A stretch of 64,000 nt of DNA, from positions 1 to 64,000 of the forward strand of contig NZ_SELO01000020.1 in NCBI RefSeq assembly GCF_004146235.1, read 5' to 3'. Below the pieces are notes generated by a model, which was not told the DNA's origin, did no database searches, and saw nothing but the letters and a program-made list of their open reading frames with translations. The position numbers and the translations under genes are program-made. This DNA is from Tropicimonas sp. IMCC6043 (GTDB lineage Bacteria > Pseudomonadota > Alphaproteobacteria > Rhodobacterales > Rhodobacteraceae). Shown in pieces: positions 1 to 64,000 of this stretch. Every line of letters begins with the position of its first letter. Within the stretch, counting starts at the first letter, position 1.

Positions 1-69
1 GCGATCGCTGTATTGCTGCTCGGATGGCGTGCGTGGTCGTGGCGCTGCCGTGACGTACCTGTCCCATAG
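1..69 (+). CDS. C-terminal end of an unidentified protein (5' truncated by window edge)
   Basis: Frame 1 is open from the first base to a TAG at 67-69 and encodes a tail beginning AIAVLLLGWRAW, a short hydrophobic run followed by a basic, Cys-containing end. It could be the last transmembrane segment of a membrane protein. Frame 3 is also open to a TGA at 51-53, so the frame is not certain. Too little is present to name a family. Confidence 0.3.
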   Translation, partial: AIAVLLLGWRAWSWRCRDVPVP

Positions 70-271
70 GGCTTCCTTCCATTCCAGCGAATGGATCGCA
101 CCATCAAACCGTGGGATCAAACACCTAAGGCGCCATTAGACAGGCTAGACCTAACGACCGAGTCGACGCCGCCTTCTCGGTTTCAAAGATAGATTTCGAA
201 GCCGGAACCGCCGATAAGTCTACTAACAGCTTTTACCCAACGCACCCGGCGGACCCCCAAAGGAGATCGCG

Positions 272-1402
272 ATGAAGGCTTGTGGCGTAGACAAAACGAC
301 CCAACGGGAAACTCTCAGCTTTGAGACTGATCTCGGCGCTTCACGATCTATCTGGATTGCTGGTGCGCTCGTGGTGGTCATCGTTGCCTGGATGGGAAGC
401 GGTCTGGTTTTTCCATCAGACACGACTGAACCGGTGGCACGCCGGGGTGAACCGCAACCGGTATCAGTTGCTGTACGCCGATCTACCGCCGAGACGGTCA
501 CGGAGCTTTTTCAGGCCGAAGGACAGGCCCTGCCAGACCGGGATTCAGCACTTCGCGCCGAGACATCGGGGACAATCGACGAGGTCTATGTGGTAAAGGG
601 TCAGATGGTCGAACAAGGGGCCGTCGTGGCCAGGTTTGATCGAACTGAATCCAATGCGGCCCTGACGCGAGCCCGTGAGGATTTGGTGCAGGCACGGCGT
701 GAGCTCGAAAATGCTCAGACGCTGTTCGAACGTGGCGTCGCAACAACGGATCGCCTGGTGCTCGCCCGGGTCGCACTCGCTGCGGCGGAATCGCGGCTGA
801 CCAACGCCCGAGAGGCAGTCGTCGATGCTGGGATCAAGGCGCCGTTCACGGGGCGGATTGAAGCGCTCGATCTTGATCCGGGCGAGTTTGTTTCTGCCGG
901 GACCGAGGTCGGGCGGATCGTCGACAACAGCCCCTTGACTGTGACCATCCAGGTCCCTCAGCAATCGCTGACCCGCCTTCACGAGGGGCAAACGGCAACC
1001 GTGCGCTTCATCACCGGCGAGGTCCGCGAAGGCAAGGTGATTTTCGTCGGGACGGCTGCCTCGGCTGAAACGCGAACTTTCCTGGCCGAGGTGCGCGTTC
1101 AGAATCTGGACGGCGCGATCCCTGCCGGGATATCGGCCGAAGTGGAGATTCCGTCCGGTGAGACGGTCGCCCACTTCCTCTCGCCCTCGATCATATCGCT
1201 CAACGCGGACGGAGAACTGGGCGTCAAGACTGTCGGCGCCGACAATGTCGTTCGGTTTCACCATATCGCCCTCGCTCGTTCCCAACTTGATGGTATCTGG
1301 GTGACCGGGCTGCCGGATACGGCCGATATCATCACGGTTGGCCAGGGTTTCGTGCGCGACGGGGAAACCGTTCGTCCAAGCGCCGAGGAGCCTGGACAAT
1401 GA
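272..1402 (+). CDS. RND efflux periplasmic adaptor subunit (membrane fusion protein)
   Basis: 376-residue adaptor linking an inner-membrane RND pump to an outer-membrane channel. A cytoplasmic N-terminus of about 26 residues precedes one membrane anchor (about 27-48) instead of a cleaved signal peptide. It is followed by the first half of a lipoyl/barrel-sandwich domain (about 95-125), a short alpha-hairpin coiled coil (about 128-187), the second lipoyl half (KAPFTGRIEALDLDPGEFV, from residue 189) and a beta-barrel region. The ATG at 272 is preceded by AAGGAG at good spacing. It overlaps the pump gene by 4 nt (ATGA), so the pair is translationally coupled. No outer-membrane factor or regulator lies in the window. 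The substrate cannot be read from the sequence. Confidence 0.88.
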   Translation: MKACGVDKTTQRETLSFETDLGASRSIWIAGALVVVIVAWMGSGLVFPSDTTEPVARRGEPQPVSVAVRRSTAETVTELFQAEGQALPDRDSALRAETSGTIDEVYVVKGQMVEQGAVVARFDRTESNAALTRAREDLVQARRELENAQTLFERGVATTDRLVLARVALAAAESRLTNAREAVVDAGIKAPFTGRIEALDLDPGEFVSAGTEVGRIVDNSPLTVTIQVPQQSLTRLHEGQTATVRFITGEVREGKVIFVGTAASAETRTFLAEVRVQNLDGAIPAGISAEVEIPSGETVAHFLSPSIISLNADGELGVKTVGADNVVRFHHIALARSQLDGIWVTGLPDTADIITVGQGFVRDGETVRPSAEEPGQ

Positions 1403-4400
1403 ACGCGATCATCTCCGCTGCCTTCGCTCGGACACGCGCGGTCATCATGTCGTTGGTCTTGGTGCTGATTGTTGGGGCCTATGCCTATGTCTCGATCCCG
1501 AAAGAGGCTGATCCCGAGGTGCCTCTTCCCTTCTTCTACGTTTCGACAGGTCTCGACGGCATCAGTCCCGGCGACGCCGAACGCCTTCTGCTCGAACCGC
1601 TGGAAAAGGAACTGGCCTCAATCAGTGATCTGGACAGTCTGGAATCCTACGCCTCCGAGGGGTCCGCTACTGTCCTTCTGGAATTCAGCGCCGGAGCAGA
1701 CAACGCCGAAGCCCTCGACAATGTTCGCGTCGCGGCTGACCGCGCCGAAAGCGAACTTCCCGATGACGCCTATGACATTACCATCACCGAAATCAACACG
1801 GCCCTTTTCCCAGTCATCACGGCCATCCTGTCCGGCCCGGTGCCCGAGCGCACGCTCAACCGACTGGCCGAGGATATGCAGGACGAGATCGAAGCGCTCG
1901 AAGGCGTTCTGGAAGTCGATATCGGCGGCAAGCGTTCCGAATTCCTCGAAGTGCTCGTCGACCCCACCGTTTTTCAGACTTACAACCTCAGTTTCGACGA
2001 ACTGATCGGACAGATCCAGCGCAACAACCGCCTGATTGCAGCCGGCGCTATCGAGACTGGTGTCGGCCGCATCATCCTCAAAGTGCCCGGACTGATCGAG
2101 GACTTGGACGACATCATGTCCATGCCGATCAAAGTGAGGGGGAATGCCGTAGTCACCTTCGGCGACGTTGCGATGGTCCGTAGGGCATTCGAAGATCCCA
2201 GCTCATTTGCCCGCATCAATGGACAACCGGCTCTGGCACTCGAAGTGAAGAAACGCGCAGGTGCCAACATCATCGAGACAGTGTCAGCCGTTCGAGCACT
2301 GGTCGCCGAGATTCGCGCCGACTGGCCGGAAACCGTGAAAATAACTTACCTGCAGGATCAGAGCGAAACAGTGGAAGACCTCTTAAGCGACCTCGAGGCC
2401 AACGTCATCGCCGCCGTGATGCTGGTTATGATCGTCATCGTGTTCGCGCTCGGGTTGCGCTCTGCGATCCTCGTGGGAATCGCCATACCAGGAGCCTTTC
2501 TGGCTGGCGTTATCGCGCTCTGGGCGATGGGGTACACGATGAACATAGTGGTCCTGTTCTCGTTGATTCTAGTGGTTGGCATGCTCGTTGACGGCGCAAT
2601 CGTGACCACGGAATTCGCTGACAGGCGCCTTCAGGAAGGTGCAACGCCGCGAGAAGCGTACGCCCGTGCTGCAAAACGAATGGCGTGGCCGATCATTGCT
2701 TCGACGGCGACAACTCTCAGCGTCTTTTTCCCGCTTCTGTTCTGGTCCGGCATAATCGGTGAGTTCATGAAGTTCCTGCCGATCACCGTGATCCTGACCC
2801 TTTTCGCATCGATGTTCATGGCGTTGGTTTTCATTCCAGTGTTGGGTGGGGTCATTGGTAAGCGCCAACCCCAGACCGCCCGCGAAAAACTGGCACTGCA
2901 TGAGGCCGAGTTCGGCGATCCGCGTCGGATGCAAGGGGCCACCGGCGCTTATGTCAGGCTCCTCGAATGGGCAATCCTGCGCCCCGGAACGACGGTAGTG
3001 CTGGCGATTGCGCTGCTTTTGGGTAGCTTCGGCCTCTATGGAGAGTTCGGCAAGGGCTTGACGTTCTTTCCCTCGGTCGAGCCGGAGTTCATGCAGGTGC
3101 AGGTCCGTGCGCGAGACAACTCCTCAATCTTCGAACGCGATGCCTTGGTGCGGGCGGTGGAAGACCGTCTGCTTGGCTTCGACGAAGTTGCCAGCATCTA
3201 TGCACGCTCAACGATGAGTGCCGGTCAAGGAGACGAGGAAACCATCGGCACGCTCCAGCTTGAACTGATTGACTGGAGCAAGCGCCGGACCGCGGAGGAA
3301 ATCGGTGCCGACATCCGCACGAAGGTGGCGGACATTGCCGGCATCGATGTGCAGGTCCAGACAGACAGCGGCGGTCCAAACTCGGGCAAGCCAATCAACC
3401 TGAAGGTCACATCCCGTTCGCCGCAGGATCAGTTTTACGCGGTTGAAATCATCCGACAGATCATGGGCCAGATGGGAACCTTCACCGACATCACGGACAC
3501 CCGCCCTTTGCCCGGTGTCGAGGTCTCCATCCTGGTCAACCGCGCGGAGGCTGCACGCTTCGGCGCCGATGTCAGCCTGCTGGGCCAGGCGGTGCAGTTG
3601 CTGACCCAAGGTATTACCGTCGCCGATTATAGACCCGATGACACCGACGATGCGCTTGACATCCGGGTCCGATTTCCACGGCAGGAACGCACGCTTGCCG
3701 AACTGGGAAATCTACGTGTGCCGACCTCCGCCGGGCTGGTTCCAATCTCGAACTTCGTAAAGTTTGTACCAACCCCGCGCACCGGTATCATCAGACGATT
3801 GGACCAGAAGCGCGTAACGACCGTCGAGGCCAACGTACTCCCCGGCCTTCTGGTCAATGACCAGGTCAACGCACTCCGCGCCACTCTTGAGGCGACCGAC
3901 CTGCCGGATGACGTCAGTTACGGCTTCGGCGGCGAGGCCGAAGATCAGGAAGAAAGCATGAAATTCCTCATCGGGGCGTTCATAGCTGCGATATTCCTGA
4001 TGTTCGGCATACTCATGCTGCAATTCAACAGCTTCTATCAGGCGTTTGTGGTGATGAGCGCGATCGTCTTTTCAATTGCCGGAGTGCTGTTGGGGCTCTT
4101 GGTGACCGGGCGACCGTTTGGCGTGGTCATGGGAGGCATCGGAGTGATCGCGCTTGCCGGGATCGTGGTGAACAACAACATCGTCCTGATCGATACCTTC
4201 AACGACCTCAAACGCGGTGGACAGAGCCCGCTGGAGGCTGCACTTCGAACTGGCGCCCAAAGGTTGCGTCCGGTGGTCCTGACGTCGCTGACGACGTCCC
4301 TCGGTCTCATGCCAATGGTGATCGGGGTCAACCTGAACTTCTATACTCGCGAGGTCATCTATGGCGCCCCATCGACCCAGTGGTGGACAGAACTGTCCGC

Positions 4401-4518
4401 GGCCATCGCTGGCGGCCTCCTTGTCGCCACCGTTCTGACCCTGATCGTGACGCCGGCGATGCTGATGCTTGGAGAAAAGCGGGCGCTTCGCGGCGTTCCG
4501 GCGCCACAAGAAGTCTGA
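1399..4518 (+). CDS. RND efflux transporter permease subunit
   Basis: 1039-residue inner-membrane, proton-driven RND pump (AcrB/MdtB superfamily; normal length about 1020-1050). The topology is standard: TM1 near the N-terminus, a large periplasmic porter domain, TM2-6, a second periplasmic domain and TM8-12. The proton-relay region of TM4 reads GMLVDGAIV: Asp398 is kept, but the following position, Asp in AcrB (D408), is Gly399. In TM10 the AcrB Lys940 region reads GIVVNNNIVLID, with Asn in place of Lys. These changes define a subgroup unlike classic HAE1 pumps, and the substrate is unknown. The gene starts in a 4-nt overlap with the adaptor. Codon use seems less GC-biased than in the rest of the window, so a different history is possible. 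Confidence 0.9.
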   Translation: MNAIISAAFARTRAVIMSLVLVLIVGAYAYVSIPKEADPEVPLPFFYVSTGLDGISPGDAERLLLEPLEKELASISDLDSLESYASEGSATVLLEFSAGADNAEALDNVRVAADRAESELPDDAYDITITEINTALFPVITAILSGPVPERTLNRLAEDMQDEIEALEGVLEVDIGGKRSEFLEVLVDPTVFQTYNLSFDELIGQIQRNNRLIAAGAIETGVGRIILKVPGLIEDLDDIMSMPIKVRGNAVVTFGDVAMVRRAFEDPSSFARINGQPALALEVKKRAGANIIETVSAVRALVAEIRADWPETVKITYLQDQSETVEDLLSDLEANVIAAVMLVMIVIVFALGLRSAILVGIAIPGAFLAGVIALWAMGYTMNIVVLFSLILVVGMLVDGAIVTTEFADRRLQEGATPREAYARAAKRMAWPIIASTATTLSVFFPLLFWSGIIGEFMKFLPITVILTLFASMFMALVFIPVLGGVIGKRQPQTAREKLALHEAEFGDPRRMQGATGAYVRLLEWAILRPGTTVVLAIALLLGSFGLYGEFGKGLTFFPSVEPEFMQVQVRARDNSSIFERDALVRAVEDRLLGFDEVASIYARSTMSAGQGDEETIGTLQLELIDWSKRRTAEEIGADIRTKVADIAGIDVQVQTDSGGPNSGKPINLKVTSRSPQDQFYAVEIIRQIMGQMGTFTDITDTRPLPGVEVSILVNRAEAARFGADVSLLGQAVQLLTQGITVADYRPDDTDDALDIRVRFPRQERTLAELGNLRVPTSAGLVPISNFVKFVPTPRTGIIRRLDQKRVTTVEANVLPGLLVNDQVNALRATLEATDLPDDVSYGFGGEAEDQEESMKFLIGAFIAAIFLMFGILMLQFNSFYQAFVVMSAIVFSIAGVLLGLLVTGRPFGVVMGGIGVIALAGIVVNNNIVLIDTFNDLKRGGQSPLEAALRTGAQRLRPVVLTSLTTSLGLMPMVIGVNLNFYTREVIYGAPSTQWWTELSAAIAGGLLVATVLTLIVTPAMLMLGEKRALRGVPAPQEV

Positions 4519-5145
4519 AGCTGCCAGCTCCAACGCTGGCCATTTGCCGGCCGGGAAGGCGTTGGTGATGCAAGGCTCTCTGCCAACTGTGCATTGAAAC
4601 CCAAGCGAAACTTTCGCTGAAATTGGCCCAATGAACTGGTCCGTGGACAGAGCGAGCAACCGGGGTTGTCTATCCTATCGGCTTTGCTGTCATTTGCAGG
4701 ATCACCAAAGCGGACGCCTGGAAAGTCGATAGCGAAAGGCAGCAACGGGCCGGTCGCGTTTGTTTGGACCGACCGGTTGAAGGTCTGGAAGGTTCGCGCC
4801 CCGGTCGCTCGGGAGGACCACGGCGAACGGCAGCAATCGAGATGGCGAACCAGGCTCAAGTTGCGGCATGAGCAATGGCGAACGTTCGATTTCTGTTCCG
4901 TTTCTCCGGGCGCCACTGGCGTCGAAGTGTTCAGTTTCGGCTCACGAAAAACCACGCGATACCATATGTTTGAAGAAAATTCACCAAATCGGCGCAGTCA
5001 ACAGGTCCGGAGAATATCGGCCCGAGAGAATGCTTTCGGGCCTCCTGGCGCCGAGGTCGGTGAATAGCTCGTCCCGTACAACCCTAAAAAACAACGGCAA
5101 AATCTGGCTGCATCGCGAACGAGAGAAACAGTTCTCAGGGGCAAG
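4519..5145. other. Gene-poor interval between the RND operon and tRNA-Ser
   Basis: About 630 nt without a convincing gene. The open frames here lack ribosome-binding sites, have irregular codon use and give low-complexity Arg-rich translations. Apart from the small hairpin at 4523, the only notable feature is an A6 run at 5086-5091. Read on the minus strand this is a T-run downstream of the tRNA and could help end its transcript, but I see no good stem in front of it. No inverted or direct repeats of a mobile element were recognised. Confidence 0.5.
4523..4540 (+). terminator. Short hairpin just after the RND pump stop codon
   Basis: GCCAGC (4523-4528) and GCTGGC (4535-4540) form a perfect 6-bp stem with a TCCAAC loop, starting 4 nt after the TGA. 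There is no clear T-run, so this is a weak or Rho-assisted terminator candidate only. Confidence 0.25.
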
Positions 5146-5235
5146 TGGCGGAGACGATGGGATTCGAACCCACGAGACCCTTCCGGGCCTACTCCCTTAG
5201 CAGGGGAGCGCCTTCGACCACTCGGCCACGTCTCC
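5146..5235 (-). tRNA. tRNA-Ser(GCT)
   Basis: On the minus strand the 5' acceptor arm GGAGACG (5235-5229) pairs with CGTCTCC (5156-5150). The D arm, an anticodon loop CTGCTAA with anticodon GCT (reads AGC/AGU), a long class II variable arm and the T-arm sequence GGTTCGAATCC are all present. The discriminator is G, followed by a genome-encoded CCA (5148-5146). The total is 90 nt. The long variable arm and the GCT anticodon identify serine. Confidence 0.95.
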
Positions 5236-5597
5236 GCCGACCCGTCTACAGACGCAGATAACGAGAAACAAGGGGTTTTTGGCGGTCCATTCCTTACGCA
5301 ACGGCCAACTCTGTTTTGGCGGAAACTCCGGCAGAGGCGAGGCGACCACGCCAGCTATTGGCACAGAAGCGGCTCAGGATGCTCGGATGGCGTTCCTGAT
5401 GGCGGCAACTGGTCGGCCACGATGCGCCTTCAGAGGACGTCATAGTCGCCTTTGTGCTTGAATCTCGTTCATGTGTTCAAGCTGCCAGTTCCATGCCGAC
5501 CAATTCGGCGTCCGTTGGATCACCCCGTGAATCGCTTAGTTTTTAGGCGCCTACCTGGTTGTCTGCCCCGCCGACGGGCGTGCGGTCCAGTGTGCTC
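5236..5597. other. Non-coding interval between tRNA-Ser and the TTT operon promoter
   Basis: About 360 nt. It must hold the tRNA-Ser promoter, reading leftward from about 5240-5280. No credible gene was found in either direction. The words around 4518 and 5477 share a short similar stretch (AAGCTGCCAG followed by YTCCA), too short to call a repeat family. Confidence 0.45.
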
Positions 5598-5628
5598 TTG
5601 ACAGGCGGAGAGGCAGGCAATCAATAAT
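5598..5628 (+). promoter_or_regulatory. Probable promoter of the TTT catabolic operon
   Basis: A perfect -35 hexamer TTGACA (5598-5603) is followed after 19 nt by AATAAT (5623-5628), five of six matches to the sigma-70 -10 consensus. The spacing is longer than the ideal 17. It lies 38 nt upstream of the tctC start, with the palindrome at 5629-5646 immediately downstream, which places that palindrome over the likely transcription start. Confidence 0.5.
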
Positions 5629-5646
5629 TAACTGAAAGGTTAGTTA
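5629..5646. promoter_or_regulatory. Palindromic candidate operator for the operon's TetR regulator
   Basis: TAACT (5629-5633) and AGTTA (5642-5646) are perfect inverted half-sites separated by 8 nt. The AT-rich patch stands out in a GC-rich window. TetR-family dimers bind palindromes of this size, and a TetR gene lies in the operon at 13156-13794. The site sits between the -10 box and the tctC ribosome-binding site, where bound repressor would block transcription. The link to this TetR is an inference from position. Confidence 0.45.
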
Positions 5647-5665
5647 CAACAGAGGAGGAAATGAA

Positions 5666-6670
5666 ATGCATAGGGCACTTGCGATCGGAGCGGTCCTGGC
5701 CGGAAGTCTTTCCGGCGCGGCGATGGCACAGGACTGGCAGCCGTCCGAGCCCGTCACGATTGTGGTTCCATGGTCGGCCGGCGGGTCAACTGACAGCGTG
5801 ACGCGTGTCGTCGCCGAGGTTCTCAGCGAAGCGATCGGCCAGACTTTCGTCGTGGTGAACCAGCCCGGCGCGTCCGGGTCCGTCGGAACGCGGTCCGTGT
5901 GGGAAGCGCCGCATGACGGCATGATGTTCGCGGCCGGAGCGGCGGCGGACCTTGGGGCCTACCCGGTCATGGACATGCTCGATGTCCCGCTGGCCGATTG
6001 GCAACTTTACCTCCACGTCGCCAACCCTTCGCTGGTCTCGGTTCCCGCCGATTCTCAATATCAAGACTTCGGCGAGCTTCTCGAAGCTCTGAAGGCCGCA
6101 GGCGATCCGATCACAGCCTCCTCCGCTGGTTTGACCTCGGCGGGCGCCATCAGCCTCGATGCCATCGACAAGGCAGCCGGCGGAATCAACTACCAGCAGA
6201 TCACCTATGAAGGCGGCGCGCCCGCGGTGACATCGACAGTGGCGGGTGAGACGCAGATGACTGCGCAAACGGCGGTGGAGCAGGTGGACATGATCCGGGC
6301 AGGCCGGCTGCGCCCGCTCGCCGTCGTGGCGGACACCGCGCTTGAACTCCAGGATTTTGGCAGCGTGCCGCCGATCACGGACTGGTTGCCCGATGTCGCA
6401 GTGGCGCCAAACTATTTCGGCCTGTTCCTTCCGGCTGATGCACCTGAGGAGGTGATCGCCACGATGAACGACATCTGGGAGACCGTCATTCCGAACAGTG
6501 ATCGGATGCGGAGCTATGCCTCGGAGCGCGCTGCGCTGTTCAAGCCGTCCTATGGTAAGGACGCCCAGGCAGCAGCGATGCCGTTCCTCCAGATCAATGC
6601 GTATCAGCAGTTCGACAGCGGTGCCGGACCGAACGATCCGGCAGATTTCGGCATCCCCCGCGCGAACTGA
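5666..6670 (+). CDS. TTT transporter periplasmic substrate-binding protein (TctC/Bug family)
   Basis: 334-residue periplasmic binding protein of the Bug/TctC family, which delivers small carboxylates to a TctA/TctB membrane pair. A Sec signal peptide ends near AMA-QDW (cleavage about 21/22). The family ligand-loop signatures are present in modified form: PWSAGGSTDSVTR (usual PGGGTD) and NQPGASGSVG. The start at 5666 was chosen because the signal peptide begins there, with AGAGGAGG at 5651-5658 as ribosome-binding site. It is the first gene of the operon, 20 nt after the candidate operator. A hairpin follows the stop codon and may keep this transcript abundant relative to the membrane genes. 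The ligand cannot be predicted; sugar acids, citrate-like acids and other organic anions are all known for the family. Confidence 0.85.
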   Translation: MHRALAIGAVLAGSLSGAAMAQDWQPSEPVTIVVPWSAGGSTDSVTRVVAEVLSEAIGQTFVVVNQPGASGSVGTRSVWEAPHDGMMFAAGAAADLGAYPVMDMLDVPLADWQLYLHVANPSLVSVPADSQYQDFGELLEALKAAGDPITASSAGLTSAGAISLDAIDKAAGGINYQQITYEGGAPAVTSTVAGETQMTAQTAVEQVDMIRAGRLRPLAVVADTALELQDFGSVPPITDWLPDVAVAPNYFGLFLPADAPEEVIATMNDIWETVIPNSDRMRSYASERAALFKPSYGKDAQAAAMPFLQINAYQQFDSGAGPNDPADFGIPRAN

Positions 6671-6679
6671 TCGCCACAA

Positions 6680-6706
6680 CCGGCCCGGATCGGTGATCCG
6701 GGCCGG
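6680..6706 (+). other. Strong intra-operon stem-loop between tctC and tctA
   Basis: CCGGCCCGGATC (6680-6691) and GATCCGGGCCGG (6695-6706) form a perfect 12-bp stem with a 3-nt loop. No T-run follows. In binding-protein transporter operons such hairpins commonly protect the 3' end of the binding-protein mRNA or partly attenuate downstream genes. That role here is inferred from position. Confidence 0.6.
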
Positions 6707-6783
6707 CTCCTGCGTCGGCATGCGCCCCGTTTCCGTCGGTACGGCGCGTGTGAGCTTACTGACCCGCATTTCCGCCTGGGCAC

Positions 6784-8295
6784 ATGGATAACCTCACGCA
6801 CATGCTCGCCGCGGTCGCCGACATCGGCGCATCGCCTCAGCTCTTCACGGTCTTCTGGGCCTGCCTTCTGGGCATTGTGATCGGGATGATCCCCGGCCTG
6901 ACCGCTACGCTGGGCGTCGCGCTGATGACGACGCTGACACTATCGATGAAGCCCGATCAGGCTATCCTGATCCTGATCTGCATGTATGTCGGCGCCATCT
7001 ATGGCGGCAGCCGATCGGCGATCCTTCTTAACATCCCCGGAACGCCGGCAAACGCGGCCACGTCCCTCGAGGGCTTCCCGCTCGCCCGAAGCGGGCATGC
7101 CGGTCGCGCGATGGCCATCGCGACGACGGGCTCCTTTCTGGGCACGACGGTGGGAATGCTGGCGCTTGCCGTTCTCGCCCCTTGGCTCGCGGAATTCGCT
7201 CTCGACTTCGGTTCCTTCGAGTTCTTCTGGCTGGCGGTCTTCGGCATCGTGCTCTGCGGGCAGCTCACTGCGATGGAAGACGGGCTGAAAGGATGGATCT
7301 CTGGCTTCATTGGACTGCTCGTCGCGATGGTGGGGCAGGAAAGCATCCATGGCTATTCCCGGTTCGCCTATGGCAATCCCAATCTCGCCGGCGGATTGGG
7401 GCTACTCCCGATTCTGGTCGGAGCATTCGGCTGTGCCGAAGTCTTTTCGGTGATGCGCGGCGAGGCTGGGCAGCGTGTCACCAACAATGCGCGAGGCGTG
7501 CTGTCCTCGAGCCTGCAGGCCTTCCGGCACAGCGCGACGTGGTTGCGTTCTGGATTGATCGGCACGTTCATGGGCGTTGTGCCCGGCGTGGGAGAAGATA
7601 TGGGGGCGTGGGTTTCCTACGCCGCTGCACGGCGCCTCACCCGGAAGCCCGAGGAGTACGGCAAGGGTTCGGTCGAGGGGCTTCTGGCCGCCGAAACCGG
7701 GAACTCCGCCGCCGTTCCCGGCGCGCTGATCCCGGTCCTGACGCTTGCGATTCCGGGCTCCGCGCCTGCTGCGGTTCTGCTTGCGGCCATGATCATCCAC
7801 GGCATCCGGCCCGGCCCGCTGATTATGTATCAGCAGCCTGACTTTTTCTATTCCATCGTGGCGATGGTGTTCTGGGCCAGCGTCGGCATCCTCGTCCTCG
7901 GCCTCCTGTTGACGCGCCCCCTTCTCCTCATCCTGAAGGTTCGCCGCGAGTGGCTGCTCGGCGTGATCTTCACGCTCTGTGTCGTCGGTGCCTTCGCCAT
8001 CTCGAACCGGATGTTCGAGGTGCATCTGATGATCGTTTTCGGACTGATCGGCTTTCTGATGCGCGAAACCGGCTTTCCGGTGGCGCCGATGGTCCTCGGT
8101 GTCGTCCTGGGCCCCATCCTCGACGCCAACCTGCGCCGCAGTCTCGCGCTCACGCAGGGCGACCTGTCGCCGTTCTTCACGCGACCGATCTCGGCATTGC
8201 TGGCCTTCCTGGTAATCGTGATCCTGCTCGCTGGCCTTCTGCCGACCCGACGGATCTTCAACTGGGTCAGGAATCGAATGGGAGCGCTAACGTGA
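6784..8295 (+). CDS. TTT transporter large membrane subunit (TctA family)
   Basis: 503-residue integral membrane protein with about eleven to twelve hydrophobic segments, the normal size for TctA. Family signatures are clear: GMIPGLTATLGVALM near residue 38, and GGSRSAILLNIPGTPANAA near residue 78 followed by GFPLARSG. A second similar repeat in the C-terminal half (VVPGVGEDMGAW, then PGSAPAAVLL) fits the internal duplication of the family. It forms the channel that takes substrate from the binding protein. The ATG at 6784 has only a weak ribosome-binding site, and 113 nt with a strong hairpin separate it from tctC. Its stop overlaps the GTG of the following oxidoreductase, so tctB is not next to it, an unusual order. 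Confidence 0.9.
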   Translation: MDNLTHMLAAVADIGASPQLFTVFWACLLGIVIGMIPGLTATLGVALMTTLTLSMKPDQAILILICMYVGAIYGGSRSAILLNIPGTPANAATSLEGFPLARSGHAGRAMAIATTGSFLGTTVGMLALAVLAPWLAEFALDFGSFEFFWLAVFGIVLCGQLTAMEDGLKGWISGFIGLLVAMVGQESIHGYSRFAYGNPNLAGGLGLLPILVGAFGCAEVFSVMRGEAGQRVTNNARGVLSSSLQAFRHSATWLRSGLIGTFMGVVPGVGEDMGAWVSYAAARRLTRKPEEYGKGSVEGLLAAETGNSAAVPGALIPVLTLAIPGSAPAAVLLAAMIIHGIRPGPLIMYQQPDFFYSIVAMVFWASVGILVLGLLLTRPLLLILKVRREWLLGVIFTLCVVGAFAISNRMFEVHLMIVFGLIGFLMRETGFPVAPMVLGVVLGPILDANLRRSLALTQGDLSPFFTRPISALLAFLVIVILLAGLLPTRRIFNWVRNRMGALT

Positions 8296-9335
8296 CGCGC
8301 CGGGTCCTCATCGTCGGCTACGGAGCCTTTGGGGTGCTTCATGCCCGGGCGTGGTCAAGGCTGCCCGGTATCGCACTTCGCGTCGCAGAAGAGGATGCCG
8401 CTGCGCGCGAACGTGCGGTCGGCGATGGCCTGTCCCAGGACGACGTGTTCGGCGATCTCGAACTGGCGATGAGAGATGCGGATGTCGTGGACATCGTCGC
8501 GCCGCCCGACGCCCATGCAATGGTCGCCGAGATGGCGCTGTCGCGCGGGCTGCCGGTCCTGATCGAAAAGCCGGCCACCCGGACGCTGGAAGAGGCACGG
8601 CGGCTGGCGGCTCTCGCACGCGGCGTTCCGGTTCAGGTCGGAATGATCCTGCGTTCCCATCCCCTGACGGACCGCGCGCGCGTGCTCATCGATCAGGGCG
8701 CTATCGGACGGCTCGTCTCGATGAACGGAGATTTCTCGGGGTGGAAACGGATGCGGGAGGACAGCTCGCTGATCGAGAATGATGGCGTTCATTTCCTCGA
8801 CCTCATGCGGCATCTCGCGAAGGCCCGGATCGTCGCGGTCGACGCTGTCGCCAATACCCGGCTCGGTGGCGACGTGGTCGACGACATCCGCATCGATATG
8901 CTGCACGAGAACGGAGTTGCCGGCGAACTTCGGCTCGGTCTCCTCCGGGGCGGAACGGTTGCCGACAGCGTCGTTCCGGGCGCGCGAACGCGAAAGGATC
9001 TTATGCTGTGCGGCGACAAGGGAGTCCTGCATCTTGACTTCAATGCGAGCCGGTTGACGAGGGCGCGCGTCCGATACACGGCGAGCCCGGGCGGATGGCA
9101 TCCCGATCCCGGCGAATGTGTAACCGAGGATATCGATGGCGCGACCACGGTCGACCTGTTGAAGAGCGCCTTTGCGGGTTTTCTAGAAACCATCGATCAG
9201 GGCGCGCCGCCGTGCTGCGGTCTCGAAGAGGGCGCGATCGAGCTTGCGCAGGTGAGCGAGGCGATCGGGGCCGCACTTGGACGTGGTCCGCGTTCCTACG
9301 TGGCCATTGAAGCTGAAATGGAGGCGGCGCGATGA
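8292..9335 (+). CDS. Gfo/Idh/MocA family NAD(P)-dependent oxidoreductase
   Basis: 347-residue dehydrogenase. An N-terminal Rossmann fold carries GYGAFG (residues 9-14); the family motif EKP is at 92-94, and the catalytic-region histidine lies in NDGVHFLDLM (His166, Asp169). Enzymes of this family oxidise or reduce hydroxyl/keto groups on sugars, inositols and sugar acids. The GTG at 8292 was chosen because it overlaps the tctA stop (GTGA) and begins exactly at the Rossmann beta-strand; the frame is open further upstream, but only inside tctA. The stop overlaps tctB by 4 nt. Position between the two transporter membrane genes suggests it acts on the imported substrate. No substrate is assignable. 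Confidence 0.85.
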   Translation: MTRRVLIVGYGAFGVLHARAWSRLPGIALRVAEEDAAARERAVGDGLSQDDVFGDLELAMRDADVVDIVAPPDAHAMVAEMALSRGLPVLIEKPATRTLEEARRLAALARGVPVQVGMILRSHPLTDRARVLIDQGAIGRLVSMNGDFSGWKRMREDSSLIENDGVHFLDLMRHLAKARIVAVDAVANTRLGGDVVDDIRIDMLHENGVAGELRLGLLRGGTVADSVVPGARTRKDLMLCGDKGVLHLDFNASRLTRARVRYTASPGGWHPDPGECVTEDIDGATTVDLLKSAFAGFLETIDQGAPPCCGLEEGAIELAQVSEAIGAALGRGPRSYVAIEAEMEAAR

Positions 9336-9841
9336 GCGAACGCAATTCGGCGATCCGCGTCGATCTTCTGTCCGGGCTTTTTACGGTGCTTCTCGGCACG
9401 GCCGGATTGGTGGAATCGCTCCGCATGCCGCGCTTCGCGGAACGTGGAGTCGACCCGAACACGGTTCCGGGCGTCACGCCGGGGTTGATTTCCGCGGCGC
9501 TTCTGGTTTTCGGGCTGTTGCTCACACTGCGTGCGATCCGCGGCGCCAAGGGGGGATTGGGAGTCACGATCCACCGCTGGAACAGGGCCTCGATCTTGCG
9601 GACAGTTCTGACCATCGCGCTGGCACTGACCTACGGAATGCTCCTGTTTGGATCGTTTCCCTTCATACCCGTCACGGCCGGCTTCGTCTTCGTGTTCGTC
9701 GTTGCCCTTGAGCTTGTGAACCCCGACCGCAAGCTGTCACTGCCTGTGCTCATCGTCGGCGCTGCCCTTCTCGCCCTGGTGGCGGCGGCCGGAATTCATA
9801 TTGTTTTTAAGGAGATATTCCTCGTGAGGTTGCCCGGATGA
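9332..9841 (+). CDS. TTT transporter small membrane subunit (TctB family)
   Basis: 169-residue membrane protein with about four hydrophobic helices, matching the small, poorly conserved TctB subunit. The N-terminal half shows the typical layout of a first helix (LLSGLFTVLLGTAGLVESL), a Phe/Pro-containing loop (RMPRF.. then PGVTPGL) and a second helix (ISAALLVFGLLLTL). Two further helices follow a basic loop. It starts in a 4-nt overlap with the oxidoreductase and its stop overlaps the next gene by 4 nt. Assignment rests on size, topology and operon context more than on strong motifs, but all three agree. Confidence 0.8.
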   Translation: MSERNSAIRVDLLSGLFTVLLGTAGLVESLRMPRFAERGVDPNTVPGVTPGLISAALLVFGLLLTLRAIRGAKGGLGVTIHRWNRASILRTVLTIALALTYGMLLFGSFPFIPVTAGFVFVFVVALELVNPDRKLSLPVLIVGAALLALVAAAGIHIVFKEIFLVRLPG

Positions 9842-10674
9842 TACGGCTCGCTCTCTGCAACGAGGTGCTCAGGGAAATCAGCTTTGCCGAGCAATGCAGT
9901 ATCATTGCCGATCTCGGCTTCGACGCGGTCGAGATCGCGCCCTTCACGCTTTCGGAAGACCCTGCCGCTTTGACGGCGGCGAAACGGCGCGAAATACGGG
10001 AGATCGCCGGCGATGCCGGGCTCGAGATCGCCGGCCTTCACTGGCTGATGAATTTTCCCGAAGGACTGTCGATTACCGATCCGCTGCGCGCCGGCGAGGC
10101 GGGGGCACATATGGAAGCCATGGTCGAACTCTGCGCCGATCTGGGCGGCGAGATGATGGTCCACGGCTCGCCCGACGCCCGCAACCCGGCAGACGCGCCC
10201 GACGCGGCCGCGGCCCGGGCCGCCGCCGCGGACTGCTTCGCGCGGGCAGGTCGCGCCGCCGAAGCGGCAGGCGTTCGGTATTGTCTTGAACCGCTCTCTC
10301 CCAGCCTGACGCCGTTTCTGAACTCGGTCGCCGATTGCGTGGAGTTCATCGACGAGATCGGCGCGCCTGGCCTTCTGACCATGCTGGATACCTGTGCGGC
10401 GGCAGACAGTGAGGACCGGCCAGCCCACGAGGTGCTTGAGAAATGGTTGCCGACGGGACGGATCGGCCATGTCCATGTCAATGACCCCAACAGAAGGGCG
10501 CCGGGGCAGGGCGAGATGCGCTTTGGCCCGGTCTTCGATGTCCTGACGCGGGCAGGCTTCGCCGGCTATGTCAGCGCGGAGCCCTTCGTCTACGAACCGT
10601 CGGGTCTCGCCTGCGCCTCCGTGGCCGCCGGCTATCTCCGGGCACTTCGTGAGTCGGTGGGAGAGCCGTCATGA
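9838..10674 (+). CDS. Sugar phosphate isomerase/epimerase-like TIM-barrel protein
   Basis: 278-residue protein of the xylose isomerase-like TIM-barrel superfamily (relatives include hydroxypyruvate isomerase, IolE and tagatose/psicose epimerases). Likely metal ligands are in place: Glu151 (CLEPLS), Asp184 (TMLDT), His211 (GHVHVND) and Glu248 (SAEPF). The HVND and AEPF stretches are typical of this group. It would interconvert keto and hydroxy positions of the imported compound or a derivative. It is coupled by ATGA overlaps to tctB upstream and to the enolase-superfamily gene downstream. The exact reaction is unknown. Confidence 0.8.
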   Translation: MIRLALCNEVLREISFAEQCSIIADLGFDAVEIAPFTLSEDPAALTAAKRREIREIAGDAGLEIAGLHWLMNFPEGLSITDPLRAGEAGAHMEAMVELCADLGGEMMVHGSPDARNPADAPDAAAARAAAADCFARAGRAAEAAGVRYCLEPLSPSLTPFLNSVADCVEFIDEIGAPGLLTMLDTCAAADSEDRPAHEVLEKWLPTGRIGHVHVNDPNRRAPGQGEMRFGPVFDVLTRAGFAGYVSAEPFVYEPSGLACASVAAGYLRALRESVGEPS

Positions 10675-12125
10675 CGGCCGCACGGATCCGCATTGGGCCC
10701 GCACGGATCGGCCTCGACGAAGTCTTTGCGCGGATGCCGTTCCGTTTCGGGGCCGTGACCATCGAGGCAGCCGTGGCCGCGACGCTCGCGCTCGAGCTTC
10801 ACGTCGACGGACGGGCCGTGACTGGCTACGCTTCCGAGATCCTCGCCTACAAATGGTTCGACAAGCGACCTGAAAAGTCGGCCGAGGAAAACGTGGCCGA
10901 TCTCCTCTCAATCCTCCAGGATGCCGTGGCACGCGCCGAGGCCTATGCCGATGACGACATCTTCACGCTCTGGCGGCGCCTCGATACCGACATGCGGGCA
11001 GCGGCGGCGGGACAGGGCCACAACGCCCTGATGGCCGGCTACGGCACGTCCATGGTCGAACGCGCCATGATAGACGGGGCAGGGCGGGCGCTTGGCCTCT
11101 CCTTCCGGGAGATGCTGAGCCGGGGAACGCTGGGCCTGAGACCCGGAGAAATCTTTCCCGAACTTGCCGGGACGGACCTTTGTGCGGCGCTCCCGCCCAC
11201 ACCTCTCGACCGTGTTGCGGTCCGGCACACGGTGGGGATGCTAGATCCGATCGACGATGCCGATCTCGCGCCGGATCGACGGCTGAACGACGGGCTTCCC
11301 GAGACGCTCGCCGAGTATCTGGACGGCGGAATCCGCTATCTGAAGGTCAAGATCGCGGGCAACACAGACGCCGATCTCGAGCGTCTCCTGCGCATAGCCG
11401 GACTGCTCGGCCGGACTGTTGGCGAGGTCCGGCTGACGCTTGACGGTAATGAACAGTTTGCCACCGTCGATGCGTTCGCGGCTTTCATGGAGACGGTCCG
11501 GTCCGAACCCCGTCTCGACGGGCTGCGGCGCTCCATCCTGTTCGCCGAGCAACCCATCGAACGCAAGACCGCGCTGTCGGGTCCGCTCGATCCACGTGCG
11601 CTCGAGGCCATCGGCCTGCCGCTTCTCATCGACGAGAGCGACGATGCGCCCGATGCGTTCCGCCGCGCCATCGACCTTGGCTATCGCGGTGTGAGCCACA
11701 AGAACTGCAAGGGGGTGCTGCGGTCCGTCATGAACGGATTGCTTGCTCGGCATCATGCGGACAAGGGGAATGTGGCTCTCTTCCAATCCGCCGAGGATCT
11801 GAGCTGTCTTCCGGTCGCCGGTCTCAATTCCGACCTTGCGGTGGTTGCAGCGCTCGGCATCGGCCATGTCGAGCGAAACGCTCATCACTTCTTCAACGGA
11901 ATGGCCCACTTGCCCCCTGCCGATGTCGTCGCGGGGCTTGCGGATCATCCTGAACTTTATCACCCCGACGACCGCGTTGGCGGTCGTCTCACCATCAACA
12001 ACGGAACGCTGTCGGTCGCCAGCCTGCAACGTCCCGGGATGGGATTCCCGCCTCCGGATATGGAAGCGCGCATCCGGCCTTCCGACTGGTCGTTCGATCG
12101 GCTGGCCCGCAATCCCCAAGAATAA
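10671..12125 (+). CDS. Enolase-superfamily enzyme (mandelate racemase/muconate lactonizing-like)
   Basis: 484 residues, longer than the usual 360-450 of the superfamily. The C-terminal barrel carries KVK (225-227) as the second-strand KxK acid/base motif, and metal-ligand candidates Asp258 (LTLDGNEQF), Glu293 (FAEQP) and Asp321/Glu322 (LIDES). The opposite barrel wall carries Lys344 in SHKNCKG instead of the His-Asp pair of mandelate racemases. Enzymes of the superfamily abstract a proton alpha to a carboxylate and then dehydrate, racemise or cycloisomerise. In an acid-sugar operon with a DapA-like aldolase, dehydratase activity is the first guess, but the length, the Lys at strand six and the extended C-terminus (after about 410) make this an atypical member. 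It is coupled upstream by a 4-nt overlap. Confidence 0.75.
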   Translation: MTAARIRIGPARIGLDEVFARMPFRFGAVTIEAAVAATLALELHVDGRAVTGYASEILAYKWFDKRPEKSAEENVADLLSILQDAVARAEAYADDDIFTLWRRLDTDMRAAAAGQGHNALMAGYGTSMVERAMIDGAGRALGLSFREMLSRGTLGLRPGEIFPELAGTDLCAALPPTPLDRVAVRHTVGMLDPIDDADLAPDRRLNDGLPETLAEYLDGGIRYLKVKIAGNTDADLERLLRIAGLLGRTVGEVRLTLDGNEQFATVDAFAAFMETVRSEPRLDGLRRSILFAEQPIERKTALSGPLDPRALEAIGLPLLIDESDDAPDAFRRAIDLGYRGVSHKNCKGVLRSVMNGLLARHHADKGNVALFQSAEDLSCLPVAGLNSDLAVVAALGIGHVERNAHHFFNGMAHLPPADVVAGLADHPELYHPDDRVGGRLTINNGTLSVASLQRPGMGFPPPDMEARIRPSDWSFDRLARNPQE

Positions 12126-12137
12126 AAGGAGCTGTCG

Positions 12138-13166
12138 ATGTCCACACGCCCCGAAAAAGGTTTCTCCGATCTGGACGCACTGGAAGAGGCTCTCTCCCGC
12201 CCTTCGCCCGAACTGTGCGAGTATCTGCCGACCCTGCCCGGCGATATCACGCTGCTCGGCGTCGGCGGTAAGATCGGGCCAACACTCGCGAGGATGGCCA
12301 AGCGCGCTGCGCCGGATAAGCGGATCATCGGTGTGGCCCGGTTTTCGGAGGCCGGACTGCGCGAGAAGCTTGATGGCTGGGGCATAGAGACCGTGGCCTG
12401 CGACCTGCTTGACCGCGATGCGGTCTTCGGCCTGGAGAAAACGGAGAACGCCATTTTTCTCGCCGGGCGCAAGTTCGGAAGCGAAAGCAACATGGCGCTG
12501 ACCTGGGCGATGAACGTGATTTGTCCCGCCATTGTTGCCGAGGCTTTTGCCGGCTCTCGCCTTGCCGTTTATTCGACGGCCTGTGTCTATCCGTTCGTGG
12601 ACGTGACGTCGGGCGGCGCTCCCGAGAGCCTCCGGGTGGATCCGCCCGGCGAATACGCGAACTCCTGCATCGGCCGGGAACGGGCCTTCGAACATTTCGC
12701 TCAGATCCATGGCACAAAGTCGGTGATCCTGCGCCTCTCCTACGCGCTCGACATGCGCTATGGCGTGCTGCACGACGTCGCTCAGGCCGTCCTTGCCGGC
12801 AGGCCCGTTCCGCTCGACATGGGGCATTGCAACGTCATCTGGCAGGGGGATGCAAATGACGTGGCGCTGCGGTCGCTGGCGCTGGCGGACAACCCGCCGA
12901 CACTTCTGAACCTGTCGGGTCCCGAAACCGCCTCGATCCGCCGCATCGCCGAGCGCTTCGGGGAGATCTTCGGCAAGGAACCGGTCTTCACCGGAACCGA
13001 GCAGGACCGCGCCTGGCTCGTGGACACCACGCTGCAGCAACGTCATTTCGGCTATCCGGACGTCCCCCTCGCAACGGTGATCGACTGGACCGCCGAATGG
13101 GTTGCGGCGGGGCGCGGGTCGCTCGGCAAGCCGACGCATTTCGAGGTGCGCGACGGTGCGTATTGA
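12138..13166 (+). CDS. NAD-dependent epimerase/dehydratase-like protein lacking the catalytic lysine
   Basis: 342-residue extended-SDR fold. The nucleotide-binding loop is GVGGKIG (41-47). The active-site Ser is visible in VYSTACVYPF (Ser146) and the catalytic Tyr in GEYANSCIGRE (Tyr173), but the position four residues later, Lys in the YxxxK motif, is Cys177. The Glu at +8 (Glu181) is conserved, so the alignment is secure. Family members dehydrogenate, epimerise or reduce nucleotide sugars, uronates and similar compounds; this one may work by another mechanism or only bind. The start has AAAGGAG six nt upstream. It follows the enolase-type gene by 12 nt and overlaps the TetR gene. Confidence 0.75.
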   Translation: MSTRPEKGFSDLDALEEALSRPSPELCEYLPTLPGDITLLGVGGKIGPTLARMAKRAAPDKRIIGVARFSEAGLREKLDGWGIETVACDLLDRDAVFGLEKTENAIFLAGRKFGSESNMALTWAMNVICPAIVAEAFAGSRLAVYSTACVYPFVDVTSGGAPESLRVDPPGEYANSCIGRERAFEHFAQIHGTKSVILRLSYALDMRYGVLHDVAQAVLAGRPVPLDMGHCNVIWQGDANDVALRSLALADNPPTLLNLSGPETASIRRIAERFGEIFGKEPVFTGTEQDRAWLVDTTLQQRHFGYPDVPLATVIDWTAEWVAAGRGSLGKPTHFEVRDGAY

Positions 13167-13794
13167 GAGGATCAAGCGACGCCCGGGCACGCGCGACGCC
13201 GAAGCCACGCGGGCGGCCATTCTCGACGCGGCGCGTGCCGAGTTCGCCGAGAACGGCCTGGGTGGCGGGCGCATCGACGCCATCGCCGACCGCGCGGGAA
13301 TAAACAAGGCCATGATCTACCACTACTTCGGATCCAAGGACGCCCTGTTCGCGGAGGTTCTTCAGCAGAACTATGCGCTGATCCGGGCTGCCGAGGCGAA
13401 GCTGGAGCTTGCACGGCTGGAACCGGCCGAGGCGGTTGGGACTTTCGTGGAATTCTCCTTCGACTATGTCGCGGCGAACCCGGAATTCATAAAGCTCCTA
13501 AACGAGGAAAACCTGCATGGAGGCCGGCACCTCAACCCGGACCTTGCGCGGCAACTGAACAGTCCAGTCGTTGCCGCACTGTCCGACGTGCTGGCTCGCG
13601 GCGTCGAGTCGGGTCTGTTCCGCAAGGATGTCGACCCGCAACACCTGTATATTACCATAGCTTCAATCTGTTACTTCCCGGTCTCCAACCGCTGCACGCT
13701 CTCGGCGATCTTCGACCTGCCGCTGGGTGGCGAGATGCTGAACGAGCGGCGGCGGCAGGCGACCGAGGTGATCTTCGGATACCTGAGACCCTGA
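13156..13794 (+). CDS. TetR-family transcriptional regulator
   Basis: 212 residues from a GTG at 13156. The N-terminal helix-turn-helix is clear: RAAILDAARAEFAENG, then DAIADRAGINKAMIYHYFGSKD, the usual TetR recognition region ending in YHYFxSK. The C-terminal part is a typical all-helical ligand domain of the TetR_C type, with a short insert rich in aromatic residues. The GTG overlaps the epimerase-like stop by 11 nt and has GAGG ahead of it; an earlier ATG in frame lies deep inside the upstream gene and was not chosen. Being inside the operon it probably controls, it likely autoregulates through the palindrome at 5629-5646 and senses the pathway substrate. Confidence 0.85.
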   Translation: MRIERIKRRPGTRDAEATRAAILDAARAEFAENGLGGGRIDAIADRAGINKAMIYHYFGSKDALFAEVLQQNYALIRAAEAKLELARLEPAEAVGTFVEFSFDYVAANPEFIKLLNEENLHGGRHLNPDLARQLNSPVVAALSDVLARGVESGLFRKDVDPQHLYITIASICYFPVSNRCTLSAIFDLPLGGEMLNERRRQATEVIFGYLRP

Positions 13795-13807
13795 ACGAGG
13801 ACCTGAC

Positions 13808-14857
13808 GTGCTGATCTCCGACATCCCACAGGACACACTTGCCCGACTGCGGCGCGGCGGAGCCATTCCTGCCCATCCGCTGGCGCTGACACCGGACAGA
13901 AAGCTCGACGAGCATCGTCAGCGTGTCCTGTCCCGCTACTATCTGGACGCCGGGTCCATCGGTCTCGCCGTCGGCGTCCACACGACACAGTTCGAGATCC
14001 GAGAAGCAGGCCTCTACGACCGCGTGCTGGAACTTGCGGCCGAGGAGGCCGAGGCGCATGGCTCGCAACCCTTCCTCGTTGGCGGGGTTGCCGGTGCCAC
14101 GGCACAGGCGACGTCCGAGGCCAAAGTGGCAAGGGCGCTCGGCTACCATGCCGTGCTCCTGAGTCTTGCGGGACTCGACGGCCTCGACGAGGATGCTCTC
14201 GTGGCCCATTGCGCGGCGGTCGCGGAGATCATGCCCGTCTTCGGCTTCTACCTGCAACCGGCGGTCGGTGGCCGGCACCTGTCTCGTGCCTTCTGGGAGC
14301 GCTTCGCTGGCATCGAGAACGTGGTTGCGATCAAGGCGGCCCCGTTCAACCGCTATTTCACGCTCGACGTCGTGCACGCTGTCGTGGCGGCCCGGGCAGA
14401 GGACCGCATCTCGCTCTATACCGGAAACGACGACCACATCGTCGCCGATCTGCTGACCGAGTTCCGAGTCGCGCGCGACGGGGAGATCGTGTCGGTTCGG
14501 TTCCGCGGCGGTCTGCTCGGCCATTGGGCGGTCTGGACGCGCCGGGCTGTCGAACTCATGGAGGAAATTCGCGACCGACCCGATAGCCGGAGCCTCACCG
14601 ACTGGCTGGCGATGGATGCCCTGACCACCTACGCCAACTCGGTGCTCTTCGATGTCGACAACAATTTCGCAGGCTGCATCGCCGCGCTTCACGAAGTGCT
14701 GCGCCGCCAGGGACTTCTGGAAGGAACCTGGTGCCTGAACCCGGAGGAAACCATGGGGCCGGGACAGGAAGCGCGCCTCGGTCGGCTGCTGTCGCAGCAT
14801 CCGGAGCTCACCGACGACCAGTTCGTGAAGGACAACATCGAACGGTGGCTCCGCTGA
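13808..14857 (+). CDS. Dihydrodipicolinate synthase-like (DapA/NAL superfamily) aldolase
   Basis: 349-residue class I, Schiff-base TIM-barrel protein. Lys176 in VVAIKAAPFN is the expected Schiff-base lysine and Tyr148 in GFYLQP matches the DapA catalytic Tyr region. It is longer than DapA (about 290) and lacks close DapA features, so a role in lysine synthesis is unlikely. Relatives in catabolic operons are 2-keto-3-deoxy-sugar-acid aldolases and 5-dehydro-4-deoxyglucarate dehydratase. As the last gene of the TTT operon, 13 nt after tetR, it is a natural candidate for the carbon-carbon-cleaving or decarboxylating step. The actual substrate is unknown. Confidence 0.75.
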   Translation: MLISDIPQDTLARLRRGGAIPAHPLALTPDRKLDEHRQRVLSRYYLDAGSIGLAVGVHTTQFEIREAGLYDRVLELAAEEAEAHGSQPFLVGGVAGATAQATSEAKVARALGYHAVLLSLAGLDGLDEDALVAHCAAVAEIMPVFGFYLQPAVGGRHLSRAFWERFAGIENVVAIKAAPFNRYFTLDVVHAVVAARAEDRISLYTGNDDHIVADLLTEFRVARDGEIVSVRFRGGLLGHWAVWTRRAVELMEEIRDRPDSRSLTDWLAMDALTTYANSVLFDVDNNFAGCIAALHEVLRRQGLLEGTWCLNPEETMGPGQEARLGRLLSQHPELTDDQFVKDNIERWLR

Positions 14858-15084
14858 CCGGCGCTCGTTAGCCCGGCCACAACTGGCGCCAGGAAAGAGT
14901 GCCATTCCGTGAGAACGAGGTGCTCCGCCCACCCCACCCGCGAGCCGCGCGGAAGCCTGTACCTGCCCGCATGTCTGGTGGTCCAAGAACAATGTGCCGT
15001 CACATTGGCCTCGGTGATCGGCCGGCTCGTCAAGCGCATGCGCCGCCGCTGCGTTCTTGCCTTATGCTTTGCCTCGACCCGGCG

Positions 15085-15423
15085 ATGTTCGACATAATGA
15101 AGGAATTGGCCGCAGACCGGGCAACGCTCTTGATCCTCGAGATCCAGTCTGACTTCAGCGGCGCGGATCTGGCCGAACACTCTCGCCGCGTAGGTCTTGC
15201 CGGGAAGGGAATGAGCGGCGCGGTGATGGAGGCATTCCTGCGCACGCTCCGGCGGGACTTCGTGGAGGACTCGGACCGAGTCGGGGACGCCGGTTTCGTT
15301 CATCTCGACGTGGACCGGCAGGCGGCAGATCCCGACGAGAATGCCATGGCGCTTGCCGCCTTCCTGTCTATACCTCTGAAGACAGCGCGGGAGATTGCCG
15401 CGATGCGATTGTTTGGCGACTGA
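15085..15423 (+). CDS. Hypothetical protein upstream of the HIT gene
   Basis: A frame encoding about 112 residues (starting MFDIMKELAADRATL) ends 18 nt before the HIT gene. It is acidic, soluble-looking, with no signal peptide or membrane segment, and I recognise no family. The frame is open further upstream (to 14899), but that extension is Arg/Pro-rich and unlike a protein. Other starts are possible at 15064 or 14992. Third-position composition and the balanced residue content suggest that it is real, but it might be a remnant. Confidence 0.4.
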   Translation: MFDIMKELAADRATLLILEIQSDFSGADLAEHSRRVGLAGKGMSGAVMEAFLRTLRRDFVEDSDRVGDAGFVHLDVDRQAADPDENAMALAAFLSIPLKTAREIAAMRLFGD

Positions 15424-15441
15424 ACAGGGAAGGGACGGCCG

Positions 15442-15825
15442 ATGGCCTACATCTATGACGATCAGAACATCTTCGCGAAGATCCTGCGGGGCGAGATCCC
15501 GAACCGGACGGTGCTGGAGACGGAGCATTCGCTGGCCTTCCATGACATCAATCCGCAGGCGCCGGTGCATGTGCTGGTGCTGCCGAAGGGGTCCTATGTC
15601 TGTTACGACCATTTCGCGCTCGAAGCCTCGGATGCCGAGATCCTCGATTTCACCCGCGCGGTCGGTCAGGTCTGCAAGATGCTTGGTGTGCAGGCCGACG
15701 CAGCGGGCGACGGGTGCCGGCTGATCGCCAATGCTGGCGCGCACGGCGTTCAGGAAGTGCCGCATCTGCACGTGCATGTCCTCGGCGGGCGGATTCTGGG
15801 CCGGATGTTGCCCCCTGCCGAGTGA
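15442..15825 (+). CDS. HIT-family (Hint-type) nucleotide-binding hydrolase
   Basis: 127-residue histidine-triad protein of the Hint branch. The triad HLHVH spans 108-112 with His110 as the nucleophile and is followed by VLGGRILGRMLPP, the usual Hint C-terminus. The N-terminal IFAKILRGEIP is also characteristic. Hint enzymes hydrolyse AMP-N linkages such as AMP-lysine and adenosine phosphoramidates in the cytoplasm. AGGGAAGGGAC lies just before the ATG. Confidence 0.9.
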   Translation: MAYIYDDQNIFAKILRGEIPNRTVLETEHSLAFHDINPQAPVHVLVLPKGSYVCYDHFALEASDAEILDFTRAVGQVCKMLGVQADAAGDGCRLIANAGAHGVQEVPHLHVHVLGGRILGRMLPPAE

Positions 15826-15866
15826 GGCGGAAGCGGTCGCCGGAATGCGCGCTGGCCGACGCGGAT

Positions 15867-16931
15867 TCAGGCGAGCGCGATTCCGAGGCGAAGGCGTAGC
15901 ATCTCGGTGACGAGGCTGCGGGCGCGGAGCCAGGCCTCCGGGCTGGAGGTTGCGAAATAGTCGAGGCCGGGGGCCGAGTTCACCTCGAGGATGGTCGCGC
16001 CCTCCGGTCCCGCTGCGAGGTCCGGCGCAAGGATGTCGATGCCCGCGAGGGCGAGCCCGAGGCTGGTGGCGGCGCGGGTGGCGAGGCTTTCGGCCGCGGG
16101 CGGCAGGTGCCCGGTCAGGTCAACAAGTTCACCGCCGGTGGACAGGTTCGCGTTGTCGAGCAGCGGTTGCCGCCGGCCGGCGGGCAGGATCGTTGCGGGC
16201 GAGAGGCCGTCTGCCGCGAGGCGGCGCAGGAGGCGCGGATCGTCAGCAGAAACCTTCGCTCCCCGGTGCTGGCTGCGAAACCGGGTCAACGCATCGGCAA
16301 TGAGCGTGGCGATGGACGACTCGCCGTCGCCGGTGACGGAGAAGGGATTGCGCTCATAGGCAAGGCGGACCGTTCCGTCGAGCACGAGCAGGCGGTAGTC
16401 GCGGCCCGGCAGGCGCGGTTCGACACGCAGCACGTCGTCGGTGCCGAACCCTTCCGATATGGCGTACGAAAGGGCCTTTGGGTCCTCGCAGAGGCGGATG
16501 TCGCGCCCTTCGGAGCCAGTGTTCGGCTTGACGATGACCGGATAGCCTTGTCGGCGGGCGAATTCGGCGGCCGCGTCCGGGCCGGGCAGGCGTTCGGCGG
16601 TTGTGGCGTTCTTCAGCGCCATGCGTGCGCGCCAGGCAGGGCTGAAGTCGAGCTGGCCGGGTGGCGTGGGCAGGCCCTCGGCGGCGAGCCATCGCGCGGC
16701 GTAGTCCTTGTCGGCGGCAAGATGCGCGGCGGCGTCGGTATTGAGCCCGATGGACTTGCCGAAGACCTGCATCCTCCGGCCGTCCGGCGCGGTGAGCCGG
16801 CCGATGAAGGCGTAGTCGCACTCCATGTCGAGCCGTGCGCCGAGGGCGTCCGCGGCTTCGTGGAGGAGCCGCACGAAGGGGGTGGCGCGCGCAAGAAATG
16901 CCGAATCCGGCGGGGCGAGCCGGAGTGCCAT
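15867..16931 (-). CDS. ATP-grasp domain protein, cyanophycin-synthetase-like
   Basis: 354-residue protein with an ATP-grasp fold. The ATP-binding loop YPVIVKPNTGSEGRDI lies mid-protein, and the metal-binding end ILEVNSAPGLDYF near residue 325 resembles cyanophycin synthetases and the GshF/glutamate-ligase group. It lacks the other domains of cyanophycin synthetase, so it is not CphA itself. Such stand-alone enzymes join a carboxylate to an amine using ATP; substrates are unknown here. Its ATG directly abuts the stop of the upstream ABC ATPase (TGA then ATG), so the two are co-translated and perhaps functionally tied. Confidence 0.7.
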   Translation of the reverse strand: MALRLAPPDSAFLARATPFVRLLHEAADALGARLDMECDYAFIGRLTAPDGRRMQVFGKSIGLNTDAAAHLAADKDYAARWLAAEGLPTPPGQLDFSPAWRARMALKNATTAERLPGPDAAAEFARRQGYPVIVKPNTGSEGRDIRLCEDPKALSYAISEGFGTDDVLRVEPRLPGRDYRLLVLDGTVRLAYERNPFSVTGDGESSIATLIADALTRFRSQHRGAKVSADDPRLLRRLAADGLSPATILPAGRRQPLLDNANLSTGGELVDLTGHLPPAAESLATRAATSLGLALAGIDILAPDLAAGPEGATILEVNSAPGLDYFATSSPEAWLRARSLVTEMLRLRLGIALA

Positions 16932-17876
16932 TCAGGCCGCCCGATGGGCGCCGGTGGTGAGCGCGAGGAAGATATCTTCCAGCCGCGGGTCCTCGGAGGC
17001 AACATCGGCGATGCGAATGCCGGCCGCGCGGACGGCGTCGAGCACGTCCTCGGCCGAGGTGGTCGAGCGCCGGTAGGAGAGTGCCAGAGCGCCGCCCGGG
17101 CGGCGCTCGCAGGTGACCGCCTCGGGCAGGACGAGATCGGCCGGCGGGTCGCCCGCCGGCTGGATCACAAGGGTCTTGGCATCGAGCCGGCCGATCAGCC
17201 GGTCGGTGCGGTCATGGGCGATCTTGTCACCCTGGTGGATGATGGCGATCTCGTCGCACATCGCCTCGGCCTCCTCGAGGTAATGCGTCGTCAGGATGAT
17301 CGTCATGCCCTCCGCGTTGAGCTTCCGAACGTTGGTCCAGAGCATCTGCCGCAACTCAATATCGACGCCCGCCGTGGGTTCGTCGAGCACCAGCACATGC
17401 GGCCGGTGCACGAGCGCCTTTCCGAGCAAGAGCCGCCGCCGCATGCCGCCCGAAAGGGTGCGCGAATAAGCGTCAGCCTTGTCAGTCAACCCGATCATCT
17501 CGAGGATCTCGTCGGTGCGGCGTTCGGCGCGCGGCACGCCGTAGAGGCCCGCCTGCACGTCGAGCGCGGCGCGCGCGGTGAAGAACGGGTCGAGGTTCAG
17601 CTCCTGCGGCATCACCCCGATCGCGGCGCGGCTCTGACGCGGGTTCACGTCCTGATCGAAGCCCCAGATCCGGACATTCCCCGCGCTCTTTCGCACCAGC
17701 CCGGCAAGGATATTGATCAGCGTCGACTTTCCCGCCCCGTTCGGCCCCAGCAGACCGAAGATGGATCCCTGTGGCACCTGAAGGTCGACGCCTTTCAGCG
17801 CTTCCTTCGAGGCTGAGCCCTTCTGGGCGGCGTAGGTCTTGGCCAGTCCCTCGATCTCGATGGCAAAACGGCTCAT
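16932..17876 (-). CDS. ABC transporter ATP-binding protein (ABC-2/DrrA type)
   Basis: 314-residue ATPase with Walker A GPNGAGKST (44-52), signature LSGGMRRRLLLG, Walker B VLVLDEPTAGVD and a switch His in ILTTHYLEEAE. The C-terminal extension after about residue 230 is typical of exporter ATPases of the ABC-2 class. No ABC-2 permease gene is adjacent; the next gene downstream is the ATP-grasp protein, touching it without spacing. The partner permease must lie elsewhere, or the ATPase serves something other than an ABC-2 exporter. Confidence 0.85.
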   Translation of the reverse strand: MSRFAIEIEGLAKTYAAQKGSASKEALKGVDLQVPQGSIFGLLGPNGAGKSTLINILAGLVRKSAGNVRIWGFDQDVNPRQSRAAIGVMPQELNLDPFFTARAALDVQAGLYGVPRAERRTDEILEMIGLTDKADAYSRTLSGGMRRRLLLGKALVHRPHVLVLDEPTAGVDIELRQMLWTNVRKLNAEGMTIILTTHYLEEAEAMCDEIAIIHQGDKIAHDRTDRLIGRLDAKTLVIQPAGDPPADLVLPEAVTCERRPGGALALSYRRSTTSAEDVLDAVRAAGIRIADVASEDPRLEDIFLALTTGAHRAA

Positions 17877-17985
17877 ATGCGGCGCTCCGGCTCTTGCCCG
17901 CGCGCGGGCGTTTTCTATGATGTCGCGAACCTATGTCGGGTCGGGCGCTGCCACAAGCACCCGGCCGCAACGCCAGGAGCCCGCA

Positions 17986-18165
17986 ATGTCCGAGATGCCC
18001 GAGCCGCCCGAAGTTGAGGTCGTGACAACCACCCGCGTCGCCTGCGACGGCGGCGAAGGGGCGCTCGGCCATCCGCGTGTCTGGCTGAGCCTTGGCGCGA
18101 ATGGCGAGGTCGAATGCCCCTATTGCGACAAGAAGTTCGTGCTGGAAGGCAAGGCCGGCCACTGA
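17986..18165 (+). CDS. Small zinc-finger protein (NDUFS6-like zf-CHCC domain)
   Basis: 59-residue protein with Cys near residue 20 (VACDGGEG), His in GHPRVWL and the CPYC pair near the C-terminus, the C-H-C-C pattern of the zf-CHCC domain. Homologues are widespread in alphaproteobacteria and related to the complex I accessory subunit NDUFS6; the bacterial role is not settled. The ATG at 17986 was chosen because AGGAG lies 7 nt upstream and the domain begins there; the frame is open upstream, but only as a shadow of the ABC gene region. It is transcribed divergently from the ABC ATPase gene. Confidence 0.8.
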   Translation: MSEMPEPPEVEVVTTTRVACDGGEGALGHPRVWLSLGANGEVECPYCDKKFVLEGKAGH

Positions 18166-18178
18166 CCGGCCCATGCTC

Positions 18179-19111
18179 TCAGGCGGCGCGAAGCGCCAGC
18201 CACAGGATGTAACCGACGTAAAGACCGAGCAGGATCGCGCCTTCGCGGCGGCTGATCCGCCGGTCCGTCGCCGCGACCCATAGCAGAAGGGCGGTGGCGC
18301 CCAGCATGACTGCGAGGTCGGCGCCGATCGTGCCCGGCGGTGCAGAGATCGGCGAAACCGCCGCTGTTGCCCCGAGAATTCCGAGCAGGTTGAAGATGTT
18401 ACTGCCGATGACGTTGCCGATGGCGACCTCGGCATGTCCGCGTCGCGCCGCGATCAGCGACGTGGCGAGTTCGGGAAGCGAGGTGCCGACGGCGACGATG
18501 GTTAAGCCGATGATCGTTTCGGGAACGGCGAGGGACCGCGCCAGCGAGATCCCGCCGGTGACCAGCAGATGCGCTCCGATCAGCGTCGCCACCAGTCCTA
18601 ACGCGAACTGACCCACCGCGGGGAACAGGCGCGCCGGCGCGGCCGCTTCCTCGGTCGGCGCTGAGTCGTCCGGCCCCGGCGCACGCAGGGCGATCGCAAG
18701 ATAGGTCGCGAGGCCGCCTAGGAGGATCAGGCCGCCGGTCCGGCCAAGCATGTCGATCCAGATCAGTGCGGCGCCGGCGAGCGTGGCCAACGCCAGGGCG
18801 GGACCGTCGCGCAGCAGAGCGCGGCGCTCGACCGCCATCGGAGCGACCAGCGCGGCAAGGCCGAGGATCAGCAGGATATTGGCGATATTGCTGCCGACGA
18901 CATTGCCGATCGCGATTCCGGGCGAATCAAGGAAGGCAGCACGGAGACTGGTAAGAAGCTCGGGCGTTGACGTTCCGAAACCGACGATGGTCAGGCCGAT
19001 CACGAGGGGCGGCAGGCCCGCCCTGTGCGCGAGTCCGACCGCGCCGGCGACGAGGCGGTCGCCACCGAAGAACAGCCCGGCCAGGCCGGCGGCAATGAAG
19101 AGAAGATCCAT
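18179..19111 (-). CDS. Calcium/sodium:proton antiporter (CaCA family, YrbG-like)
   Basis: 310-residue inner-membrane exchanger with about ten helices and the two inverted alpha-repeats of the family: VGFGTSTPELLTSL with GNVVGSNIANILLILG, and VAVGTSLPELATSL with GNVIGSNIFNLLGILG. The acidic residues of both repeats bind the cation. The short acidic central loop (DDSAPTEEAAA) separates the halves. The start MDLLF at 19111 begins at the first helix; the frame is open further upstream without a membrane-compatible extension. It exchanges Ca2+ (or K+) for Na+ or H+. The 3' end converges on the zinc-finger gene, leaving 13 nt. Confidence 0.88.
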   Translation of the reverse strand: MDLLFIAAGLAGLFFGGDRLVAGAVGLAHRAGLPPLVIGLTIVGFGTSTPELLTSLRAAFLDSPGIAIGNVVGSNIANILLILGLAALVAPMAVERRALLRDGPALALATLAGAALIWIDMLGRTGGLILLGGLATYLAIALRAPGPDDSAPTEEAAAPARLFPAVGQFALGLVATLIGAHLLVTGGISLARSLAVPETIIGLTIVAVGTSLPELATSLIAARRGHAEVAIGNVIGSNIFNLLGILGATAAVSPISAPPGTIGADLAVMLGATALLLWVAATDRRISRREGAILLGLYVGYILWLALRAA

Positions 19112-19297
19112 GCATGTCCCCGCCCCGGAACATTGTGCCGCCCGCCGGGACCGGGATCTGGCTGGCAGGAGATCGGGTGCCGCACAGGGGGTTACAAGAC
19201 CTGCCACGCAGAATGTCGCGTCCTGCGGCCGTATCCGGTGTCGCGGCCTGCTATCCTGTCGGTCGAGACGCAGTTTGGGAAGAATCGGAGGAGCCCC

Positions 19298-19729
19298 ATG
19301 TTGGATCTGGAACGTGCCATCGAAATTGCCGCCGCGGCGCATCGCGGTCAGACCGACAGGGCCGGCGCCCAATATATCCTGCACCCGCTGCGGGTGATGC
19401 TCGCCTGCGAGGGAGACAGTGCACGGATCGTCGGCGTGCTGCACGATGTGGTCGAGGATACGACCTGGACGCTCGAGGCGCTCAGGGACGAAGGCGCGAG
19501 CGATGAAATCTTGGCGTCGCTGGAGTCGGTGACCCGGCGTGCCGACGAGAGCTACGAGGAATTCATCGACCGCGCGGCGTGCAATCCGGTCGGACGCGTG
19601 GTCAAGATCGCGGACCTGAAGGACAATCTCGACATCACGCGGATTGCGGCGCCGAACGGGAGGGACAAGTCGCGCCAGGAGAAATACCGAGCGGCACTCG
19701 ACCGGCTCGAGTCCGCGACCGCGTCCTAG
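19298..19729 (+). CDS. HD-domain hydrolase, RelA/SpoT-like (MESH1-type small family)
   Basis: 143-residue HD-domain protein. His15, the HD pair (His49-Asp50, VLHDVVEDT) and the second metal-site segment KIADLKDNLD (from about 103) match the (p)ppGpp hydrolase domain of SpoT. No synthetase, TGS or ACT domain is present, so it would be a small alarmone hydrolase-like protein or another HD phosphohydrolase. The ATG at 19298 has GGAGGAG upstream; the longer open frame upstream is not used. It is divergent from the exchanger gene. Confidence 0.75.
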   Translation: MLDLERAIEIAAAAHRGQTDRAGAQYILHPLRVMLACEGDSARIVGVLHDVVEDTTWTLEALRDEGASDEILASLESVTRRADESYEEFIDRAACNPVGRVVKIADLKDNLDITRIAAPNGRDKSRQEKYRAALDRLESATAS

Positions 19730-19813
19730 ACCGGAAGATGGCGCTGGAGACGGCGCTTCAATAGCAATTGCTTCGTTCGCGCCCCTTGCTCCCGAATTGT
19801 GCGGCCACCGGCC

Positions 19814-20349
19814 TCACTTCACCGGTGCCGCGGGGGAAAAGTTCGGGATCGGGTCGGTGGAGGCGGGCCGGGCTTCGAGATCGGTCCAGTTCGCCTCAGA
19901 GAGGGTCAGGTTGCCGGGAATGTCCGCCTCCCAGAAGCCCACCACGTTTCGCGTGATGTTGAGATAGAGCTTGCCGTCGACGATCCGCCAGAGGTTGGGA
20001 TTGCCCGGCACCTTGCCGCCCTTGGCCACGCCATAGGCGCAGTGGCCGTCATGCAGTGGCCGTCATATTGTGGCATGAAGGCGTCGGGGTCGGCTAGGAA
20101 GCGGTCTCGGTTCGTCTCGCTGGAGAAGGCGAATGTCGCGCCGTCGAACTCTGCGGTGATGTCCGACCGACCCGGAATCGCGGCCGGCTGGGGCGTGCCG
20201 ATCTCGGACTGTTCGAGGTTGAAATAGGCGACGACATCGTAGCCCGAGACGGCATATCCGTTCGCGGCGGTGTATTCCTCGCCGGCGAGCGCGGCGGCGC
20301 CGAGCAGAGCGAGGCCGAGGCCAAGGGCGAAAGCGGGGATGAAACGCAT
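19814..20349 (-). pseudogene. YHS domain-containing periplasmic protein, frameshifted by a 14-bp tandem duplication
   Basis: The first part begins MRFIPAFALGLGLALLG, a signal peptide, then EEYTAANGYAVSGYDVVAYF and a YHS domain reading to DAFMPQYDGHC. There the frame shifts. The missing remainder (AYGVAKGGKVPGNPNLW and on to a normal end) lies in another frame after 20066-20039. Removing one copy of the duplicated unit restores one continuous gene of the usual length. YHS proteins bind metal in the periplasm; the Cys-containing C-terminal half is lost here. The gene is divergent from polA. A sequencing or assembly error is the alternative explanation. Confidence 0.75.
20039..20066. repeat. Perfect 14-bp tandem duplication inside the YHS gene
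   Basis: GCAGTGGCCGTCAT occurs twice in direct succession (20039-20052 and 20053-20066) with no mismatch. The unit length is not a multiple of three, which causes the frameshift in the minus-strand gene. Confidence 0.9.
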
Positions 20350-20539
20350 GACATGTCCTTTGCGCGTTGCCAGATCGTGAGACGCCGGATGCCCCTGACG
20401 ATGAAGGTACGGTCGCAGGCCACGAACACACGATGTCGTGCTTCACCATCCCGTGTTCGCGGCGCCAACCCGCGCGCTCTCTGGCCCTCGGCAGCGGAAC
20501 GTGGCACCAAGGTGCGGCACGGATCTCGGGGAGCGCGGC

Positions 20540-23332
20540 ATGGCATTCGGCAAGGGACATCACCTGCATCTGATCGACGGGTCGGCCTTCATCTTCCGCG
20601 CCTATCACGCGCTGCCGCCACTCACGCGAAAGTCCGACGGCCTGCCCATCGGCGCGGTGGCGGGCTTCTGCAACATGCTGCACCGCTATGTGGAGGCGAA
20701 TACCGGGCCGGACGCACCGACCCACGCGGCGGTCATCTTCGACTATTCCGGCAAGTCCTTTCGCAACGAGATCTACCCCGACTACAAGGCCAACCGGCCG
20801 CCGGCGCCCGAGGACCTCGTGCCGCAATTCCCGCTCACCCGGCAGGCCACGCGGGCCTTCAACATCTCCTGCGAGGAAATTGACGGTTTCGAGGCCGACG
20901 ACATCATCGCCACGCTCGCCTGTCAGGCCCGGGCGGCCGGCGGGCGGGTGACCATCATTTCCTCTGACAAGGACCTGATGCAACTCGTCGGCGACGGCGT
21001 CGAGATGCTCGATGCGATGAAGAACAAGCGGATCGGGATCGAGGAAGTCGAAGAGAAGTTCGGCGTGCGTCCGGACAGGGTGGTGGACGTGCAGGCGCTT
21101 GCCGGCGACTCGGTCGACAACGTTCCCGGTGCGCCGGGAATCGGCATCAAGACCGCCGCGCAACTGATTCAGGAATACGGCGATCTCGAAACCCTGCTCG
21201 ACCGCGCCGAGGAGATCAAGCAGCCGAAGCGGCGCCAGGTGCTGCTCGAGATGCGTGACCAGATCGAGCTCTCCAAGAAGCTGGTGACGCTCGACTGCGC
21301 CACGCCGCTCGACTTTTCCCTGGATGACCTCGAGGTCCGAGAGCCGGACCCGGAGGCGCTGCTGGGGTTCCTGGCCGAGATGGAGTTCCGAACGCTCTCC
21401 AAGCGCGTTGCCGACAGGCTCGGAGTCGAGCCGCCGGCCATTCCCGAAGCGTCCGCGGAGCAGGCAGCGCAAGAACAGGCGGCGCCGGTTTTCGATGCCG
21501 CGGCCTACGACATTGTGCGGACAGCGGAAGAGCTCGATTTCTGGCTCCAGCGGATCGAGGCGTGCGGCAGGGTTGCGGTCGATACCGAGACCACTGGGCT
21601 CGACGAGATGACGGCCGAACTCGTCGGCATCTGTCTTGCCACCGAGGCCGGGCAGGCTTGCTACATCCCCGTGGGCCACAAGGCGGGATCGGGTGACGGG
21701 CTCTTCGCCGATGAAACGCTGTCCGAGGGCCAAATGCCGCTGAACGAGGCGCTGGAGAAGCTCAGGCCGGTCCTGGAGGATCCGAGCATCCTCAAGATCG
21801 GCCAGAACATGAAGTACGACGCGAAGATATTGTCGCGCTACGGCATCGAGATCGCGCCTTATGACGACACGATGCTGCTCTCCTATGCGCTTCATGCGGG
21901 CCTGCACGGGCACGGGATGGACACGCTCAGCGAGCGTTACCTCGGCCATGTCCCGATTCCGATCAAGGATCTCATCGGGAGCGGGAAGAGCGCCATCACC
22001 TTCGACAAGGTCGCGCTGGACGAGGCGGCGAAATATGCCGCCGAAGATGCGGACGTGACGCTGAGGCTCTGGGATCTGTTCAAGCCGCAACTGCACAAGG
22101 CACGGGTCACGACTGTTTACGAAACGCTCGAGCGGCCGCTCGCGCCGGTGCTCGCCCGGATGGAGATGGCCGGTGTGAAGGTCGATCGGGACACGCTCAG
22201 CCGCATGTCGAACGCTTTCGCGCAGAAGATGGCGGGACTCGAGGCGGAGATCCACGAGCTGGCCGGCGAAAGCTTCAATGTTGGCAGTCCCAAGCAGCTG
22301 GGCGAGATCCTTTTCGACAAGATGGGACTGGAGGGCGGCAAGAAGGGCAAGGCCGGCGCATGGTCGACCCCGGCACAGGTGCTGGAAGACCTTGCGACCG
22401 AACACGACCTGCCCGCCCGGGTGCTCGACTGGCGGCAGCTGTCGAAGCTGAAATCGACCTATACCGATGCCTTGCAGGACCACATCAACCCCGAGACCGA
22501 CCGCGTCCACACTTCCTATATCCAGTCCGGCGCCAATACCGGCCGGCTTGCCTCGACCGATCCCAACCTGCAGAACATCCCGGTGCGCACCGAGGAGGGT
22601 CGGCGCATCCGCGAGGCCTTCGTGGCCGACACCGGCAAGGTCCTTGTCAGCCTCGACTATTCCCAAATCGAGCTTCGCATCCTCGCCCATGTTGCCGGCA
22701 TCGACACGCTGAAACAGGCCTTCCGCGAGGGCCAGGACATCCACGCAATGACCGCGTCGGAAATGTTCGACGTACCCCTCGACGAGATGACGCCGGAGAT
22801 CCGCCGGCAGGCCAAGGCAATCAATTTCGGCGTGATCTATGGCATCTCTGGCTTCGGACTGGCGCGCAACCTGCGGATTCCGCGGACGAAGGCGCAGGAG
22901 TTCATCGACCGGTATTTCGAGCGCTTTCCTGGCATCCGGGACTACATGGACGACACCGTGGCCTTCGCCAAGTCGCATGAGCGGGTGGAGACGCTCTTCG
23001 GCCGGCGGATCCACACGCCGGAGATCAACGCCAAGGGGCCGGGTGCGGGGTTTGCAAGGCGCGCGGCAATCAATGCGCCGATTCAAGGAACGGCGGCCGA
23101 CATCATCCGCCGGGCGATGATCCGGATGGAGGAGGCCATAGAGGGGCTGCCGGCGACGATGCTGTTGCAGGTCCACGACGAGCTGATCTTCGAGGTGGCG
23201 GAAGGTGCGGTGGACGAGACGATCGCCCGTGTCCGCGAAGTGATGGAAGGTGCTGCAGAGCCGGCGGTGAAGCTCGACGTACCGCTCGTGGTCGACGCCG
23301 GGCAGGGGGCGAACTGGGCCGAAGCGCACTGA
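20540..23332 (+). CDS. polA: DNA polymerase I
   Basis: 930-residue family A polymerase, replicative repair and Okazaki-fragment processing in the cytoplasm. The 5' nuclease domain is at about 1-290, the 3'-5' exonuclease at about 330-510 with DTETTG (Asp348, Glu350) intact, and the polymerase domain after about 545. Motif A is SLDYSQIELRIL (Asp706), motif B RRQAKAINFGVIYG, and motif C VHDE (Asp880). All catalytic residues look intact, so proofreading is retained, unlike in some family members. The start at 20540 has GGGGAG upstream and begins at the conserved nuclease fold (HLHLIDGSAFIFRAYHAL). A longer frame to 20438 gives no sensible sequence. It is divergent from the YHS pseudogene. Confidence 0.97.
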   Translation: MAFGKGHHLHLIDGSAFIFRAYHALPPLTRKSDGLPIGAVAGFCNMLHRYVEANTGPDAPTHAAVIFDYSGKSFRNEIYPDYKANRPPAPEDLVPQFPLTRQATRAFNISCEEIDGFEADDIIATLACQARAAGGRVTIISSDKDLMQLVGDGVEMLDAMKNKRIGIEEVEEKFGVRPDRVVDVQALAGDSVDNVPGAPGIGIKTAAQLIQEYGDLETLLDRAEEIKQPKRRQVLLEMRDQIELSKKLVTLDCATPLDFSLDDLEVREPDPEALLGFLAEMEFRTLSKRVADRLGVEPPAIPEASAEQAAQEQAAPVFDAAAYDIVRTAEELDFWLQRIEACGRVAVDTETTGLDEMTAELVGICLATEAGQACYIPVGHKAGSGDGLFADETLSEGQMPLNEALEKLRPVLEDPSILKIGQNMKYDAKILSRYGIEIAPYDDTMLLSYALHAGLHGHGMDTLSERYLGHVPIPIKDLIGSGKSAITFDKVALDEAAKYAAEDADVTLRLWDLFKPQLHKARVTTVYETLERPLAPVLARMEMAGVKVDRDTLSRMSNAFAQKMAGLEAEIHELAGESFNVGSPKQLGEILFDKMGLEGGKKGKAGAWSTPAQVLEDLATEHDLPARVLDWRQLSKLKSTYTDALQDHINPETDRVHTSYIQSGANTGRLASTDPNLQNIPVRTEEGRRIREAFVADTGKVLVSLDYSQIELRILAHVAGIDTLKQAFREGQDIHAMTASEMFDVPLDEMTPEIRRQAKAINFGVIYGISGFGLARNLRIPRTKAQEFIDRYFERFPGIRDYMDDTVAFAKSHERVETLFGRRIHTPEINAKGPGAGFARRAAINAPIQGTAADIIRRAMIRMEEAIEGLPATMLLQVHDELIFEVAEGAVDETIARVREVMEGAAEPAVKLDVPLVVDAGQGANWAEAH

Positions 23333-23352
23333 AACCGGCGCCGCCAGGATCG

Positions 23353-23463
23353 TCAATTCCGTTTCGGGATTCGCGCGTCGAGACCCTGTCCCCTCTGAAG
23401 CGCGGGACGCGCCCCCAATTTCGAGAACAGGAGGCGGCGCAGATCCGTGATCGGTGATCGCAT
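23353..23463 (-). CDS. Possible 36-codon small protein between polA and the CDF gene
   Basis: A minus-strand frame, starting MRSPITDLRRLLFSK and ending before a TGA at 23353-23355, has AGGA about 7 nt upstream. It is very basic, with no membrane segment, and no family is recognised. Its only support is a plausible ribosome-binding site in an otherwise empty 200-nt gap; it could equally be chance. Confidence 0.15.
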   Translation of the reverse strand: MRSPITDLRRLLFSKLGARPALQRGQGLDARIPKRN

Positions 23464-23532
23464 CGGCGGGTCCTCTTGCCACTGCGCCGCGGATTTGTTC
23501 CAAAAGGCCCCGTCAGGACGAGGTCCGCTCCA

Positions 23533-24474
23533 ATGCCACACGACCATCATCATCACCACGCTCATGCCGATCTCGATTCCGGAGACCGGCGGGTTTTTCT
23601 GGCCGTTGCAGTCAACGCCGCCCTGACCGTCGTTCAGATCGCCGCCGGGGTGATTTCGGGCTCGCTGGCGCTCATTGCAGATGCGATCCACAATTTCTCG
23701 GATGCGCTGTCGCTCGTGATCGCCTTTGCCGCCCGGCGGATCGCACGGCGGCCGGCAGACGAGCACATGACCTTTGGTTACGGCCGCGCCGAAATCGTGG
23801 CGGCGCTGATCAATTACACAACACTTATCGTCATCGCCGTCTATCTTGCCGCCGAGGGCGTCAACCGCCTTCTCGATCCGCCCGAGATCGAGGGCTGGCT
23901 CGTCGTAATCGTCGCGACAGTGGCGCTGGTGATCGACGCGGCGACGGCGCTGCTCATATTCGGCCTGTCCCGGTCGAGCGTGAACATGCGCGCGGCTTTT
24001 CTGCACAACGTGATGGACGCCCTTGGCTCGGTGGCGGTGATCGTCGGTGGCACGCTGATCCTGCTCTACGACTGGCGGCTGGTCGATCCGATCGTGACGC
24101 TGATGATCGCCGGCTACATCCTGTGGCACACGCTTCGCGAGATCGGTCCCGTTATCCGAATTCTGATGCTGGCAAGCCCGGAACGGCCGCGTGCGGGCGA
24201 GGTACTGGAAGCGATGGGTGATGTCGAGGGGGTGGCCGAGGTGCATCACCTGCACCTGTGGCAGATGGGAGAGCACGAGGTTTCGCTGGAGGCGCATGTC
24301 GTGCACGAGGACGGCCATGCGGCCGCGCGGGTCAAGGCCGCACTCAAGAGGTTGCTGGTCGACCGGTTCGACCTGCACCACACCGTCCTGGAAATGGAAA
24401 GTGCGGGCGATTGCTGCTTCAACGCGCCGGCGATCGGTCACGGATCCGGCGCCGCGACCCGCGGTCAGGCTTGA
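23533..24474 (+). CDS. Cation diffusion facilitator (CDF) family metal efflux protein
   Basis: 313-residue inner-membrane Zn2+/Co2+/Fe2+ proton antiporter. A His-rich N-terminus (HDHHHHHAHAD, from residue 3) precedes six membrane helices. The transport site is read from DAIHNFSD in TM2 and AFLHNVMDALGS in TM5, the His/Asp pairs expected of zinc-selective members. A cytoplasmic C-terminal domain carries HHLHLWQMG and ends with a Cys pair (DCCFNAP). The start at 23533 fits the His-rich leader; a longer frame to 23476 adds only a non-specific basic stretch. Metal is most likely zinc. Confidence 0.88.
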   Translation: MPHDHHHHHAHADLDSGDRRVFLAVAVNAALTVVQIAAGVISGSLALIADAIHNFSDALSLVIAFAARRIARRPADEHMTFGYGRAEIVAALINYTTLIVIAVYLAAEGVNRLLDPPEIEGWLVVIVATVALVIDAATALLIFGLSRSSVNMRAAFLHNVMDALGSVAVIVGGTLILLYDWRLVDPIVTLMIAGYILWHTLREIGPVIRILMLASPERPRAGEVLEAMGDVEGVAEVHHLHLWQMGEHEVSLEAHVVHEDGHAAARVKAALKRLLVDRFDLHHTVLEMESAGDCCFNAPAIGHGSGAATRGQA

Positions 24475-24485
24475 AGCGTGCCGCC

Positions 24486-25088
24486 TCAGGGCAGGTCCTT
24501 GGCCGGAATCATCGGAAAGAAGCATCCGCTGGACCAGAGGCCGAACCAGTCTTCGCCGGCATGGGGATGCTCCGCGCCGAGCTCGACCAGCCGGTAGAAT
24601 GTTTTTCGGTCGATCAGCGCCTCAAGGTTGACGCGGACGAGGAGATAGGGCGCGGGCTCGCCCGTTTCCGGGTCGCGCTCGACGCGGATCGGGTGCTCTG
24701 GGCCGGCCGTCACACGGTCGCCGACATTGGTGGTGAAGGCGATCACCTGGTCGGTGTCGGCGCCGGCGGCATTGGCGTCGACCGCGACGAAAGGTGCGTC
24801 TTCAACGCGAATCCCCACCTTCTCGACCGGTGTGACCAGGAAATACGCGTCGCCCTCGCGACGCAGGATCGAGGAAAACAACCGCACCAGCGGCGCCCGC
24901 CCGATCGGTGTACCCTGATAGAACCAGGTCCCGTCGCGGCGGATTTCCATGTCGATATCGCCGCAAAAGGGCGGATCCCAAAGGTGAACCGGCGGCAGAC
25001 CGCCGGATATCGACGCCCTTGTGGCGGCCGCGGCAAGGCTCTCGGCAGAGGGTGTCTTGCGCATTTTCCCCGATCCCCTTTTTGTCAT
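24486..25088 (-). CDS. DUF1285 family protein
   Basis: 200-residue cytoplasmic protein of unknown function, family DUF1285, common in alphaproteobacteria and Pseudomonas. Recognisable stretches include PPVHLWDPPFCGDIDM near the N-terminus, DGTWFYQGTPIGR, and a C-terminal FGLWSSGCFFPM. It is divergent from moxR with 60 nt between the start codons. The ATG at 25088 has GGGGAA upstream; an internal ATG (25064) is also possible. No enzyme motif is visible. Adjacency to moxR is seen in many Rhodobacterales and hints at shared regulation, but the function remains unknown. Confidence 0.85.
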   Translation of the reverse strand: MTKRGSGKMRKTPSAESLAAAATRASISGGLPPVHLWDPPFCGDIDMEIRRDGTWFYQGTPIGRAPLVRLFSSILRREGDAYFLVTPVEKVGIRVEDAPFVAVDANAAGADTDQVIAFTTNVGDRVTAGPEHPIRVERDPETGEPAPYLLVRVNLEALIDRKTFYRLVELGAEHPHAGEDWFGLWSSGCFFPMIPAKDLP

Positions 25089-25148
25089 TTGTTCCCCGCG
25101 AAATATCTGCGTTACTGAGGACGACGTAATTTCCCGAGGACCCACTTC

Positions 25149-26152
<1,004 letters not shown>

Positions 26153-26156
<4 letters not shown>

Positions 26157-27031
26157 GCCAGGCAGGCCCGCAACTCAGGACCCGGGCCGAGGGGCTCGCG
26201 GCGGCACTTCCGCCATTGCTGGTGCAGGCCGAGCATCTCGCCTCGACCGTGCTGCTTGGCGCGCATGGCCGCCGCCGTGCTGGCACCGGAGACGAGTTCT
26301 GGCAATATCGCCCGCTGTCGGAGGGCGACGAGGCGCGGCAGATCGACTGGCGGCGCTCGGCAAAGTCGGACGTTCACTTCATACGCCAGAGGGAGTGGCA
26401 GGCTGCGCAATCGGTGGTCATCTGGGTCGACGGCTCGCGCTCGATGGGGTTCTCCGGCGACCGCTCGCGCCCGGCGAAATCCGACCGGGCGCGGCTCCTG
26501 GCGCTGGCGCTTTCGGTGTTGCTGGTGCGCGGCGGCGAGCGGGTCGGGCTGGCCAATATCGGTACGCCGCCCCGCTCGGGCCAGGTGCAACTCCTGCGCC
26601 TGGCCGAGGCGCTCTCGGATGAACTGTCTGCGGAGGATTACGGCCGCCCGGAGACGCCCGGTCTTCCGCTCCATGCGCGGGCTGTCTTTCTCTCGGATTT
26701 CCTCGGCGACATGGACGCGGTCGAGGCGGCGCTTGCCAAGGCGGCCGATCGCGGAGTCCACGGCATGCTCTTCCAGGTGCTCGACCCGGCCGAGGAAAGC
26801 TTTCCCTTCGATGGCCGCACGATCTTCGAGAGCATGGGCGGCACGCTCCGGCATGAGACGCTGAAGGCGGGTGAGTTGAAAGAGCGCTATCTCGAACGGC
26901 TCGCCGAACGGAAAGACCGGCTGGAGCGTCTCGCGCGCCTTTCCGGCTGGCTCTACACCTGCCACCACACCGGTGACAGCGCACAGACGGCGCTGCTCTG
27001 GCTCTACACCGCGCTGGAGCGGACGCGCTGA
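26153..27031 (+). CDS. DUF58 domain-containing protein
   Basis: 292-residue protein with the DUF58 core: a basic loop GRRRAGTGDEFWQYRPLSEG, then ARQIDWRRSAKSD and a following Ile-Arg-Gln segment. DUF58 sits in a von Willebrand A-like fold; the segment VIWVDGSRSMGFS corresponds to the MIDAS DxSxS region. It lacks membrane helices and is probably cytosolic, acting with MoxR. It overlaps moxR by 4 nt and its stop overlaps the next ATG by 1 nt (TGATG). Confidence 0.88.
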
Positions 27032-29799
27032 TGTGGATGCTGGGACCGCTCGGGTTCACCGCGCCTCTGCTGCTTCTGGGGCTCCTGGCGCTGCCGGTGC
27101 TCTGGATCATCCTGCGTGCGGTGCCGCCAGCACCGATCCGCCGGCGCTTTCCCGGCGTGGCCCTGCTGCTGGGGCTCACCGATGAGGAAACCCAGGCCGA
27201 CCGCACCCCCTGGTGGCTCCTGCTCCTGAGGATGCTGGCGGCGGCGGCGGTGATCGTGGGCTTTGCCGGCCCGGTGCTGAACCCTCAGAGCGACGAGAGC
27301 GGCTCCGGCCCGCTCCTCGTCCTCATTGACGGAACCTGGGCGGATGCCGGCGACTGGACGAAGCGCCGCGACCGGATCGCCGTGGCGCTCGAGGAGGCCG
27401 GACGAGCCGGTCGCCCGGTGGCGCTGGCCAGCCGCACCGATCTGGTGCCGGCCCCCCCCGACTTCCTCTCGGCCGATCGCTGGTTGAACCGTCTCGCCGG
27501 GCTCGAGCCGCGCCCCTGGTCGCCTGAAGCGGCGGCGCAGGCCGACTGGATCGATGCGCTCGGGACGCAGGATTTCGACACGCTCTGGCTTTCGGACGGC
27601 ATGGCCGACCCGGCGCGCACAGAGATGCTGGCCGCGCTCGAGGCGCGCGGCGAGGTTCGGGTGATCGAGACGGGCCGCCCGGTGCTCGGTCTGCTTCCGG
27701 CAATGTACGTAGATGGAATTGTCGACCTCACAGCACTCCGGACCCGGAGCGGGCTCGAGCAGGCGGCCGAGATCGCCGCGATCGGGCTTGACCCGGCGGG
27801 AACCGAACGGCAACTCGCCGTGGTGCCGGTGACCTTCCCTGCCGATGCGACGCGTGCCGAGGTCGACCTGTCGCTGCCGCCCGAACTGCGGAACCGGGTG
27901 ACCCGGTTCGAGATCACGGGTGCCCGAGCCGCCGGGGCGGTGACACTGACCGATGACAGCCTAAAGCGCCGCGAGGTGGCGCTGATCGCCGGGCGGACCG
28001 ACCGCGAGGGACTCCAGCTTCTGTCGCCGCTGCACTATCTCGAACAGGCGCTGGCGCCGACCGCCGACCTGATCGACGGCGCGCTCACCGACCTGCTGCT
28101 CGCCAACCCGGACGTGATCGTGCTGGCCGATGTCGCCCGGCTCGCGCCCGCCGAGGAGGCGGGGTTGCAGGACTGGGTTGAGAATGGCGGCCTGTTGCTG
28201 CGCTTCGCCGGACCGCGGCTCGCGGCCTCGGATGTCAGCCGCGACGCGCTCGACCCGCTGATGCCGGTGCGCCTGCGGCAGGGCGGGCGCAGCGTCGGCG
28301 GCGCGATGAGCTGGGGCGAACCAAAGGGTTTGCGCCCCTTCGCCGAGAGCTCGCCCTTCTTCGGCCTGGCGATCCCGGCGGAGGTGACCGTCACGTCGCA
28401 GGTCATGGCGCAACCCGATCCCGATCTTTCCCAGAGCGTCATCGCCGCGCTGGAGGACGGCACGCCGCTCGTCACCCGAAAGCGTATGGGCGAGGGGCAG
28501 GTGGTGCTCTTCCACGTTACGGCCAATGCCGAATGGTCGAGCCTGCCGCTCTCGGGGCTCTTCGTGCAGATGCTAGAGCGGCTGGCCGTCTCGACTCGCT
28601 CCGCCGCGCCCGGTGCCGAGGAACTGTCCGGCACGACCTGGACCGCCGAACGCGTACTCGACGGTTTCGGCCGGATAAGCGACGCGGAGACGCTGGCCGG
28701 CGTTCCGGGCGAACGGATCGCCGAGGGCCAGCTCGGCGCGGAGATGCCGCCGGGCCTCTATGCCAATGGCGACCGGCGGCTTGCGGTCAACGTTCTGGGA
28801 TCCGAAGCCGCCCTCGCGCCGGCCGACTGGCCCGCCCGGATTCCCGTCGAAGGCATGGAGATCGCCGCTGAAACCCGGCTCACCGGGCCGGTGCTGGCGC
28901 TTGCACTTGCGCTCTTTGGCCTCGACCTCATTGCCTCGCTCTGGCTCTCCGGCCGGTTGCGGCGGGCGAGCCAGGGCGCGCTGGCCGCGCTGGCGCTGGT
29001 GGCGATACTTCCACTTGGCGAGGTGCAGGCGCAGCAATCCGATGACGGTCTCGCGCTTATGGCGACAAACGAGGTCGTGCTCGCTCATGTGATCACGGGT
29101 GACGCGCGCACGGACCGCGTTGCCGCCGCCGGCCTGAAGGGCCTGTCCGACACGCTTTACGCCCGAACGTCGGTCGAGCCCACCGACCCGATCGCCGTCA
29201 ACCTGGAGACGGACGAACTCGCTTTCTTCCCGTTCCTCTACTGGCCGATCGCTCTGGACCAGCCGATCCCATCGGCCGAGGCCTATGCGCGGCTCAACCG
29301 TTATCTCCGGTCCGGCGGTATGATCCTGTTTGACACGCGCGACGCCGATATCGGCAGTTTCGGGTCGGGCACTGCGGCCGGTCGCAAGCTCCAGCAACTC
29401 GCCCGCCCGCTCGACATCCCGCCGCTGGAACCGATCCCCGAGGATCATGTCCTGACCCGCACCTTCTACCTGTTGCAGGATTTTCCCGGCCGCTTCGCCA
29501 GCCGGGACGTCTGGGTCGAGGCGGCACCGGCCGATGCCGAGAGAGCCGACGGCATGCCCTTCCGCAATCTCAACGACAACGTGACGCCGGTGGTGATCGG
29601 CGGCAATGACTGGGCCGCGGCATGGGCCGTGGATGAGTATGGCGGTCCGATGTTCCCGGTGGGCCGCGGCCACGCCGGTGACCGGCAGCGGGAAATCGCG
29701 CTACGCTTCGGCGTGAACCTCGTCATGCATGTTCTCACCGGCAACTACAAATCCGACCAGGTCCACGTGCCCGACCTCTTGGAAAGGCTCGGCCAGTGA
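27031..29799 (+). CDS. BatA-domain and DUF4159 membrane protein of the moxR operon
   Basis: 922 residues. An N-terminal BatA-type region (about 1-85) has two helices around a stretch with RRRFPGVALL. A large extracytoplasmic or cytosolic central part follows, then two further helices near residues 617-670, and a C-terminal DUF4159 domain (about 670-922). That domain has EDHVLTRTFYLLQDFPGRF and a distinctive PEDHV-type motif region; its fold is flavodoxin/GATase-like and its function unknown. The gene overlaps DUF58 by 1 nt and the next gene by 4 nt. It is likely a membrane scaffold of the MoxR complex. Confidence 0.82.
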   Translation: MWMLGPLGFTAPLLLLGLLALPVLWIILRAVPPAPIRRRFPGVALLLGLTDEETQADRTPWWLLLLRMLAAAAVIVGFAGPVLNPQSDESGSGPLLVLIDGTWADAGDWTKRRDRIAVALEEAGRAGRPVALASRTDLVPAPPDFLSADRWLNRLAGLEPRPWSPEAAAQADWIDALGTQDFDTLWLSDGMADPARTEMLAALEARGEVRVIETGRPVLGLLPAMYVDGIVDLTALRTRSGLEQAAEIAAIGLDPAGTERQLAVVPVTFPADATRAEVDLSLPPELRNRVTRFEITGARAAGAVTLTDDSLKRREVALIAGRTDREGLQLLSPLHYLEQALAPTADLIDGALTDLLLANPDVIVLADVARLAPAEEAGLQDWVENGGLLLRFAGPRLAASDVSRDALDPLMPVRLRQGGRSVGGAMSWGEPKGLRPFAESSPFFGLAIPAEVTVTSQVMAQPDPDLSQSVIAALEDGTPLVTRKRMGEGQVVLFHVTANAEWSSLPLSGLFVQMLERLAVSTRSAAPGAEELSGTTWTAERVLDGFGRISDAETLAGVPGERIAEGQLGAEMPPGLYANGDRRLAVNVLGSEAALAPADWPARIPVEGMEIAAETRLTGPVLALALALFGLDLIASLWLSGRLRRASQGALAALALVAILPLGEVQAQQSDDGLALMATNEVVLAHVITGDARTDRVAAAGLKGLSDTLYARTSVEPTDPIAVNLETDELAFFPFLYWPIALDQPIPSAEAYARLNRYLRSGGMILFDTRDADIGSFGSGTAAGRKLQQLARPLDIPPLEPIPEDHVLTRTFYLLQDFPGRFASRDVWVEAAPADAERADGMPFRNLNDNVTPVVIGGNDWAAAWAVDEYGGPMFPVGRGHAGDRQREIALRFGVNLVMHVLTGNYKSDQVHVPDLLERLGQ

Positions 29800-31874
29800 T
29801 GCGAAGCACCGATATCCTCTTCGATCCGCTGCTGCCCTGGCCGGCAATCTGGGTAGCAGCCGGGCTTGCGACAGTGCTCGTGGGGCTGGCGATCTGGCGT
29901 GGCGCGCGCGGCTGGTGGCTGCGCGGGCTCGCGGCCGCCGCGCTGCTGGTTGCTCTCGCCAACCCGTCCTACCAGATCGAACAGCGCGAGCCGCTCTCCG
30001 ACATCGTCCTGATGGTGGTGGACCGGACCGCCTCGCAACGCATGTCCGACCGCGCCGAGCAGACGGACGCAGCGGCGGACAACCTCCGCGCTGCGGTGGC
30101 CGGGATGCCAGGGACCGAGCTGCGCGAGGTGATCCTGACGGATGCCGACGAGAATGCCGGGTCTCTCGCGATGGAAGCATTGGCGGAACTTCTGGCCGAG
30201 GTGCCATCGGCGCAGGTGGCCGGCGCGGTCCTTGTCAGCGACGGGCTGGTGCACGACATCGAGCGCGCGCCCGACCTGCCGGCGCCGCTTCACCTGCTGA
30301 TGACGGGCCGAGAGGCGGATTGGGATCGCCGCCTTGTCCTCAAATCCGCGCCCGCCTTCGCCATCGTCGGCGAAGAGGCGTCGCTGACCCTACGGGTGGA
30401 AGACAGCGGCGCGGTGCCGGCGGGGATGCCCGGCGTCGTCACCATGCTGATCGGCATCGACGGCGCGGAGCCTGTGCCGGTGCAGCTTCCCGTTGGCCAG
30501 GACGTTGAACTGCCACTGACGCTTTCCCATGGCGGGATGAACGTCGTCCGTCTTGAGGTTGCCGCCGCCGAGGGCGAGTTGACCGACCGCAACAACGCCG
30601 CCGTCGTCCAGATCAATGGCGTGCGGGACCGGTTGCGCGTGCTGCTGGTGTCCGGCGAGCCGCATGCCGGCGAGCGTACCTGGCGCAACCTTCTGAAGTC
30701 GGACAGTTCGGTGGATCTGGTGCATTTCACCATCCTGCGTCCGCCCGAGAAGCAGGACGGCGTGCCGGTGACCGAGCTGTCGCTGATCGCCTTCCCGACG
30801 CGCGAGCTCTTCCTGGAGAAGGTCGACGAGTTCGACCTGATCATCTTCGACCGCTACAAGCGCCGCGGCATCCTGCCGATGCTCTATCTCGACAATGTGC
30901 GCCAGTATGTCGAGCGCGGCGGCGCTGTGCTGGTCGCGGCGGGGCCGGATTTCGCCACCGCCGACAGCCTTTTCCGCTCGCCGCTGGGCGAGATCCTGCC
31001 AGCGGTGCCCACCGCGCGGGTGATCGAGGAAGGCTACCGGCCGCAGATCACCGAGACCGGCCGCAAGCACCCGGTGACTGAAGGCCTCGACGCGCTCGCC
31101 CCGCCTCCGGCGGAGGGGGACACGGAGCCGGGCTGGGGGCGTTGGTTCCGGCTGGTGGAGCTCGAGCCGGAGCGGGGTCAGGTCGTGCTCTCCGGGCTCG
31201 AACGTCCGTTGCTGCTTCTTGACCGGGTGGGCGCGGGGCGCGTGGCGCTGCTGGCCTCGGACCACGCATGGCTCTGGTCGCGCGGTTTCGAGGGTGGCGG
31301 GCCGCAGCTGGAATTGCTGCGCCGCCTGGCGCACTGGACGATGAAGGAGCCCGATCTCGAGGAGGAGGCACTGACCGCGAGCGCCGAAGGGCTCGACGTG
31401 GTGCTGACGCGGCGCACGCTGGGCGATGCGCCAGAGGATGTCGAGGTCACCGCGCCGGATGGCAGCGTCGTGCAGGTGCCGCTGGCCGAGACGGATCCGG
31501 GCCGGTTCACCGGCCGGTTCACCGGCACCGAGCCGGGTCTCTACCGGCTGGCCGAGGGGGATCTCACCGGCGTCGTGGCGCTCGGACCGGCGGCTCCGAA
31601 GGAATTCGAGGACACCATCGCCACCGATGCGCGTCTCCGGGCCGCCATCGACGCCCGCCGGGGCGGCGCGCCGCGGTTGGAAGAGGGGCCGGTGCGGCTG
31701 CGCGAGGTGCGTGAGGGTCGAAGCGCGGCCGGGCGTGGCTGGATCGGCATCACTCCGCGGGGCGCCTACCGGACGGCAGATGTGACGATCATCCCGCTGG
31801 TCGCGCCGCTCTTGTTCCTGATTCTGGCGACCGGGTTGATGATCGGGGCCTGGCTGCGCGAGGGTCGGCGCTGA
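29796..31874 (+). CDS. Large membrane protein with glutamine amidotransferase-like domain, moxR operon
   Basis: 692 residues, with two helices near the N-terminus (about 13-55) and one at the C-terminus (about 660-685) flanking a large soluble part. A vWA-like stretch (IVLMVVDRTASQRM) is followed by a class I GATase-like fold (LRVLLVSGEPHAGERTWR, then EFDLIIFDRYKRRG and RGGAVLVAAGPDF). The catalytic Cys of true amidotransferases is not evident, so it is probably a non-enzymatic version. It ends the operon. In related alphaproteobacteria the same four genes occur together; their physiological role is not established. Confidence 0.75.
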   Translation: MMRSTDILFDPLLPWPAIWVAAGLATVLVGLAIWRGARGWWLRGLAAAALLVALANPSYQIEQREPLSDIVLMVVDRTASQRMSDRAEQTDAAADNLRAAVAGMPGTELREVILTDADENAGSLAMEALAELLAEVPSAQVAGAVLVSDGLVHDIERAPDLPAPLHLLMTGREADWDRRLVLKSAPAFAIVGEEASLTLRVEDSGAVPAGMPGVVTMLIGIDGAEPVPVQLPVGQDVELPLTLSHGGMNVVRLEVAAAEGELTDRNNAAVVQINGVRDRLRVLLVSGEPHAGERTWRNLLKSDSSVDLVHFTILRPPEKQDGVPVTELSLIAFPTRELFLEKVDEFDLIIFDRYKRRGILPMLYLDNVRQYVERGGAVLVAAGPDFATADSLFRSPLGEILPAVPTARVIEEGYRPQITETGRKHPVTEGLDALAPPPAEGDTEPGWGRWFRLVELEPERGQVVLSGLERPLLLLDRVGAGRVALLASDHAWLWSRGFEGGGPQLELLRRLAHWTMKEPDLEEEALTASAEGLDVVLTRRTLGDAPEDVEVTAPDGSVVQVPLAETDPGRFTGRFTGTEPGLYRLAEGDLTGVVALGPAAPKEFEDTIATDARLRAAIDARRGGAPRLEEGPVRLREVREGRSAAGRGWIGITPRGAYRTADVTIIPLVAPLLFLILATGLMIGAWLREGRR

Positions 31875-32199
31875 ACCCAGCCCGCGCCACCCGGAAAAGA
31901 CCCTCGCAAGAGCATCGTTCTGCCAGAATCCAACACCAGGCTCCTTGCATCGAAATCGATGCGAAATTCGGGTTTCACGACAATGACCGAGTGTGCCATT
32001 GAGTGCACCAACGGGCCCGACCGCCCGCGCCAACGGCGCATGTGTCGGGTGGCTCGCGCCGTTTCGCGCGTCGAAAACGCGACAGGTCGGAGATGTCGCG
32101 ACCTCAACCCGACCTTCGACCGAATCCCGCGCCGGGCGTCTTGCACCGGCCCGGTGTTCGATTATGTCTCCCGTGGTTTAACGATTGGACAAGAGTGTG
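31875..32199. other. Intergenic region upstream of the VPLPA-CTERM protein
   Basis: 325 nt without a credible gene. It contains the perfect inverted repeat GCATCG (31947-31952) AAAT CGATGC (31957-31962), a possible operator or hairpin. Further down, C/G-rich alternating sequence (around 32065-32110) has local symmetry but no terminator T-run. The promoter of the lectin-like gene should lie within the last 150 nt. Confidence 0.45.
31947..31962. repeat. Perfect 6-bp inverted repeat with AAAT spacer
   Basis: GCATCG and CGATGC flank a 4-nt spacer, giving a symmetric 16-nt element upstream of the VPLPA-CTERM gene. It may be a protein-binding site or a small hairpin; nothing links it to a known regulator. 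Confidence 0.5.
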
Positions 32200-32820
32200 A
32201 TGGTTACACGAGTTCTGCTTGCCGCCGTATTCGGTGTGGCGGCAACGGCCTCTCTTGCGCTTCCGGTTCAATGGACCGTTGAGGATGGCGGCAACGGCCA
32301 CTGGTATGAATATATTCTCGACTGGAACGCGTCCTGGTACGATGCGGCGGAAGATGCCGCCGCCCGGAGCTATATGGGCGCCGCTGGCGACCTGGTCACA
32401 ATAACCTCTGCCGAGGAAAACGCTTTTGTCCGCCAGATTGCGGACGCGCAGTATCCCTGGGGCGGGTCGACCAATATCCATATCGGGCTCCGCGACACCG
32501 CGGAATTCGGCCAACAAGGCACCTGGGAATGGGCGGTCGGCCCGGAAGCCGGAGACAGCCAAGACGGTGGCTACACGAACTGGACCAATGGCCAGGCTCC
32601 GGGCATATGGGGCGGCGACTACGCGATGATGAACACGAGCGGCACTTGGTTCGACACCTATTTCGACGAGGCGACTGGCGGCTACAGGGCGCCCTATGTC
32701 GTCGAATACTCCGTTGCCCCGTCCGAGGATTTATCGCCGGCGATCCCGCTCCCGGCGAGCTTGCCGCTTCTGGCCGCCGCGCTTGCCGGGGTGACCGTCG
32801 CGCGCCGTCGCCGGCGCTGA
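32200..32820 (+). CDS. C-type-lectin-like protein with VPLPA-CTERM sorting signal
   Basis: 206-residue exported protein. A signal peptide (MVTRVLLAAVFGVAATASLA) precedes a C-type-lectin-like domain: WYDAAEDAAARSYMGAAGDL, then VTITSAEENAFV, GTWEWAVGP and WTNGQAPGIW. I find no Cys in the protein, so the disulfides of classical lectin domains are missing. The C-terminus is AIPLPASLPLLAAALAG, a helix and VARRRRR, the VPLPA-CTERM anchor-and-sort signal that exosortase XrtD recognises in Rhodobacterales. The protein should be processed at the membrane and moved to the envelope or matrix. The ATG at 32200 starts the signal peptide. No exosortase gene is in the window. Confidence 0.85.
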   Translation: MVTRVLLAAVFGVAATASLALPVQWTVEDGGNGHWYEYILDWNASWYDAAEDAAARSYMGAAGDLVTITSAEENAFVRQIADAQYPWGGSTNIHIGLRDTAEFGQQGTWEWAVGPEAGDSQDGGYTNWTNGQAPGIWGGDYAMMNTSGTWFDTYFDEATGGYRAPYVVEYSVAPSEDLSPAIPLPASLPLLAAALAGVTVARRRRR

Positions 32821-32871
32821 CAACCGGCCCTCTCCAGTCGGGCAGAACGGGACGCAACGTCCCTGCCGAGG

Positions 32872-33237
32872 TCATTCGTCGGCGGGCAACGTGAAGGGTA
32901 CTGACGTGCCCGACCAGCCCTCGACCCGCGTGCTGGCCTCGATGGCGACCTCGCGGATGTCACGGGGTATATCCACGTTCGCAAGCGAGCGCGTGAAGGG
33001 TTGCTCGTTGACATGCGGGTGGACCAGCACGCGGGTGCCAAGAACGGTTCCGTCAGGCGCAAGCACGCGCCAGCCGTCGGCATAGTCCTCCCAGCCGGTA
33101 TCGTCGTGGCGGAGCGTGACCGAGAAGGTCCAGCCGGACGCGCCCGGACGCGCTTCGACCGCTTCGATCACCGCGGGATCGGCGGCCACGGCGGAAGGCG
33201 TGGTTTACAGGACGGCGAGGAAGAGCGCGGGTTTCAT
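32872..33237 (-). pseudogene. Small secreted-protein gene with an in-frame stop inside its signal peptide
   Basis: Starting at an ATG at 33237 the frame reads MKPALFLAVL, then TAA (33207-33205), then TTPSAVAADP and on without a further stop to 32872. The two sides look like one signal peptide with an AVA-AD cleavage site, interrupted by the stop. The mature part (about 105 residues, with GWEDYADGWRVLAPDG and VHPHVNEQPFTRSL) resembles a small periplasmic protein family in Rhodobacterales. A GTG at 33189 could restart translation but would give a protein without an export signal. I know no function for the family. Confidence 0.6.
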
Positions 33238-33284
33238 GCGCCGAGTCTGCCATCCTTGGAACTGTTCCGGCGGTCACGATCGCG

Positions 33285-33983
33285 TCAGCGATCTTCGGGC
33301 AGCAGAAGCAACCGGCTGGTGGAGGCGAATTCGCGTCGCCAGATCATCGCCGTGACCGCCAGCGTGCCGAAGATCAGCGGCAGCGCACCGGCCAGCCAGG
33401 CCGTCGCCCCGAGGGCGAAATAGACCGAGCGCATGCCGCGGTTGAAGGCGCGGGCGGCGCGCGAACTGAGCTTGGCAGCCTGGGACGCGCGCGGATAGGC
33501 CTCGGGAACCTCGGGATCGTTCGGCACCGCGGCCATGAGCACTGCGCAATAGCCGAACTGGCGATGCGACCAGACGAAGGCGAGGAACGCGCTGACGAGG
33601 AATAGGATGACGGGGAGGAGCTTGAGTTCCCAGAGGATCTCGGGCGTCTGGACGGGCACGAGGTCGCCCGCCACGTCGCTGAGCGGCTTCGGGTTGGCGA
33701 GCAGCGCCAGCCCGCCGCCGATGGCGATCATCGTCGATGAGGCGAAGAAGAGGGTGCCTTGCCGCAGCGTGCCGAGGATCGTGGCGTCGAAGATGCGCGG
33801 TTGCCGGGTGACCATCTCGCGCATCCAGTCCTCGCGATGGGCCAGCATCAGGTTCGATACGGATCGTCGGCCGCCCATGTCGTGTTCGATCCGCCATCCG
33901 ATCCCGAACCAGCAAACAATGAGCAGCGCCAGCGCGGTGATATCGAGCCATGAGAGCATTGAGAATGCGTCGGTGATCGTCAT
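33285..33983 (-). CDS. DUF599 family membrane protein
   Basis: 232-residue protein with about four membrane helices: one near the N-terminus (about 12-28), two in the middle (about 75-95 and 118-140) and one near the C-terminus (about 190-212). The segment HREDWMREMVTRQPRIFDA after the first helix and AYPRASQAAKLSSRAARAFNRGMR between the third and fourth are typical of DUF599. The function is unknown. It is divergent from glcD with an 81-nt gap. That gap contains TTGCC-AGCC-GGCAA (34012-34025), a small hairpin or operator candidate. Confidence 0.8.
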   Translation of the reverse strand: MTITDAFSMLSWLDITALALLIVCWFGIGWRIEHDMGGRRSVSNLMLAHREDWMREMVTRQPRIFDATILGTLRQGTLFFASSTMIAIGGGLALLANPKPLSDVAGDLVPVQTPEILWELKLLPVILFLVSAFLAFVWSHRQFGYCAVLMAAVPNDPEVPEAYPRASQAAKLSSRAARAFNRGMRSVYFALGATAWLAGALPLIFGTLAVTAMIWRREFASTSRLLLLPEDR

Positions 33984-34064
33984 GGCGAGACACTAGCGCC
34001 GAAATGTTCCCTTGCCAGCCGGCAAAATCGGTTTTTAGATCTGTTGAGTTCGGGGAGGACAGCC

Positions 34065-35504
34065 ATGGAGATGCCGGTTCCTGCTGCGGCGGTGATCGCG
34101 CGCAAGGACAGGATCGTCGCGCGGTTGCGCGAGCTCTTGCCGGGGGATGCGGTAATTTCGGCGCCGGGCGAGCTTCGGGCCTACGAATGCGATGCGCTTG
34201 CGGCCTATGCCTGCCCACCGCTGGCAGCGGTCTTGCCGGGGTCGACCGAGGAGGTCGCCGCGATTCTGCGCCTCTGCCATGCCGAAGGCGTGCCTGTGGT
34301 GCCGCGCGGCGCGGGCACCTCGCTCGCCGGTGGGGCTCTTCCGACGGCCGATTGCGTGATCCTGGGGGTCGCGCGGATGACCGAGGTGCTCGAGATCGAC
34401 ACCGCCAGCCGCTTCATTCGCGTCCAGGCCGGGCGGACCAACCTCTCGGTGTCCGAGGCGGTGGCCGACGCGGATTTCTTCTATGCGCCGGACCCGTCGA
34501 GCCAGCTTGCCTGCGCCATCGCCGGCAATATCGCGATGAACTCGGGCGGTGCGCATTGCCTGAAATACGGGGTGACGACGAACAATCTCCTGGGCGTGAC
34601 CATGGTGCTTATGGACGGCACCGTGGTCGAGCTCGGCGGCGCGCATCTCGATGCCGGCGGCTATGACCTTCTGGGGCTCGTCTGTGGCTCGGAGGGGCAG
34701 CTTGGCGTGGTGACGGAGGCGACCCTGCGCATCCTTCCGAAGCCCGAAGGGGCGCGCCCGGTTCTGATGGGGTTTTCGAGCAACGAGGTCGCGGGGCGCT
34801 GCGTCTCGGACATCATCAAGGCAGGCGTGCTGCCGGTGGCGATCGAGTTCATGGACCGCCCCTGCATCCGCGCCACCGAAGCCTTCTCCGGCGCCGGCTA
34901 TCCCGATTGCGAGGCGCTGCTGATCGTCGAGGTCGAGGGGGCGCCGGCGGAGATCGACGAGCAACTGGCCAAGATCCTCGCCATCGCGCGCAGCCATGAC
35001 CCGGTGGAATTGCGCGAAAGCCGGTCGGAAGAGGAATCGGCCCGGATCTGGCTGGGGCGGAAATCGGCCTTTGGGGCGATGGGGCAGATCGGCGACTACA
35101 TGTGTCTCGACGGCACGATCCCGGTTTCGGCGCTGCCGGAAGTGCTGCGGCGGATCGGCGAGATGAGCCAGGAGTTCGGGCTCCGGGTGGGCAATGTGTT
35201 CCACGCCGGCGACGGCAACATGCACCCGCTGATCCTCTATGACGCCAACAAGCCCGGAGACCTCGAACTCTGCGAGCGCTTCGGAGCGGAGATCCTGAAG
35301 CTCTGCGTCGAGGCAGGCGGGTGCCTCACTGGCGAGCACGGGGTCGGCGTGGAGAAGCGGGAGTTGATGGCGCACCAGTTCGGGCCGCAGGATCTCGAGA
35401 TACAGATGGCGGTGAAGGACGTGTTTGATCCGAAATGGCTGCTGAACCCGGCGAAGGTGTTCCCTCTCGAGGCGTCGGCCGCGCGCCGGGAGTCTCCGGC
35501 ATGA
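34065..35504 (+). CDS. glcD: Glycolate oxidase FAD subunit GlcD
   Basis: 479-residue FAD-linked oxidase of the glycolate dehydrogenase complex, oxidising glycolate to glyoxylate at the inner face of the membrane. The FAD-binding PCMH region is seen in PRGAGTSLAGGALPTAD and PDPSSQLACAIAGNIAMNSG. The C-terminal FAD-oxidase domain includes HAGDGNMHPLI and LTGEHGVGVEK, both standard. The start at 34065 has GGGGAGGA upstream. It begins a three-gene operon with glcE and glcF. Phytoplankton-derived glycolate or photorespiratory-type salvage is the usual source of substrate. Confidence 0.94.
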   Translation: MEMPVPAAAVIARKDRIVARLRELLPGDAVISAPGELRAYECDALAAYACPPLAAVLPGSTEEVAAILRLCHAEGVPVVPRGAGTSLAGGALPTADCVILGVARMTEVLEIDTASRFIRVQAGRTNLSVSEAVADADFFYAPDPSSQLACAIAGNIAMNSGGAHCLKYGVTTNNLLGVTMVLMDGTVVELGGAHLDAGGYDLLGLVCGSEGQLGVVTEATLRILPKPEGARPVLMGFSSNEVAGRCVSDIIKAGVLPVAIEFMDRPCIRATEAFSGAGYPDCEALLIVEVEGAPAEIDEQLAKILAIARSHDPVELRESRSEEESARIWLGRKSAFGAMGQIGDYMCLDGTIPVSALPEVLRRIGEMSQEFGLRVGNVFHAGDGNMHPLILYDANKPGDLELCERFGAEILKLCVEAGGCLTGEHGVGVEKRELMAHQFGPQDLEIQMAVKDVFDPKWLLNPAKVFPLEASAARRESPA

Positions 35505-35589
35505 GGGGGCTGTCTGCCCCCTCTGTGCCTTGCGGCAAATTCACCCCCGAGGATGTGTGCAAGCAGAAAAAGCCGGGACGGTGCGTGGC

Positions 35590-36708
35590 ATGTTGAGACC
35601 GGAAAGCGAGGGCGCATTGGCGGAGATCATCCGCAATGCGGAGGGCCCGCTGGCGATCCGGGGCGGCGGGACGCGGCCGGTTGGGCGTCCGGTTGCGGGC
35701 GAGGATCTGTCCCTGGTCGGGATAGCGGGGATTGCGCTCTACGAGCCCGGGGCGCTGACGCTGGTGGCGGCTGCTGGGACGTCGCTGGCCGCGGCCGAGG
35801 CGGCGCTGGCCGCGGAGGGTCAGCGCCTTGCCTTCGAGCCGATGGATCATCGCGTCCTGCTCGGCACCTCGGGCGAACCGACGATCGGCGGCGTCGTGGC
35901 GGCGAATGTTTCCGGCCCGCGGCGGATCCAGGCCGGTGCCTGCCGCGATAGCCTGCTCGGCCTGCGTTTTGTCGACGGGCGCGGCGAGATCGTCAAGAAC
36001 GGGGGGCGGGTGATGAAGAACGTCACCGGCTACGATCTGGTGAAGCTGCTGGCGGGCAGTCGCGGCACGCTCGGGGTTTTGACGGAGGTCAGCCTGAAGG
36101 TGCTGCCCGCGCCCGAGACGGCGGCAGGGCTGACGATTGCCGGGCTCGGGATCGAAGAGGCGGTGGCGGCGATGTCGGCGGCGCTCGGCTCGCCGTTCGA
36201 GGTGACCGGCGCGGCGCATCTACCGGCGGAGCGCCTCACGCATTTGCGGATCGAGGGGTTCGAGGCCTCCGTGGCCTACCGGGCGCGACGGTTGCAGGCG
36301 GCGATGTCACGCTTCGGTCCGGTGGACATCGAAGACGATACCGGGCGCTTGGCCACCCTTTGGGCCGGGTTGCGTGACGTGGCACCGTTGGCCGGCAAAC
36401 CCGGAGAGGTCTGGAGGATCTCGGTGATGCCCTCTGAGGCGGTGTCCGTGGCAGCGGCCCTTCCGGAGGCGGAGCTGCTGCTCGACTGGGGCGGCGGGCG
36501 GGTCTGGGCGCGGGTTCGGGATGGGTTCGATCTCAGGACGGCACTGGCCGGCATCCGGGGGCATGCGACCCTGGTGAAAGCGTCCGAGACGCGGCGCTCC
36601 GCGGGCGGCGTGTTTCAACCGCAGCCGGCGGCGGTGGGGACGCTGGAGGACGGGCTTCGGTCCCGGTTTGATCCGCGCGGGATCCTGAACACCGGACTGA
36701 TGTCGTAG
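35590..36708 (+). CDS. glcE: Glycolate oxidase FAD-binding subunit GlcE
   Basis: 372-residue subunit with an FAD-binding domain: IRGGGTRP, then GEPTIGGVVAANVSGPRR, as in GlcE. It lacks the long C-terminal FAD-oxidase part of GlcD, as expected. The ATG at 35590 begins at the conserved start MLRPESEGALAEII. The frame extends upstream to 35530, but that sequence is not conserved in character. It follows glcD by 85 nt and is 13 nt ahead of glcF. Confidence 0.92.
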   Translation: MLRPESEGALAEIIRNAEGPLAIRGGGTRPVGRPVAGEDLSLVGIAGIALYEPGALTLVAAAGTSLAAAEAALAAEGQRLAFEPMDHRVLLGTSGEPTIGGVVAANVSGPRRIQAGACRDSLLGLRFVDGRGEIVKNGGRVMKNVTGYDLVKLLAGSRGTLGVLTEVSLKVLPAPETAAGLTIAGLGIEEAVAAMSAALGSPFEVTGAAHLPAERLTHLRIEGFEASVAYRARRLQAAMSRFGPVDIEDDTGRLATLWAGLRDVAPLAGKPGEVWRISVMPSEAVSVAAALPEAELLLDWGGGRVWARVRDGFDLRTALAGIRGHATLVKASETRRSAGGVFQPQPAAVGTLEDGLRSRFDPRGILNTGLMS

Positions 36709-36721
36709 GGAGCTCGGGCGA

Positions 36722-38017
36722 ATGCAGACAAACTTCACCGAGGCCCAGCTGGCCGACCCGGGCATCGCGCGCGCGAACGAGATCCTGCGCGCCTGCGTGC
36801 ATTGCGGCTTCTGCACCGCGACCTGTCCGAGCTACCAGGTGCTTGGCGACGAACTCGACAGCCCGCGGGGACGGATCTACCTGATCAAGGACATGCTGGA
36901 GAACGACCGCCCGGCGGACGCCGATGTTACCCGGCATATCGACCGTTGCCTGGGCTGCCTTGCCTGCATGTCGACCTGTCCCTCGGGGGTGCATTACGCG
37001 CATCTTGTCGATCTCGCGCGGGAGCATATCGAGGACACCTACCGGCGGCCTTTTACCGACCGCGCGTTGCGCTGGCTGCTGGCCCGGATCCTGCCCTATC
37101 CGGGGCGGTTCCGGCTGGCGATGCTGGGCGCGAAGATCGGGCGTCCGTTTCGGCGGTTGCTGCCGGACGCGCGGCTCAGGGCGATGCTCGAGATGGCGCC
37201 GAAGCGGATCCCGCCGGTGAGCCGGAACGACGATCCGCAGGTCTTTGCCGCGCGCGGGGCGCGGCGGATGCGGGTGGCGCTGATGACCGGCTGCGCGCAA
37301 CGGGCGCTCGACACGGACATCAACGACGCCACCATCCGGCTCCTGCGGCGGCTGGGCTGCGAGGTGGTTGTGGCCGAGGGGCAGGGCTGTTGCGGGGCGC
37401 TGACCCACCACATGGGAAAGGGCGACGAAGCGCGGGAGACGGCAGGAAAAAACATCGCGGCCTGGTGGCGGGAGATGCAGGGCGAGGGGCTCGATGCCAT
37501 CGTCATCAACACATCGGGCTGCGGGACGACCGTGAAGGATTACGGGCATCTGTTCCGGGGGCATGTGCTGGCCGAACCCGCGGCGGCGGTGGCGGCGATT
37601 GCGCGGGACGTCTCGGAGGTTCTTGTCGACCTGCTGCCCGAGGCGGCCGCGCCGGAGAAGCTGCGAGTCGCCTATCACGCCGCCTGTTCGCTGCAGCATG
37701 GCCAGCAGGTGAAGACGGCGCCGAAAGTCCTTTTGAAGCGGGCGGGGTTCGAGGTGGTGGAGCCGGCCGACCCGCACCTCTGCTGCGGCTCGGCGGGAAC
37801 CTACAACCTCTTGCAGCCGGAAATCTCCGCCGAATTAAAGGCGCGGAAAGTCCGCACGCTGGAGGCGAAGGCGCCGGAGGTCATCGCGGCGGGAAATATC
37901 GGTTGCATGATGCAGATCGGCGCGGGGACGGAGGTGCCGGTGGTCCACACGGTTGAGCTTCTCGACTGGGCGACGGGCGGGCCGCGGCCGCGCAAGCTCG
38001 ATCCAACGGCATTGTGA
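36722..38017 (+). CDS. glcF: Glycolate oxidase iron-sulfur subunit GlcF
   Basis: 431-residue protein with two [4Fe-4S] clusters near the N-terminus: CVHCGFCTATCP (from residue 25) and CLGCLACMSTCPSG (from about 78). Two Cys-rich CCG motifs follow (CCGALTHHM and CCGSAGTY), typical of GlcF/heterodisulfide reductase-type proteins. It passes electrons from GlcD to the quinone pool. GGGAG precedes the ATG. A 6-bp hairpin follows the stop. Confidence 0.95.
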   Translation: MQTNFTEAQLADPGIARANEILRACVHCGFCTATCPSYQVLGDELDSPRGRIYLIKDMLENDRPADADVTRHIDRCLGCLACMSTCPSGVHYAHLVDLAREHIEDTYRRPFTDRALRWLLARILPYPGRFRLAMLGAKIGRPFRRLLPDARLRAMLEMAPKRIPPVSRNDDPQVFAARGARRMRVALMTGCAQRALDTDINDATIRLLRRLGCEVVVAEGQGCCGALTHHMGKGDEARETAGKNIAAWWREMQGEGLDAIVINTSGCGTTVKDYGHLFRGHVLAEPAAAVAAIARDVSEVLVDLLPEAAAPEKLRVAYHAACSLQHGQQVKTAPKVLLKRAGFEVVEPADPHLCCGSAGTYNLLQPEISAELKARKVRTLEAKAPEVIAAGNIGCMMQIGAGTEVPVVHTVELLDWATGGPRPRKLDPTAL

Positions 38018-38024
38018 GGGCGAG

Positions 38025-38043
38025 GCGGCTTCACAGGAGCCGC
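38025..38043. terminator. Hairpin between convergent glcF and amidohydrolase genes
   Basis: GCGGCT (38025-38030), loop TCACAGG and AGCCGC (38038-38043) make a 6-bp stem in the 37-nt gap between convergent stop codons. No T-run is present on either strand, so it is at best a weak bidirectional terminator. Confidence 0.25.
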
Positions 38044-38054
38044 TCGGCGCCATG

Positions 38055-39398
38055 TCACTCCAGCGTGTTCTTGTAGATCACGCCGTCCTTCATGATGATG
38101 TCGAAATTGGTCTCCGGATCGCTCACGAGGTCGAGATTCTCCAGCGGGTTGCCATCGACAAGGATCATGTCGGCATAGGCACCTTCCTCGATCACGCCGA
38201 GCGGGCCCAAAGGATAGGGCGTGAGCTCGCCGGACAGCGCCAGCAGTTCGGCATTGTCGCAGGTCGCCATCTTTAGTGCTTCGTAGGGTGTGAACCAATT
38301 CTGCAATTTCGCGAGCTGTGCGCCCTGACGTCTGGCGAGATCGGCGCTGAAGAGGGTGTCGGTGCCGAAAGCGATCTTCACCCCCAGCTCCTTGGCCGTG
38401 CGATAGACGAAATCGGTGCCGTCGGTGACGAATTGGTATTTCGCTTTCTGGAAATCGTTCAAGGCAGGCGCGTCCTCGTCATCGAGGAAGGGCTGCATGC
38501 TGAGCCAGGCGCCTTCGTTCTTCATCCGCTGCAATGTTTCGCGAGTCGCCATCTGGCCGTGCTCGATGCTCTTGACGCCGGCGTCGAGGGAGTGATTGAC
38601 GGCCTCGTCATTGATCGCGTGGGTCATCACGTATGTTCCCCAGTTCTCTGCCGCTTCGACAGCCGCTTCGAGTTCCGCATTTGTGAACTGCTTGGTGTGG
38701 ATCGGATCGTAGGAAGACGTCACGCCGCCGCCTGCCGTCAGCTTGATCTGCGTCGCGCCCTGCATCAAATTCTCGCGCACGCGTCTCAGGACTTCGGGTA
38801 CGCCGTCGGCAATGTAGAACATGTCTGACGTTTCCAAGGGATGCAACTTGTCGGGCGTTGCGGGCACGTCCTTGGTCATCCGAAAGTCCTGGTGACCTGC
38901 AGTCTGAGAAATGACGGGTCCGGCGGGGAACACCCTGGGGCCCTCGATCAGGCCTTCGTTGGTTGCGCGAACAATGTCGAACATTGGTCCGCCAGCGTCC
39001 CGAACGGTTGTGAAGCCGCGATAGAGAGTGTCACGCTGTGCAACGGCAGTTTGCAGGTTCCAGTAACCTTCGTTTGTCGCGGCGAGCTGCGGAATTGTTG
39101 CCGTGGCAAATACTCCGTGCCAGTGGGCATCGATCAGGCCGGGCATCAGCACGCGGCCGTCAGCGTCGATGATCGTCGCGAACTCGGGTGGCTCGAGGTC
39201 AGGGCCGATACGGGAAATCAGGTTGCCCGCTACGAAAACGTCCTGACCTTCCAGCAGGTCGGGGGAGCATCCGGTGAAGATCTTCGCGCCACGGATCAGC
39301 ACCGCATTGGGCGTTCCGTCCGAATTGCCGTTCTGGGCATTGGCGTCGGCGGAAATGACGGTAGCAGCGGTGCAGAGGAGAAGTGTCAGGGCGCGCAT
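38055..39398 (-). CDS. Secreted metal-dependent amidohydrolase
   Basis: 447-residue periplasmic hydrolase of the amidohydrolase superfamily. A signal peptide (MRALTLLLCTAATVISADANA) is followed by the beta-sandwich and metal barrel. DAHWHG (His92, His94) is the HxH metal motif on strand one; VMTHAINDEAV and KSIEHGQM supply further histidines; FGTDTLF near residue 340 provides the Asp. Members split cyclic or linear amides, such as prolidase-like dipeptides; the substrate is unknown. The start at 39398 has GGAGG seven nt upstream and matches the signal peptide; an ATG at 39410 is less likely. It converges on glcF. Confidence 0.85.
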   Translation of the reverse strand: MRALTLLLCTAATVISADANAQNGNSDGTPNAVLIRGAKIFTGCSPDLLEGQDVFVAGNLISRIGPDLEPPEFATIIDADGRVLMPGLIDAHWHGVFATATIPQLAATNEGYWNLQTAVAQRDTLYRGFTTVRDAGGPMFDIVRATNEGLIEGPRVFPAGPVISQTAGHQDFRMTKDVPATPDKLHPLETSDMFYIADGVPEVLRRVRENLMQGATQIKLTAGGGVTSSYDPIHTKQFTNAELEAAVEAAENWGTYVMTHAINDEAVNHSLDAGVKSIEHGQMATRETLQRMKNEGAWLSMQPFLDDEDAPALNDFQKAKYQFVTDGTDFVYRTAKELGVKIAFGTDTLFSADLARRQGAQLAKLQNWFTPYEALKMATCDNAELLALSGELTPYPLGPLGVIEEGAYADMILVDGNPLENLDLVSDPETNFDIIMKDGVIYKNTLE

Positions 39399-39647
39399 GA
39401 AAACCTCCATTTGGGGAATGGGTCGCGGTTCAATTTTCACGGCCGGCCGTTGTGATGGAAGAGAAGCCGTTCTCCTCTCCCAATAACCCGGCTCTACGCG
39501 CACCGTATGCGCTGGTGTCTTGTCCTTTAAACGGTGATGTAGAGCGCCCGATCGTTTTGAAAGCGCTGCCTTGCCTTGACTGGGCCAACGCCAGCAATCC
39601 GCGATACCGCCCCTCGCCGGAAAATCCGGCGGATCATGCAGGTCGTC

Positions 39648-39677
39648 GAGGCGTGGGGCGCGCGCGGCCCACGCCTC
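39648..39677 (-). terminator. Strong hairpin after trpS, candidate terminator
   Basis: GAGGCGTGGG (39648-39657) pairs with CCCACGCCTC (39668-39677), a perfect 10-bp stem starting 8 nt beyond the trpS stop. On the minus strand a second hairpin follows: CGCCGG-AAAAT-CCGGCG (39615-39631), whose loop reads ATTTT. There is no long T-run, but two stems in tandem behind a stop codon support termination or 3'-end protection. Confidence 0.5.
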
Positions 39678-39684
39678 TTGCGGA

Positions 39685-40710
39685 TCAGCGTCCCACCAGT
39701 CCGACGATGCGGAAGGTCTCGCTCAGGATCGGCTCGGCGATCTCGCGCGCCTGGTCTGCGCCATGCGCGAGGATGCGGTCGATCTCGGCCGGGTCGGCCA
39801 TGAGGCGCTTCATCTCCGTCGAGATCGGTCCGAGCTTCTCGACCGCGAGGTCCGCCAGTGCCGGCTTGAACCGGCCCCAGCCGGCGCCGGCATACTCTGC
39901 GATAACCTCTTCGTCAGTCCGACCGGAGAGGCCGGCATAGATGTCGACGAGGTTCTTCGCCTCCGGACGGCCGGCGAGATCCTCCATCGACTCAGGGAGC
40001 GGCTCAGGGTCGGTCTTGGCCTTCTTGAACTTCTTCGCGATCGTGTCGGCATCGTCTGTCATGTTGATGCGTTCCATGTCGCTCTCGCCCGACTTCGACA
40101 TCTTCTTGGTGCCGTCGCGCAGGTTCATCACCCGCGTTGCCGGGCCCTCGATCACCGGTTCGGTCTCGGGGAAGAAGGCGACCTTGAAGTCGTGGTTGAA
40201 TTTCTGCGCAATGTCGCGCGTCAATTCCACATGCTGCTTCTGGTCCTCGCCCACGGGCACGTGGGTGGCGTGATAGAGCAGGATGTCTGAGGCCATGAGC
40301 GCTGGATAGGCATAGAGGCCGAGCGAAGCCTTCTCGGCGTTCTCGCCGGCCTTGTCCTTGAACTGGGTCATCCGGTTCATCCAGCCCATCCGCGCGACGC
40401 AGCTGAAGATCCAGCCGAGCTCGGTATGGGCCGAGACCTGGCTCTGGTTGAAAAGGATGGACTTCGTGGGATCGATTCCGGAAGCGAGATAGCCCGCGGC
40501 GACCTCGCGGGTGGCCGAGTGCAGGACGGCCGGGTCCTGCCAGACGGTGATCGCGTGCAGGTCGACCACGCAATAGATCGTCTCGTGGGTGCCGGCTTCC
40601 TGCCAGTCCACGAACCGCTTGATGGCGCCGAGGTAATTGCCGAGGGTCAGGCCCCCGGAGGGCTTGATCCCGGAAAAGACGCGCGGGGTGAACGAAGGCT
40701 CTTCGGACAT
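39685..40710 (-). CDS. trpS: Tryptophanyl-tRNA synthetase
   Basis: 341-residue class I synthetase that charges tRNA-Trp. The HIGH-equivalent motif is GNYLG within [14 protein letters not shown] (17-30), and the KMSKS loop is at 203-207 (KKMSKSGES). The length is normal for bacteria. Tandem hairpins follow the stop. It is divergent from the rhomboid gene, 73 nt between the starts. Confidence 0.97.
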
Positions 40711-40783
40711 GTCGGGCTCCGGCTGGAAATTCGGACTTCGCTCGCTTACCCATGCAGGGAAATCGCGTCAACCGGAGGCCGCC

Positions 40784-41470
40784 ATGCAGCCCGATCACGA
40801 CAGCCCGTTCAATTCGATCCCGCCCGTGGTGGTGGCGCTTGTGCTGGCGCTTTTCGGCGTAGAGATCCTGTTCTTCCTGTCGCGGAACGGACTTTTTGGC
40901 GGCATGCGCGGCGGTGACGACCTGCGCTATCTCGCGATCCAGGATTTCGCATTTTCGGCGGAGGCCCTGCAGTGGATGATCGAAACATCGCGATGGCCGT
41001 TTGATTTCCTCAAGCGCTTCGTCACCTATCTCTTCATCCACGGCTCCTTCGTTCATGTCACGATGGTCTGCGTCTTCGTGCTCGCGCTCGGCAAGATGGT
41101 GGGCGAGACCTTCCGGCAATGGACGGTGCTGGTGATCTTCTTCGGTTCCGGCATCGCCGGCGCGCTGGCCTTCGGGCTGGTCTCGGGGCAGGGCGACTGG
41201 CTCTTCGGCGGGTATCCGGGGGCCTACGGGTTGATCGGCGCCTTCACCTTCATCCTCTGGGTCGGCTACGGGCGCTCGGGGCAGAACCAGCTTCAGGCGT
41301 TCCGGCTGATCGGATTCCTAATGGGGATCCAGCTCATCTTCGGTTTCCTGTTCGGCGCGAACAAGGACTGGGTGGCGGAACTGGCGGGGTTCGGCGCGGG
41401 CTTCGTGCTGTCGGGGATCGTGCAACCGGGCGGCTGGGCGGCGCTCCTTCGAACGATGCGGCAACGCTAG
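40784..41470 (+). CDS. Rhomboid-family membrane protein lacking catalytic residues
   Basis: 228-residue membrane protein with about six helices and the rhomboid layout. The segment FIHGSFVHVTMVCVFVLALG (85-104) corresponds to the His-containing helix two. In active rhomboids the protease motif is GxSG; here it reads GAYG, so the nucleophilic Ser is Tyr148. The catalytic His of the AHxxGxxxG helix is Glu199 (AELAGFGAG, 198-206). The helper Asn of helix two is also absent. It is therefore a rhomboid fold without protease chemistry, comparable in principle to iRhoms or derlins. The ATG at 40784 has CGGAGG upstream. It is divergent from trpS. Confidence 0.82.
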   Translation: MQPDHDSPFNSIPPVVVALVLALFGVEILFFLSRNGLFGGMRGGDDLRYLAIQDFAFSAEALQWMIETSRWPFDFLKRFVTYLFIHGSFVHVTMVCVFVLALGKMVGETFRQWTVLVIFFGSGIAGALAFGLVSGQGDWLFGGYPGAYGLIGAFTFILWVGYGRSGQNQLQAFRLIGFLMGIQLIFGFLFGANKDWVAELAGFGAGFVLSGIVQPGGWAALLRTMRQR

Positions 41471-41612
41471 CGCAGAGCGATCCGGGGCGCAGAAACCTCA
41501 AGACCCTATCAATCTGCGGCAAAAGCTGTTTGGATCGGGTGGACGTTGACCGAAACGCCGGGCGTGCGAACATGCGCCCTGGTCAGCCGCCCCTGATTGT
41601 CACCCGGAGCCA

Positions 41613-42461
41613 ATGATGCAACTGCGACTGGGGTGCCGGCTTTCGTTCGATCTGCCGGCGCCGACACCGATGATTCTTCTTCTCAACGTGCACTATTCCC
41701 GCGCGAGCGACCTGGTGCGGCCGGACCTGCTGGTGACGGAGCCCGCGGTGCCGGTCGAGGCCTATCGCGACGGTTTCGGCAACTGGTGCAACCGGCTGGT
41801 TGCGCCGGCCGGAGGGATGGTGGTGTCGACCGATGGCATCATCCGCGACGCCGGGACCCCCGACCCGGTCGATCGCTTGGCCGGGCAGACGCCGGTGGAG
41901 CAGATGCCGGTCGAGCTATTGAACTTCCTGCTGCCAAGCCGCTATTGCGAAAGCGACGTCCTGTCGGATTTCGCCTGGGAAAGGTTCGGATCCGGGCCCC
42001 AGGGTTGGGACCGGGTGCAGGCCATCTGCGACTTCGTGCATGATCACGTAAGCTTCGGCTACGAGCATTCCCGACCGACCCGGACGGCCGTCGAAACCCT
42101 GAACGAAGCCGTCGGTGTCTGTCGCGATTTTGCCCATCTGGCCGTAGCGCTCTGCCGATGCCTCAACATTCCGGCGCGCTATTGTACCGGATACGTGAGC
42201 GATATCGGTCAGCCGCCCCCCTATGCGCCGATGGATTTCGCCGCCTGGATGGAGGTCCATCTCGGCGGAAAGTGGTGGGTCTTCGATCCGCGCAACAATG
42301 ACATCCGCCGCGGTCGCGTATTGATCGCGCGTGGCCGGGATGCAGCGGACGTACCGCTGACCCACAGTTTCGGCAAGCATGAGCTGAAGGATTTCAAGGT
42401 CTGGATCGACAGAAGCGACGACGGCGCGGCCGCATTCGACGAACCGGTTCGGCCGATCTGA
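41613..42461 (+). CDS. Transglutaminase-like cysteine peptidase/amidase
   Basis: 282-residue protein with a transglutaminase-like core. The triad is legible: Cys170 (GVCRDFAHLAVAL), His216 (WMEVHLGGKWWV) and Asp225 (FDPRNN). The N-terminal part (about 1-110) is the usual beta-sandwich leader of this family. No signal peptide is seen, so it is cytosolic. The family hydrolyses or cross-links amide bonds; the substrate is unknown. Adjacent ATGs at 41613 and 41616 are both usable. It converges on murJ with 13 nt between the stops. Confidence 0.85.
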   Translation: MMQLRLGCRLSFDLPAPTPMILLLNVHYSRASDLVRPDLLVTEPAVPVEAYRDGFGNWCNRLVAPAGGMVVSTDGIIRDAGTPDPVDRLAGQTPVEQMPVELLNFLLPSRYCESDVLSDFAWERFGSGPQGWDRVQAICDFVHDHVSFGYEHSRPTRTAVETLNEAVGVCRDFAHLAVALCRCLNIPARYCTGYVSDIGQPPPYAPMDFAAWMEVHLGGKWWVFDPRNNDIRRGRVLIARGRDAADVPLTHSFGKHELKDFKVWIDRSDDGAAAFDEPVRPI

Positions 42462-42474
42462 CACCGCCCGGCTG

Positions 42475-44028
42475 CTAGCTGCCTTTCGGGCCGCGGCGCA
42501 TCGCCCTGCGGATCTCGGCGAAACTCGTTGCGCCGATTGCCTGTGCGACGCCGAAATAGCTCACCACGCCCGCAATTATGAGAACCGCGAGCGCGCCGAA
42601 GCGGAGATGCTGAACGTAGAGTGCCTCGCCGAGCAGCTTCTCGGTGCCGAGCAGGGCCGCGCCCATGACCGCCGACGCAATAACGATGCGCTGTGCGCGG
42701 CGCTTGAGGCGCGCGTCTATTGCCGCGGCCTCGCCCATGCCGCGCGAGCCGAGCCAGAGCAGCGCCACCATCGCCCAGCCGGCAAGCGTGGTCGCCCAGG
42801 CGGCGGCCTGGAACCCGATCACGAAGGCGCCGCCGATCGCCACGGCAGCGTTGATGACCATGGCGACCAGCGCGTAATAGAACGGTGTCCGGGTGTTGTG
42901 GCGGGCGAAGTAAAGAGGTTGCAGCACCTTCTGCAGCACGAAGGCGGGCAGCCCGAGCCCGTAGATCGCTGTCACCTGGGCGGTGCGCACGGCCGCCTCC
43001 GCCGAGAAGGCGCCGCGCTGGTAGAGCACTGAGACGATGGGATCGGCGACCAGCGCCAGCGCGGTTGCTGCCGGCAGCGTGAGCAGCAGGGCGAATTCGG
43101 TGGCACGGTTGAAGGCGTCGCGTCCGCCCGCGGTGTCCTTCCCGGCCAGCCGGCGCGAGAGGTCGGGCAGCAGCACCACGCCGATGGCGATGGCAACGAC
43201 GCCGAGTGGAAGCTGGTAGAGCCGGTCTGCCAGGTTCAGATACTGGATCGCGCCGTCGAAATAAGAGGCGACCTGACGGCCGACCAGCAGGTTCACCTGC
43301 ACAACGCCACCGGCGAGCATCGCCGGCAGGGCAACGCGGGCAAGCCGCTTCATGTCCGGCGTGAGACGGGGCCGGCGCGGCAGCAGGCGGAAGCCGGCGC
43401 GCGATGCGGCGGTCCAGACGAGGGCAAACTGCGCGACCCCGGCCACCGGCACCGCCCAGACCAGCCAGGTGCCGAAATCGCCACCCGTGGCCGTTGCGAT
43501 CATCATCGCCGTCACGAGGATCACATTGAGCAGCACAGGCGCCGCGGCAGCCGCCGTGAACCGGCCGGAAGCGTTCAGCACGCCCGAAAGCAACGCGGCG
43601 AGCGAAATGAAGAGAATGTATGGGAAGGCGATGCGGCCGAAATGGACCGCGAGGTCGAAGCGTTCGTCGGCGCGGAAGCCTGAGGCCATGGCGAGCACCA
43701 GCCAGGGCATTGCGGCCTGGGCGACGAGGGTTACCAGGATCACCACCGCGGCGAGGCCGGAGAAGGCGTCCGTGGCGAAGGTCTTCGGCCCGTCGTCGGC
43801 TTCCAGCTTCTTGGAGAAGATCGGCACGAAGGCCATGTTGAACGCGCCCTCGGCAAAGAAGCGTCGGAACATGTTGGGCAGGGAGAAGGCGACGACGAAG
43901 GCCTCGGCCACCGGACCGTCGCCGAGTTGCGCGGCGATGACGATATCGCGCACGAAGCCGAGGATCCGGCTCATCAGCGTCCAGAACCCGACCGTCAGGA
44001 AACCCGCCATCAGGCGGATCGGCTTCAT
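42475..44028 (-). CDS. murJ: Lipid II flippase MurJ
   Basis: 517-residue membrane protein of the MOP superfamily with about fourteen helices, moving lipid II across the inner membrane for peptidoglycan synthesis. The N-terminal stretch GFWTLMSRILGFVRDIVIAA carries the conserved Arg of helix one, and FFAEGAFNMAFVPIF is a MurJ signature. It starts in a 4-nt ATGA overlap with the end of glnD, giving translational coupling. It is the last gene of the lppC-glnD-murJ block. Confidence 0.95.
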   Translation of the reverse strand: MKPIRLMAGFLTVGFWTLMSRILGFVRDIVIAAQLGDGPVAEAFVVAFSLPNMFRRFFAEGAFNMAFVPIFSKKLEADDGPKTFATDAFSGLAAVVILVTLVAQAAMPWLVLAMASGFRADERFDLAVHFGRIAFPYILFISLAALLSGVLNASGRFTAAAAAPVLLNVILVTAMMIATATGGDFGTWLVWAVPVAGVAQFALVWTAASRAGFRLLPRRPRLTPDMKRLARVALPAMLAGGVVQVNLLVGRQVASYFDGAIQYLNLADRLYQLPLGVVAIAIGVVLLPDLSRRLAGKDTAGGRDAFNRATEFALLLTLPAATALALVADPIVSVLYQRGAFSAEAAVRTAQVTAIYGLGLPAFVLQKVLQPLYFARHNTRTPFYYALVAMVINAAVAIGGAFVIGFQAAAWATTLAGWAMVALLWLGSRGMGEAAAIDARLKRRAQRIVIASAVMGAALLGTEKLLGEALYVQHLRFGALAVLIIAGVVSYFGVAQAIGATSFAEIRRAMRRGPKGS

Positions 44029-46841
44029 TCGACCCGTGCCCGCTCGGCGCCGCGCTCGATCGCCGCGATGAGCCGCTTCTCGAGCGTCCGCTGCTTGCTT
44101 TCCGAGTAGATCTTCAGCCCGAACATGTCCTTCACGTAGAAGGTGTCGACCACCTGAGCGCCGTAAGTCGCGATCTGAGCCGAGGAGATGTAGATATGCG
44201 CCGAGGCCAGGGTCCGCGCGAGATCGTAGAGCAGGCCGGGCCGGTCGCGGGTGTCGACCTCGATCAGGGTGTAGATCTCCGAGCCGTCATTGTCGAAATG
44301 CACCGAGGTCGGGAAGCGGAAATCACGCTCGCGCTTCTTCTGCTTGTCGCGCTTGACCAGTGCGTCGCGCGGCACCACCTCGCCGCGGAGCGTCTTGTGG
44401 ATCATCTGCCGGAGCCGCGGCAGGCGTGCGGCCTCGTAGGGTGCCCCGTCGCCGTCCTGGATCCAGAAGGCGGCGGTGGCGTAGCCGTCCTTGGAAGTGT
44501 AGGTCTTGGCGTCGACCACATTGGCGCCGACCAGCGCCAGCGCACCGGCGAGCCGGGCAAAGATCCCGGGGTGGTCGCTGAGCGCGAAACAAGCCCGCGT
44601 CGCGTCGCGATCTGGTTCGGCGGTCAGGTCGATGCGGATCTCGTCATCGGGGATGCCCTTCAGCAGCCGGGCGAAGACGGTATGCGTCGCGTTCGGCAGG
44701 CCCTGCCAGTAGGGCGGGTAATGCCGCTCGATCTCGGCCTCGACGTCATCGGCCGGCCAGTCGTCCAGCGCGGCACGCAGCGCGGCCTGACTCTCCTCGC
44801 CGATATTGTCGCGGTTGAGATCCTCCAGCCCGTTCTCCAACGCCGTCGCGGTCTGCCGGTGCAGAGAGCGCAGGAGCTGCGCCTTCCAATTGTTCCAGAC
44901 ATTCGGGCCGACGCCTCGGATATCGCAGACGGTCAGCACGGTGAGCAGGTCGAGGCGCTTGCGAGTCTTCACCGCCTTGGCGAAATCGGCCACCGTGCGC
45001 GGGTCGGCGATGTCGCGCTTCTGCGCCATGTCCGACATCACCAGATGCGCGCGCACCAGCCATTCGACGGTCTCGACCTCTTCCTCGTCGAGCCCCAGCC
45101 GCTGGCAGACCGGCCGGGCGATGCGGGCACCGAGGACAGAATGGTCCTCCTGCCGGCCCTTGCCGATATCGTGCAGAAGTACGGCGAGGTAGAGAACCCG
45201 GCGGTTGACGCCCTTCTTGAGGATACGTGAGGCAACCGGCAGTTCCTCTACCAGCTCGCCATGCTCGATCCGGGCGAGCACCTTGATGCACTGGATCGTG
45301 TGCTCGTCGACCGTGTAGGCATGGTAGAAATTGAACTGCATCATCGCCACGATGGGCTCGAATTCCGGCAGGAAGGCAGCGAGCACGCCGAGTTCGTTCA
45401 TCCGCCGCAGCGAGCGTTCGGGATTGCCGTGGTCGAGCAGCAGGCCGAGGAAGATCTTCGCCGCCTCGGGCGACCGGCGCATGTCGGCATCGATCAGGTG
45501 CAGGTTGGCGGAGACCAGACGCATGGCGTCGGGGTGGATCAGCGTGTCGGTTCCGAGCGCCTCGTCGAACAGGCGCAGCATATTGAGCTTGTCGGAAAGG
45601 AACGCTTTGTCGTCGACGATCGCCAGCCGGCCGCCCTTGATCTCGAACCCGTCGGAGACCTTCTTGCGGCGGCGGAACAGGCCCGCGAGAACCGGCTCGC
45701 GCTTGGCATGCTGGGTCTCGAGCGCGGTGAGGAAGATCCGCGTCAGCTCGCCGACCCGGGTCGCGTGGCGGAAATAGTCCTGCATGAAATGCTCTACCGC
45801 GCGGCGCCCCGAATGATCGCGGTAGCCGAGCCGCTCGGCCACGGGCACCTGCATGTCGAATGTCAACTGTTCGGCCGCGCGGCCGGCAACGAGGTGCAGG
45901 TGGGCTCGCACTGCCCAGAGGAACGTCTCGGCCTGCTCAAAGGCCCAGTATTCCTCGGGGGTAAAGACGCCGGCCTCGACCAGCTCCTCGATCCGGCCTA
46001 CATTGTTGACGTATTTCGCGATCCAGTAGAGCGATTGCAGGTCTCTCAGCCCGCCCTTGCCCTCCTTCACGTTGGGTTCGAGCATGTAACGCTGTCCGCC
46101 CTGCTTGCGGTGCCGCTCGGCGCGCTCCTGTAGTTTTGCCTCGACGTAATCCTTGCTCGAGGCGCTGAACAGCTCCTGCCAGAGCCGGTGGGTCAGCGTA
46201 TCGGTCAGCTCCGGGTCACCGTCGACATGGCGCATTTCCAGAAGCGAGGTCCGGATGGTGAAATCCTCCCGCCCGAGCCGGAGGCATTCGCGGATCGTGC
46301 GGGTGGAATGCCCGACCTTCAGGCGCATGTCCCAGAGGATATAGAGCATCTCTTCGACGATCGCCTCGATGCGGGGCGTGATCCTGTCGGTGGAGAGGAA
46401 CAGCAGGTCGACATCGGAATGGGGAGCCATCTCGCCACGGCCATAGCCGCCGACGGCGATGACCGCCATATGCTGGGCCGAGGCGTCCGCGCCGTCCTCG
46501 ACCAGCAGGAACTTTGCGGTCCAGAAGGCGGACCGGACGATGCAGTCGGTGAGCCAGGCATAGGAATGCACCAGCGGGCGGGAAGCGCGCGGCGATTTCT
46601 CGAATCCCGCCTCGATCGCGGCGCGGCCGCGGGTGAGCGCTTCGGAGAGGATCGCCGTCGCACGCGCCCGTCGTCCGGTACCGACGCCGCCCTGCACGGC
46701 TTCGGCGAGGCGCTCGGAGAGACCGGTTGCGTCGAAGATCTCCTCTGTGGGACAGATGAGATCGGTAGGGGCGGGCGGGGTCGTGGGCCCGCGCTCCGGC
46801 TCAGAAGCCGAAGCCGCCGAAGCTCTTGGGGGCAGGGTCAA
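44025..46841 (-). CDS. glnD: Bifunctional PII uridylyltransferase/uridylyl-removing enzyme GlnD
   Basis: 938-residue nitrogen sensor that uridylylates and deuridylylates PII. The nucleotidyltransferase domain shows GGYGRGEMAPHSDVDLLFL with its catalytic Asp pair. The HD domain (VLLHDIGKGRQEDHS) performs uridylyl removal. Two ACT domains in the C-terminal third (around GIFARLAGALALVGANV and GLLYDLARTLASAHI) sense glutamine. The ATG at 46841 lies inside the end of the lppC gene (41-nt overlap), which makes the precise start less certain. Its end overlaps murJ. Confidence 0.95.
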   Translation of the reverse strand: MTLPPRASAASASEPERGPTTPPAPTDLICPTEEIFDATGLSERLAEAVQGGVGTGRRARATAILSEALTRGRAAIEAGFEKSPRASRPLVHSYAWLTDCIVRSAFWTAKFLLVEDGADASAQHMAVIAVGGYGRGEMAPHSDVDLLFLSTDRITPRIEAIVEEMLYILWDMRLKVGHSTRTIRECLRLGREDFTIRTSLLEMRHVDGDPELTDTLTHRLWQELFSASSKDYVEAKLQERAERHRKQGGQRYMLEPNVKEGKGGLRDLQSLYWIAKYVNNVGRIEELVEAGVFTPEEYWAFEQAETFLWAVRAHLHLVAGRAAEQLTFDMQVPVAERLGYRDHSGRRAVEHFMQDYFRHATRVGELTRIFLTALETQHAKREPVLAGLFRRRKKVSDGFEIKGGRLAIVDDKAFLSDKLNMLRLFDEALGTDTLIHPDAMRLVSANLHLIDADMRRSPEAAKIFLGLLLDHGNPERSLRRMNELGVLAAFLPEFEPIVAMMQFNFYHAYTVDEHTIQCIKVLARIEHGELVEELPVASRILKKGVNRRVLYLAVLLHDIGKGRQEDHSVLGARIARPVCQRLGLDEEEVETVEWLVRAHLVMSDMAQKRDIADPRTVADFAKAVKTRKRLDLLTVLTVCDIRGVGPNVWNNWKAQLLRSLHRQTATALENGLEDLNRDNIGEESQAALRAALDDWPADDVEAEIERHYPPYWQGLPNATHTVFARLLKGIPDDEIRIDLTAEPDRDATRACFALSDHPGIFARLAGALALVGANVVDAKTYTSKDGYATAAFWIQDGDGAPYEAARLPRLRQMIHKTLRGEVVPRDALVKRDKQKKRERDFRFPTSVHFDNDGSEIYTLIEVDTRDRPGLLYDLARTLASAHIYISSAQIATYGAQVVDTFYVKDMFGLKIYSESKQRTLEKRLIAAIERGAERARVE

Positions 46842-47970
46842 TGACGGTCACCTGGTTGTTCTGGATCTGGCCGACGGCAAGGCCGCGCTGGTTGGTGCCG
46901 TCGGGGCGAAGGCGGAAGATGCCGTTGACGCCGACGAAACCCGATCCCTGCGTGAGCGCCGCTCGGGTGAGCGCATCGGACTTGCCGCTGCCTACAAGTG
47001 CACCGATCGCGGCGATACCGTCATAGGCCAGCCCCGCCAGCGGGTGAGGCGCACTGCCATAGGCGCCGGCATAGCGGTTCACGAAATTCTGGCTCAGCGC
47101 GGGGTCGGGCATGGCGAACCAGGCGCCCTGGAGGCCGGGCTGCGAGAGCGCCTCGGGAGGGATATCGAGCCGTGTCAGACCGATGAAACGGACCTCGGCC
47201 GACGAGACGCCGTTCTCGGGCAGGAGCTGCGCGAGGAAGGGCATGGCGCCGGCGTTATCCGAGGTGAAGAAGACAGCATTGGCGCCCGAGGCCTGAACCT
47301 GCGAGGCGATCTGCGGCACGGCGGCGACGAGGCCCTGCTGGGACAATTCGAAAGAGGCGTTGCCCGCGAGCGTGGCGCGGCTTCCGGAAATCGCGCGGGC
47401 GATCGCGTCGCGACCGACCTCTTCGGCGGTCGACCTTGCGTTGACAACGAAGATTCGGCCATTGCCGCGCGAGGCGGCGTATCTCACCAGCCGGTCGGCG
47501 GTGTTATCGAAGGTGTTGCCGAGGACAAAGACGTTGCCGCCGGCGATGGCCGGGTTGTTCGAGAAGGAGAGCACGTTGAGACCCTCGCCCGCGACAGTTC
47601 GGCCGGCGGCATTTGCCGCTTCGGAATAGAGCGGGCCGAGCAGGATCTTGGCGCCATCGGCGGCGGCCTGGCTGGCCGCGGCGGTTGCGCCGCCGGCGTT
47701 GCCGCCTGTCGGATAGACGCGCAGGTCGATCTTGACGCCCTGCAAGTCGGCAATGGCGAGCCGCGCGGCGTTCTCAAGGCTGCGCGAGACGACTGCGTCG
47801 CCGCCGGCCCCGCCAGGGACGAGAAGCGCGACCGGAACGGCGGCGCCGGTGTCGATCGAAGGGCCGGATCCGCCGGTGGACACGGCGTTGCAGGCGCTCA
47901 GGAACAGCGCGGCGGCGAGGGCGAGGCCGCGTCCCGGCAGGGATCGGGGAAGTCTCAGGGCGGAAAACAT
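46801..47970 (-). CDS. Penicillin-binding-protein activator lipoprotein (LppC/LpoA-like)
   Basis: 389-residue lipoprotein: LFLSACNAV with lipobox Cys27 after a hydrophobic leader. The rest is a periplasmic binding-protein-like fold of the LppC/YraM family (KILLGPLYSEAANAAG, then VLSFSNNPAIAGGNVF). E. coli LpoA activates PBP1A; short relatives like this in alphaproteobacteria lack the N-terminal TPR part, so the PBP role is inferred. It is divergent from rsmI, as in many proteobacteria, and its 3' end overlaps glnD. Confidence 0.85.
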   Translation of the reverse strand: MFSALRLPRSLPGRGLALAAALFLSACNAVSTGGSGPSIDTGAAVPVALLVPGGAGGDAVVSRSLENAARLAIADLQGVKIDLRVYPTGGNAGGATAAASQAAADGAKILLGPLYSEAANAAGRTVAGEGLNVLSFSNNPAIAGGNVFVLGNTFDNTADRLVRYAASRGNGRIFVVNARSTAEEVGRDAIARAISGSRATLAGNASFELSQQGLVAAVPQIASQVQASGANAVFFTSDNAGAMPFLAQLLPENGVSSAEVRFIGLTRLDIPPEALSQPGLQGAWFAMPDPALSQNFVNRYAGAYGSAPHPLAGLAYDGIAAIGALVGSGKSDALTRAALTQGSGFVGVNGIFRLRPDGTNQRGLAVGQIQNNQVTVIDPAPKSFGGFGF

Positions 47971-48062
47971 GGGTTAAATCTCGCTCTTCCAGGTCGGACC
48001 GGGTATGGGGAAACGCAGTTCCCGGGCGCGGCAGACCCTAAGACGTGGAGGACGGCAAGTAA

Positions 48063-48947
48063 ATGACCCAGAACCCGCCGGGACAGGTGTTTCGCGAAAC
48101 GTCGCTCGACCCCGGACTTCATTTCGTCGCCACGCCGATTGGCAATGCCCGCGATATCACCCTGCGCGCGCTCGATATCCTCGCCTCGGCCGATGTCATC
48201 GCCGCCGAGGACACCCGCACCGCGCGTCACCTCATGGAACTGCACGGTGTTCCGCTGCGGGGCCGGCAGATGCTGGCCTATCACGACCACAACGGAGCGG
48301 CGATGCGCCCGAGGATTCTTGCCGCGATCCGCGACGGTCGCGCGGTCGCCTATGCTTCCGAGGCCGGCATGCCGTTGGTGGCCGATCCGGGCTACCAACT
48401 CGCCCGCGCCGTCATCGATGCCGGCCTGAAGGTGACATGCGCGCCGGGGCCGTCGGCGGCGCTGGCGGCGCTGGCCCTGTCGGGCCTGCCCTCCGACCGC
48501 TTCCTGTTCGCGGGGTTCCCGCCGGCCGCGGCTGGTGCACGCCGAAAATGGCTCGCAGGGCTGGCGGATGTGGAGGCGACGCTTCTGATCTTCGAATCGC
48601 CCAGGCGGATTCACCGAATGTTGGCAGAATCCTGCGAAAGCTTCGGACGGGATCGGCCGGCTGCGGTCTGCCGGGAACTGACGAAACGATTCGAGGAGGT
48701 TAAACGCGGCACGCTCGGCGAACTCGTCGAGCGGCTCGAGAGCAAAACGATCAAGGGCGAGATCGTCCTCGTCGTCGATCGTCCCGCCGAGGTGGAAACC
48801 GACTCGGCGGATATCGAGGCGGCGCTTGGAGAGGCGCTCGGGGAGATGTCATTGAAACAGGCGGCGGCGGCGGTTGCCGAGCGTTTCGGAGCAAGCAAGA
48901 GAGATGTCTACCAAATGGCATTGGCGCTGAAGGAGCGAAACGGATGA
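48063..48947 (+). CDS. rsmI: 16S rRNA (cytidine1402-2'-O)-methyltransferase
   Basis: 294-residue SAM-dependent methyltransferase that modifies C1402 of 16S rRNA. The TP_methylase core begins HFVATPIGNARDITLRALD, followed by EDTRTARHL and SEAGMPLVADPG, all typical. The C-terminal part (KQAAAAVAERFGASKRDVYQ) is the family's small helical domain. It is divergent from lppC and overlaps yraN by 4 nt (ATGA). Confidence 0.95.
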   Translation: MTQNPPGQVFRETSLDPGLHFVATPIGNARDITLRALDILASADVIAAEDTRTARHLMELHGVPLRGRQMLAYHDHNGAAMRPRILAAIRDGRAVAYASEAGMPLVADPGYQLARAVIDAGLKVTCAPGPSAALAALALSGLPSDRFLFAGFPPAAAGARRKWLAGLADVEATLLIFESPRRIHRMLAESCESFGRDRPAAVCRELTKRFEEVKRGTLGELVERLESKTIKGEIVLVVDRPAEVETDSADIEAALGEALGEMSLKQAAAAVAERFGASKRDVYQMALALKERNG

Positions 48948-49345
48948 GCGCAGGCGGCGGGCTGCCCTTAGGGGAAACGCTGCGGCGGAAGTCGCGCGGT
49001 GCCCGATCCTATCACGCGGGCCGGGCGGCCGAGGAGATTGCGGAGCGCTATTACACGGGCCGGGACCAGCGGGTGCGGGAGCGGCGCTGGCGCGGCGCCG
49101 CAGGCGAGATCGACCTGATTGTAGAGGACGGGGATGGGCTGATCTTCGTCGAAGTCAAGGCCTCGGAGGACTTCGCCCAGGCCGCGGCACAGGTGAGCGC
49201 GCGCCAGATCGGCCGGATCAGTGCGGCTGCGGCGGAATATCTCGAGCGGATGCCGAGCGGGCAGGCGACCGAGGTTAGGTTCGATGTGGGCCTGGTGGAT
49301 CGGCGTGGCCGGCTCGAAGTCCTGGAGGCCGCGTTCGGCATCTGA
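48944..49345 (+). CDS. YraN/UPF0102 endonuclease-fold protein
   Basis: 133-residue protein of the UPF0102 family with a restriction-endonuclease-like fold: [20 protein letters not shown] contains the D-ExK catalytic pattern. It sits between rsmI and gshB as in many proteobacteria. The cellular target is unknown; a nucleic-acid role is inferred from the fold. Confidence 0.9.
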
Positions 49346-49419
49346 CACCTTTGCGCCGGATGTGGTGGACAGTCCGCGGCAAACGGGCAAATAAGAGGCG
49401 AACCAGCGTAGGAGCCAGC

Positions 49420-50364
49420 ATGCCCCTGAAGATCGCCTTCCAGATGGATCCGGTCACCGCCGTCAATATCGACGCGGACAGCACATTTCGTCTCGCCGAA
49501 GAGGCGCAGGCCCGCGGCCACGAGCTTTATTTCCACATGGTCGACGGGCTGAGCTGGCGCGATGGCAGGGTCGTCGCGCGCGCTCGAAAAATGGAGGTCC
49601 GCCGCGTCTATGGCGACCACGTAACGCTGGGCGAGGAAGAGGAGATCGATCTCGCGACGATGGACGTGGTCTGGCTTCGCCAGGATCCGCCCTTCGACAT
49701 GGGCTATATCACCAACACGCATCTTCTGGAGCAGCTCATGCCGGAGGTGCTGGTGGTCAACGATCCCTTCTGGGTCCGGAACTGCCCGGAAAAGCTTCTC
49801 GTGCTGCAGTTTCCCGAGCTGATTCCGCCGACGATGATCGCACGCGACCTCGCCGACCTGCGCGCCTTCAAGCACCAGCACGGCGACATCATCCTCAAGC
49901 CGCTCTATGGCAACGGGGGTGCCGGAGTCTTTCGTCTCGATCCGAACGACCGCAACCTCGCCTCCCTGCACGAACTGTTTGCCGGGTTCAGCCGCGAGCC
50001 GCTGATCGCGCAGAAATTCATCCCCGACGTCTCCAACGGGGACAAGCGGGTGATCCTCGTCGATGGCGAGCCAGTGGGGGCGATCAACCGTGTGCCGGCG
50101 GAGGGCGAGACCCGGTCGAACATGCATGTGGGCGGGCGCCCCGAAAAGGTCAGCCTGTCGGAGCGCGACCTCGAGATCTGTGCGGCCATCGGCCCGCTTC
50201 TGCGCGAGCGCGGGCAGATTTTCGTCGGTATCGACGTGATCGGCGACTACCTGACAGAAATCAACGTGACCTCGCCGACCGGCATCCAGGAGCTTGAACG
50301 GTTCGACGGCGTGAACGTGGCCGAGAAGATATGGCAGGTGATCGAAGCGAAGCGAGCCGGGTGA
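49420..50364 (+). CDS. gshB: Glutathione synthetase
   Basis: 314-residue ATP-grasp enzyme joining gamma-glutamylcysteine and glycine. The N-terminal [20 protein letters not shown] and the central [15 protein letters not shown]-binding loop match GshB, as does the C-terminal [12 protein letters not shown]. The ATG at 49420 has AGGAG upstream; the earlier open frame is not conserved. Its stop overlaps the GTG of the next gene. Confidence 0.96.
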
Positions 50365-51257
50365 GCCGCCGCCTCCGGATCCTGAACGTCTTGCTGCGAA
50401 GCGTGGTAAAGCCACGCCTTGCAGCAACCAAGACCCCGGAGCAGGCGGAGGCCGATTTCGCGCGGTTCGCCCGGTTCGTGCTGCGCGCTCCGCGCGGCCT
50501 CCACTGCGAGCGGCGCGCCGGTCTGCCCGAACTTCAGTGGATCTGTGCTGACCCGACGGCCGACCGTCCAGTGCTGCTCTATTTCCACGGCGGCGGATAT
50601 ATCTCCGGCAGCCCGCGCGCATATAGGGGCATGCTCGGACGCCTGTCACAGTTGAGCGGGGTCAAGGTTGCCGCCGCGGCCTACCGGCTCGCGCCGGACC
50701 ACCCGGCCCCGGCTCAGTTCGAAGATGCGAAAGCCGTGCACGACTCGCTCTTGGCGGAGGGGTTCCGGCCGGACGAGATCATCCTCGGCGGCGACAGCGC
50801 CGGCGGTGGCCTGGCGCTCGCACTTCTCGCCGATCTCTGCGCGCGCGACCGCCACCCGGCCGGCGCATTCGCTATCTCGCCTTGGGTCGACCTTACGCTC
50901 TCCGGCGCGAGCATGGTCGAGAATGCGGCGCGCGATCCGCTGCTGCCGGCGGACCGAGCCGACGACCTCGTCGGTTTCGTTCTTGGGGGCATCGCGGCGG
51001 ATGATCCGCGCGTGTCGCCGCTCTTCGCCGCCTTCGCGGACCCACCGCCGGTGCGGCTGCATGTCGGGACGACCGAGATCCTGCGCGACGACTCCCGCCG
51101 AATGGAGGCGCATCTTCGGGCGGCGGGTGGCCGTGTCTCGCTGCGGGAGTGGCCCGAGGCGCCGCATCTCTGGCCAATCTTCGACGGCTATATTCCGGAG
51201 GCACGGGAGACGCTCGAGGATCTGGCGGAATTCATCCGAGCGCTTGACGCGCCCTGA
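50361..51257 (+). CDS. Alpha/beta hydrolase of the hormone-sensitive-lipase (HSL) family
   Basis: 298-residue esterase. The HGGG oxyanion motif is in [17 protein letters not shown] (about residue 76), the nucleophile in [10 protein letters not shown] (about 145), and the catalytic Asp and His in the C-terminal [10 protein letters not shown] and APHLWPIF. There is no signal peptide. It acts on short-chain acyl or aryl esters; the substrate is unknown. The GTG at 50361 overlaps the gshB stop (GTGA). It converges on comM with a shared hairpin. Confidence 0.85.
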
Positions 51258-51275
51258 GAAGTATCGGGCGCGTCA
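51245..51275. terminator. Bidirectional hairpin across the convergent hydrolase/comM stops
   Basis: TGACGCGCCC (51245-51254) pairs perfectly with GGGCGCGTCA (51266-51275) around an 11-nt loop. The left arm lies at the very end of the hydrolase gene, whose TGA (51255-51257) starts the loop, and the right arm contains the comM stop. One stem could therefore serve both transcripts. There is no T-run, so Rho-independent termination is not certain. Confidence 0.5.
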
Positions 51276-52787
51276 GGCCAGCGTGCCGATGGCGAGCCGG
51301 AAGCTGGCGGCCTCGGCTATATGGCGGCGCAGTACCCGCGGGCTCGCGTCGAGATCCGCAATGGTACGGGCAACTCGGAGGACGCGGTGATAGCCGCGCG
51401 CGGTCAGTCCCATCCGTTCGGCCAGCTTCTGCAACAGGTCCCGTCCCTCGGCGTCCGGCGCGGCGATCTCGTCAAGCAGGGCGCCCTCCGCATCGGAGTT
51501 GACCCGCGCCGTGGAATGCGTCGCGAAACGGGCGGCCTGCCGGTCGCGCGCAGCGAGGACGCGCGCGGCGATCTCGGCCGTGCCCTCGGTGGGTGGCGGC
51601 AGGTCGAGATCGGTGTAGGCCACCGGCGGCACCTCGATCCTGAGGTTGATCCGGTCCATCAGCGGCCCTGAGATGCGCCCCAGGTAGTCTTCTCCGCAGG
51701 TTGGCACGCGCGGGCAGGCACGGCTGGCGTCGGCGAGATGGCCGCAGCGGCAGGGATTGGCGGCGGCGACCAGCATGAAACGGCAGGGATAGCGGACATG
51801 GGCGTTGGCGCGGGCGACGACGACTTCGCCGGTCTCGATCGGCTGGCGGAGCGTGTCGAGCACCTGACGGGAAAACTCCGGCAACTCGTCGAGGAACAGA
51901 ACGCCATTGTGGGCCAGGCTGATCTCGCCCGGGCGCGCACCACGCCCACCTCCGGCGATCGCGGCCATCGAGGCGGTGTGGTGCGGTTCGCGGAACGGGC
52001 GGTCGCGCGAGATGCCACCCTCCTTCAGCAGTCCGGCCAGGGAGTGGATCATCGAGGTTTCGAGCGCCTCGGTTGCGTCGAGTGGCGGCAGGATGCCCGG
52101 CAGGCGCGCCGCCAGCATGGACTTGCCGGAGCCCGGCGCGCCGACCAGCAGGACGTGGTGACGCCCCGCCGCGGCGATCTCGATGGCGCGCTTGGCCCGC
52201 TCCTGTCCTTTCACCTCGCGGAAGTCGCGGCTGCGATCAGCAGCGCGGACCTCGCCGGGAGCGGCCGGGCGGAGCGGCGTCTGGCCAGTGAAATGGGCGA
52301 CGGCGGCCGCGAGCGTGTCGGGGGCGAAGACAGTCGTGCCGCCGACCCAGGCCGCCTCTGGGCCGCAGGCGCGCGGGCAGAGCAACGCGCGCTCCTCCTC
52401 GGCCGCGGCCATCGCGGCGGGAAGTGCGCCGAGAACTGGCACGAGGCTGCCGTCGAGCGACAGCTCGCCCAGTGCGACAATCTGTTCCACCTCCTCGGCA
52501 GGCACGATCTCGAGAGCTGCCAGCAGCGCCATGGCGATCGGCAAGTCGAAATGCGAACCTTCCTTGGGCAGGTCGGCGGGCGAGAGATTGATGGTGATGC
52601 GGCGCGAGGGGAGCGCCACGGCGAGGCTCTGCAGCGCCGCGCGGACCCGTTCCCGCGCCTCGCTCACGGCCTTGTCCGGCAGGCCCACGATGGAAAAAGC
52701 CGGCAGGCCCGCGGTGACCGCGCATTGCACTTCGACCGGGCGCGCCTCGACGCCGTCGAAAGCCACCGTATGCGCTCGTGAAACCAT
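51273..52787 (-). CDS. comM: ComM/YifB family Mg-chelatase-like AAA ATPase
   Basis: 504-residue AAA+ protein. The Walker A is GAPGSGKS (216-223), preceded by the N-terminal ChlI-type domain (KAVSEARERVRAAL). A Cys-rich insert (NPCRCG, then ACPRVPTCGEDYLGRISGP) is characteristic of the family. ComM drives branch migration during natural transformation in competent bacteria, and the gene is widespread even where competence is unproven. The start at 52787 gives the family's usual N-terminus. Confidence 0.93.
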   Translation of the reverse strand: MVSRAHTVAFDGVEARPVEVQCAVTAGLPAFSIVGLPDKAVSEARERVRAALQSLAVALPSRRITINLSPADLPKEGSHFDLPIAMALLAALEIVPAEEVEQIVALGELSLDGSLVPVLGALPAAMAAAEEERALLCPRACGPEAAWVGGTTVFAPDTLAAAVAHFTGQTPLRPAAPGEVRAADRSRDFREVKGQERAKRAIEIAAAGRHHVLLVGAPGSGKSMLAARLPGILPPLDATEALETSMIHSLAGLLKEGGISRDRPFREPHHTASMAAIAGGGRGARPGEISLAHNGVLFLDELPEFSRQVLDTLRQPIETGEVVVARANAHVRYPCRFMLVAAANPCRCGHLADASRACPRVPTCGEDYLGRISGPLMDRINLRIEVPPVAYTDLDLPPPTEGTAEIAARVLAARDRQAARFATHSTARVNSDAEGALLDEIAAPDAEGRDLLQKLAERMGLTARGYHRVLRVARTIADLDASPRVLRRHIAEAASFRLAIGTLA

Positions 52788-52985
52788 CCTCGTTCCCTCT
52801 GGTAACCACCCGTAAACTCATTCGGTGAACGCGGTTGAGATTTCGTTAAGTGTTTCTGCCTAGACCCAAGGAGAGCGACTGCGGCGTGGATCGTGGCCGC
52901 GCCGGAAATGGGCGGGATTTATCCTGATTTCGTCGGATATTGGCCACAAATCCGGATCAACTGTGAGGCAACAGATGTGGTAACG

Positions 52986-53666
52986 ATGATGCCTTTCGCG
53001 ACGGTCAAAGCTGCTAACCGGGGTTCCGGACTCGATGCCCCGGCAGAGCCAGGACTTTCCCGGCCCCATGGCTACCCCGGCAAGCGCGCGTTCGATCTCC
53101 TGCTGGTTTTCCTGGCGATGCCACTCCTTCTCTCGCTGATCGGCGTGCTTGCGATTCTTGTCGCAATGGACGGGGGCAATCCGTTCTTCCTGCAAAGACG
53201 CGTCGGCCGGAATGGTCGGGTGTTCCGGATGATCAAGCTGCGGACCATGGTGCCGGATGCCGAGCGCTGCCTTCAGAGCCATCTGGACGCGAGTCCGGAA
53301 GCGCAGAGCGAGTGGGACCGGTTCCAGAAACTGTCAGGAGACCCTCGTGTCACTGCGATCGGCCAGGTTCTGCGCCGCACCTCGCTCGACGAATTGCCGC
53401 AATTCTTCAACGTTCTGGCGGGAGACATGAGCCTTGTCGGGCCTCGCCCGATGCTGGCGGAGCAGGCCGGGCTCTATCCAGGCCGCGCCTATTATCGCAT
53501 GCGTCCGGGAATCACCGGCCCCTGGCAGGTCTCCGACCGCAACGCGGTATCCTTCGCCGACCGTGCGAAATACGACCTGATGTATTACCGGAGCCAGTCG
53601 CTCCTGTCCGATCTCGGCTATCTCTTCCGCACCATCTGGACCGTTTGCAGGATGTCGGGCCGCTAG
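52986..53666 (+). CDS. Exopolysaccharide sugar transferase (ExoY/WcaJ-type)
   Basis: 226-residue polyprenyl-phosphate sugar-1-phosphate transferase that starts an exopolysaccharide repeat unit on undecaprenyl phosphate. One membrane helix (KRAFDLLLVFLAMPLLLSLIG) is followed by the family core: VGRNGRVFRMIKLRTMVPDAE, then TSLDELPQFFNVLAGDMSLV and GPRPML. There is no N-terminal multi-helix part, so it is the short ExoY type. A double ATG at 52986/52989 is favoured. A GTG at 52893 would extend the protein; the ribosome-binding site is weak for all choices. It stands alone without other polysaccharide genes. Confidence 0.88.
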   Translation: MMPFATVKAANRGSGLDAPAEPGLSRPHGYPGKRAFDLLLVFLAMPLLLSLIGVLAILVAMDGGNPFFLQRRVGRNGRVFRMIKLRTMVPDAERCLQSHLDASPEAQSEWDRFQKLSGDPRVTAIGQVLRRTSLDELPQFFNVLAGDMSLVGPRPMLAEQAGLYPGRAYYRMRPGITGPWQVSDRNAVSFADRAKYDLMYYRSQSLLSDLGYLFRTIWTVCRMSGR

Positions 53667-53669
53667 GGC

Positions 53670-54542
53670 TCAGCTCCCCAGAAGGGCCATGACCTGCGGC
53701 CAGGCGGCGGCGTCGGCCACCGCCTTGTCACGGCAGATCGGGTTGCAGAAGCCGATGCAATGTCCGTCGATCTCTGCCAGATCGCTGACAGGTTTGCCCG
53801 AGAAGGGGCAGACGTCGTTCTCTGCGGTGCCGTCCTGAAGCGCGCGGGCCGGAAGCGGTGTCGGTCCGGGCCAGTCGGTTTGTGGATAGTCGCGATCATA
53901 CCATGGCAGGCGGTTGCCACGGGCCATGGCAAGCGCCCGCCAGCGCCGGAAGGCGGGATCGGCAAGGTGGGCGGCGACATAGGCGCGGGCCTCGGGGAAG
54001 ATATCGAGCCCGTAGCCCGCGACTCGAGCCGCGACCGGCGCGAAGAAGGCGTCGGCGGCGGAATAGGCCCCGCAGAGCCAGGGCGTGTCGCTGCCGGTCG
54101 TGGCACGGGCGTGGGCCCAGATCTGCTCGAGCCGGCGCAAATCGGCCTCGAGGTCGGCGGAGAGCGGAACGTCGCGATAGGCCGTGCGCAGGTTCATCGG
54201 GCAGTCCGAGCGCAGCGTGGTGAAACCGGCATGCATCTCGGCGGCCAGGTTGCGCGCGGTGGCCCGGGCGGCGGGGTCGGCGGGCCAGTGGCCGGCCCCG
54301 GGATTCCGCGTCGCAAGTTCCTCGGCGATTGCCAGCGACTCGGAGACGATCGCGCCGTCCGGAAGACGCAGGGTCGGCACAGTCCGTGCGGGCGCGAGTG
54401 GCGCCAGCTGCGCGGCCACGGAATCGCTCAGGAAGTCCACCCAGTGGAGGTCCGCGGTGAGCCCGAACCGTTCGAAGAGGAGCCAGCCGCGGAGCGACCA
54501 GCTCGAATAACCCGGGTCGCCGAGATAGAGGTGATAAGTCAT
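53670..54542 (-). CDS. Glutathione S-transferase with a Cys-rich C-terminal module
   Basis: 290 residues. The thioredoxin-like N-terminal domain contains YSSWSLRGWLLFE (Ser-Ser-Trp-Ser active-site region) and VPTLRLPDGAIVSESLAI; the helical GST_C part spans about 90-215. After it comes a tail with DVCPFSGKPVS (Cys245), then GHCIGFCNPICRDK (His261, Cys262, Cys266, Cys270), which resembles a treble-clef/YHS-type metal site. The module would bind zinc or another metal; its role is unknown. Such fusions occur in Rhodobacterales. Its stop is 3 nt from the stop of the convergent sugar transferase. Confidence 0.8.
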   Translation of the reverse strand: MTYHLYLGDPGYSSWSLRGWLLFERFGLTADLHWVDFLSDSVAAQLAPLAPARTVPTLRLPDGAIVSESLAIAEELATRNPGAGHWPADPAARATARNLAAEMHAGFTTLRSDCPMNLRTAYRDVPLSADLEADLRRLEQIWAHARATTGSDTPWLCGAYSAADAFFAPVAARVAGYGLDIFPEARAYVAAHLADPAFRRWRALAMARGNRLPWYDRDYPQTDWPGPTPLPARALQDGTAENDVCPFSGKPVSDLAEIDGHCIGFCNPICRDKAVADAAAWPQVMALLGS

Positions 54543-54632
54543 GGGCGCAGCCTATGGGCAGGGCGCTCTGGCGCCAAACGACATTTTGTGAAGCGGTAAG
54601 TGGTTATCTTTTATGTATGAAACGACCTGTTG

Positions 54633-55205
54633 TCACGTGATGTGATTGAGAAGCCCGGCGCGCCAGTTCCGCCCGTCCCAGTCGAGCCGTGTCACCGAGA
54701 GATTGTCGATCCGTTCCCCAAGAATTTCGACCGCGCTGCATCCGCGCGCGCGCTGTAACTGGGTGAGGATCGTGCCGAAATGCGCCACGGCGATGATGTC
54801 GCCTGCCTCGCCGGTCAGCCAGTCGACAGCGCGGCTCACACGGGCGGAGAGGTCGTTCCAGCTCTCGCCGCCCGGCGGACGGATGTCGCCGGGGCGCTCC
54901 CAATAGGCGCGGATCAGTCGCGGGTCCTCTTCCTGAACGTCGTCGAAACTGCGGGCCTCCCAGGCGCCGAAATGGATCTCGCGCAATCCGCGTTCGTGCG
55001 GCAGCCGCGCCCGGCCGCGCTGGATCGCATCCGCGGTGGCAACGGCGCGCGCCAGATCGGAGGAGACCACGGGCGCGTCGTCCGGCAGGAACTTGGCCAG
55101 CCGTTCAAGCGCGGAATGATCGGAGAGATCGGCAGCCACGTCGGTCCAGCCGTTCATGTCGTGCCGGTTCGTCGGCCCGTGTCGCACCCACCACCAGCTC
55201 ACCAT
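54633..55205 (-). CDS. Histidine phosphatase family protein (possible alpha-ribazole phosphatase)
   Basis: 190-residue phosphatase. The phosphohistidine motif is VRHGPTN at residues 7-13, the second catalytic His is in VAHFGTILTQ, and HERGLREIHFGAWE carries the usual Glu. It begins in a 7-nt overlap with cobU/cobP, which suggests CobC (alpha-ribazole-phosphate phosphatase) activity in B12 lower-ligand assembly. The same family has many other substrates, so the name is not certain. Confidence 0.75.
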   Translation of the reverse strand: MVSWWWVRHGPTNRHDMNGWTDVAADLSDHSALERLAKFLPDDAPVVSSDLARAVATADAIQRGRARLPHERGLREIHFGAWEARSFDDVQEEDPRLIRAYWERPGDIRPPGGESWNDLSARVSRAVDWLTGEAGDIIAVAHFGTILTQLQRARGCSAVEILGERIDNLSVTRLDWDGRNWRAGLLNHIT

Positions 55206-55735
55206 TCCGCGTTTCCCGGCAACTCGCCCTTGAGCGCGAGCGGCAACCCGGCCATCACCGCGATCACCCGGTCGGCGCGTGCCGCAAGGGCGCGGTTGAG
55301 CCGCCCCTGGAGGTCGCGGAAGCGGCGGGCCAGCGGGCTTTCGGGAACGATGCCCTGGCCGACCTCGTTGGAGACGACGACGACCGGCGACTCGCAGCTC
55401 TCGAGCGCCGCGAGAAGCGCCTCGGCCTCCACCTCCACCTCCGCCTCGGCCAGAAGGCGGTTGGAGAGCCACATCGTGGCGCAGTCGAGCAGGACGACAT
55501 GACCCGCAGGCAGCGAGGCGAGCGCTGCGGCGAGTGCGTGCGGCGCCTCGATCGTCTGCCAGCCGTCGCCGCGCTGCCGCCGGTGCAGGTCGATCTTCGC
55601 TTCCATTTCGGTGTCATAGGCCTGAGCCGTCGCGAGATAGATCCGCGGCAGGCCGGTGCCCGCGACCAGAGATTCCGCCCAGGCCGATTTGCCCGAACTC
55701 GCCCCGCCCAGCACCAACGTTATCCGTGCCGCCAT
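55199..55735 (-). CDS. cobU: Adenosylcobinamide kinase/adenosylcobinamide-phosphate guanylyltransferase
   Basis: 178-residue bifunctional cobalamin enzyme (CobU in Salmonella, CobP in Pseudomonas). P-loop GGASSGKS is at 10-17, followed by YLATAQAYDTEMEAKIDLHR containing the guanylylated-His region, and VVVSNEVGQGIVPESPLARRF is the family signature. It activates cobinamide with ATP and then GTP. The start MAARI at 55735 fits; a longer open frame upstream is not conserved in character. It is divergent from rpoHII. Confidence 0.95.
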   Translation of the reverse strand: MAARITLVLGGASSGKSAWAESLVAGTGLPRIYLATAQAYDTEMEAKIDLHRRQRGDGWQTIEAPHALAAALASLPAGHVVLLDCATMWLSNRLLAEAEVEVEAEALLAALESCESPVVVVSNEVGQGIVPESPLARRFRDLQGRLNRALAARADRVIAVMAGLPLALKGELPGNAEW

Positions 55736-55753
55736 CGGCTCTCCACTCCAGAG

Positions 55754-55783
55754 TGATCCGCTCCGCGCTCCATTCCGTATCAG
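55754..55783 (+). promoter_or_regulatory. Candidate sigma-E (RpoE) promoter for rpoHII
   Basis: TGATCC (55754-55759) followed after 18 nt by TATCAG (55778-55783). In Rhodobacter sphaeroides the RpoE-ChrR regulon uses a TGATCC-type -35 with a TA-rich -10 about 18 nt downstream, and rpoHII is a known direct target there. The distance to the ATG at 55837 is normal. I rate this a good but untested match. Confidence 0.4.
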
Positions 55784-55836
55784 AAGCACAGGACGGAGCA
55801 AACGCCCCGTACGGGGCATGACCGAGGGGAAACGCG

Positions 55837-56721
55837 ATGAAGGTGTCTCACGCGCTAGACGATCATGGCCTGTCCCGCGCAGCGATGCGGGCGGAACTTC
55901 TGGATGCCGAAACCGAACTCGGTCTGGCGCGCGCCTGGCGCGACGAACGTGACGTTGCAGCGCTGCACCGGCTGGTGACCGCCTATATGCGGCTCGCAAT
56001 CTCGATGGCGACAAAGTTTCGTCGCTACGGCGCGCCGATGGGCGATCTGATCCAGGAGGCGAGCCTCGGGCTCCTGAAGGCGGCGGAGAAATTCGATCCC
56101 GACCGCGGCGTGCGGTTCTCCACCTACGCGGTCTGGTGGATCAAGGCGTCGATCCAGGACCACGTCATGCGCAATTGGTCGCTGGTGCGCACCGGCTCGA
56201 CGACGAGCCAGAAGTCGCTGTTCTTCAACCTCAAGCGGGTTCAGGCAAAGTTCGAACGCGAAGCGGAGGCCAGCGGCACGCCGCTCGATTCGGAACAACT
56301 GAAGCAGAAGATCGCGCAGGAGATTGGCGTCGCGATCGCCGATGTGGAGATGATGCAGGGCCGGCTCGGTGGCGGGGACTTCTCGCTCAACGCGCCGCAG
56401 GGATCGGACGACGACGAGGGGCGGGAGTGGATCGACACGCTCGCCGACGAGGACGCCCCCGCCGAGACCCGCGTGCAGGCGATGCGGGATGTCGGAACGC
56501 TTCGGGGCTGGTTGCTGGAGGCGCTGAGGGAACTCCCGGAGCGGCAGCAATTCATCCTGCGCGAGCGCAAGCTGCGGGACTCGCCGCGCACGCTCGACTC
56601 GCTTGGCCGCGAGCTCGGGCTCTCTAAAGAGCGGGTGCGCCAACTCGAGGCGGCGGCGCTTACCCAGATGCGCAAATCTCTGGAGCGGCACGGCGAAGCG
56701 GTATACGACCTGATGGCATGA
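55837..56721 (+). CDS. rpoH: RNA polymerase sigma-32 factor, RpoHII type
   Basis: 294-residue group 3 sigma factor. Region 2 is clear (MGDLIQEASLGLLKAAEKFDP, then STYAVWWIKASIQDHVMRNW), the RpoH-box equivalent reads QKSLFFNLKR, and region 4 contains SLGRELGLSKERVRQLE for -35 recognition. The divergent RpoH box and shorter length fit RpoHII, the photooxidative/stress sigma of Rhodobacteraceae, rather than the main heat-shock RpoHI. Its stop overlaps the next gene by 4 nt. Confidence 0.9.
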   Translation: MKVSHALDDHGLSRAAMRAELLDAETELGLARAWRDERDVAALHRLVTAYMRLAISMATKFRRYGAPMGDLIQEASLGLLKAAEKFDPDRGVRFSTYAVWWIKASIQDHVMRNWSLVRTGSTTSQKSLFFNLKRVQAKFEREAEASGTPLDSEQLKQKIAQEIGVAIADVEMMQGRLGGGDFSLNAPQGSDDDEGREWIDTLADEDAPAETRVQAMRDVGTLRGWLLEALRELPERQQFILRERKLRDSPRTLDSLGRELGLSKERVRQLEAAALTQMRKSLERHGEAVYDLMA

Positions 56722-57533
56722 AGCCGTCCGTATTTATTGCCGCCATTCTGCTCGCCACGCCCGTCGCGGCTGCGGAGCTCGCCGATATCGCGCAATTCGA
56801 TCCCGCAGGCGCAGTGATCGTCCTGCTTGGCGAGGTGCATGACAATCCGATTCAGCATGCCAACCAGGCCGCGGCGGTGGCCGCGATCGCGCCCGCGGCG
56901 CTCGTCTTCGAGATGCTTGACGCCGAGCAGGCGGACGCCGCCAACGCGATGTCGCGCGACGATGCGGCGGCGCTTGCGGAAGCGCTTGACTGGGCGCATT
57001 CGGGCTGGCCGGATTTCGCGATGTATCACCCCATCTTCCTTGCCGCGCCCGGAGCTCGCATCTATGGAGCGGCCGTTCCGCGCGAAGATCTGATGGCAGC
57101 GGTCTCTTCCGGTGCGGCCGAAGTCTTCGGGGCACAAGCGGACGCCTTCGGGCTCGGCCCGCTGCCGGCGGAGATGCAGGAAGCGCGCGAGGCGATGCAG
57201 CACGAGGCGCATTGCGGCGCGCTGCCCGAGGAGATGCTCGGCGGAATGGTCGAGGCGCAGCGGCTCCGGGATGCACGGTTTTCGGAGGTGACGCTGCGGG
57301 CACTGGAGGAGACCGGCGGGCCGGTCGCAGTGATTACCGGAAACGGCCATGCACGGCGGGACTGGGGCATGCCTGCCAATCTCGCGGCGGCCGCGCCGGA
57401 GCTGCGCGTCGTAACGCTCGGGCAGTTCGAGGACAGCGTTCCGGAGGGCGAGGTGCCATACGATTTCTGGCTCACGACAGAGGCGGCGGAGCGGGACGAC
57501 CCCTGCGCGGTGTTCGACAAGCCAAAGGGCTGA
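56718..57533 (+). CDS. ChaN-family haem-binding/uptake-like lipoprotein-family protein
   Basis: 271 residues with a signal peptide (MKPSVFIAAILLATPVAAAEL) and the ChaN/DUF399 core: VLLGEVHDNPIQHANQ near residue 35 and ITGNGHARRDWGMPANL near residue 205. ChaN of Campylobacter binds haem cooperatively; homologues elsewhere are not well studied. There is no lipobox Cys, so it is probably soluble in the periplasm. It is coupled to rpoHII by an ATGA overlap, which places it under the same stress control. A 10-bp palindrome TGAGCGCTCA (57531-57540) spans its stop and the stop of the convergent Nudix gene. Confidence 0.8.
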   Translation: MKPSVFIAAILLATPVAAAELADIAQFDPAGAVIVLLGEVHDNPIQHANQAAAVAAIAPAALVFEMLDAEQADAANAMSRDDAAALAEALDWAHSGWPDFAMYHPIFLAAPGARIYGAAVPREDLMAAVSSGAAEVFGAQADAFGLGPLPAEMQEAREAMQHEAHCGALPEEMLGGMVEAQRLRDARFSEVTLRALEETGGPVAVITGNGHARRDWGMPANLAAAAPELRVVTLGQFEDSVPEGEVPYDFWLTTEAAERDDPCAVFDKPKG

Positions 57534-57537
57534 GCGC

Positions 57538-58158
57538 TCAGTCGAATTCTGCCGGCAGCGTTGGGTCGGCGTGATGCGCGAGCGCCCGGGCAATGTCGGC
57601 AGGCGTGGACCGGCCGAGCGACATCTCGGGAATGTCCTCGGTGGCGAAGAACTCCGCACCCGAGGTTTCCGGCCCCGGCGCGGGAGCGGCGTCATCCAGC
57701 GGCGTGCAGAGGAAGAAGATCTTGTAGAAATCCCGGTGATCCGGGTCGCCTGGCTGTTTCGCGCGGTGCCGCAGGCAAAAGAGCCTGTCGGCGCGCACCC
57801 GCAGACCCGCCTCTTCCCTGGTTTCCTTGACCGCCACCTCGCTGGCCGAATGTCCGATATCGGCGAAACCGCCGGGCATGGTCCATCTGCCGTCCGATTT
57901 CTCCCGTACGAGCAGGATCCGCCCCTCGCGGATCACCGCAGCGCGGATGTCGTTTTTGGGTGTCGCATAGCCCTCGCACGGCTCCGGCAGGCCGGTGAGA
58001 TGCGCCAGCGGGACCCGGCCAAGCCTCGCCATCATCTGGCGCGCGATACTGTCGATCTCGGCGAACCGTTCCCGGTCATATTCTTCAGGGCTGTAGTGCA
58101 GCCCGGTGACTGCGAGCGCCTGCAACCGCTTGGCATAGCCGAGCCAGATGTCTTCCAT
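57538..58158 (-). CDS. Nudix hydrolase with N-terminal Nudix_N-type domain
   Basis: 206 residues. The N-terminal part (WLGYAKRLQALAVTGLHYS) resembles the Nudix_N domain found in ADP-ribose or nucleoside-diphosphate hydrolases. The Nudix box reads GGFADIGHSASEVAVKETR, then EEAGL; His replaces the usual Glu and KE the usual RE, as is typical in this subfamily. It hydrolyses a nucleoside diphosphate linked to another group. It converges on the ChaN gene. Confidence 0.85.
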   Translation of the reverse strand: MEDIWLGYAKRLQALAVTGLHYSPEEYDRERFAEIDSIARQMMARLGRVPLAHLTGLPEPCEGYATPKNDIRAAVIREGRILLVREKSDGRWTMPGGFADIGHSASEVAVKETREEAGLRVRADRLFCLRHRAKQPGDPDHRDFYKIFFLCTPLDDAAPAPGPETSGAEFFATEDIPEMSLGRSTPADIARALAHHADPTLPAEFD

Positions 58159-58203
58159 CGGGTGTTCCTTTCGCGGCCCGGACAGCCAATATGCGGCGCG
58201 CCG

Positions 58204-58869
58204 TCACTCCGGAACGGCGGCTGCCAGCGTGCGGCTGATCACGGCATAGCGCTCGCCGCTCTCATCGTGCCAGGCGTTGAAGGCGTCCTGAGCCTTCGCC
58301 ATCGCACGTTTCGACGTCGCCGCGCCATCGATCACGCCCGCCATGTTGAGCCCGGCGGCGACCGATTTCGTGAGGATGAAGGCGTCGTAGCCGGCCGAAC
58401 GGAGCGCGTATTGGCCGGTCACGCCGCCCAGCCGCGCGCCGCGCGTCTTCATCAGGTCGAAGAGCCCGACGGTGTCTTCGACCGGCCAGCGGCCCAGGAA
58501 GCCCGCTGCGCTGCCGTGCTCGCGTGCCAGGTCGGAAAGGAAGACGGCATTGTCGCGCACCGCCAGGATCTTGGCGGCATTGCGCACGATGTCGGTATTC
58601 TTCAGATGGGCATCGAGATCGGCATCCGACATCATCGCGTTCCGACCGATGTCGAAGCCGTGGAAGGCCGTCTCGAAGCCGGGCCACTTGTTGTCGATCA
58701 CCGACCAGTTGAACCCGGCCTGAAAGATCCGTCGGGTGAATTCCGCGAGCAGCCGGTCGTCGCTGAGCTTTCGGAGTGGCGGGTCCGGCGGGGCGGGGCG
58801 CATCGCCTCGAGCTCGGCCGCGCCATGGCGGTCGAGCGCCATCTCCCGGATTTCTGCAAAGGATTTCAT
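58204..58869 (-). CDS. DNA-3-methyladenine glycosylase I-family protein (Tag-like)
   Basis: 221-residue base-excision repair glycosylase fold. [20 protein letters not shown] and the later [19 protein letters not shown] are the adenine_glyco core. E. coli Tag has an N-terminal zinc snap (Cys4, His17, His175, Cys179); I do not see these ligands here, so the protein is a zinc-free relative. It overlaps recO by 4 nt. Confidence 0.82.
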
Positions 58870-59600
58870 GTCTCTCTCTCCTCCCGGCCGAGCAGCGACA
58901 CGAAACGGTCGCGAGCCGCCGGCACGCTGCGGTCGCCGAGCGCCGGCGCCAGCCAGGTCTCCAGAAAATACCCCGTGGTGCGCAGTCCGTCGAGGATGTC
59001 GCGCAGCGTCGCGTCGGGGGCGCCCTGCAACACCGGCGGCAGCGGCAGCAGCCGGTCCGCCCAGGCCCCGGCGCCGGCGCGGCTGACGGCGCGCCCGGTC
59101 TTCGGCGAGACATAGGCCAGATCCGCCGTGGCCCCGGTTGCCGCGCATTGTCCGAGATCGAGAGCGAAGCCGAGCTCCTCCAGCAGCGCCTTCTCCCAGA
59201 GCAGGTAGAGCGCAGGCCAGCGCGGGTCGGTGCCTAGGGCGTCGAAGAGGTGTTGCGTCGCGACATAGAGGCCGGGATGAGTCTCGCGCTCGGGAAGGGC
59301 GAAGGACAGCAGCGCACAGGCGGCGCCGAGCCCGTAGAGCGCCCGGCGCTCGCCCATCACGGCCGCGGCGCGGGACTTCAGCGGCTCGACCCGGAAGCTC
59401 CCGAGATGCGCTTCGAGTCTGGCACGCCATTCGACGCCAAGCTGCGCGCCGGGCTGCAGGATCGGCGCGATCCGTCGCGAAGTGCCGCCACGGACGATGC
59501 CCGCATGCCGTCCGTGCCGGGCAGTGAAGACCTCGATGATGGCGGAGGATTCGCCATGCGGACGCACCGATAGCAACGCGCCTTCGTCCCGCCAGTCCAT
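58866..59600 (-). CDS. recO: DNA repair protein RecO
   Basis: 244-residue recombination mediator that loads RecA with RecR. The N-terminal OB fold begins [21 protein letters not shown] and continues with [11 protein letters not shown]. The C-terminal helical part contains [21 protein letters not shown]. The zinc Cys pair of some RecO proteins is not evident. GGAGGAG precedes the ATG. Confidence 0.92.
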
Positions 59601-59857
59601 TACTCCTCCGTCATTCCCGCGAAGTATCGCCGGGATGGCGGAAAAGTCCATGGCCGCCGCCCTGCCCGAAGAGTCAGGTTTCGAGGTCTTCGGAAACCAG
59701 CCGATGGCAACGGCGCGCGCCGAGAAGGACGGGCGGTGCCATCGGTCCGCTCCAGAACCGAAATGAGGCAGCGGAGGAGACGTCGGTGGCCACGATGGCG
59801 GCGAACGTGAGGACCAGCAGGTGGAACGCCGCGACCGCACGCGCCGGACGGACCGAC

Positions 59858-60184
59858 TCAGCTCAGGCCGGGTTCGTCCAGCATGTGCCGCCCGTCGCGG
59901 CTTTCGACCTCGATGACCCATAGGTCCGGGTCCGTCCGCCGCTGACGCGCGATCAGCGCGTCGACATCGGCTTCTGCCCCCTCGGTCAGCAGATCCCAGG
60001 GCCGTGCGCCATCCATCGACATGACACGCTGGAAGACTTTCGCGGACCCGTCGAGCGGGTTGAGCTTGATCAGGATCGCGCCGGCCGTGTCGTCGCCATG
60101 GGCCACAACGAAGGCCGGGATCAGCTCCGTCTGAAGCCGCATCAGGTAGGCCTGAACCCAGAACCCGGCCGCGAGCCGACTCAC
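59858..60184 (-). CDS. DUF1491 family protein
   Basis: 108-residue cytoplasmic protein of the alphaproteobacterial DUF1491 family. Features include [16 protein letters not shown], then [20 protein letters not shown] and a C-terminal [16 protein letters not shown]. The function is unknown. It overlaps era by 4 nt. The 257 nt between this gene and recO contain no convincing gene. Confidence 0.88.
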
Positions 60185-61089
60185 GGGTTGCCGTCCCTGA
60201 AATTCAGTCCCATTTCGGAATAGCGCTCGGCCTCCTCGAGCCAGTTCGGCCGCACCTTCACCTGGAGAAAGAGATGCACCTTGCGGTCGAGGAACGCCTC
60301 GAGCTCGGCGCGGGCGGCCTGACCGATCGCCTTGATCGTCTCGCCCTTGCGGCCGAGCACGATCCCCTTGTGGCCGTCGCGGGCGACATAAACCACCTGG
60401 TCGATCCGCGCCGAACCGTCCTCGCGCTCCTGCCAGCTCTCGGTCTCGACGGTGAGCTGGTAGGGCAATTCCTCGTGCAGCCGGAGCGTCAGCTTCTCGC
60501 GCGTCATCTCGGCGGCGATCATCCGGAGCGGAAGGTCGGCGATCTGGTCCTCCGGATAGAGCCAGGGGCCTTCCGGCAACTCGGCGGCGAGCCAGGCGCG
60601 CAAGTCATCGACGCCATGGCCTTTCTCGGCAGAGATCATGAAGGTTTCGGCGAAGGGGAAAGCGTCGTTCATCGTCTTGGTGAGCGCCAGCAGCGCCTCG
60701 GACTTCACCCGGTCGATCTTGTTGATTGCCAGCGCCACCTTGCGCCCTTGCGCACGCTCCTCCAGCGCGTTGAGGATCGCCTGCACGCCCTCGGTCAACC
60801 CGCGATGCGCCTCGATCAGCAGGACGACGAGATCGGCATCGGCCGCGCCGCCCCAGGCCGCGGCCACCATCGCCCGGTCGAGCCGGCGGCGCGGGCGGAA
60901 CAGGCCGGGCGTGTCGACGAAGACAAGCTGGCTCTCGCCCTCGATCGCCACGCCGCGGATGCGCGCGCGGGTGGTCTGGACCTTGTGGGTCACGATCGAA
61001 ACCTTTGCGCCGACCATCCGGTTGAGGAGGGTCGATTTGCCCGCATTGGGCTCTCCGATCAGGGCGACGAAGCCACAACGTGTGCTCAT
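60181..61089 (-). CDS. era: GTPase Era
   Basis: 302-residue ribosome-assembly GTPase that binds 16S rRNA near the anti-Shine-Dalgarno. G1 is GEPNAGKS (12-19), G3 DTPG, G4 NKID, and the C-terminal KH domain carries [18 protein letters not shown]. Normally rnc lies just upstream; here the upstream neighbour is the cydX terminator, so rnc must be elsewhere. Confidence 0.96.
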
Positions 61090-61209
61090 GGAATTTCCTC
61101 GGAACTGAGGAGACGTGTCTAGCCGATCGCGGGCGCAGAGACCAGAGACGAGAAGTCCTGCCGTGCACGCTCCTCGACCTGCCGAAACTGGTCAGAACGC
61201 TGTGACACG

Positions 61210-61238
61210 AAAAGGGCCGGGGCGTCGCCACCCCGGCC
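61210..61238 (-). terminator. Rho-independent terminator of the cydABX operon
   Basis: On the minus strand GGCCGGGG and CCCCGGCC (61238-61231 and 61222-61215) form a perfect 8-bp GC stem with an 8-nt loop, followed after one base by TTTT (61213-61210). It lies 43 nt beyond the cydX stop. Confidence 0.75.
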
Positions 61239-61280
61239 AGGCACCACTCCAAGGTGAAGGGACACAAGGAGCTCGGGGGA

Positions 61281-61391
61281 TCAGTCCTCTTCGGCGAGGG
61301 CGCGGTCCTCCTGCATCTCGACCCACATGGCGTTGAGAACAGCCAGTAGGGCGGCGAGCGGGAGGCCGAGGAGCCAGGCGAAATACCACAT
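61281..61391 (-). CDS. cydX: Cytochrome bd oxidase small subunit CydX
   Basis: 36-residue single-pass membrane protein starting MWYFAWLLGLPLAALLAVLN and ending in an acidic tail. The length, the Trp-rich N-terminus (MWYFAW) and the position 12 nt after cydB fit CydX/CbdX, which stabilises the haems of the bd oxidase. Genes this small are often missed in annotation. A strong terminator follows. Confidence 0.85.
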   Translation of the reverse strand: MWYFAWLLGLPLAALLAVLNAMWVEMQEDRALAEED

Positions 61392-61403
61392 GTTTCGGTC
61401 CTC

Positions 61404-62567
61404 TCAGTAGACGGAGTCGGAATTGTCTTCGATCTCTTCCAGGGTGACCTTGCCCCAGAGCACGCGGTAGACCCAGGCGGTGTAGGCGAGGATCATCGGC
61501 ATGAAGATCACCGTGGAGACGAGCATCACGAAGAGCGTCAGATGCGACGAGGAACTGTCCCACACGGTCAGCGAGGCATTCGGATCCACCGTCGAGGGCA
61601 GGATGAAGGGGAACATCGTCAGCCCCACCGTCGAGATCACGCCCGTGATGCCGAGCTTCGACCACAGGAGCGGCGCCACGTCGGACTGCCCCGACAGGCT
61701 CCGGGCCGCCATCAGGATGCCCAGAAAACCCATGACCGGCGCCACTGCAATCCAGGGGCGCCGGCCATAGGCGTCCAGCCAGCTGCCGCTCCGCTCAACC
61801 CCGGAGAGCAACGGGTTGGACGGACCATCGGTGACGATGCTACCGGAAATTGCGTAGCCGTCGATCCCGATGGCCAACCAGAGACCTGCAAGTGCGAACC
61901 CCGCCGCCGCGAGATAACCGAAGAGCGGGCCCATGCGGCGGGCGCGGGTCTCGACCATGCCGTCCGACTTGAGCGCAAGCCAGGCCGCGCCGTGCTGAAG
62001 CAGCATGAAGAACGACACCAGTCCGGCGAGCAGCGAGAACGGGTTCAGGAGGCCGAGGAACTTGGCGTAGAACGGGCCATCATACATCGGCATCAGGTCG
62101 GGCGTGAGGTGGAAGGGTACACCGACGAGGACATTGCCGACCGCCACGCCGAAGATCAGCGCCGGCACCGCGCCGCCGGCGAAGAGCGCCCAGTCCCAGG
62201 CCGACCGCCAGGCCCGGCTCTCGCGCTTCGAGCGGTATTTGAAGCCGGCGGGCCGCAGGATCAGCGCCGCCAGAACGGCGAACATGGCGAGGTAGAACCC
62301 CGAGAAGCTTACCGCATAGAGCGGTGGCCAGGCGGCGAAGATGGCGCCGCCGCCGAGGATAAACCAGACCTGGTTGCCTTCCCAGACCGGGCCCACAGTG
62401 TTGATCGCCTGCCGGCGCTCCAGGTCCGTCCGGGCCACGAAGGGCAGGAGCGCGCCGACTCCCATGTCGAAGCCGTCGGTCAGCGCGAAGCCGATCAGCA
62501 GCACGCCGAGCAGCAGCCACCAGATGACGCGAAGCGTGTCGAATGCGATGAGATCATGCAGAATCAT
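61404..62567 (-). CDS. cydB: Cytochrome bd ubiquinol oxidase subunit II
   Basis: 387-residue membrane protein of cytochrome bd with about eight to nine helices. The N-terminal WWLLLGVLLIGFALTDGFDM and the following EGNQVWFILGGGAIFAAWPP are standard CydB. It completes the quinol oxidase with CydA. It follows cydA by 6 nt. Confidence 0.95.
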   Translation of the reverse strand: MILHDLIAFDTLRVIWWLLLGVLLIGFALTDGFDMGVGALLPFVARTDLERRQAINTVGPVWEGNQVWFILGGGAIFAAWPPLYAVSFSGFYLAMFAVLAALILRPAGFKYRSKRESRAWRSAWDWALFAGGAVPALIFGVAVGNVLVGVPFHLTPDLMPMYDGPFYAKFLGLLNPFSLLAGLVSFFMLLQHGAAWLALKSDGMVETRARRMGPLFGYLAAAGFALAGLWLAIGIDGYAISGSIVTDGPSNPLLSGVERSGSWLDAYGRRPWIAVAPVMGFLGILMAARSLSGQSDVAPLLWSKLGITGVISTVGLTMFPFILPSTVDPNASLTVWDSSSSHLTLFVMLVSTVIFMPMILAYTAWVYRVLWGKVTLEEIEDNSDSVY

Positions 62568-62573
62568 GTCGGG

Positions 62574-64000
62574 TCACTCCGCAGGGGCTGCGCCGGGGAC
62601 GTTGCCGTCATGCGTGCGCAGGCGGTGTTCGTGTCTGGCCATCCACTGGTCGGTTTCGGCGACGTCCATGTAGGGGCCCTTGCGGATGTATTTCAGCATA
62701 AGCCCCATCTCGATAACGAACAGGACCGAGTAGAAGGTCACGAAGCCGGCCAGCGTGATTGCAAGGTCGGCGACCGACAGGTGGCTCACCGACATCGCCG
62801 TCGGCAGCACCCCGTCCACCGTCCAGGGCTGGCGGCCGAATTCGGCGACAAACCAGCCGAGCTCGGCGGCGATCCACGGCGTTGGGATGATCAGCACCGC
62901 GAGCCAGAGCGCCGGCCGCGGGAAGGTCATGCCCTTCCAGTTGGCGCGGTAGAAGAAATAGATCATCACCCCGAGGAACCCGAAGCCGAACCCCACCATC
63001 AGGCGAAAGGCCCAGAAGAGCGGCCAGACCGTCGGCACAGTGTCGTTGGAGGCGAGCGCGATCTGGTGTTCTGTCGCCTCGCGCGGGTCGTCGACATAGC
63101 GCTTCAGCAGAAAGGCGTAGCCGAGATCGGCCGAGTGGTCCTCGAACTGCGTCCGGAGAGCGTCGGTCGCTTCGCCTCCGGCGGCGCGAAGCTGTTCCAG
63201 CGCGTCATAGGCGATGATACCGGACTTGATGCGCGCCTCGGCATTCTCCACCAGCTCGGCAATGCCGGGGATTTCCTGGGTCAGCGAGCGGGTGCCGATC
63301 AGCCCCATCACGTAGGGAATGTGGATGGCGTAATGGGTCTCCCGAGCCTGCATGTCCGGGAAGCCGACGAGCGTGAAGGAGGCCGGCGCCGGCTCGGTGT
63401 GCCACATGCCCTCGATGGCAGCGAGCTTCATCTTCTGGTTGTCGGTGGCCTCGTAGCCCGACTCGTCGCCCAGCACGATCACCGAGAGCGCCGAGGCGAG
63501 GCCGAAGGCGGCCGCGACCGCGATCGACCGCCGCGCGAGATCGACGTGACGTCCCTTCAGCAGATACCAGGCCGAAACGCCGAGCACGAAGACCGCGGCC
63601 GTCACGTAGCCCGCCGAGACGGTGTGAACGAATTTCGCCTGCGCCACCGGGTTGAACACCACGTCGTAGAAGGAGGTCATCTCCATGCGCATCGAGACCG
63701 GGTTGAAAGCGGCGCCGACAGGGTTCTGCATCCAGCCGTTGGCGATCAGGATCCAGAGCGCCGAGAAGTTGGAGCCGATGGCGACCAGCCAGGCGACGAT
63801 GAGGTGGGCGCGTTTCGACAGCTTTTCCCAGCCAAAGAAGAAGAGCCCGACGAATGTTGCCTCCATGAAGAAGGCCATCAGCCCCTCGATGGCGAGCGGC
63901 GCGCCGAAGATGTCTCCGACATAGTGGCTGTAGTAGGACCAGTTCATCCCGAACTGGAACTCCATCGTGATGCCGGTGGCGACGCCGAGGACAAAGTTGA
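62574..64000 (-). CDS. cydA: Cytochrome bd ubiquinol oxidase subunit I (5' end beyond window)
   Basis: The C-terminal 475 residues or so of CydA; the N-terminus lies past base 64000, and the first residues visible are NFVLGVATGITMEFQFGMNW. The haem-ligand His and the quinol loop are recognisable: the long Q-loop form is indicated by KMKLAAIEGMWHTEPAPASF and the following segment. GRQPWTVDGVLPTAMS near the C-terminus is typical of CydA. It forms the high-affinity, cyanide-tolerant terminal oxidase with CydB and CydX. Confidence 0.94.
   Translation of the reverse strand, partial: NFVLGVATGITMEFQFGMNWSYYSHYVGDIFGAPLAIEGLMAFFMEATFVGLFFFGWEKLSKRAHLIVAWLVAIGSNFSALWILIANGWMQNPVGAAFNPVSMRMEMTSFYDVVFNPVAQAKFVHTVSAGYVTAAVFVLGVSAWYLLKGRHVDLARRSIAVAAAFGLASALSVIVLGDESGYEATDNQKMKLAAIEGMWHTEPAPASFTLVGFPDMQARETHYAIHIPYVMGLIGTRSLTQEIPGIAELVENAEARIKSGIIAYDALEQLRAAGGEATDALRTQFEDHSADLGYAFLLKRYVDDPREATEHQIALASNDTVPTVWPLFWAFRLMVGFGFGFLGVMIYFFYRANWKGMTFPRPALWLAVLIIPTPWIAAELGWFVAEFGRQPWTVDGVLPTAMSVSHLSVADLAITLAGFVTFYSVLFVIEMGLMLKYIRKGPYMDVAETDQWMARHEHRLRTHDGNVPGAAPAE

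Follow-up and report, generated by a model that had tools for sequence, protein, structure and literature searches.

The window (the whole 64,000-nt stretch of DNA analysed) contains a run of nine genes at 5666–14857 that combines a TTT importer with enzymes and a regulator. The question it raises is whether these genes work as one catabolic unit and, if so, on what substrate. We conclude that they form an uncharacterised, TetR-controlled carboxylate-catabolic operon.

Gene content and layout

The nine ORFs all lie on the + strand, as a preliminary description of this DNA had proposed, and seven of the proteins can be named by Pfam, the exceptions being ENO and SDR:

5666–6670, + strand: TctC, solute-binding protein (PF03401, 78.6 bits, cut-off 27)
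6784–8295, + strand: TctA, large membrane subunit (PF01970, 444 bits)
8292–9335, + strand: Gfo/Idh/MocA dehydrogenase, GTG start (PF01408, 58.4 bits; PF22725, 38.2 bits)
9332–9841, + strand: TctB, small membrane subunit (PF07331, 35 bits, cut-off 29.1)
9838–10674, + strand: epimerase-like AP_endonuc_2 (AP2-type) TIM barrel (PF01261, 124.9 bits)
10671–12125, + strand: ENO, divergent enolase-superfamily enzyme with K225/K227, D258, E293, D321 and K344 (AlphaFold, Foldseek, alignment)
12138–13166, + strand: SDR, extended-SDR-like protein lacking the YxxxK Lys (AlphaFold model, structure matches, alignment)
13156–13794, + strand: TetR-type regulator, GTG start (PF17938, 127.6 bits; PF00440, 63 bits)
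13808–14857, + strand: DapA/NAL-type Schiff-base lyase, K176, GTG start (PF00701, 35.1 bits, cut-off 22.1)

The TTT transporter domains PF01970, PF07331 and PF03401 all score above their cut-offs and are encoded together; their presence with the enzymes in one predicted unit supports the initial view of a compact TTT catabolic operon. The statement that most junctions are 4-nt overlaps was too strong, since exactly 4 nt are shared at four of the eight (TctA/Gfo, Gfo/TctB, TctB/AP2 and AP2/ENO). SDR and TetR overlap by 11 nt, and gaps of 113, 12 and 13 nt separate TctC from TctA, ENO from SDR and TetR from DapA respectively. The longest of these sets tctC apart from the rest of the operon and contains one further feature:

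6680–6706, + strand: 12-bp hairpin without a T-run, in the tctC–tctA gap (fold of 6671–6783)

The gap folds with a z of −1.82, and 9 of 200 shuffles fold equally well. Gap and hairpin could uncouple tctC from the remaining genes.

The importer and the enzymes with Pfam matches

TTT systems transport carboxylates, and PMC5812351 describes TTT-coupled catabolic operons for citrate (TctCBA), sulfolactate (SlcHFG) and galactarate/glucarate (TctABC of Halomonas). Like these, the present operon pairs a three-part carboxylate importer with its own catabolic genes. It differs from the operons described there in its enzyme set, which is absent from them, in the interleaving of importer genes with Gfo, and in its control: the citrate systems are under two-component control, whereas here the operon encodes a TetR that has a palindrome of its own. 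Among the matches listed in the open-licence PMC literature, we found neither a description of this gene set nor the same set with a demonstrated substrate, in keeping with the earlier remark that it is not a recognised pathway.

That one TTT system serves galactarate/glucarate (PMC5812351) favours a sugar acid of the classical kind, be it an aldonate, an aldarate or a uronate, whose degradation would follow the first proposed route of oxidation, isomerisation, dehydration and aldol cleavage; we consider this substrate class possible, if doubtful. The resemblance of Gfo and the TIM barrel to sugar and cyclitol enzymes fits it, as does the occurrence of KdgD-type and 2-keto-3-deoxygalactonate enzymes among the DapA relatives. 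However, no curated NCBIfam equivalog was reached. The closest solved chains to the TIM barrel (the P0005 protein) are D-tagatose/D-psicose 3-epimerases (best E 6.9e-16), which are likewise AP_endonuc_2 TIM barrels, but its scores fall far under the equivalog cut-offs of that family. D-psicose 3-epimerase and IolO were rejected as its identity (76.1 and 71.4 against 300 bits), as was KdgD (5-dehydro-4-deoxyglucarate dehydratase) for the DapA-type enzyme (19.7 against 374 bits); IolG and RutR identities also scored far under NCBIfam cut-offs. The assignment of the last gene to a DapA-like Schiff-base enzyme held, with PF00701 passed and the Schiff-base K176 kept in 20 of 20 sequences.

ENO and SDR

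Neither ENO nor SDR has a Pfam family match even at E 10, and no Pfam or NCBIfam model scored for either type; a Sinorhizobium relative of ENO passes PF13378 (30.3 bits, cut-off 29.4). The AlphaFold model of ENO (mean pLDDT 88.1) matches enolase-superfamily structures (best Foldseek E 5e-16, TM 0.56 on the query), and this match, with the conserved residues, supports its earlier placement as an unusual member of the superfamily. Compared with the solved members, it is about 100 residues longer than most, is near 15% identical and is missed by Pfam. In an alignment that took in 21 of the 24 related loci, the metal ligands D258, E293 and D321, placed by DSSP on strands 3, 4 and 5, are invariant (22/22). 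So are K225/K227 and K344 (22/22), which the model appears to place on barrel strands 2 and 6. Strand 7 (371–374) has no His in the alignment and the DSSP assignment of the model, and is followed by E375-D376.

Within the superfamily, the muconate-lactonizing type is marked by one Lys ending strand 2 and another ending strand 6, and the mandelate-racemase type by a His closing strand 7; sugar-acid dehydratases are not known to be of the former, Lys/Lys type. ENO does not have the His of the mandelate-racemase type, and its Lys/Lys pattern appears unlike that of classical sugar-acid dehydratases. It has the fold and the three carboxylate metal ligands of the muconate-lactonizing/dipeptide-epimerase type and apparently also the Lys positions of that type (strands 2 and 6). 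Its best sequence-profile match among solved structures, a weak one (E 0.0026), is a dipeptide epimerase.

The Lys/Lys pattern, the missing His and the profile match all favour a nitrogen-containing or N-acylated hydroxy acid, such as an amino-sugar acid, an aminocyclitol carboxylate or an N-acyl amino acid. ENO would then use its Lys/Lys pair to epimerise or eliminate, in the manner of the N-acylamino-acid/dipeptide epimerases, and relatives importing a free amine would use a GNAT enzyme for prior acylation. We hold such a substrate to be rather unlikely, though a serious rival. The Foldseek ranking speaks against it, in that sugar-acid, mandelate and acylamino enzymes are intermixed at similar scores. 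Its top match, 3,6-anhydro-L-galactonate cycloisomerase, would instead favour a sugar acid, but that type carries the strand-7 His (His-297 of SCO3480, PMC9706016) that ENO lacks.

SDR is modelled with a mean pLDDT of 87.8 and matches extended-SDR structures, including TerB and GalE. It has a Rossmann fold with GVGGKIG at 41–47 in the GxxGxxG form (nucleotide-motif alignment of 18 of 24 loci). The early observation that the catalytic Lys is missing was borne out in 33 of 33 aligned sequences; Cys takes its place in the YxxxK motif in 31 of them and Val in two.

Conservation in related loci

The search for the same gene set in other genomes that the preliminary description recommended showed that 10 of 24 related loci have all nine genes in unchanged order; the order is shared with many alphaproteobacteria, and the set turns up in numerous bacteria from marine and soil habitats. 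Eight further loci hold all the genes but Gfo, five of them with a different Gfo downstream, and SDR is missing from locus L009 and interrupted in L006. Thus the conserved core does not call for the chain originally suggested, which opens with oxidation by this Gfo, and the pathway steps are not all fixed. dN/dS values of 0.053–0.247 indicate purifying selection in all nine genes. The distances of eight genes, Gfo not among them, correlate at 0.77–0.98 in a Mantel comparison of 15 of the 24 loci (L006, L016 and L018 were excluded manually, and six more lacked one of six genes).

The SDR–DapA pair extends to Actinobacteria, Bacilli and Planctomycetes. Of the 23 strong foreign DapA matches, all but G295, G068 and G220 were retrieved. 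A GNAT acetyltransferase and an NMT1-type ABC importer are each found at 15 of 20 alphaproteobacterial DapA loci, GNAT adjoins SDR in Tistrella, Sulfitobacter and Aquisphaera, and haloarchaeal relatives have acetyltransferase and aminotransferase genes nearby. The acetyltransferase and aminotransferase neighbours favour a nitrogen-containing acid; against this, GNAT occurs in just 1 of the 24 TTT-type loci, and no close copy turned up in the organism's own genome, where the sole match covers 51 residues (E 2.6e-5). Given the ENO Lys/Lys pattern without a strand-7 His and the GNAT and NMT1-type ABC genes beside relatives, an ‘acid-sugar-like’ substrate is not supported as worded, and we grade it as possible. 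Mycosporine-like and rhizopine-like substrates were also considered and were dropped for lack of support.

Gfo–DUF993–ENO–TIM barrel clusters, on Sinorhizobium pSymB and in sets of Chelatococcus and Paroceanicella, share with the operon an ENO relative, a Gfo, a TIM barrel and a related TetR, but have DUF993 in place of the SDR–DapA pair. Their importers differ (sugar ABC or NMT1-type ABC, with TTT in Paroceanicella). DUF993 was rejected as a required partner: none was found in the own genome, and four of five other genomes had matches.

A candidate operator and promoter

Two features lie upstream of tctC:

5598–5603, + strand: TTGACA, probably the −35 box of the operon's promoter (similar position in relatives)
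5629–5646, no strand assigned: probable TetR operator, TAACTGAAAGGTTAGTTA (pattern scan, palindromes in relatives, matrix test)

The pattern TAAYTRNNNNGTTRGTTA has its sole match in the 5.46-Mb genome at the latter site (reversed control, 0), and related palindromes lie upstream of tctC in relatives. A matrix built from operator sites matches 15 of 19 loci with a related TetR and none of 14 without one (33 other loci, with other importers); relatedness among the loci and a cut-off picked after a first look make the p-values of this association too favourable. Scores exceed 16 in the Sinorhizobium and Chelatococcus DUF993 sets; the TTT-bearing Paroceanicella set did not pass. We judge from these patterns that 5629–5646 is probably the operator of the in-operon TetR. 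TTGACA lies 25 nt from the palindrome here; by eye, 18 of 21 related loci show it at the corresponding position and two show TTGACT. A consensus promoter scan called no promoter upstream of tctC, and the −10 element is not clear.

Genomic setting

The operon is accessory, since ENO was found in 0 of 8 same-genus genomes. It follows a tRNA gene:

5146–5235: tRNA-Ser(gct)

The left flank is shared with two same-genus genomes and the right flank with two; none of these four stretches held both flanks, so that no empty insertion site at the tRNA appeared, and aragorn found no tRNA in them. The GC content of the operon (64.5%) is near that of the rest of the window (65.9%) and hence lends no support to recent transfer. 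Its accessory nature, with the interrupted SDR of L006, could suggest a chance or decaying cluster without joint function. This is highly improbable: order is kept in distant hosts and the upstream site is conserved, and we rule it out on dN/dS, distance correlations and the conserved order in related loci.

Proposed function and significance

The sequence itself establishes the gene set with its order and conservation, as well as the active-site residues that are conserved in ENO and DapA. We judge it somewhat better than an even chance that the locus is an operon which controls its own expression and serves the breakdown of a hydroxylated carboxylic acid, because TTT genes and enzymes are joined in one unit with 4-nt overlaps, gene order is kept under purifying selection with correlated distances, the ENO ligands and Lys pair and the DapA Lys are invariant, the operator has a single genomic match and is associated with this TetR elsewhere, and TTT systems carry carboxylates (PMC5812351).

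In the proposed scheme, TctC would capture the acid in the periplasm for import by TctAB; inside the cell, Gfo may oxidise it at a hydroxyl and/or the TIM barrel epimerise it. ENO, with its Lys pair and Mg2+, would abstract the proton alpha to the carboxylate, leading to epimerisation, beta-elimination or cycloisomerisation. The DapA-type enzyme would form a Schiff base through K176 with the resulting 2-keto acid, for cleavage or dehydration. SDR probably binds NAD(P) and, without the Lys, may perform an atypical redox or a non-redox step on the same intermediate. TetR would act as a repressor at 5629–5646, with repression lifted when it binds the substrate or an intermediate.

More tentatively, the locus may be a small form, fed by TTT, of an undescribed regulon that is widespread among alphaproteobacteria and is defined by a single type of TetR together with the palindrome of that regulator (half-sites TAAC/GTTA or AAGTAACC/GGTTACTT). 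A shared ENO/SDR/DapA core would feed a hydroxylated, possibly nitrogen-containing natural-product family to central metabolism, behind exchangeable importers (TTT, NMT1-type ABC, sugar-type ABC) and front-end enzymes (GNAT, PhyH, MetE-like, DUF993, second Gfo). If so, the SDR without Lys would perform new chemistry. The operon adds two enzyme families, the ENO and SDR types, beyond Pfam and NCBIfam models, and its TetR–operator pair and TctC are two direct experimental routes to the substrate. It points to a carbon source common to many marine and soil alphaproteobacteria.

Layout and conservation of the operon

The positions claimed for the nine genes in the preliminary description were borne out, and all nine lie on the plus strand. 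The eight junctions comprise four overlaps of 4 nt, one of 11 nt and three gaps of 113, 12 and 13 nt. Within the 113-nt gap between tctC and tctA is a 12-bp hairpin that lacks a T-run (window 6680-6706; z -1.82, with 9/200 shuffles equally good); it may make the tctC message more stable or reduce expression downstream. Terminator-like sites between 5100 and 15200 showed no excess (6 observed versus 7.0 in shuffles). Features outside the nine genes include the following:

272-4518, left of the operon, HlyD-type adaptor and AcrB-type pump genes
5146-5235, minus strand, tRNA-Ser(gct), about 430 bases upstream of tctC
5629-5646, candidate operator palindrome

The AcrB-type pump has 92-93% identity in two of the eight same-genus genomes. 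The tRNA gene is a possible integration site; no empty site was found there.

Scanning genome contigs with the divergent enolase-superfamily enzyme (P0006, hereafter ENO) gave 24 related loci, with carriers including Alterinioella, Roseicyclus, Oceaniglobus, Nitratireductor, Aquamicrobium, Mesorhizobium, Chelativorans, Devosia and Sneathiella. All nine genes were present in order at 10 of these loci (including L006, in which the gene for the extended-SDR-like protein, P0007 or SDR, is interrupted), and all except the Gfo/Idh/MocA dehydrogenase (Gfo) at eight (including L016, whose TetR match is split in two). L009 is the operon without SDR. The SDR match of L006 is fragmented, which may reflect decay or sequencing error. 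L012 lacks TctC, TctA and Gfo, and L023 lacks Gfo, SDR, TetR and DapA, while L013, L020 and L026 have gene sets truncated by contig ends. All nine genes also occur on a Nitratireductor plasmid and in genome G050 (locus L090). Because ENO was present in only 2/60 genomes (our own counted, the second carrier lying outside the family) and in 0/8 same-genus genomes, the operon is accessory. Relative to the two nearest loci, dN/dS ranged from 0.053 to 0.247, with the lowest values in TctC and TctA and the highest in Gfo, and the distance matrices of eight genes correlated at 0.77-0.98 over the window and 15 loci, figures that still contain shared relatedness.

A candidate operator for TetR

Read by eye, a palindrome lies upstream of tctC in all 21 related loci with upstream DNA shown, being of the TAAC/GTTA type in 13 and the TAAGTA/TACTTA type in seven, with one looser, more distant copy in L023. 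On its 5' side is TTGACA (18/21 loci) or TTGACT (2/21); a consensus scan called no promoter upstream of tctC. The pattern TAAYTRNNNNGTTRGTTA has one match in the 5.46-Mb Tropicimonas sp. IMCC6043 genome, and its reversed control none.

We then ran a matrix built from 12 sites (the window and 11 loci) on 33 other loci. Scores of at least 16 were obtained in 15/19 loci with a related TetR versus 0/14 without (Fisher p 6e-6), a comparison that includes the near-relative pairs L060/L091 and L029/L101, a TTT (tripartite tricarboxylate transporter) locus like the training set (L090) and, among the TetR-less loci, other phyla. For the 20 fetched loci only, the figures were 11/13 versus 0/7 (p 5e-4). 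The cut-off was set after a first look, in which the best of 20 shuffles scored 15.3. When each locus was Markov-shuffled 50 times, 13 of these 15 sites exceeded every shuffle, and those of L060 and L091 were equalled once each; shuffle maxima reached 20.4 at some loci and 89.2 at L083, the last of which looks like an artefact. L061, L078, L089 and L100 have a TetR and scored below 16. Most of the 15 sites (12) have a pathway or regulator gene whose aligned start is 24-112 nt away.

At L072, L073, L075, L080, L084 and L088, an operator-like palindrome lies 24-112 nt upstream of PhyH-type dioxygenase genes, some of which have a MetE-like gene close by. This arrangement hints that the pathway of these relatives includes a hydroxylation or a demethylation.

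The wider family of SDR, DapA and ENO relatives

DapA was found at E <1e-100 in 24/289 genomes of the class (our own counted) and SDR in 12/398 genomes of the phylum; plasmid records carry the two in 20 and 25 cases respectively. In the regions inspected, SDR and DapA are adjacent or one gene apart in Tistrella, Sulfitobacter, Rhodococcus, Paenibacillus, Glaciihabitans, Mesobacillus, Aquisphaera, Streptomyces and Prescottella, and three haloarchaea have SDR without DapA. The haloarchaeal SDR or ENO relatives at L069, L071 and L103 are surrounded by differing sets of sulfatase, heparinase II/III, aminotransferase and N-acetyltransferase genes, which suggests a link to amino-sugar glycans there.

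Gene neighbourhoods were counted for 20 of the 23 strong DapA hits in foreign genomes, several of them truncated by contig ends. They contain SDR, an acetyltransferase (GNAT) and an NMT1-type binding protein (15 each), TetR (13), a second Gfo (12), DUF993, ENO and PhyH (nine each), AP2/TIM barrel (seven), MetE-like (six) and TctC (four). No close copy of the GNAT was found in our own genome. ENO relatives stand alongside Gfo, DUF993 and TIM-barrel genes in Paroceanicella, Sinorhizobium and Chelatococcus, and alongside KduI and GH39 genes in Rhizobium. The Gfo, DUF993 (PF06187) and TIM-barrel trio recurs (L021:14225-17380; L101:6666-11249), accompanying ENO or DapA relatives under a TetR of the same kind. 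The DUF993 family entry assigns no function, and the term does not occur in the literature searched; DUF993 was not found in our own genome by a search that matched 4/5 other genomes.

The enzymes and the substrate

Pfam assigned seven of the nine genes, ENO and SDR having no Pfam match even at E 10 and no NCBIfam match at E 0.001. The TIM barrel (P0005) is closest to D-tagatose/psicose 3-epimerases and Gfo to assorted sugar and cyclitol dehydrogenases, both below every equivalog cut-off. DapA is alignable with N-acetylneuraminate lyase and retains K176 in 20/20 sequences. The SDR model (mean pLDDT 87.8) matches TerB and UDP-galactose 4-epimerases; GxxGxxG is retained, and among 33 sequences spanning five phyla, with haloarchaea included, 31 have Cys and two have Val in place of the YxxxK Lys.

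The AlphaFold model of ENO (mean pLDDT 88.1) has 3,6-anhydro-L-galactonate cycloisomerase as its best structural match and mandelate racemase as its second, dipeptide and N-acylamino-acid epimerases ranking just below; identity to enolase-superfamily structures is 12-17%, with TM about 0.5-0.6 on the query. A sequence-profile search of solved structures gave a weak match to a dipeptide epimerase (E 0.0026). By DSSP, the barrel strand ends carry K225/K227 (strand 2), D258 (3), E293 (4), D321 (5) and K344 (6), and strand 7 is followed by E375-D376; all are invariant in 22/22 sequences. In this superfamily, the muconate-lactonizing type is recognised by Lys on strands 2 and 6, and the types containing the known sugar-acid dehydratases by a strand-7 His. 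A review (PMC4215206) assigns muconate and N-succinylamino-acid enzymes to the same subgroup, whose acid catalyst is a conserved Lys, and the SCO3480 cycloisomerase pocket is described as containing Lys-164, Lys-166 and His-297 (PMC9706016). The substrate may be a sugar acid, since most TTT substrates described to date carry either two carboxylates or another polar group, and galactarate/glucarate is served by one TTT (PMC5812351). It may equally be an N-containing acid, given the Lys/Lys pattern of ENO and the relatives carrying GNAT.

No description of this gene set was found among the matches listed from the open-licence PMC papers searched. The operon parts come from known families in an arrangement of known kind; what sets it apart is the enzyme combination, the candidate operator and the presence of two enzyme types that no Pfam or NCBIfam model scored. 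We assign the importer and repressor roles by family and gene position, and infer in what order the enzymes act and by what chemistry. We read the operon as serving the inducible uptake and breakdown of a hydroxylated carboxylate.
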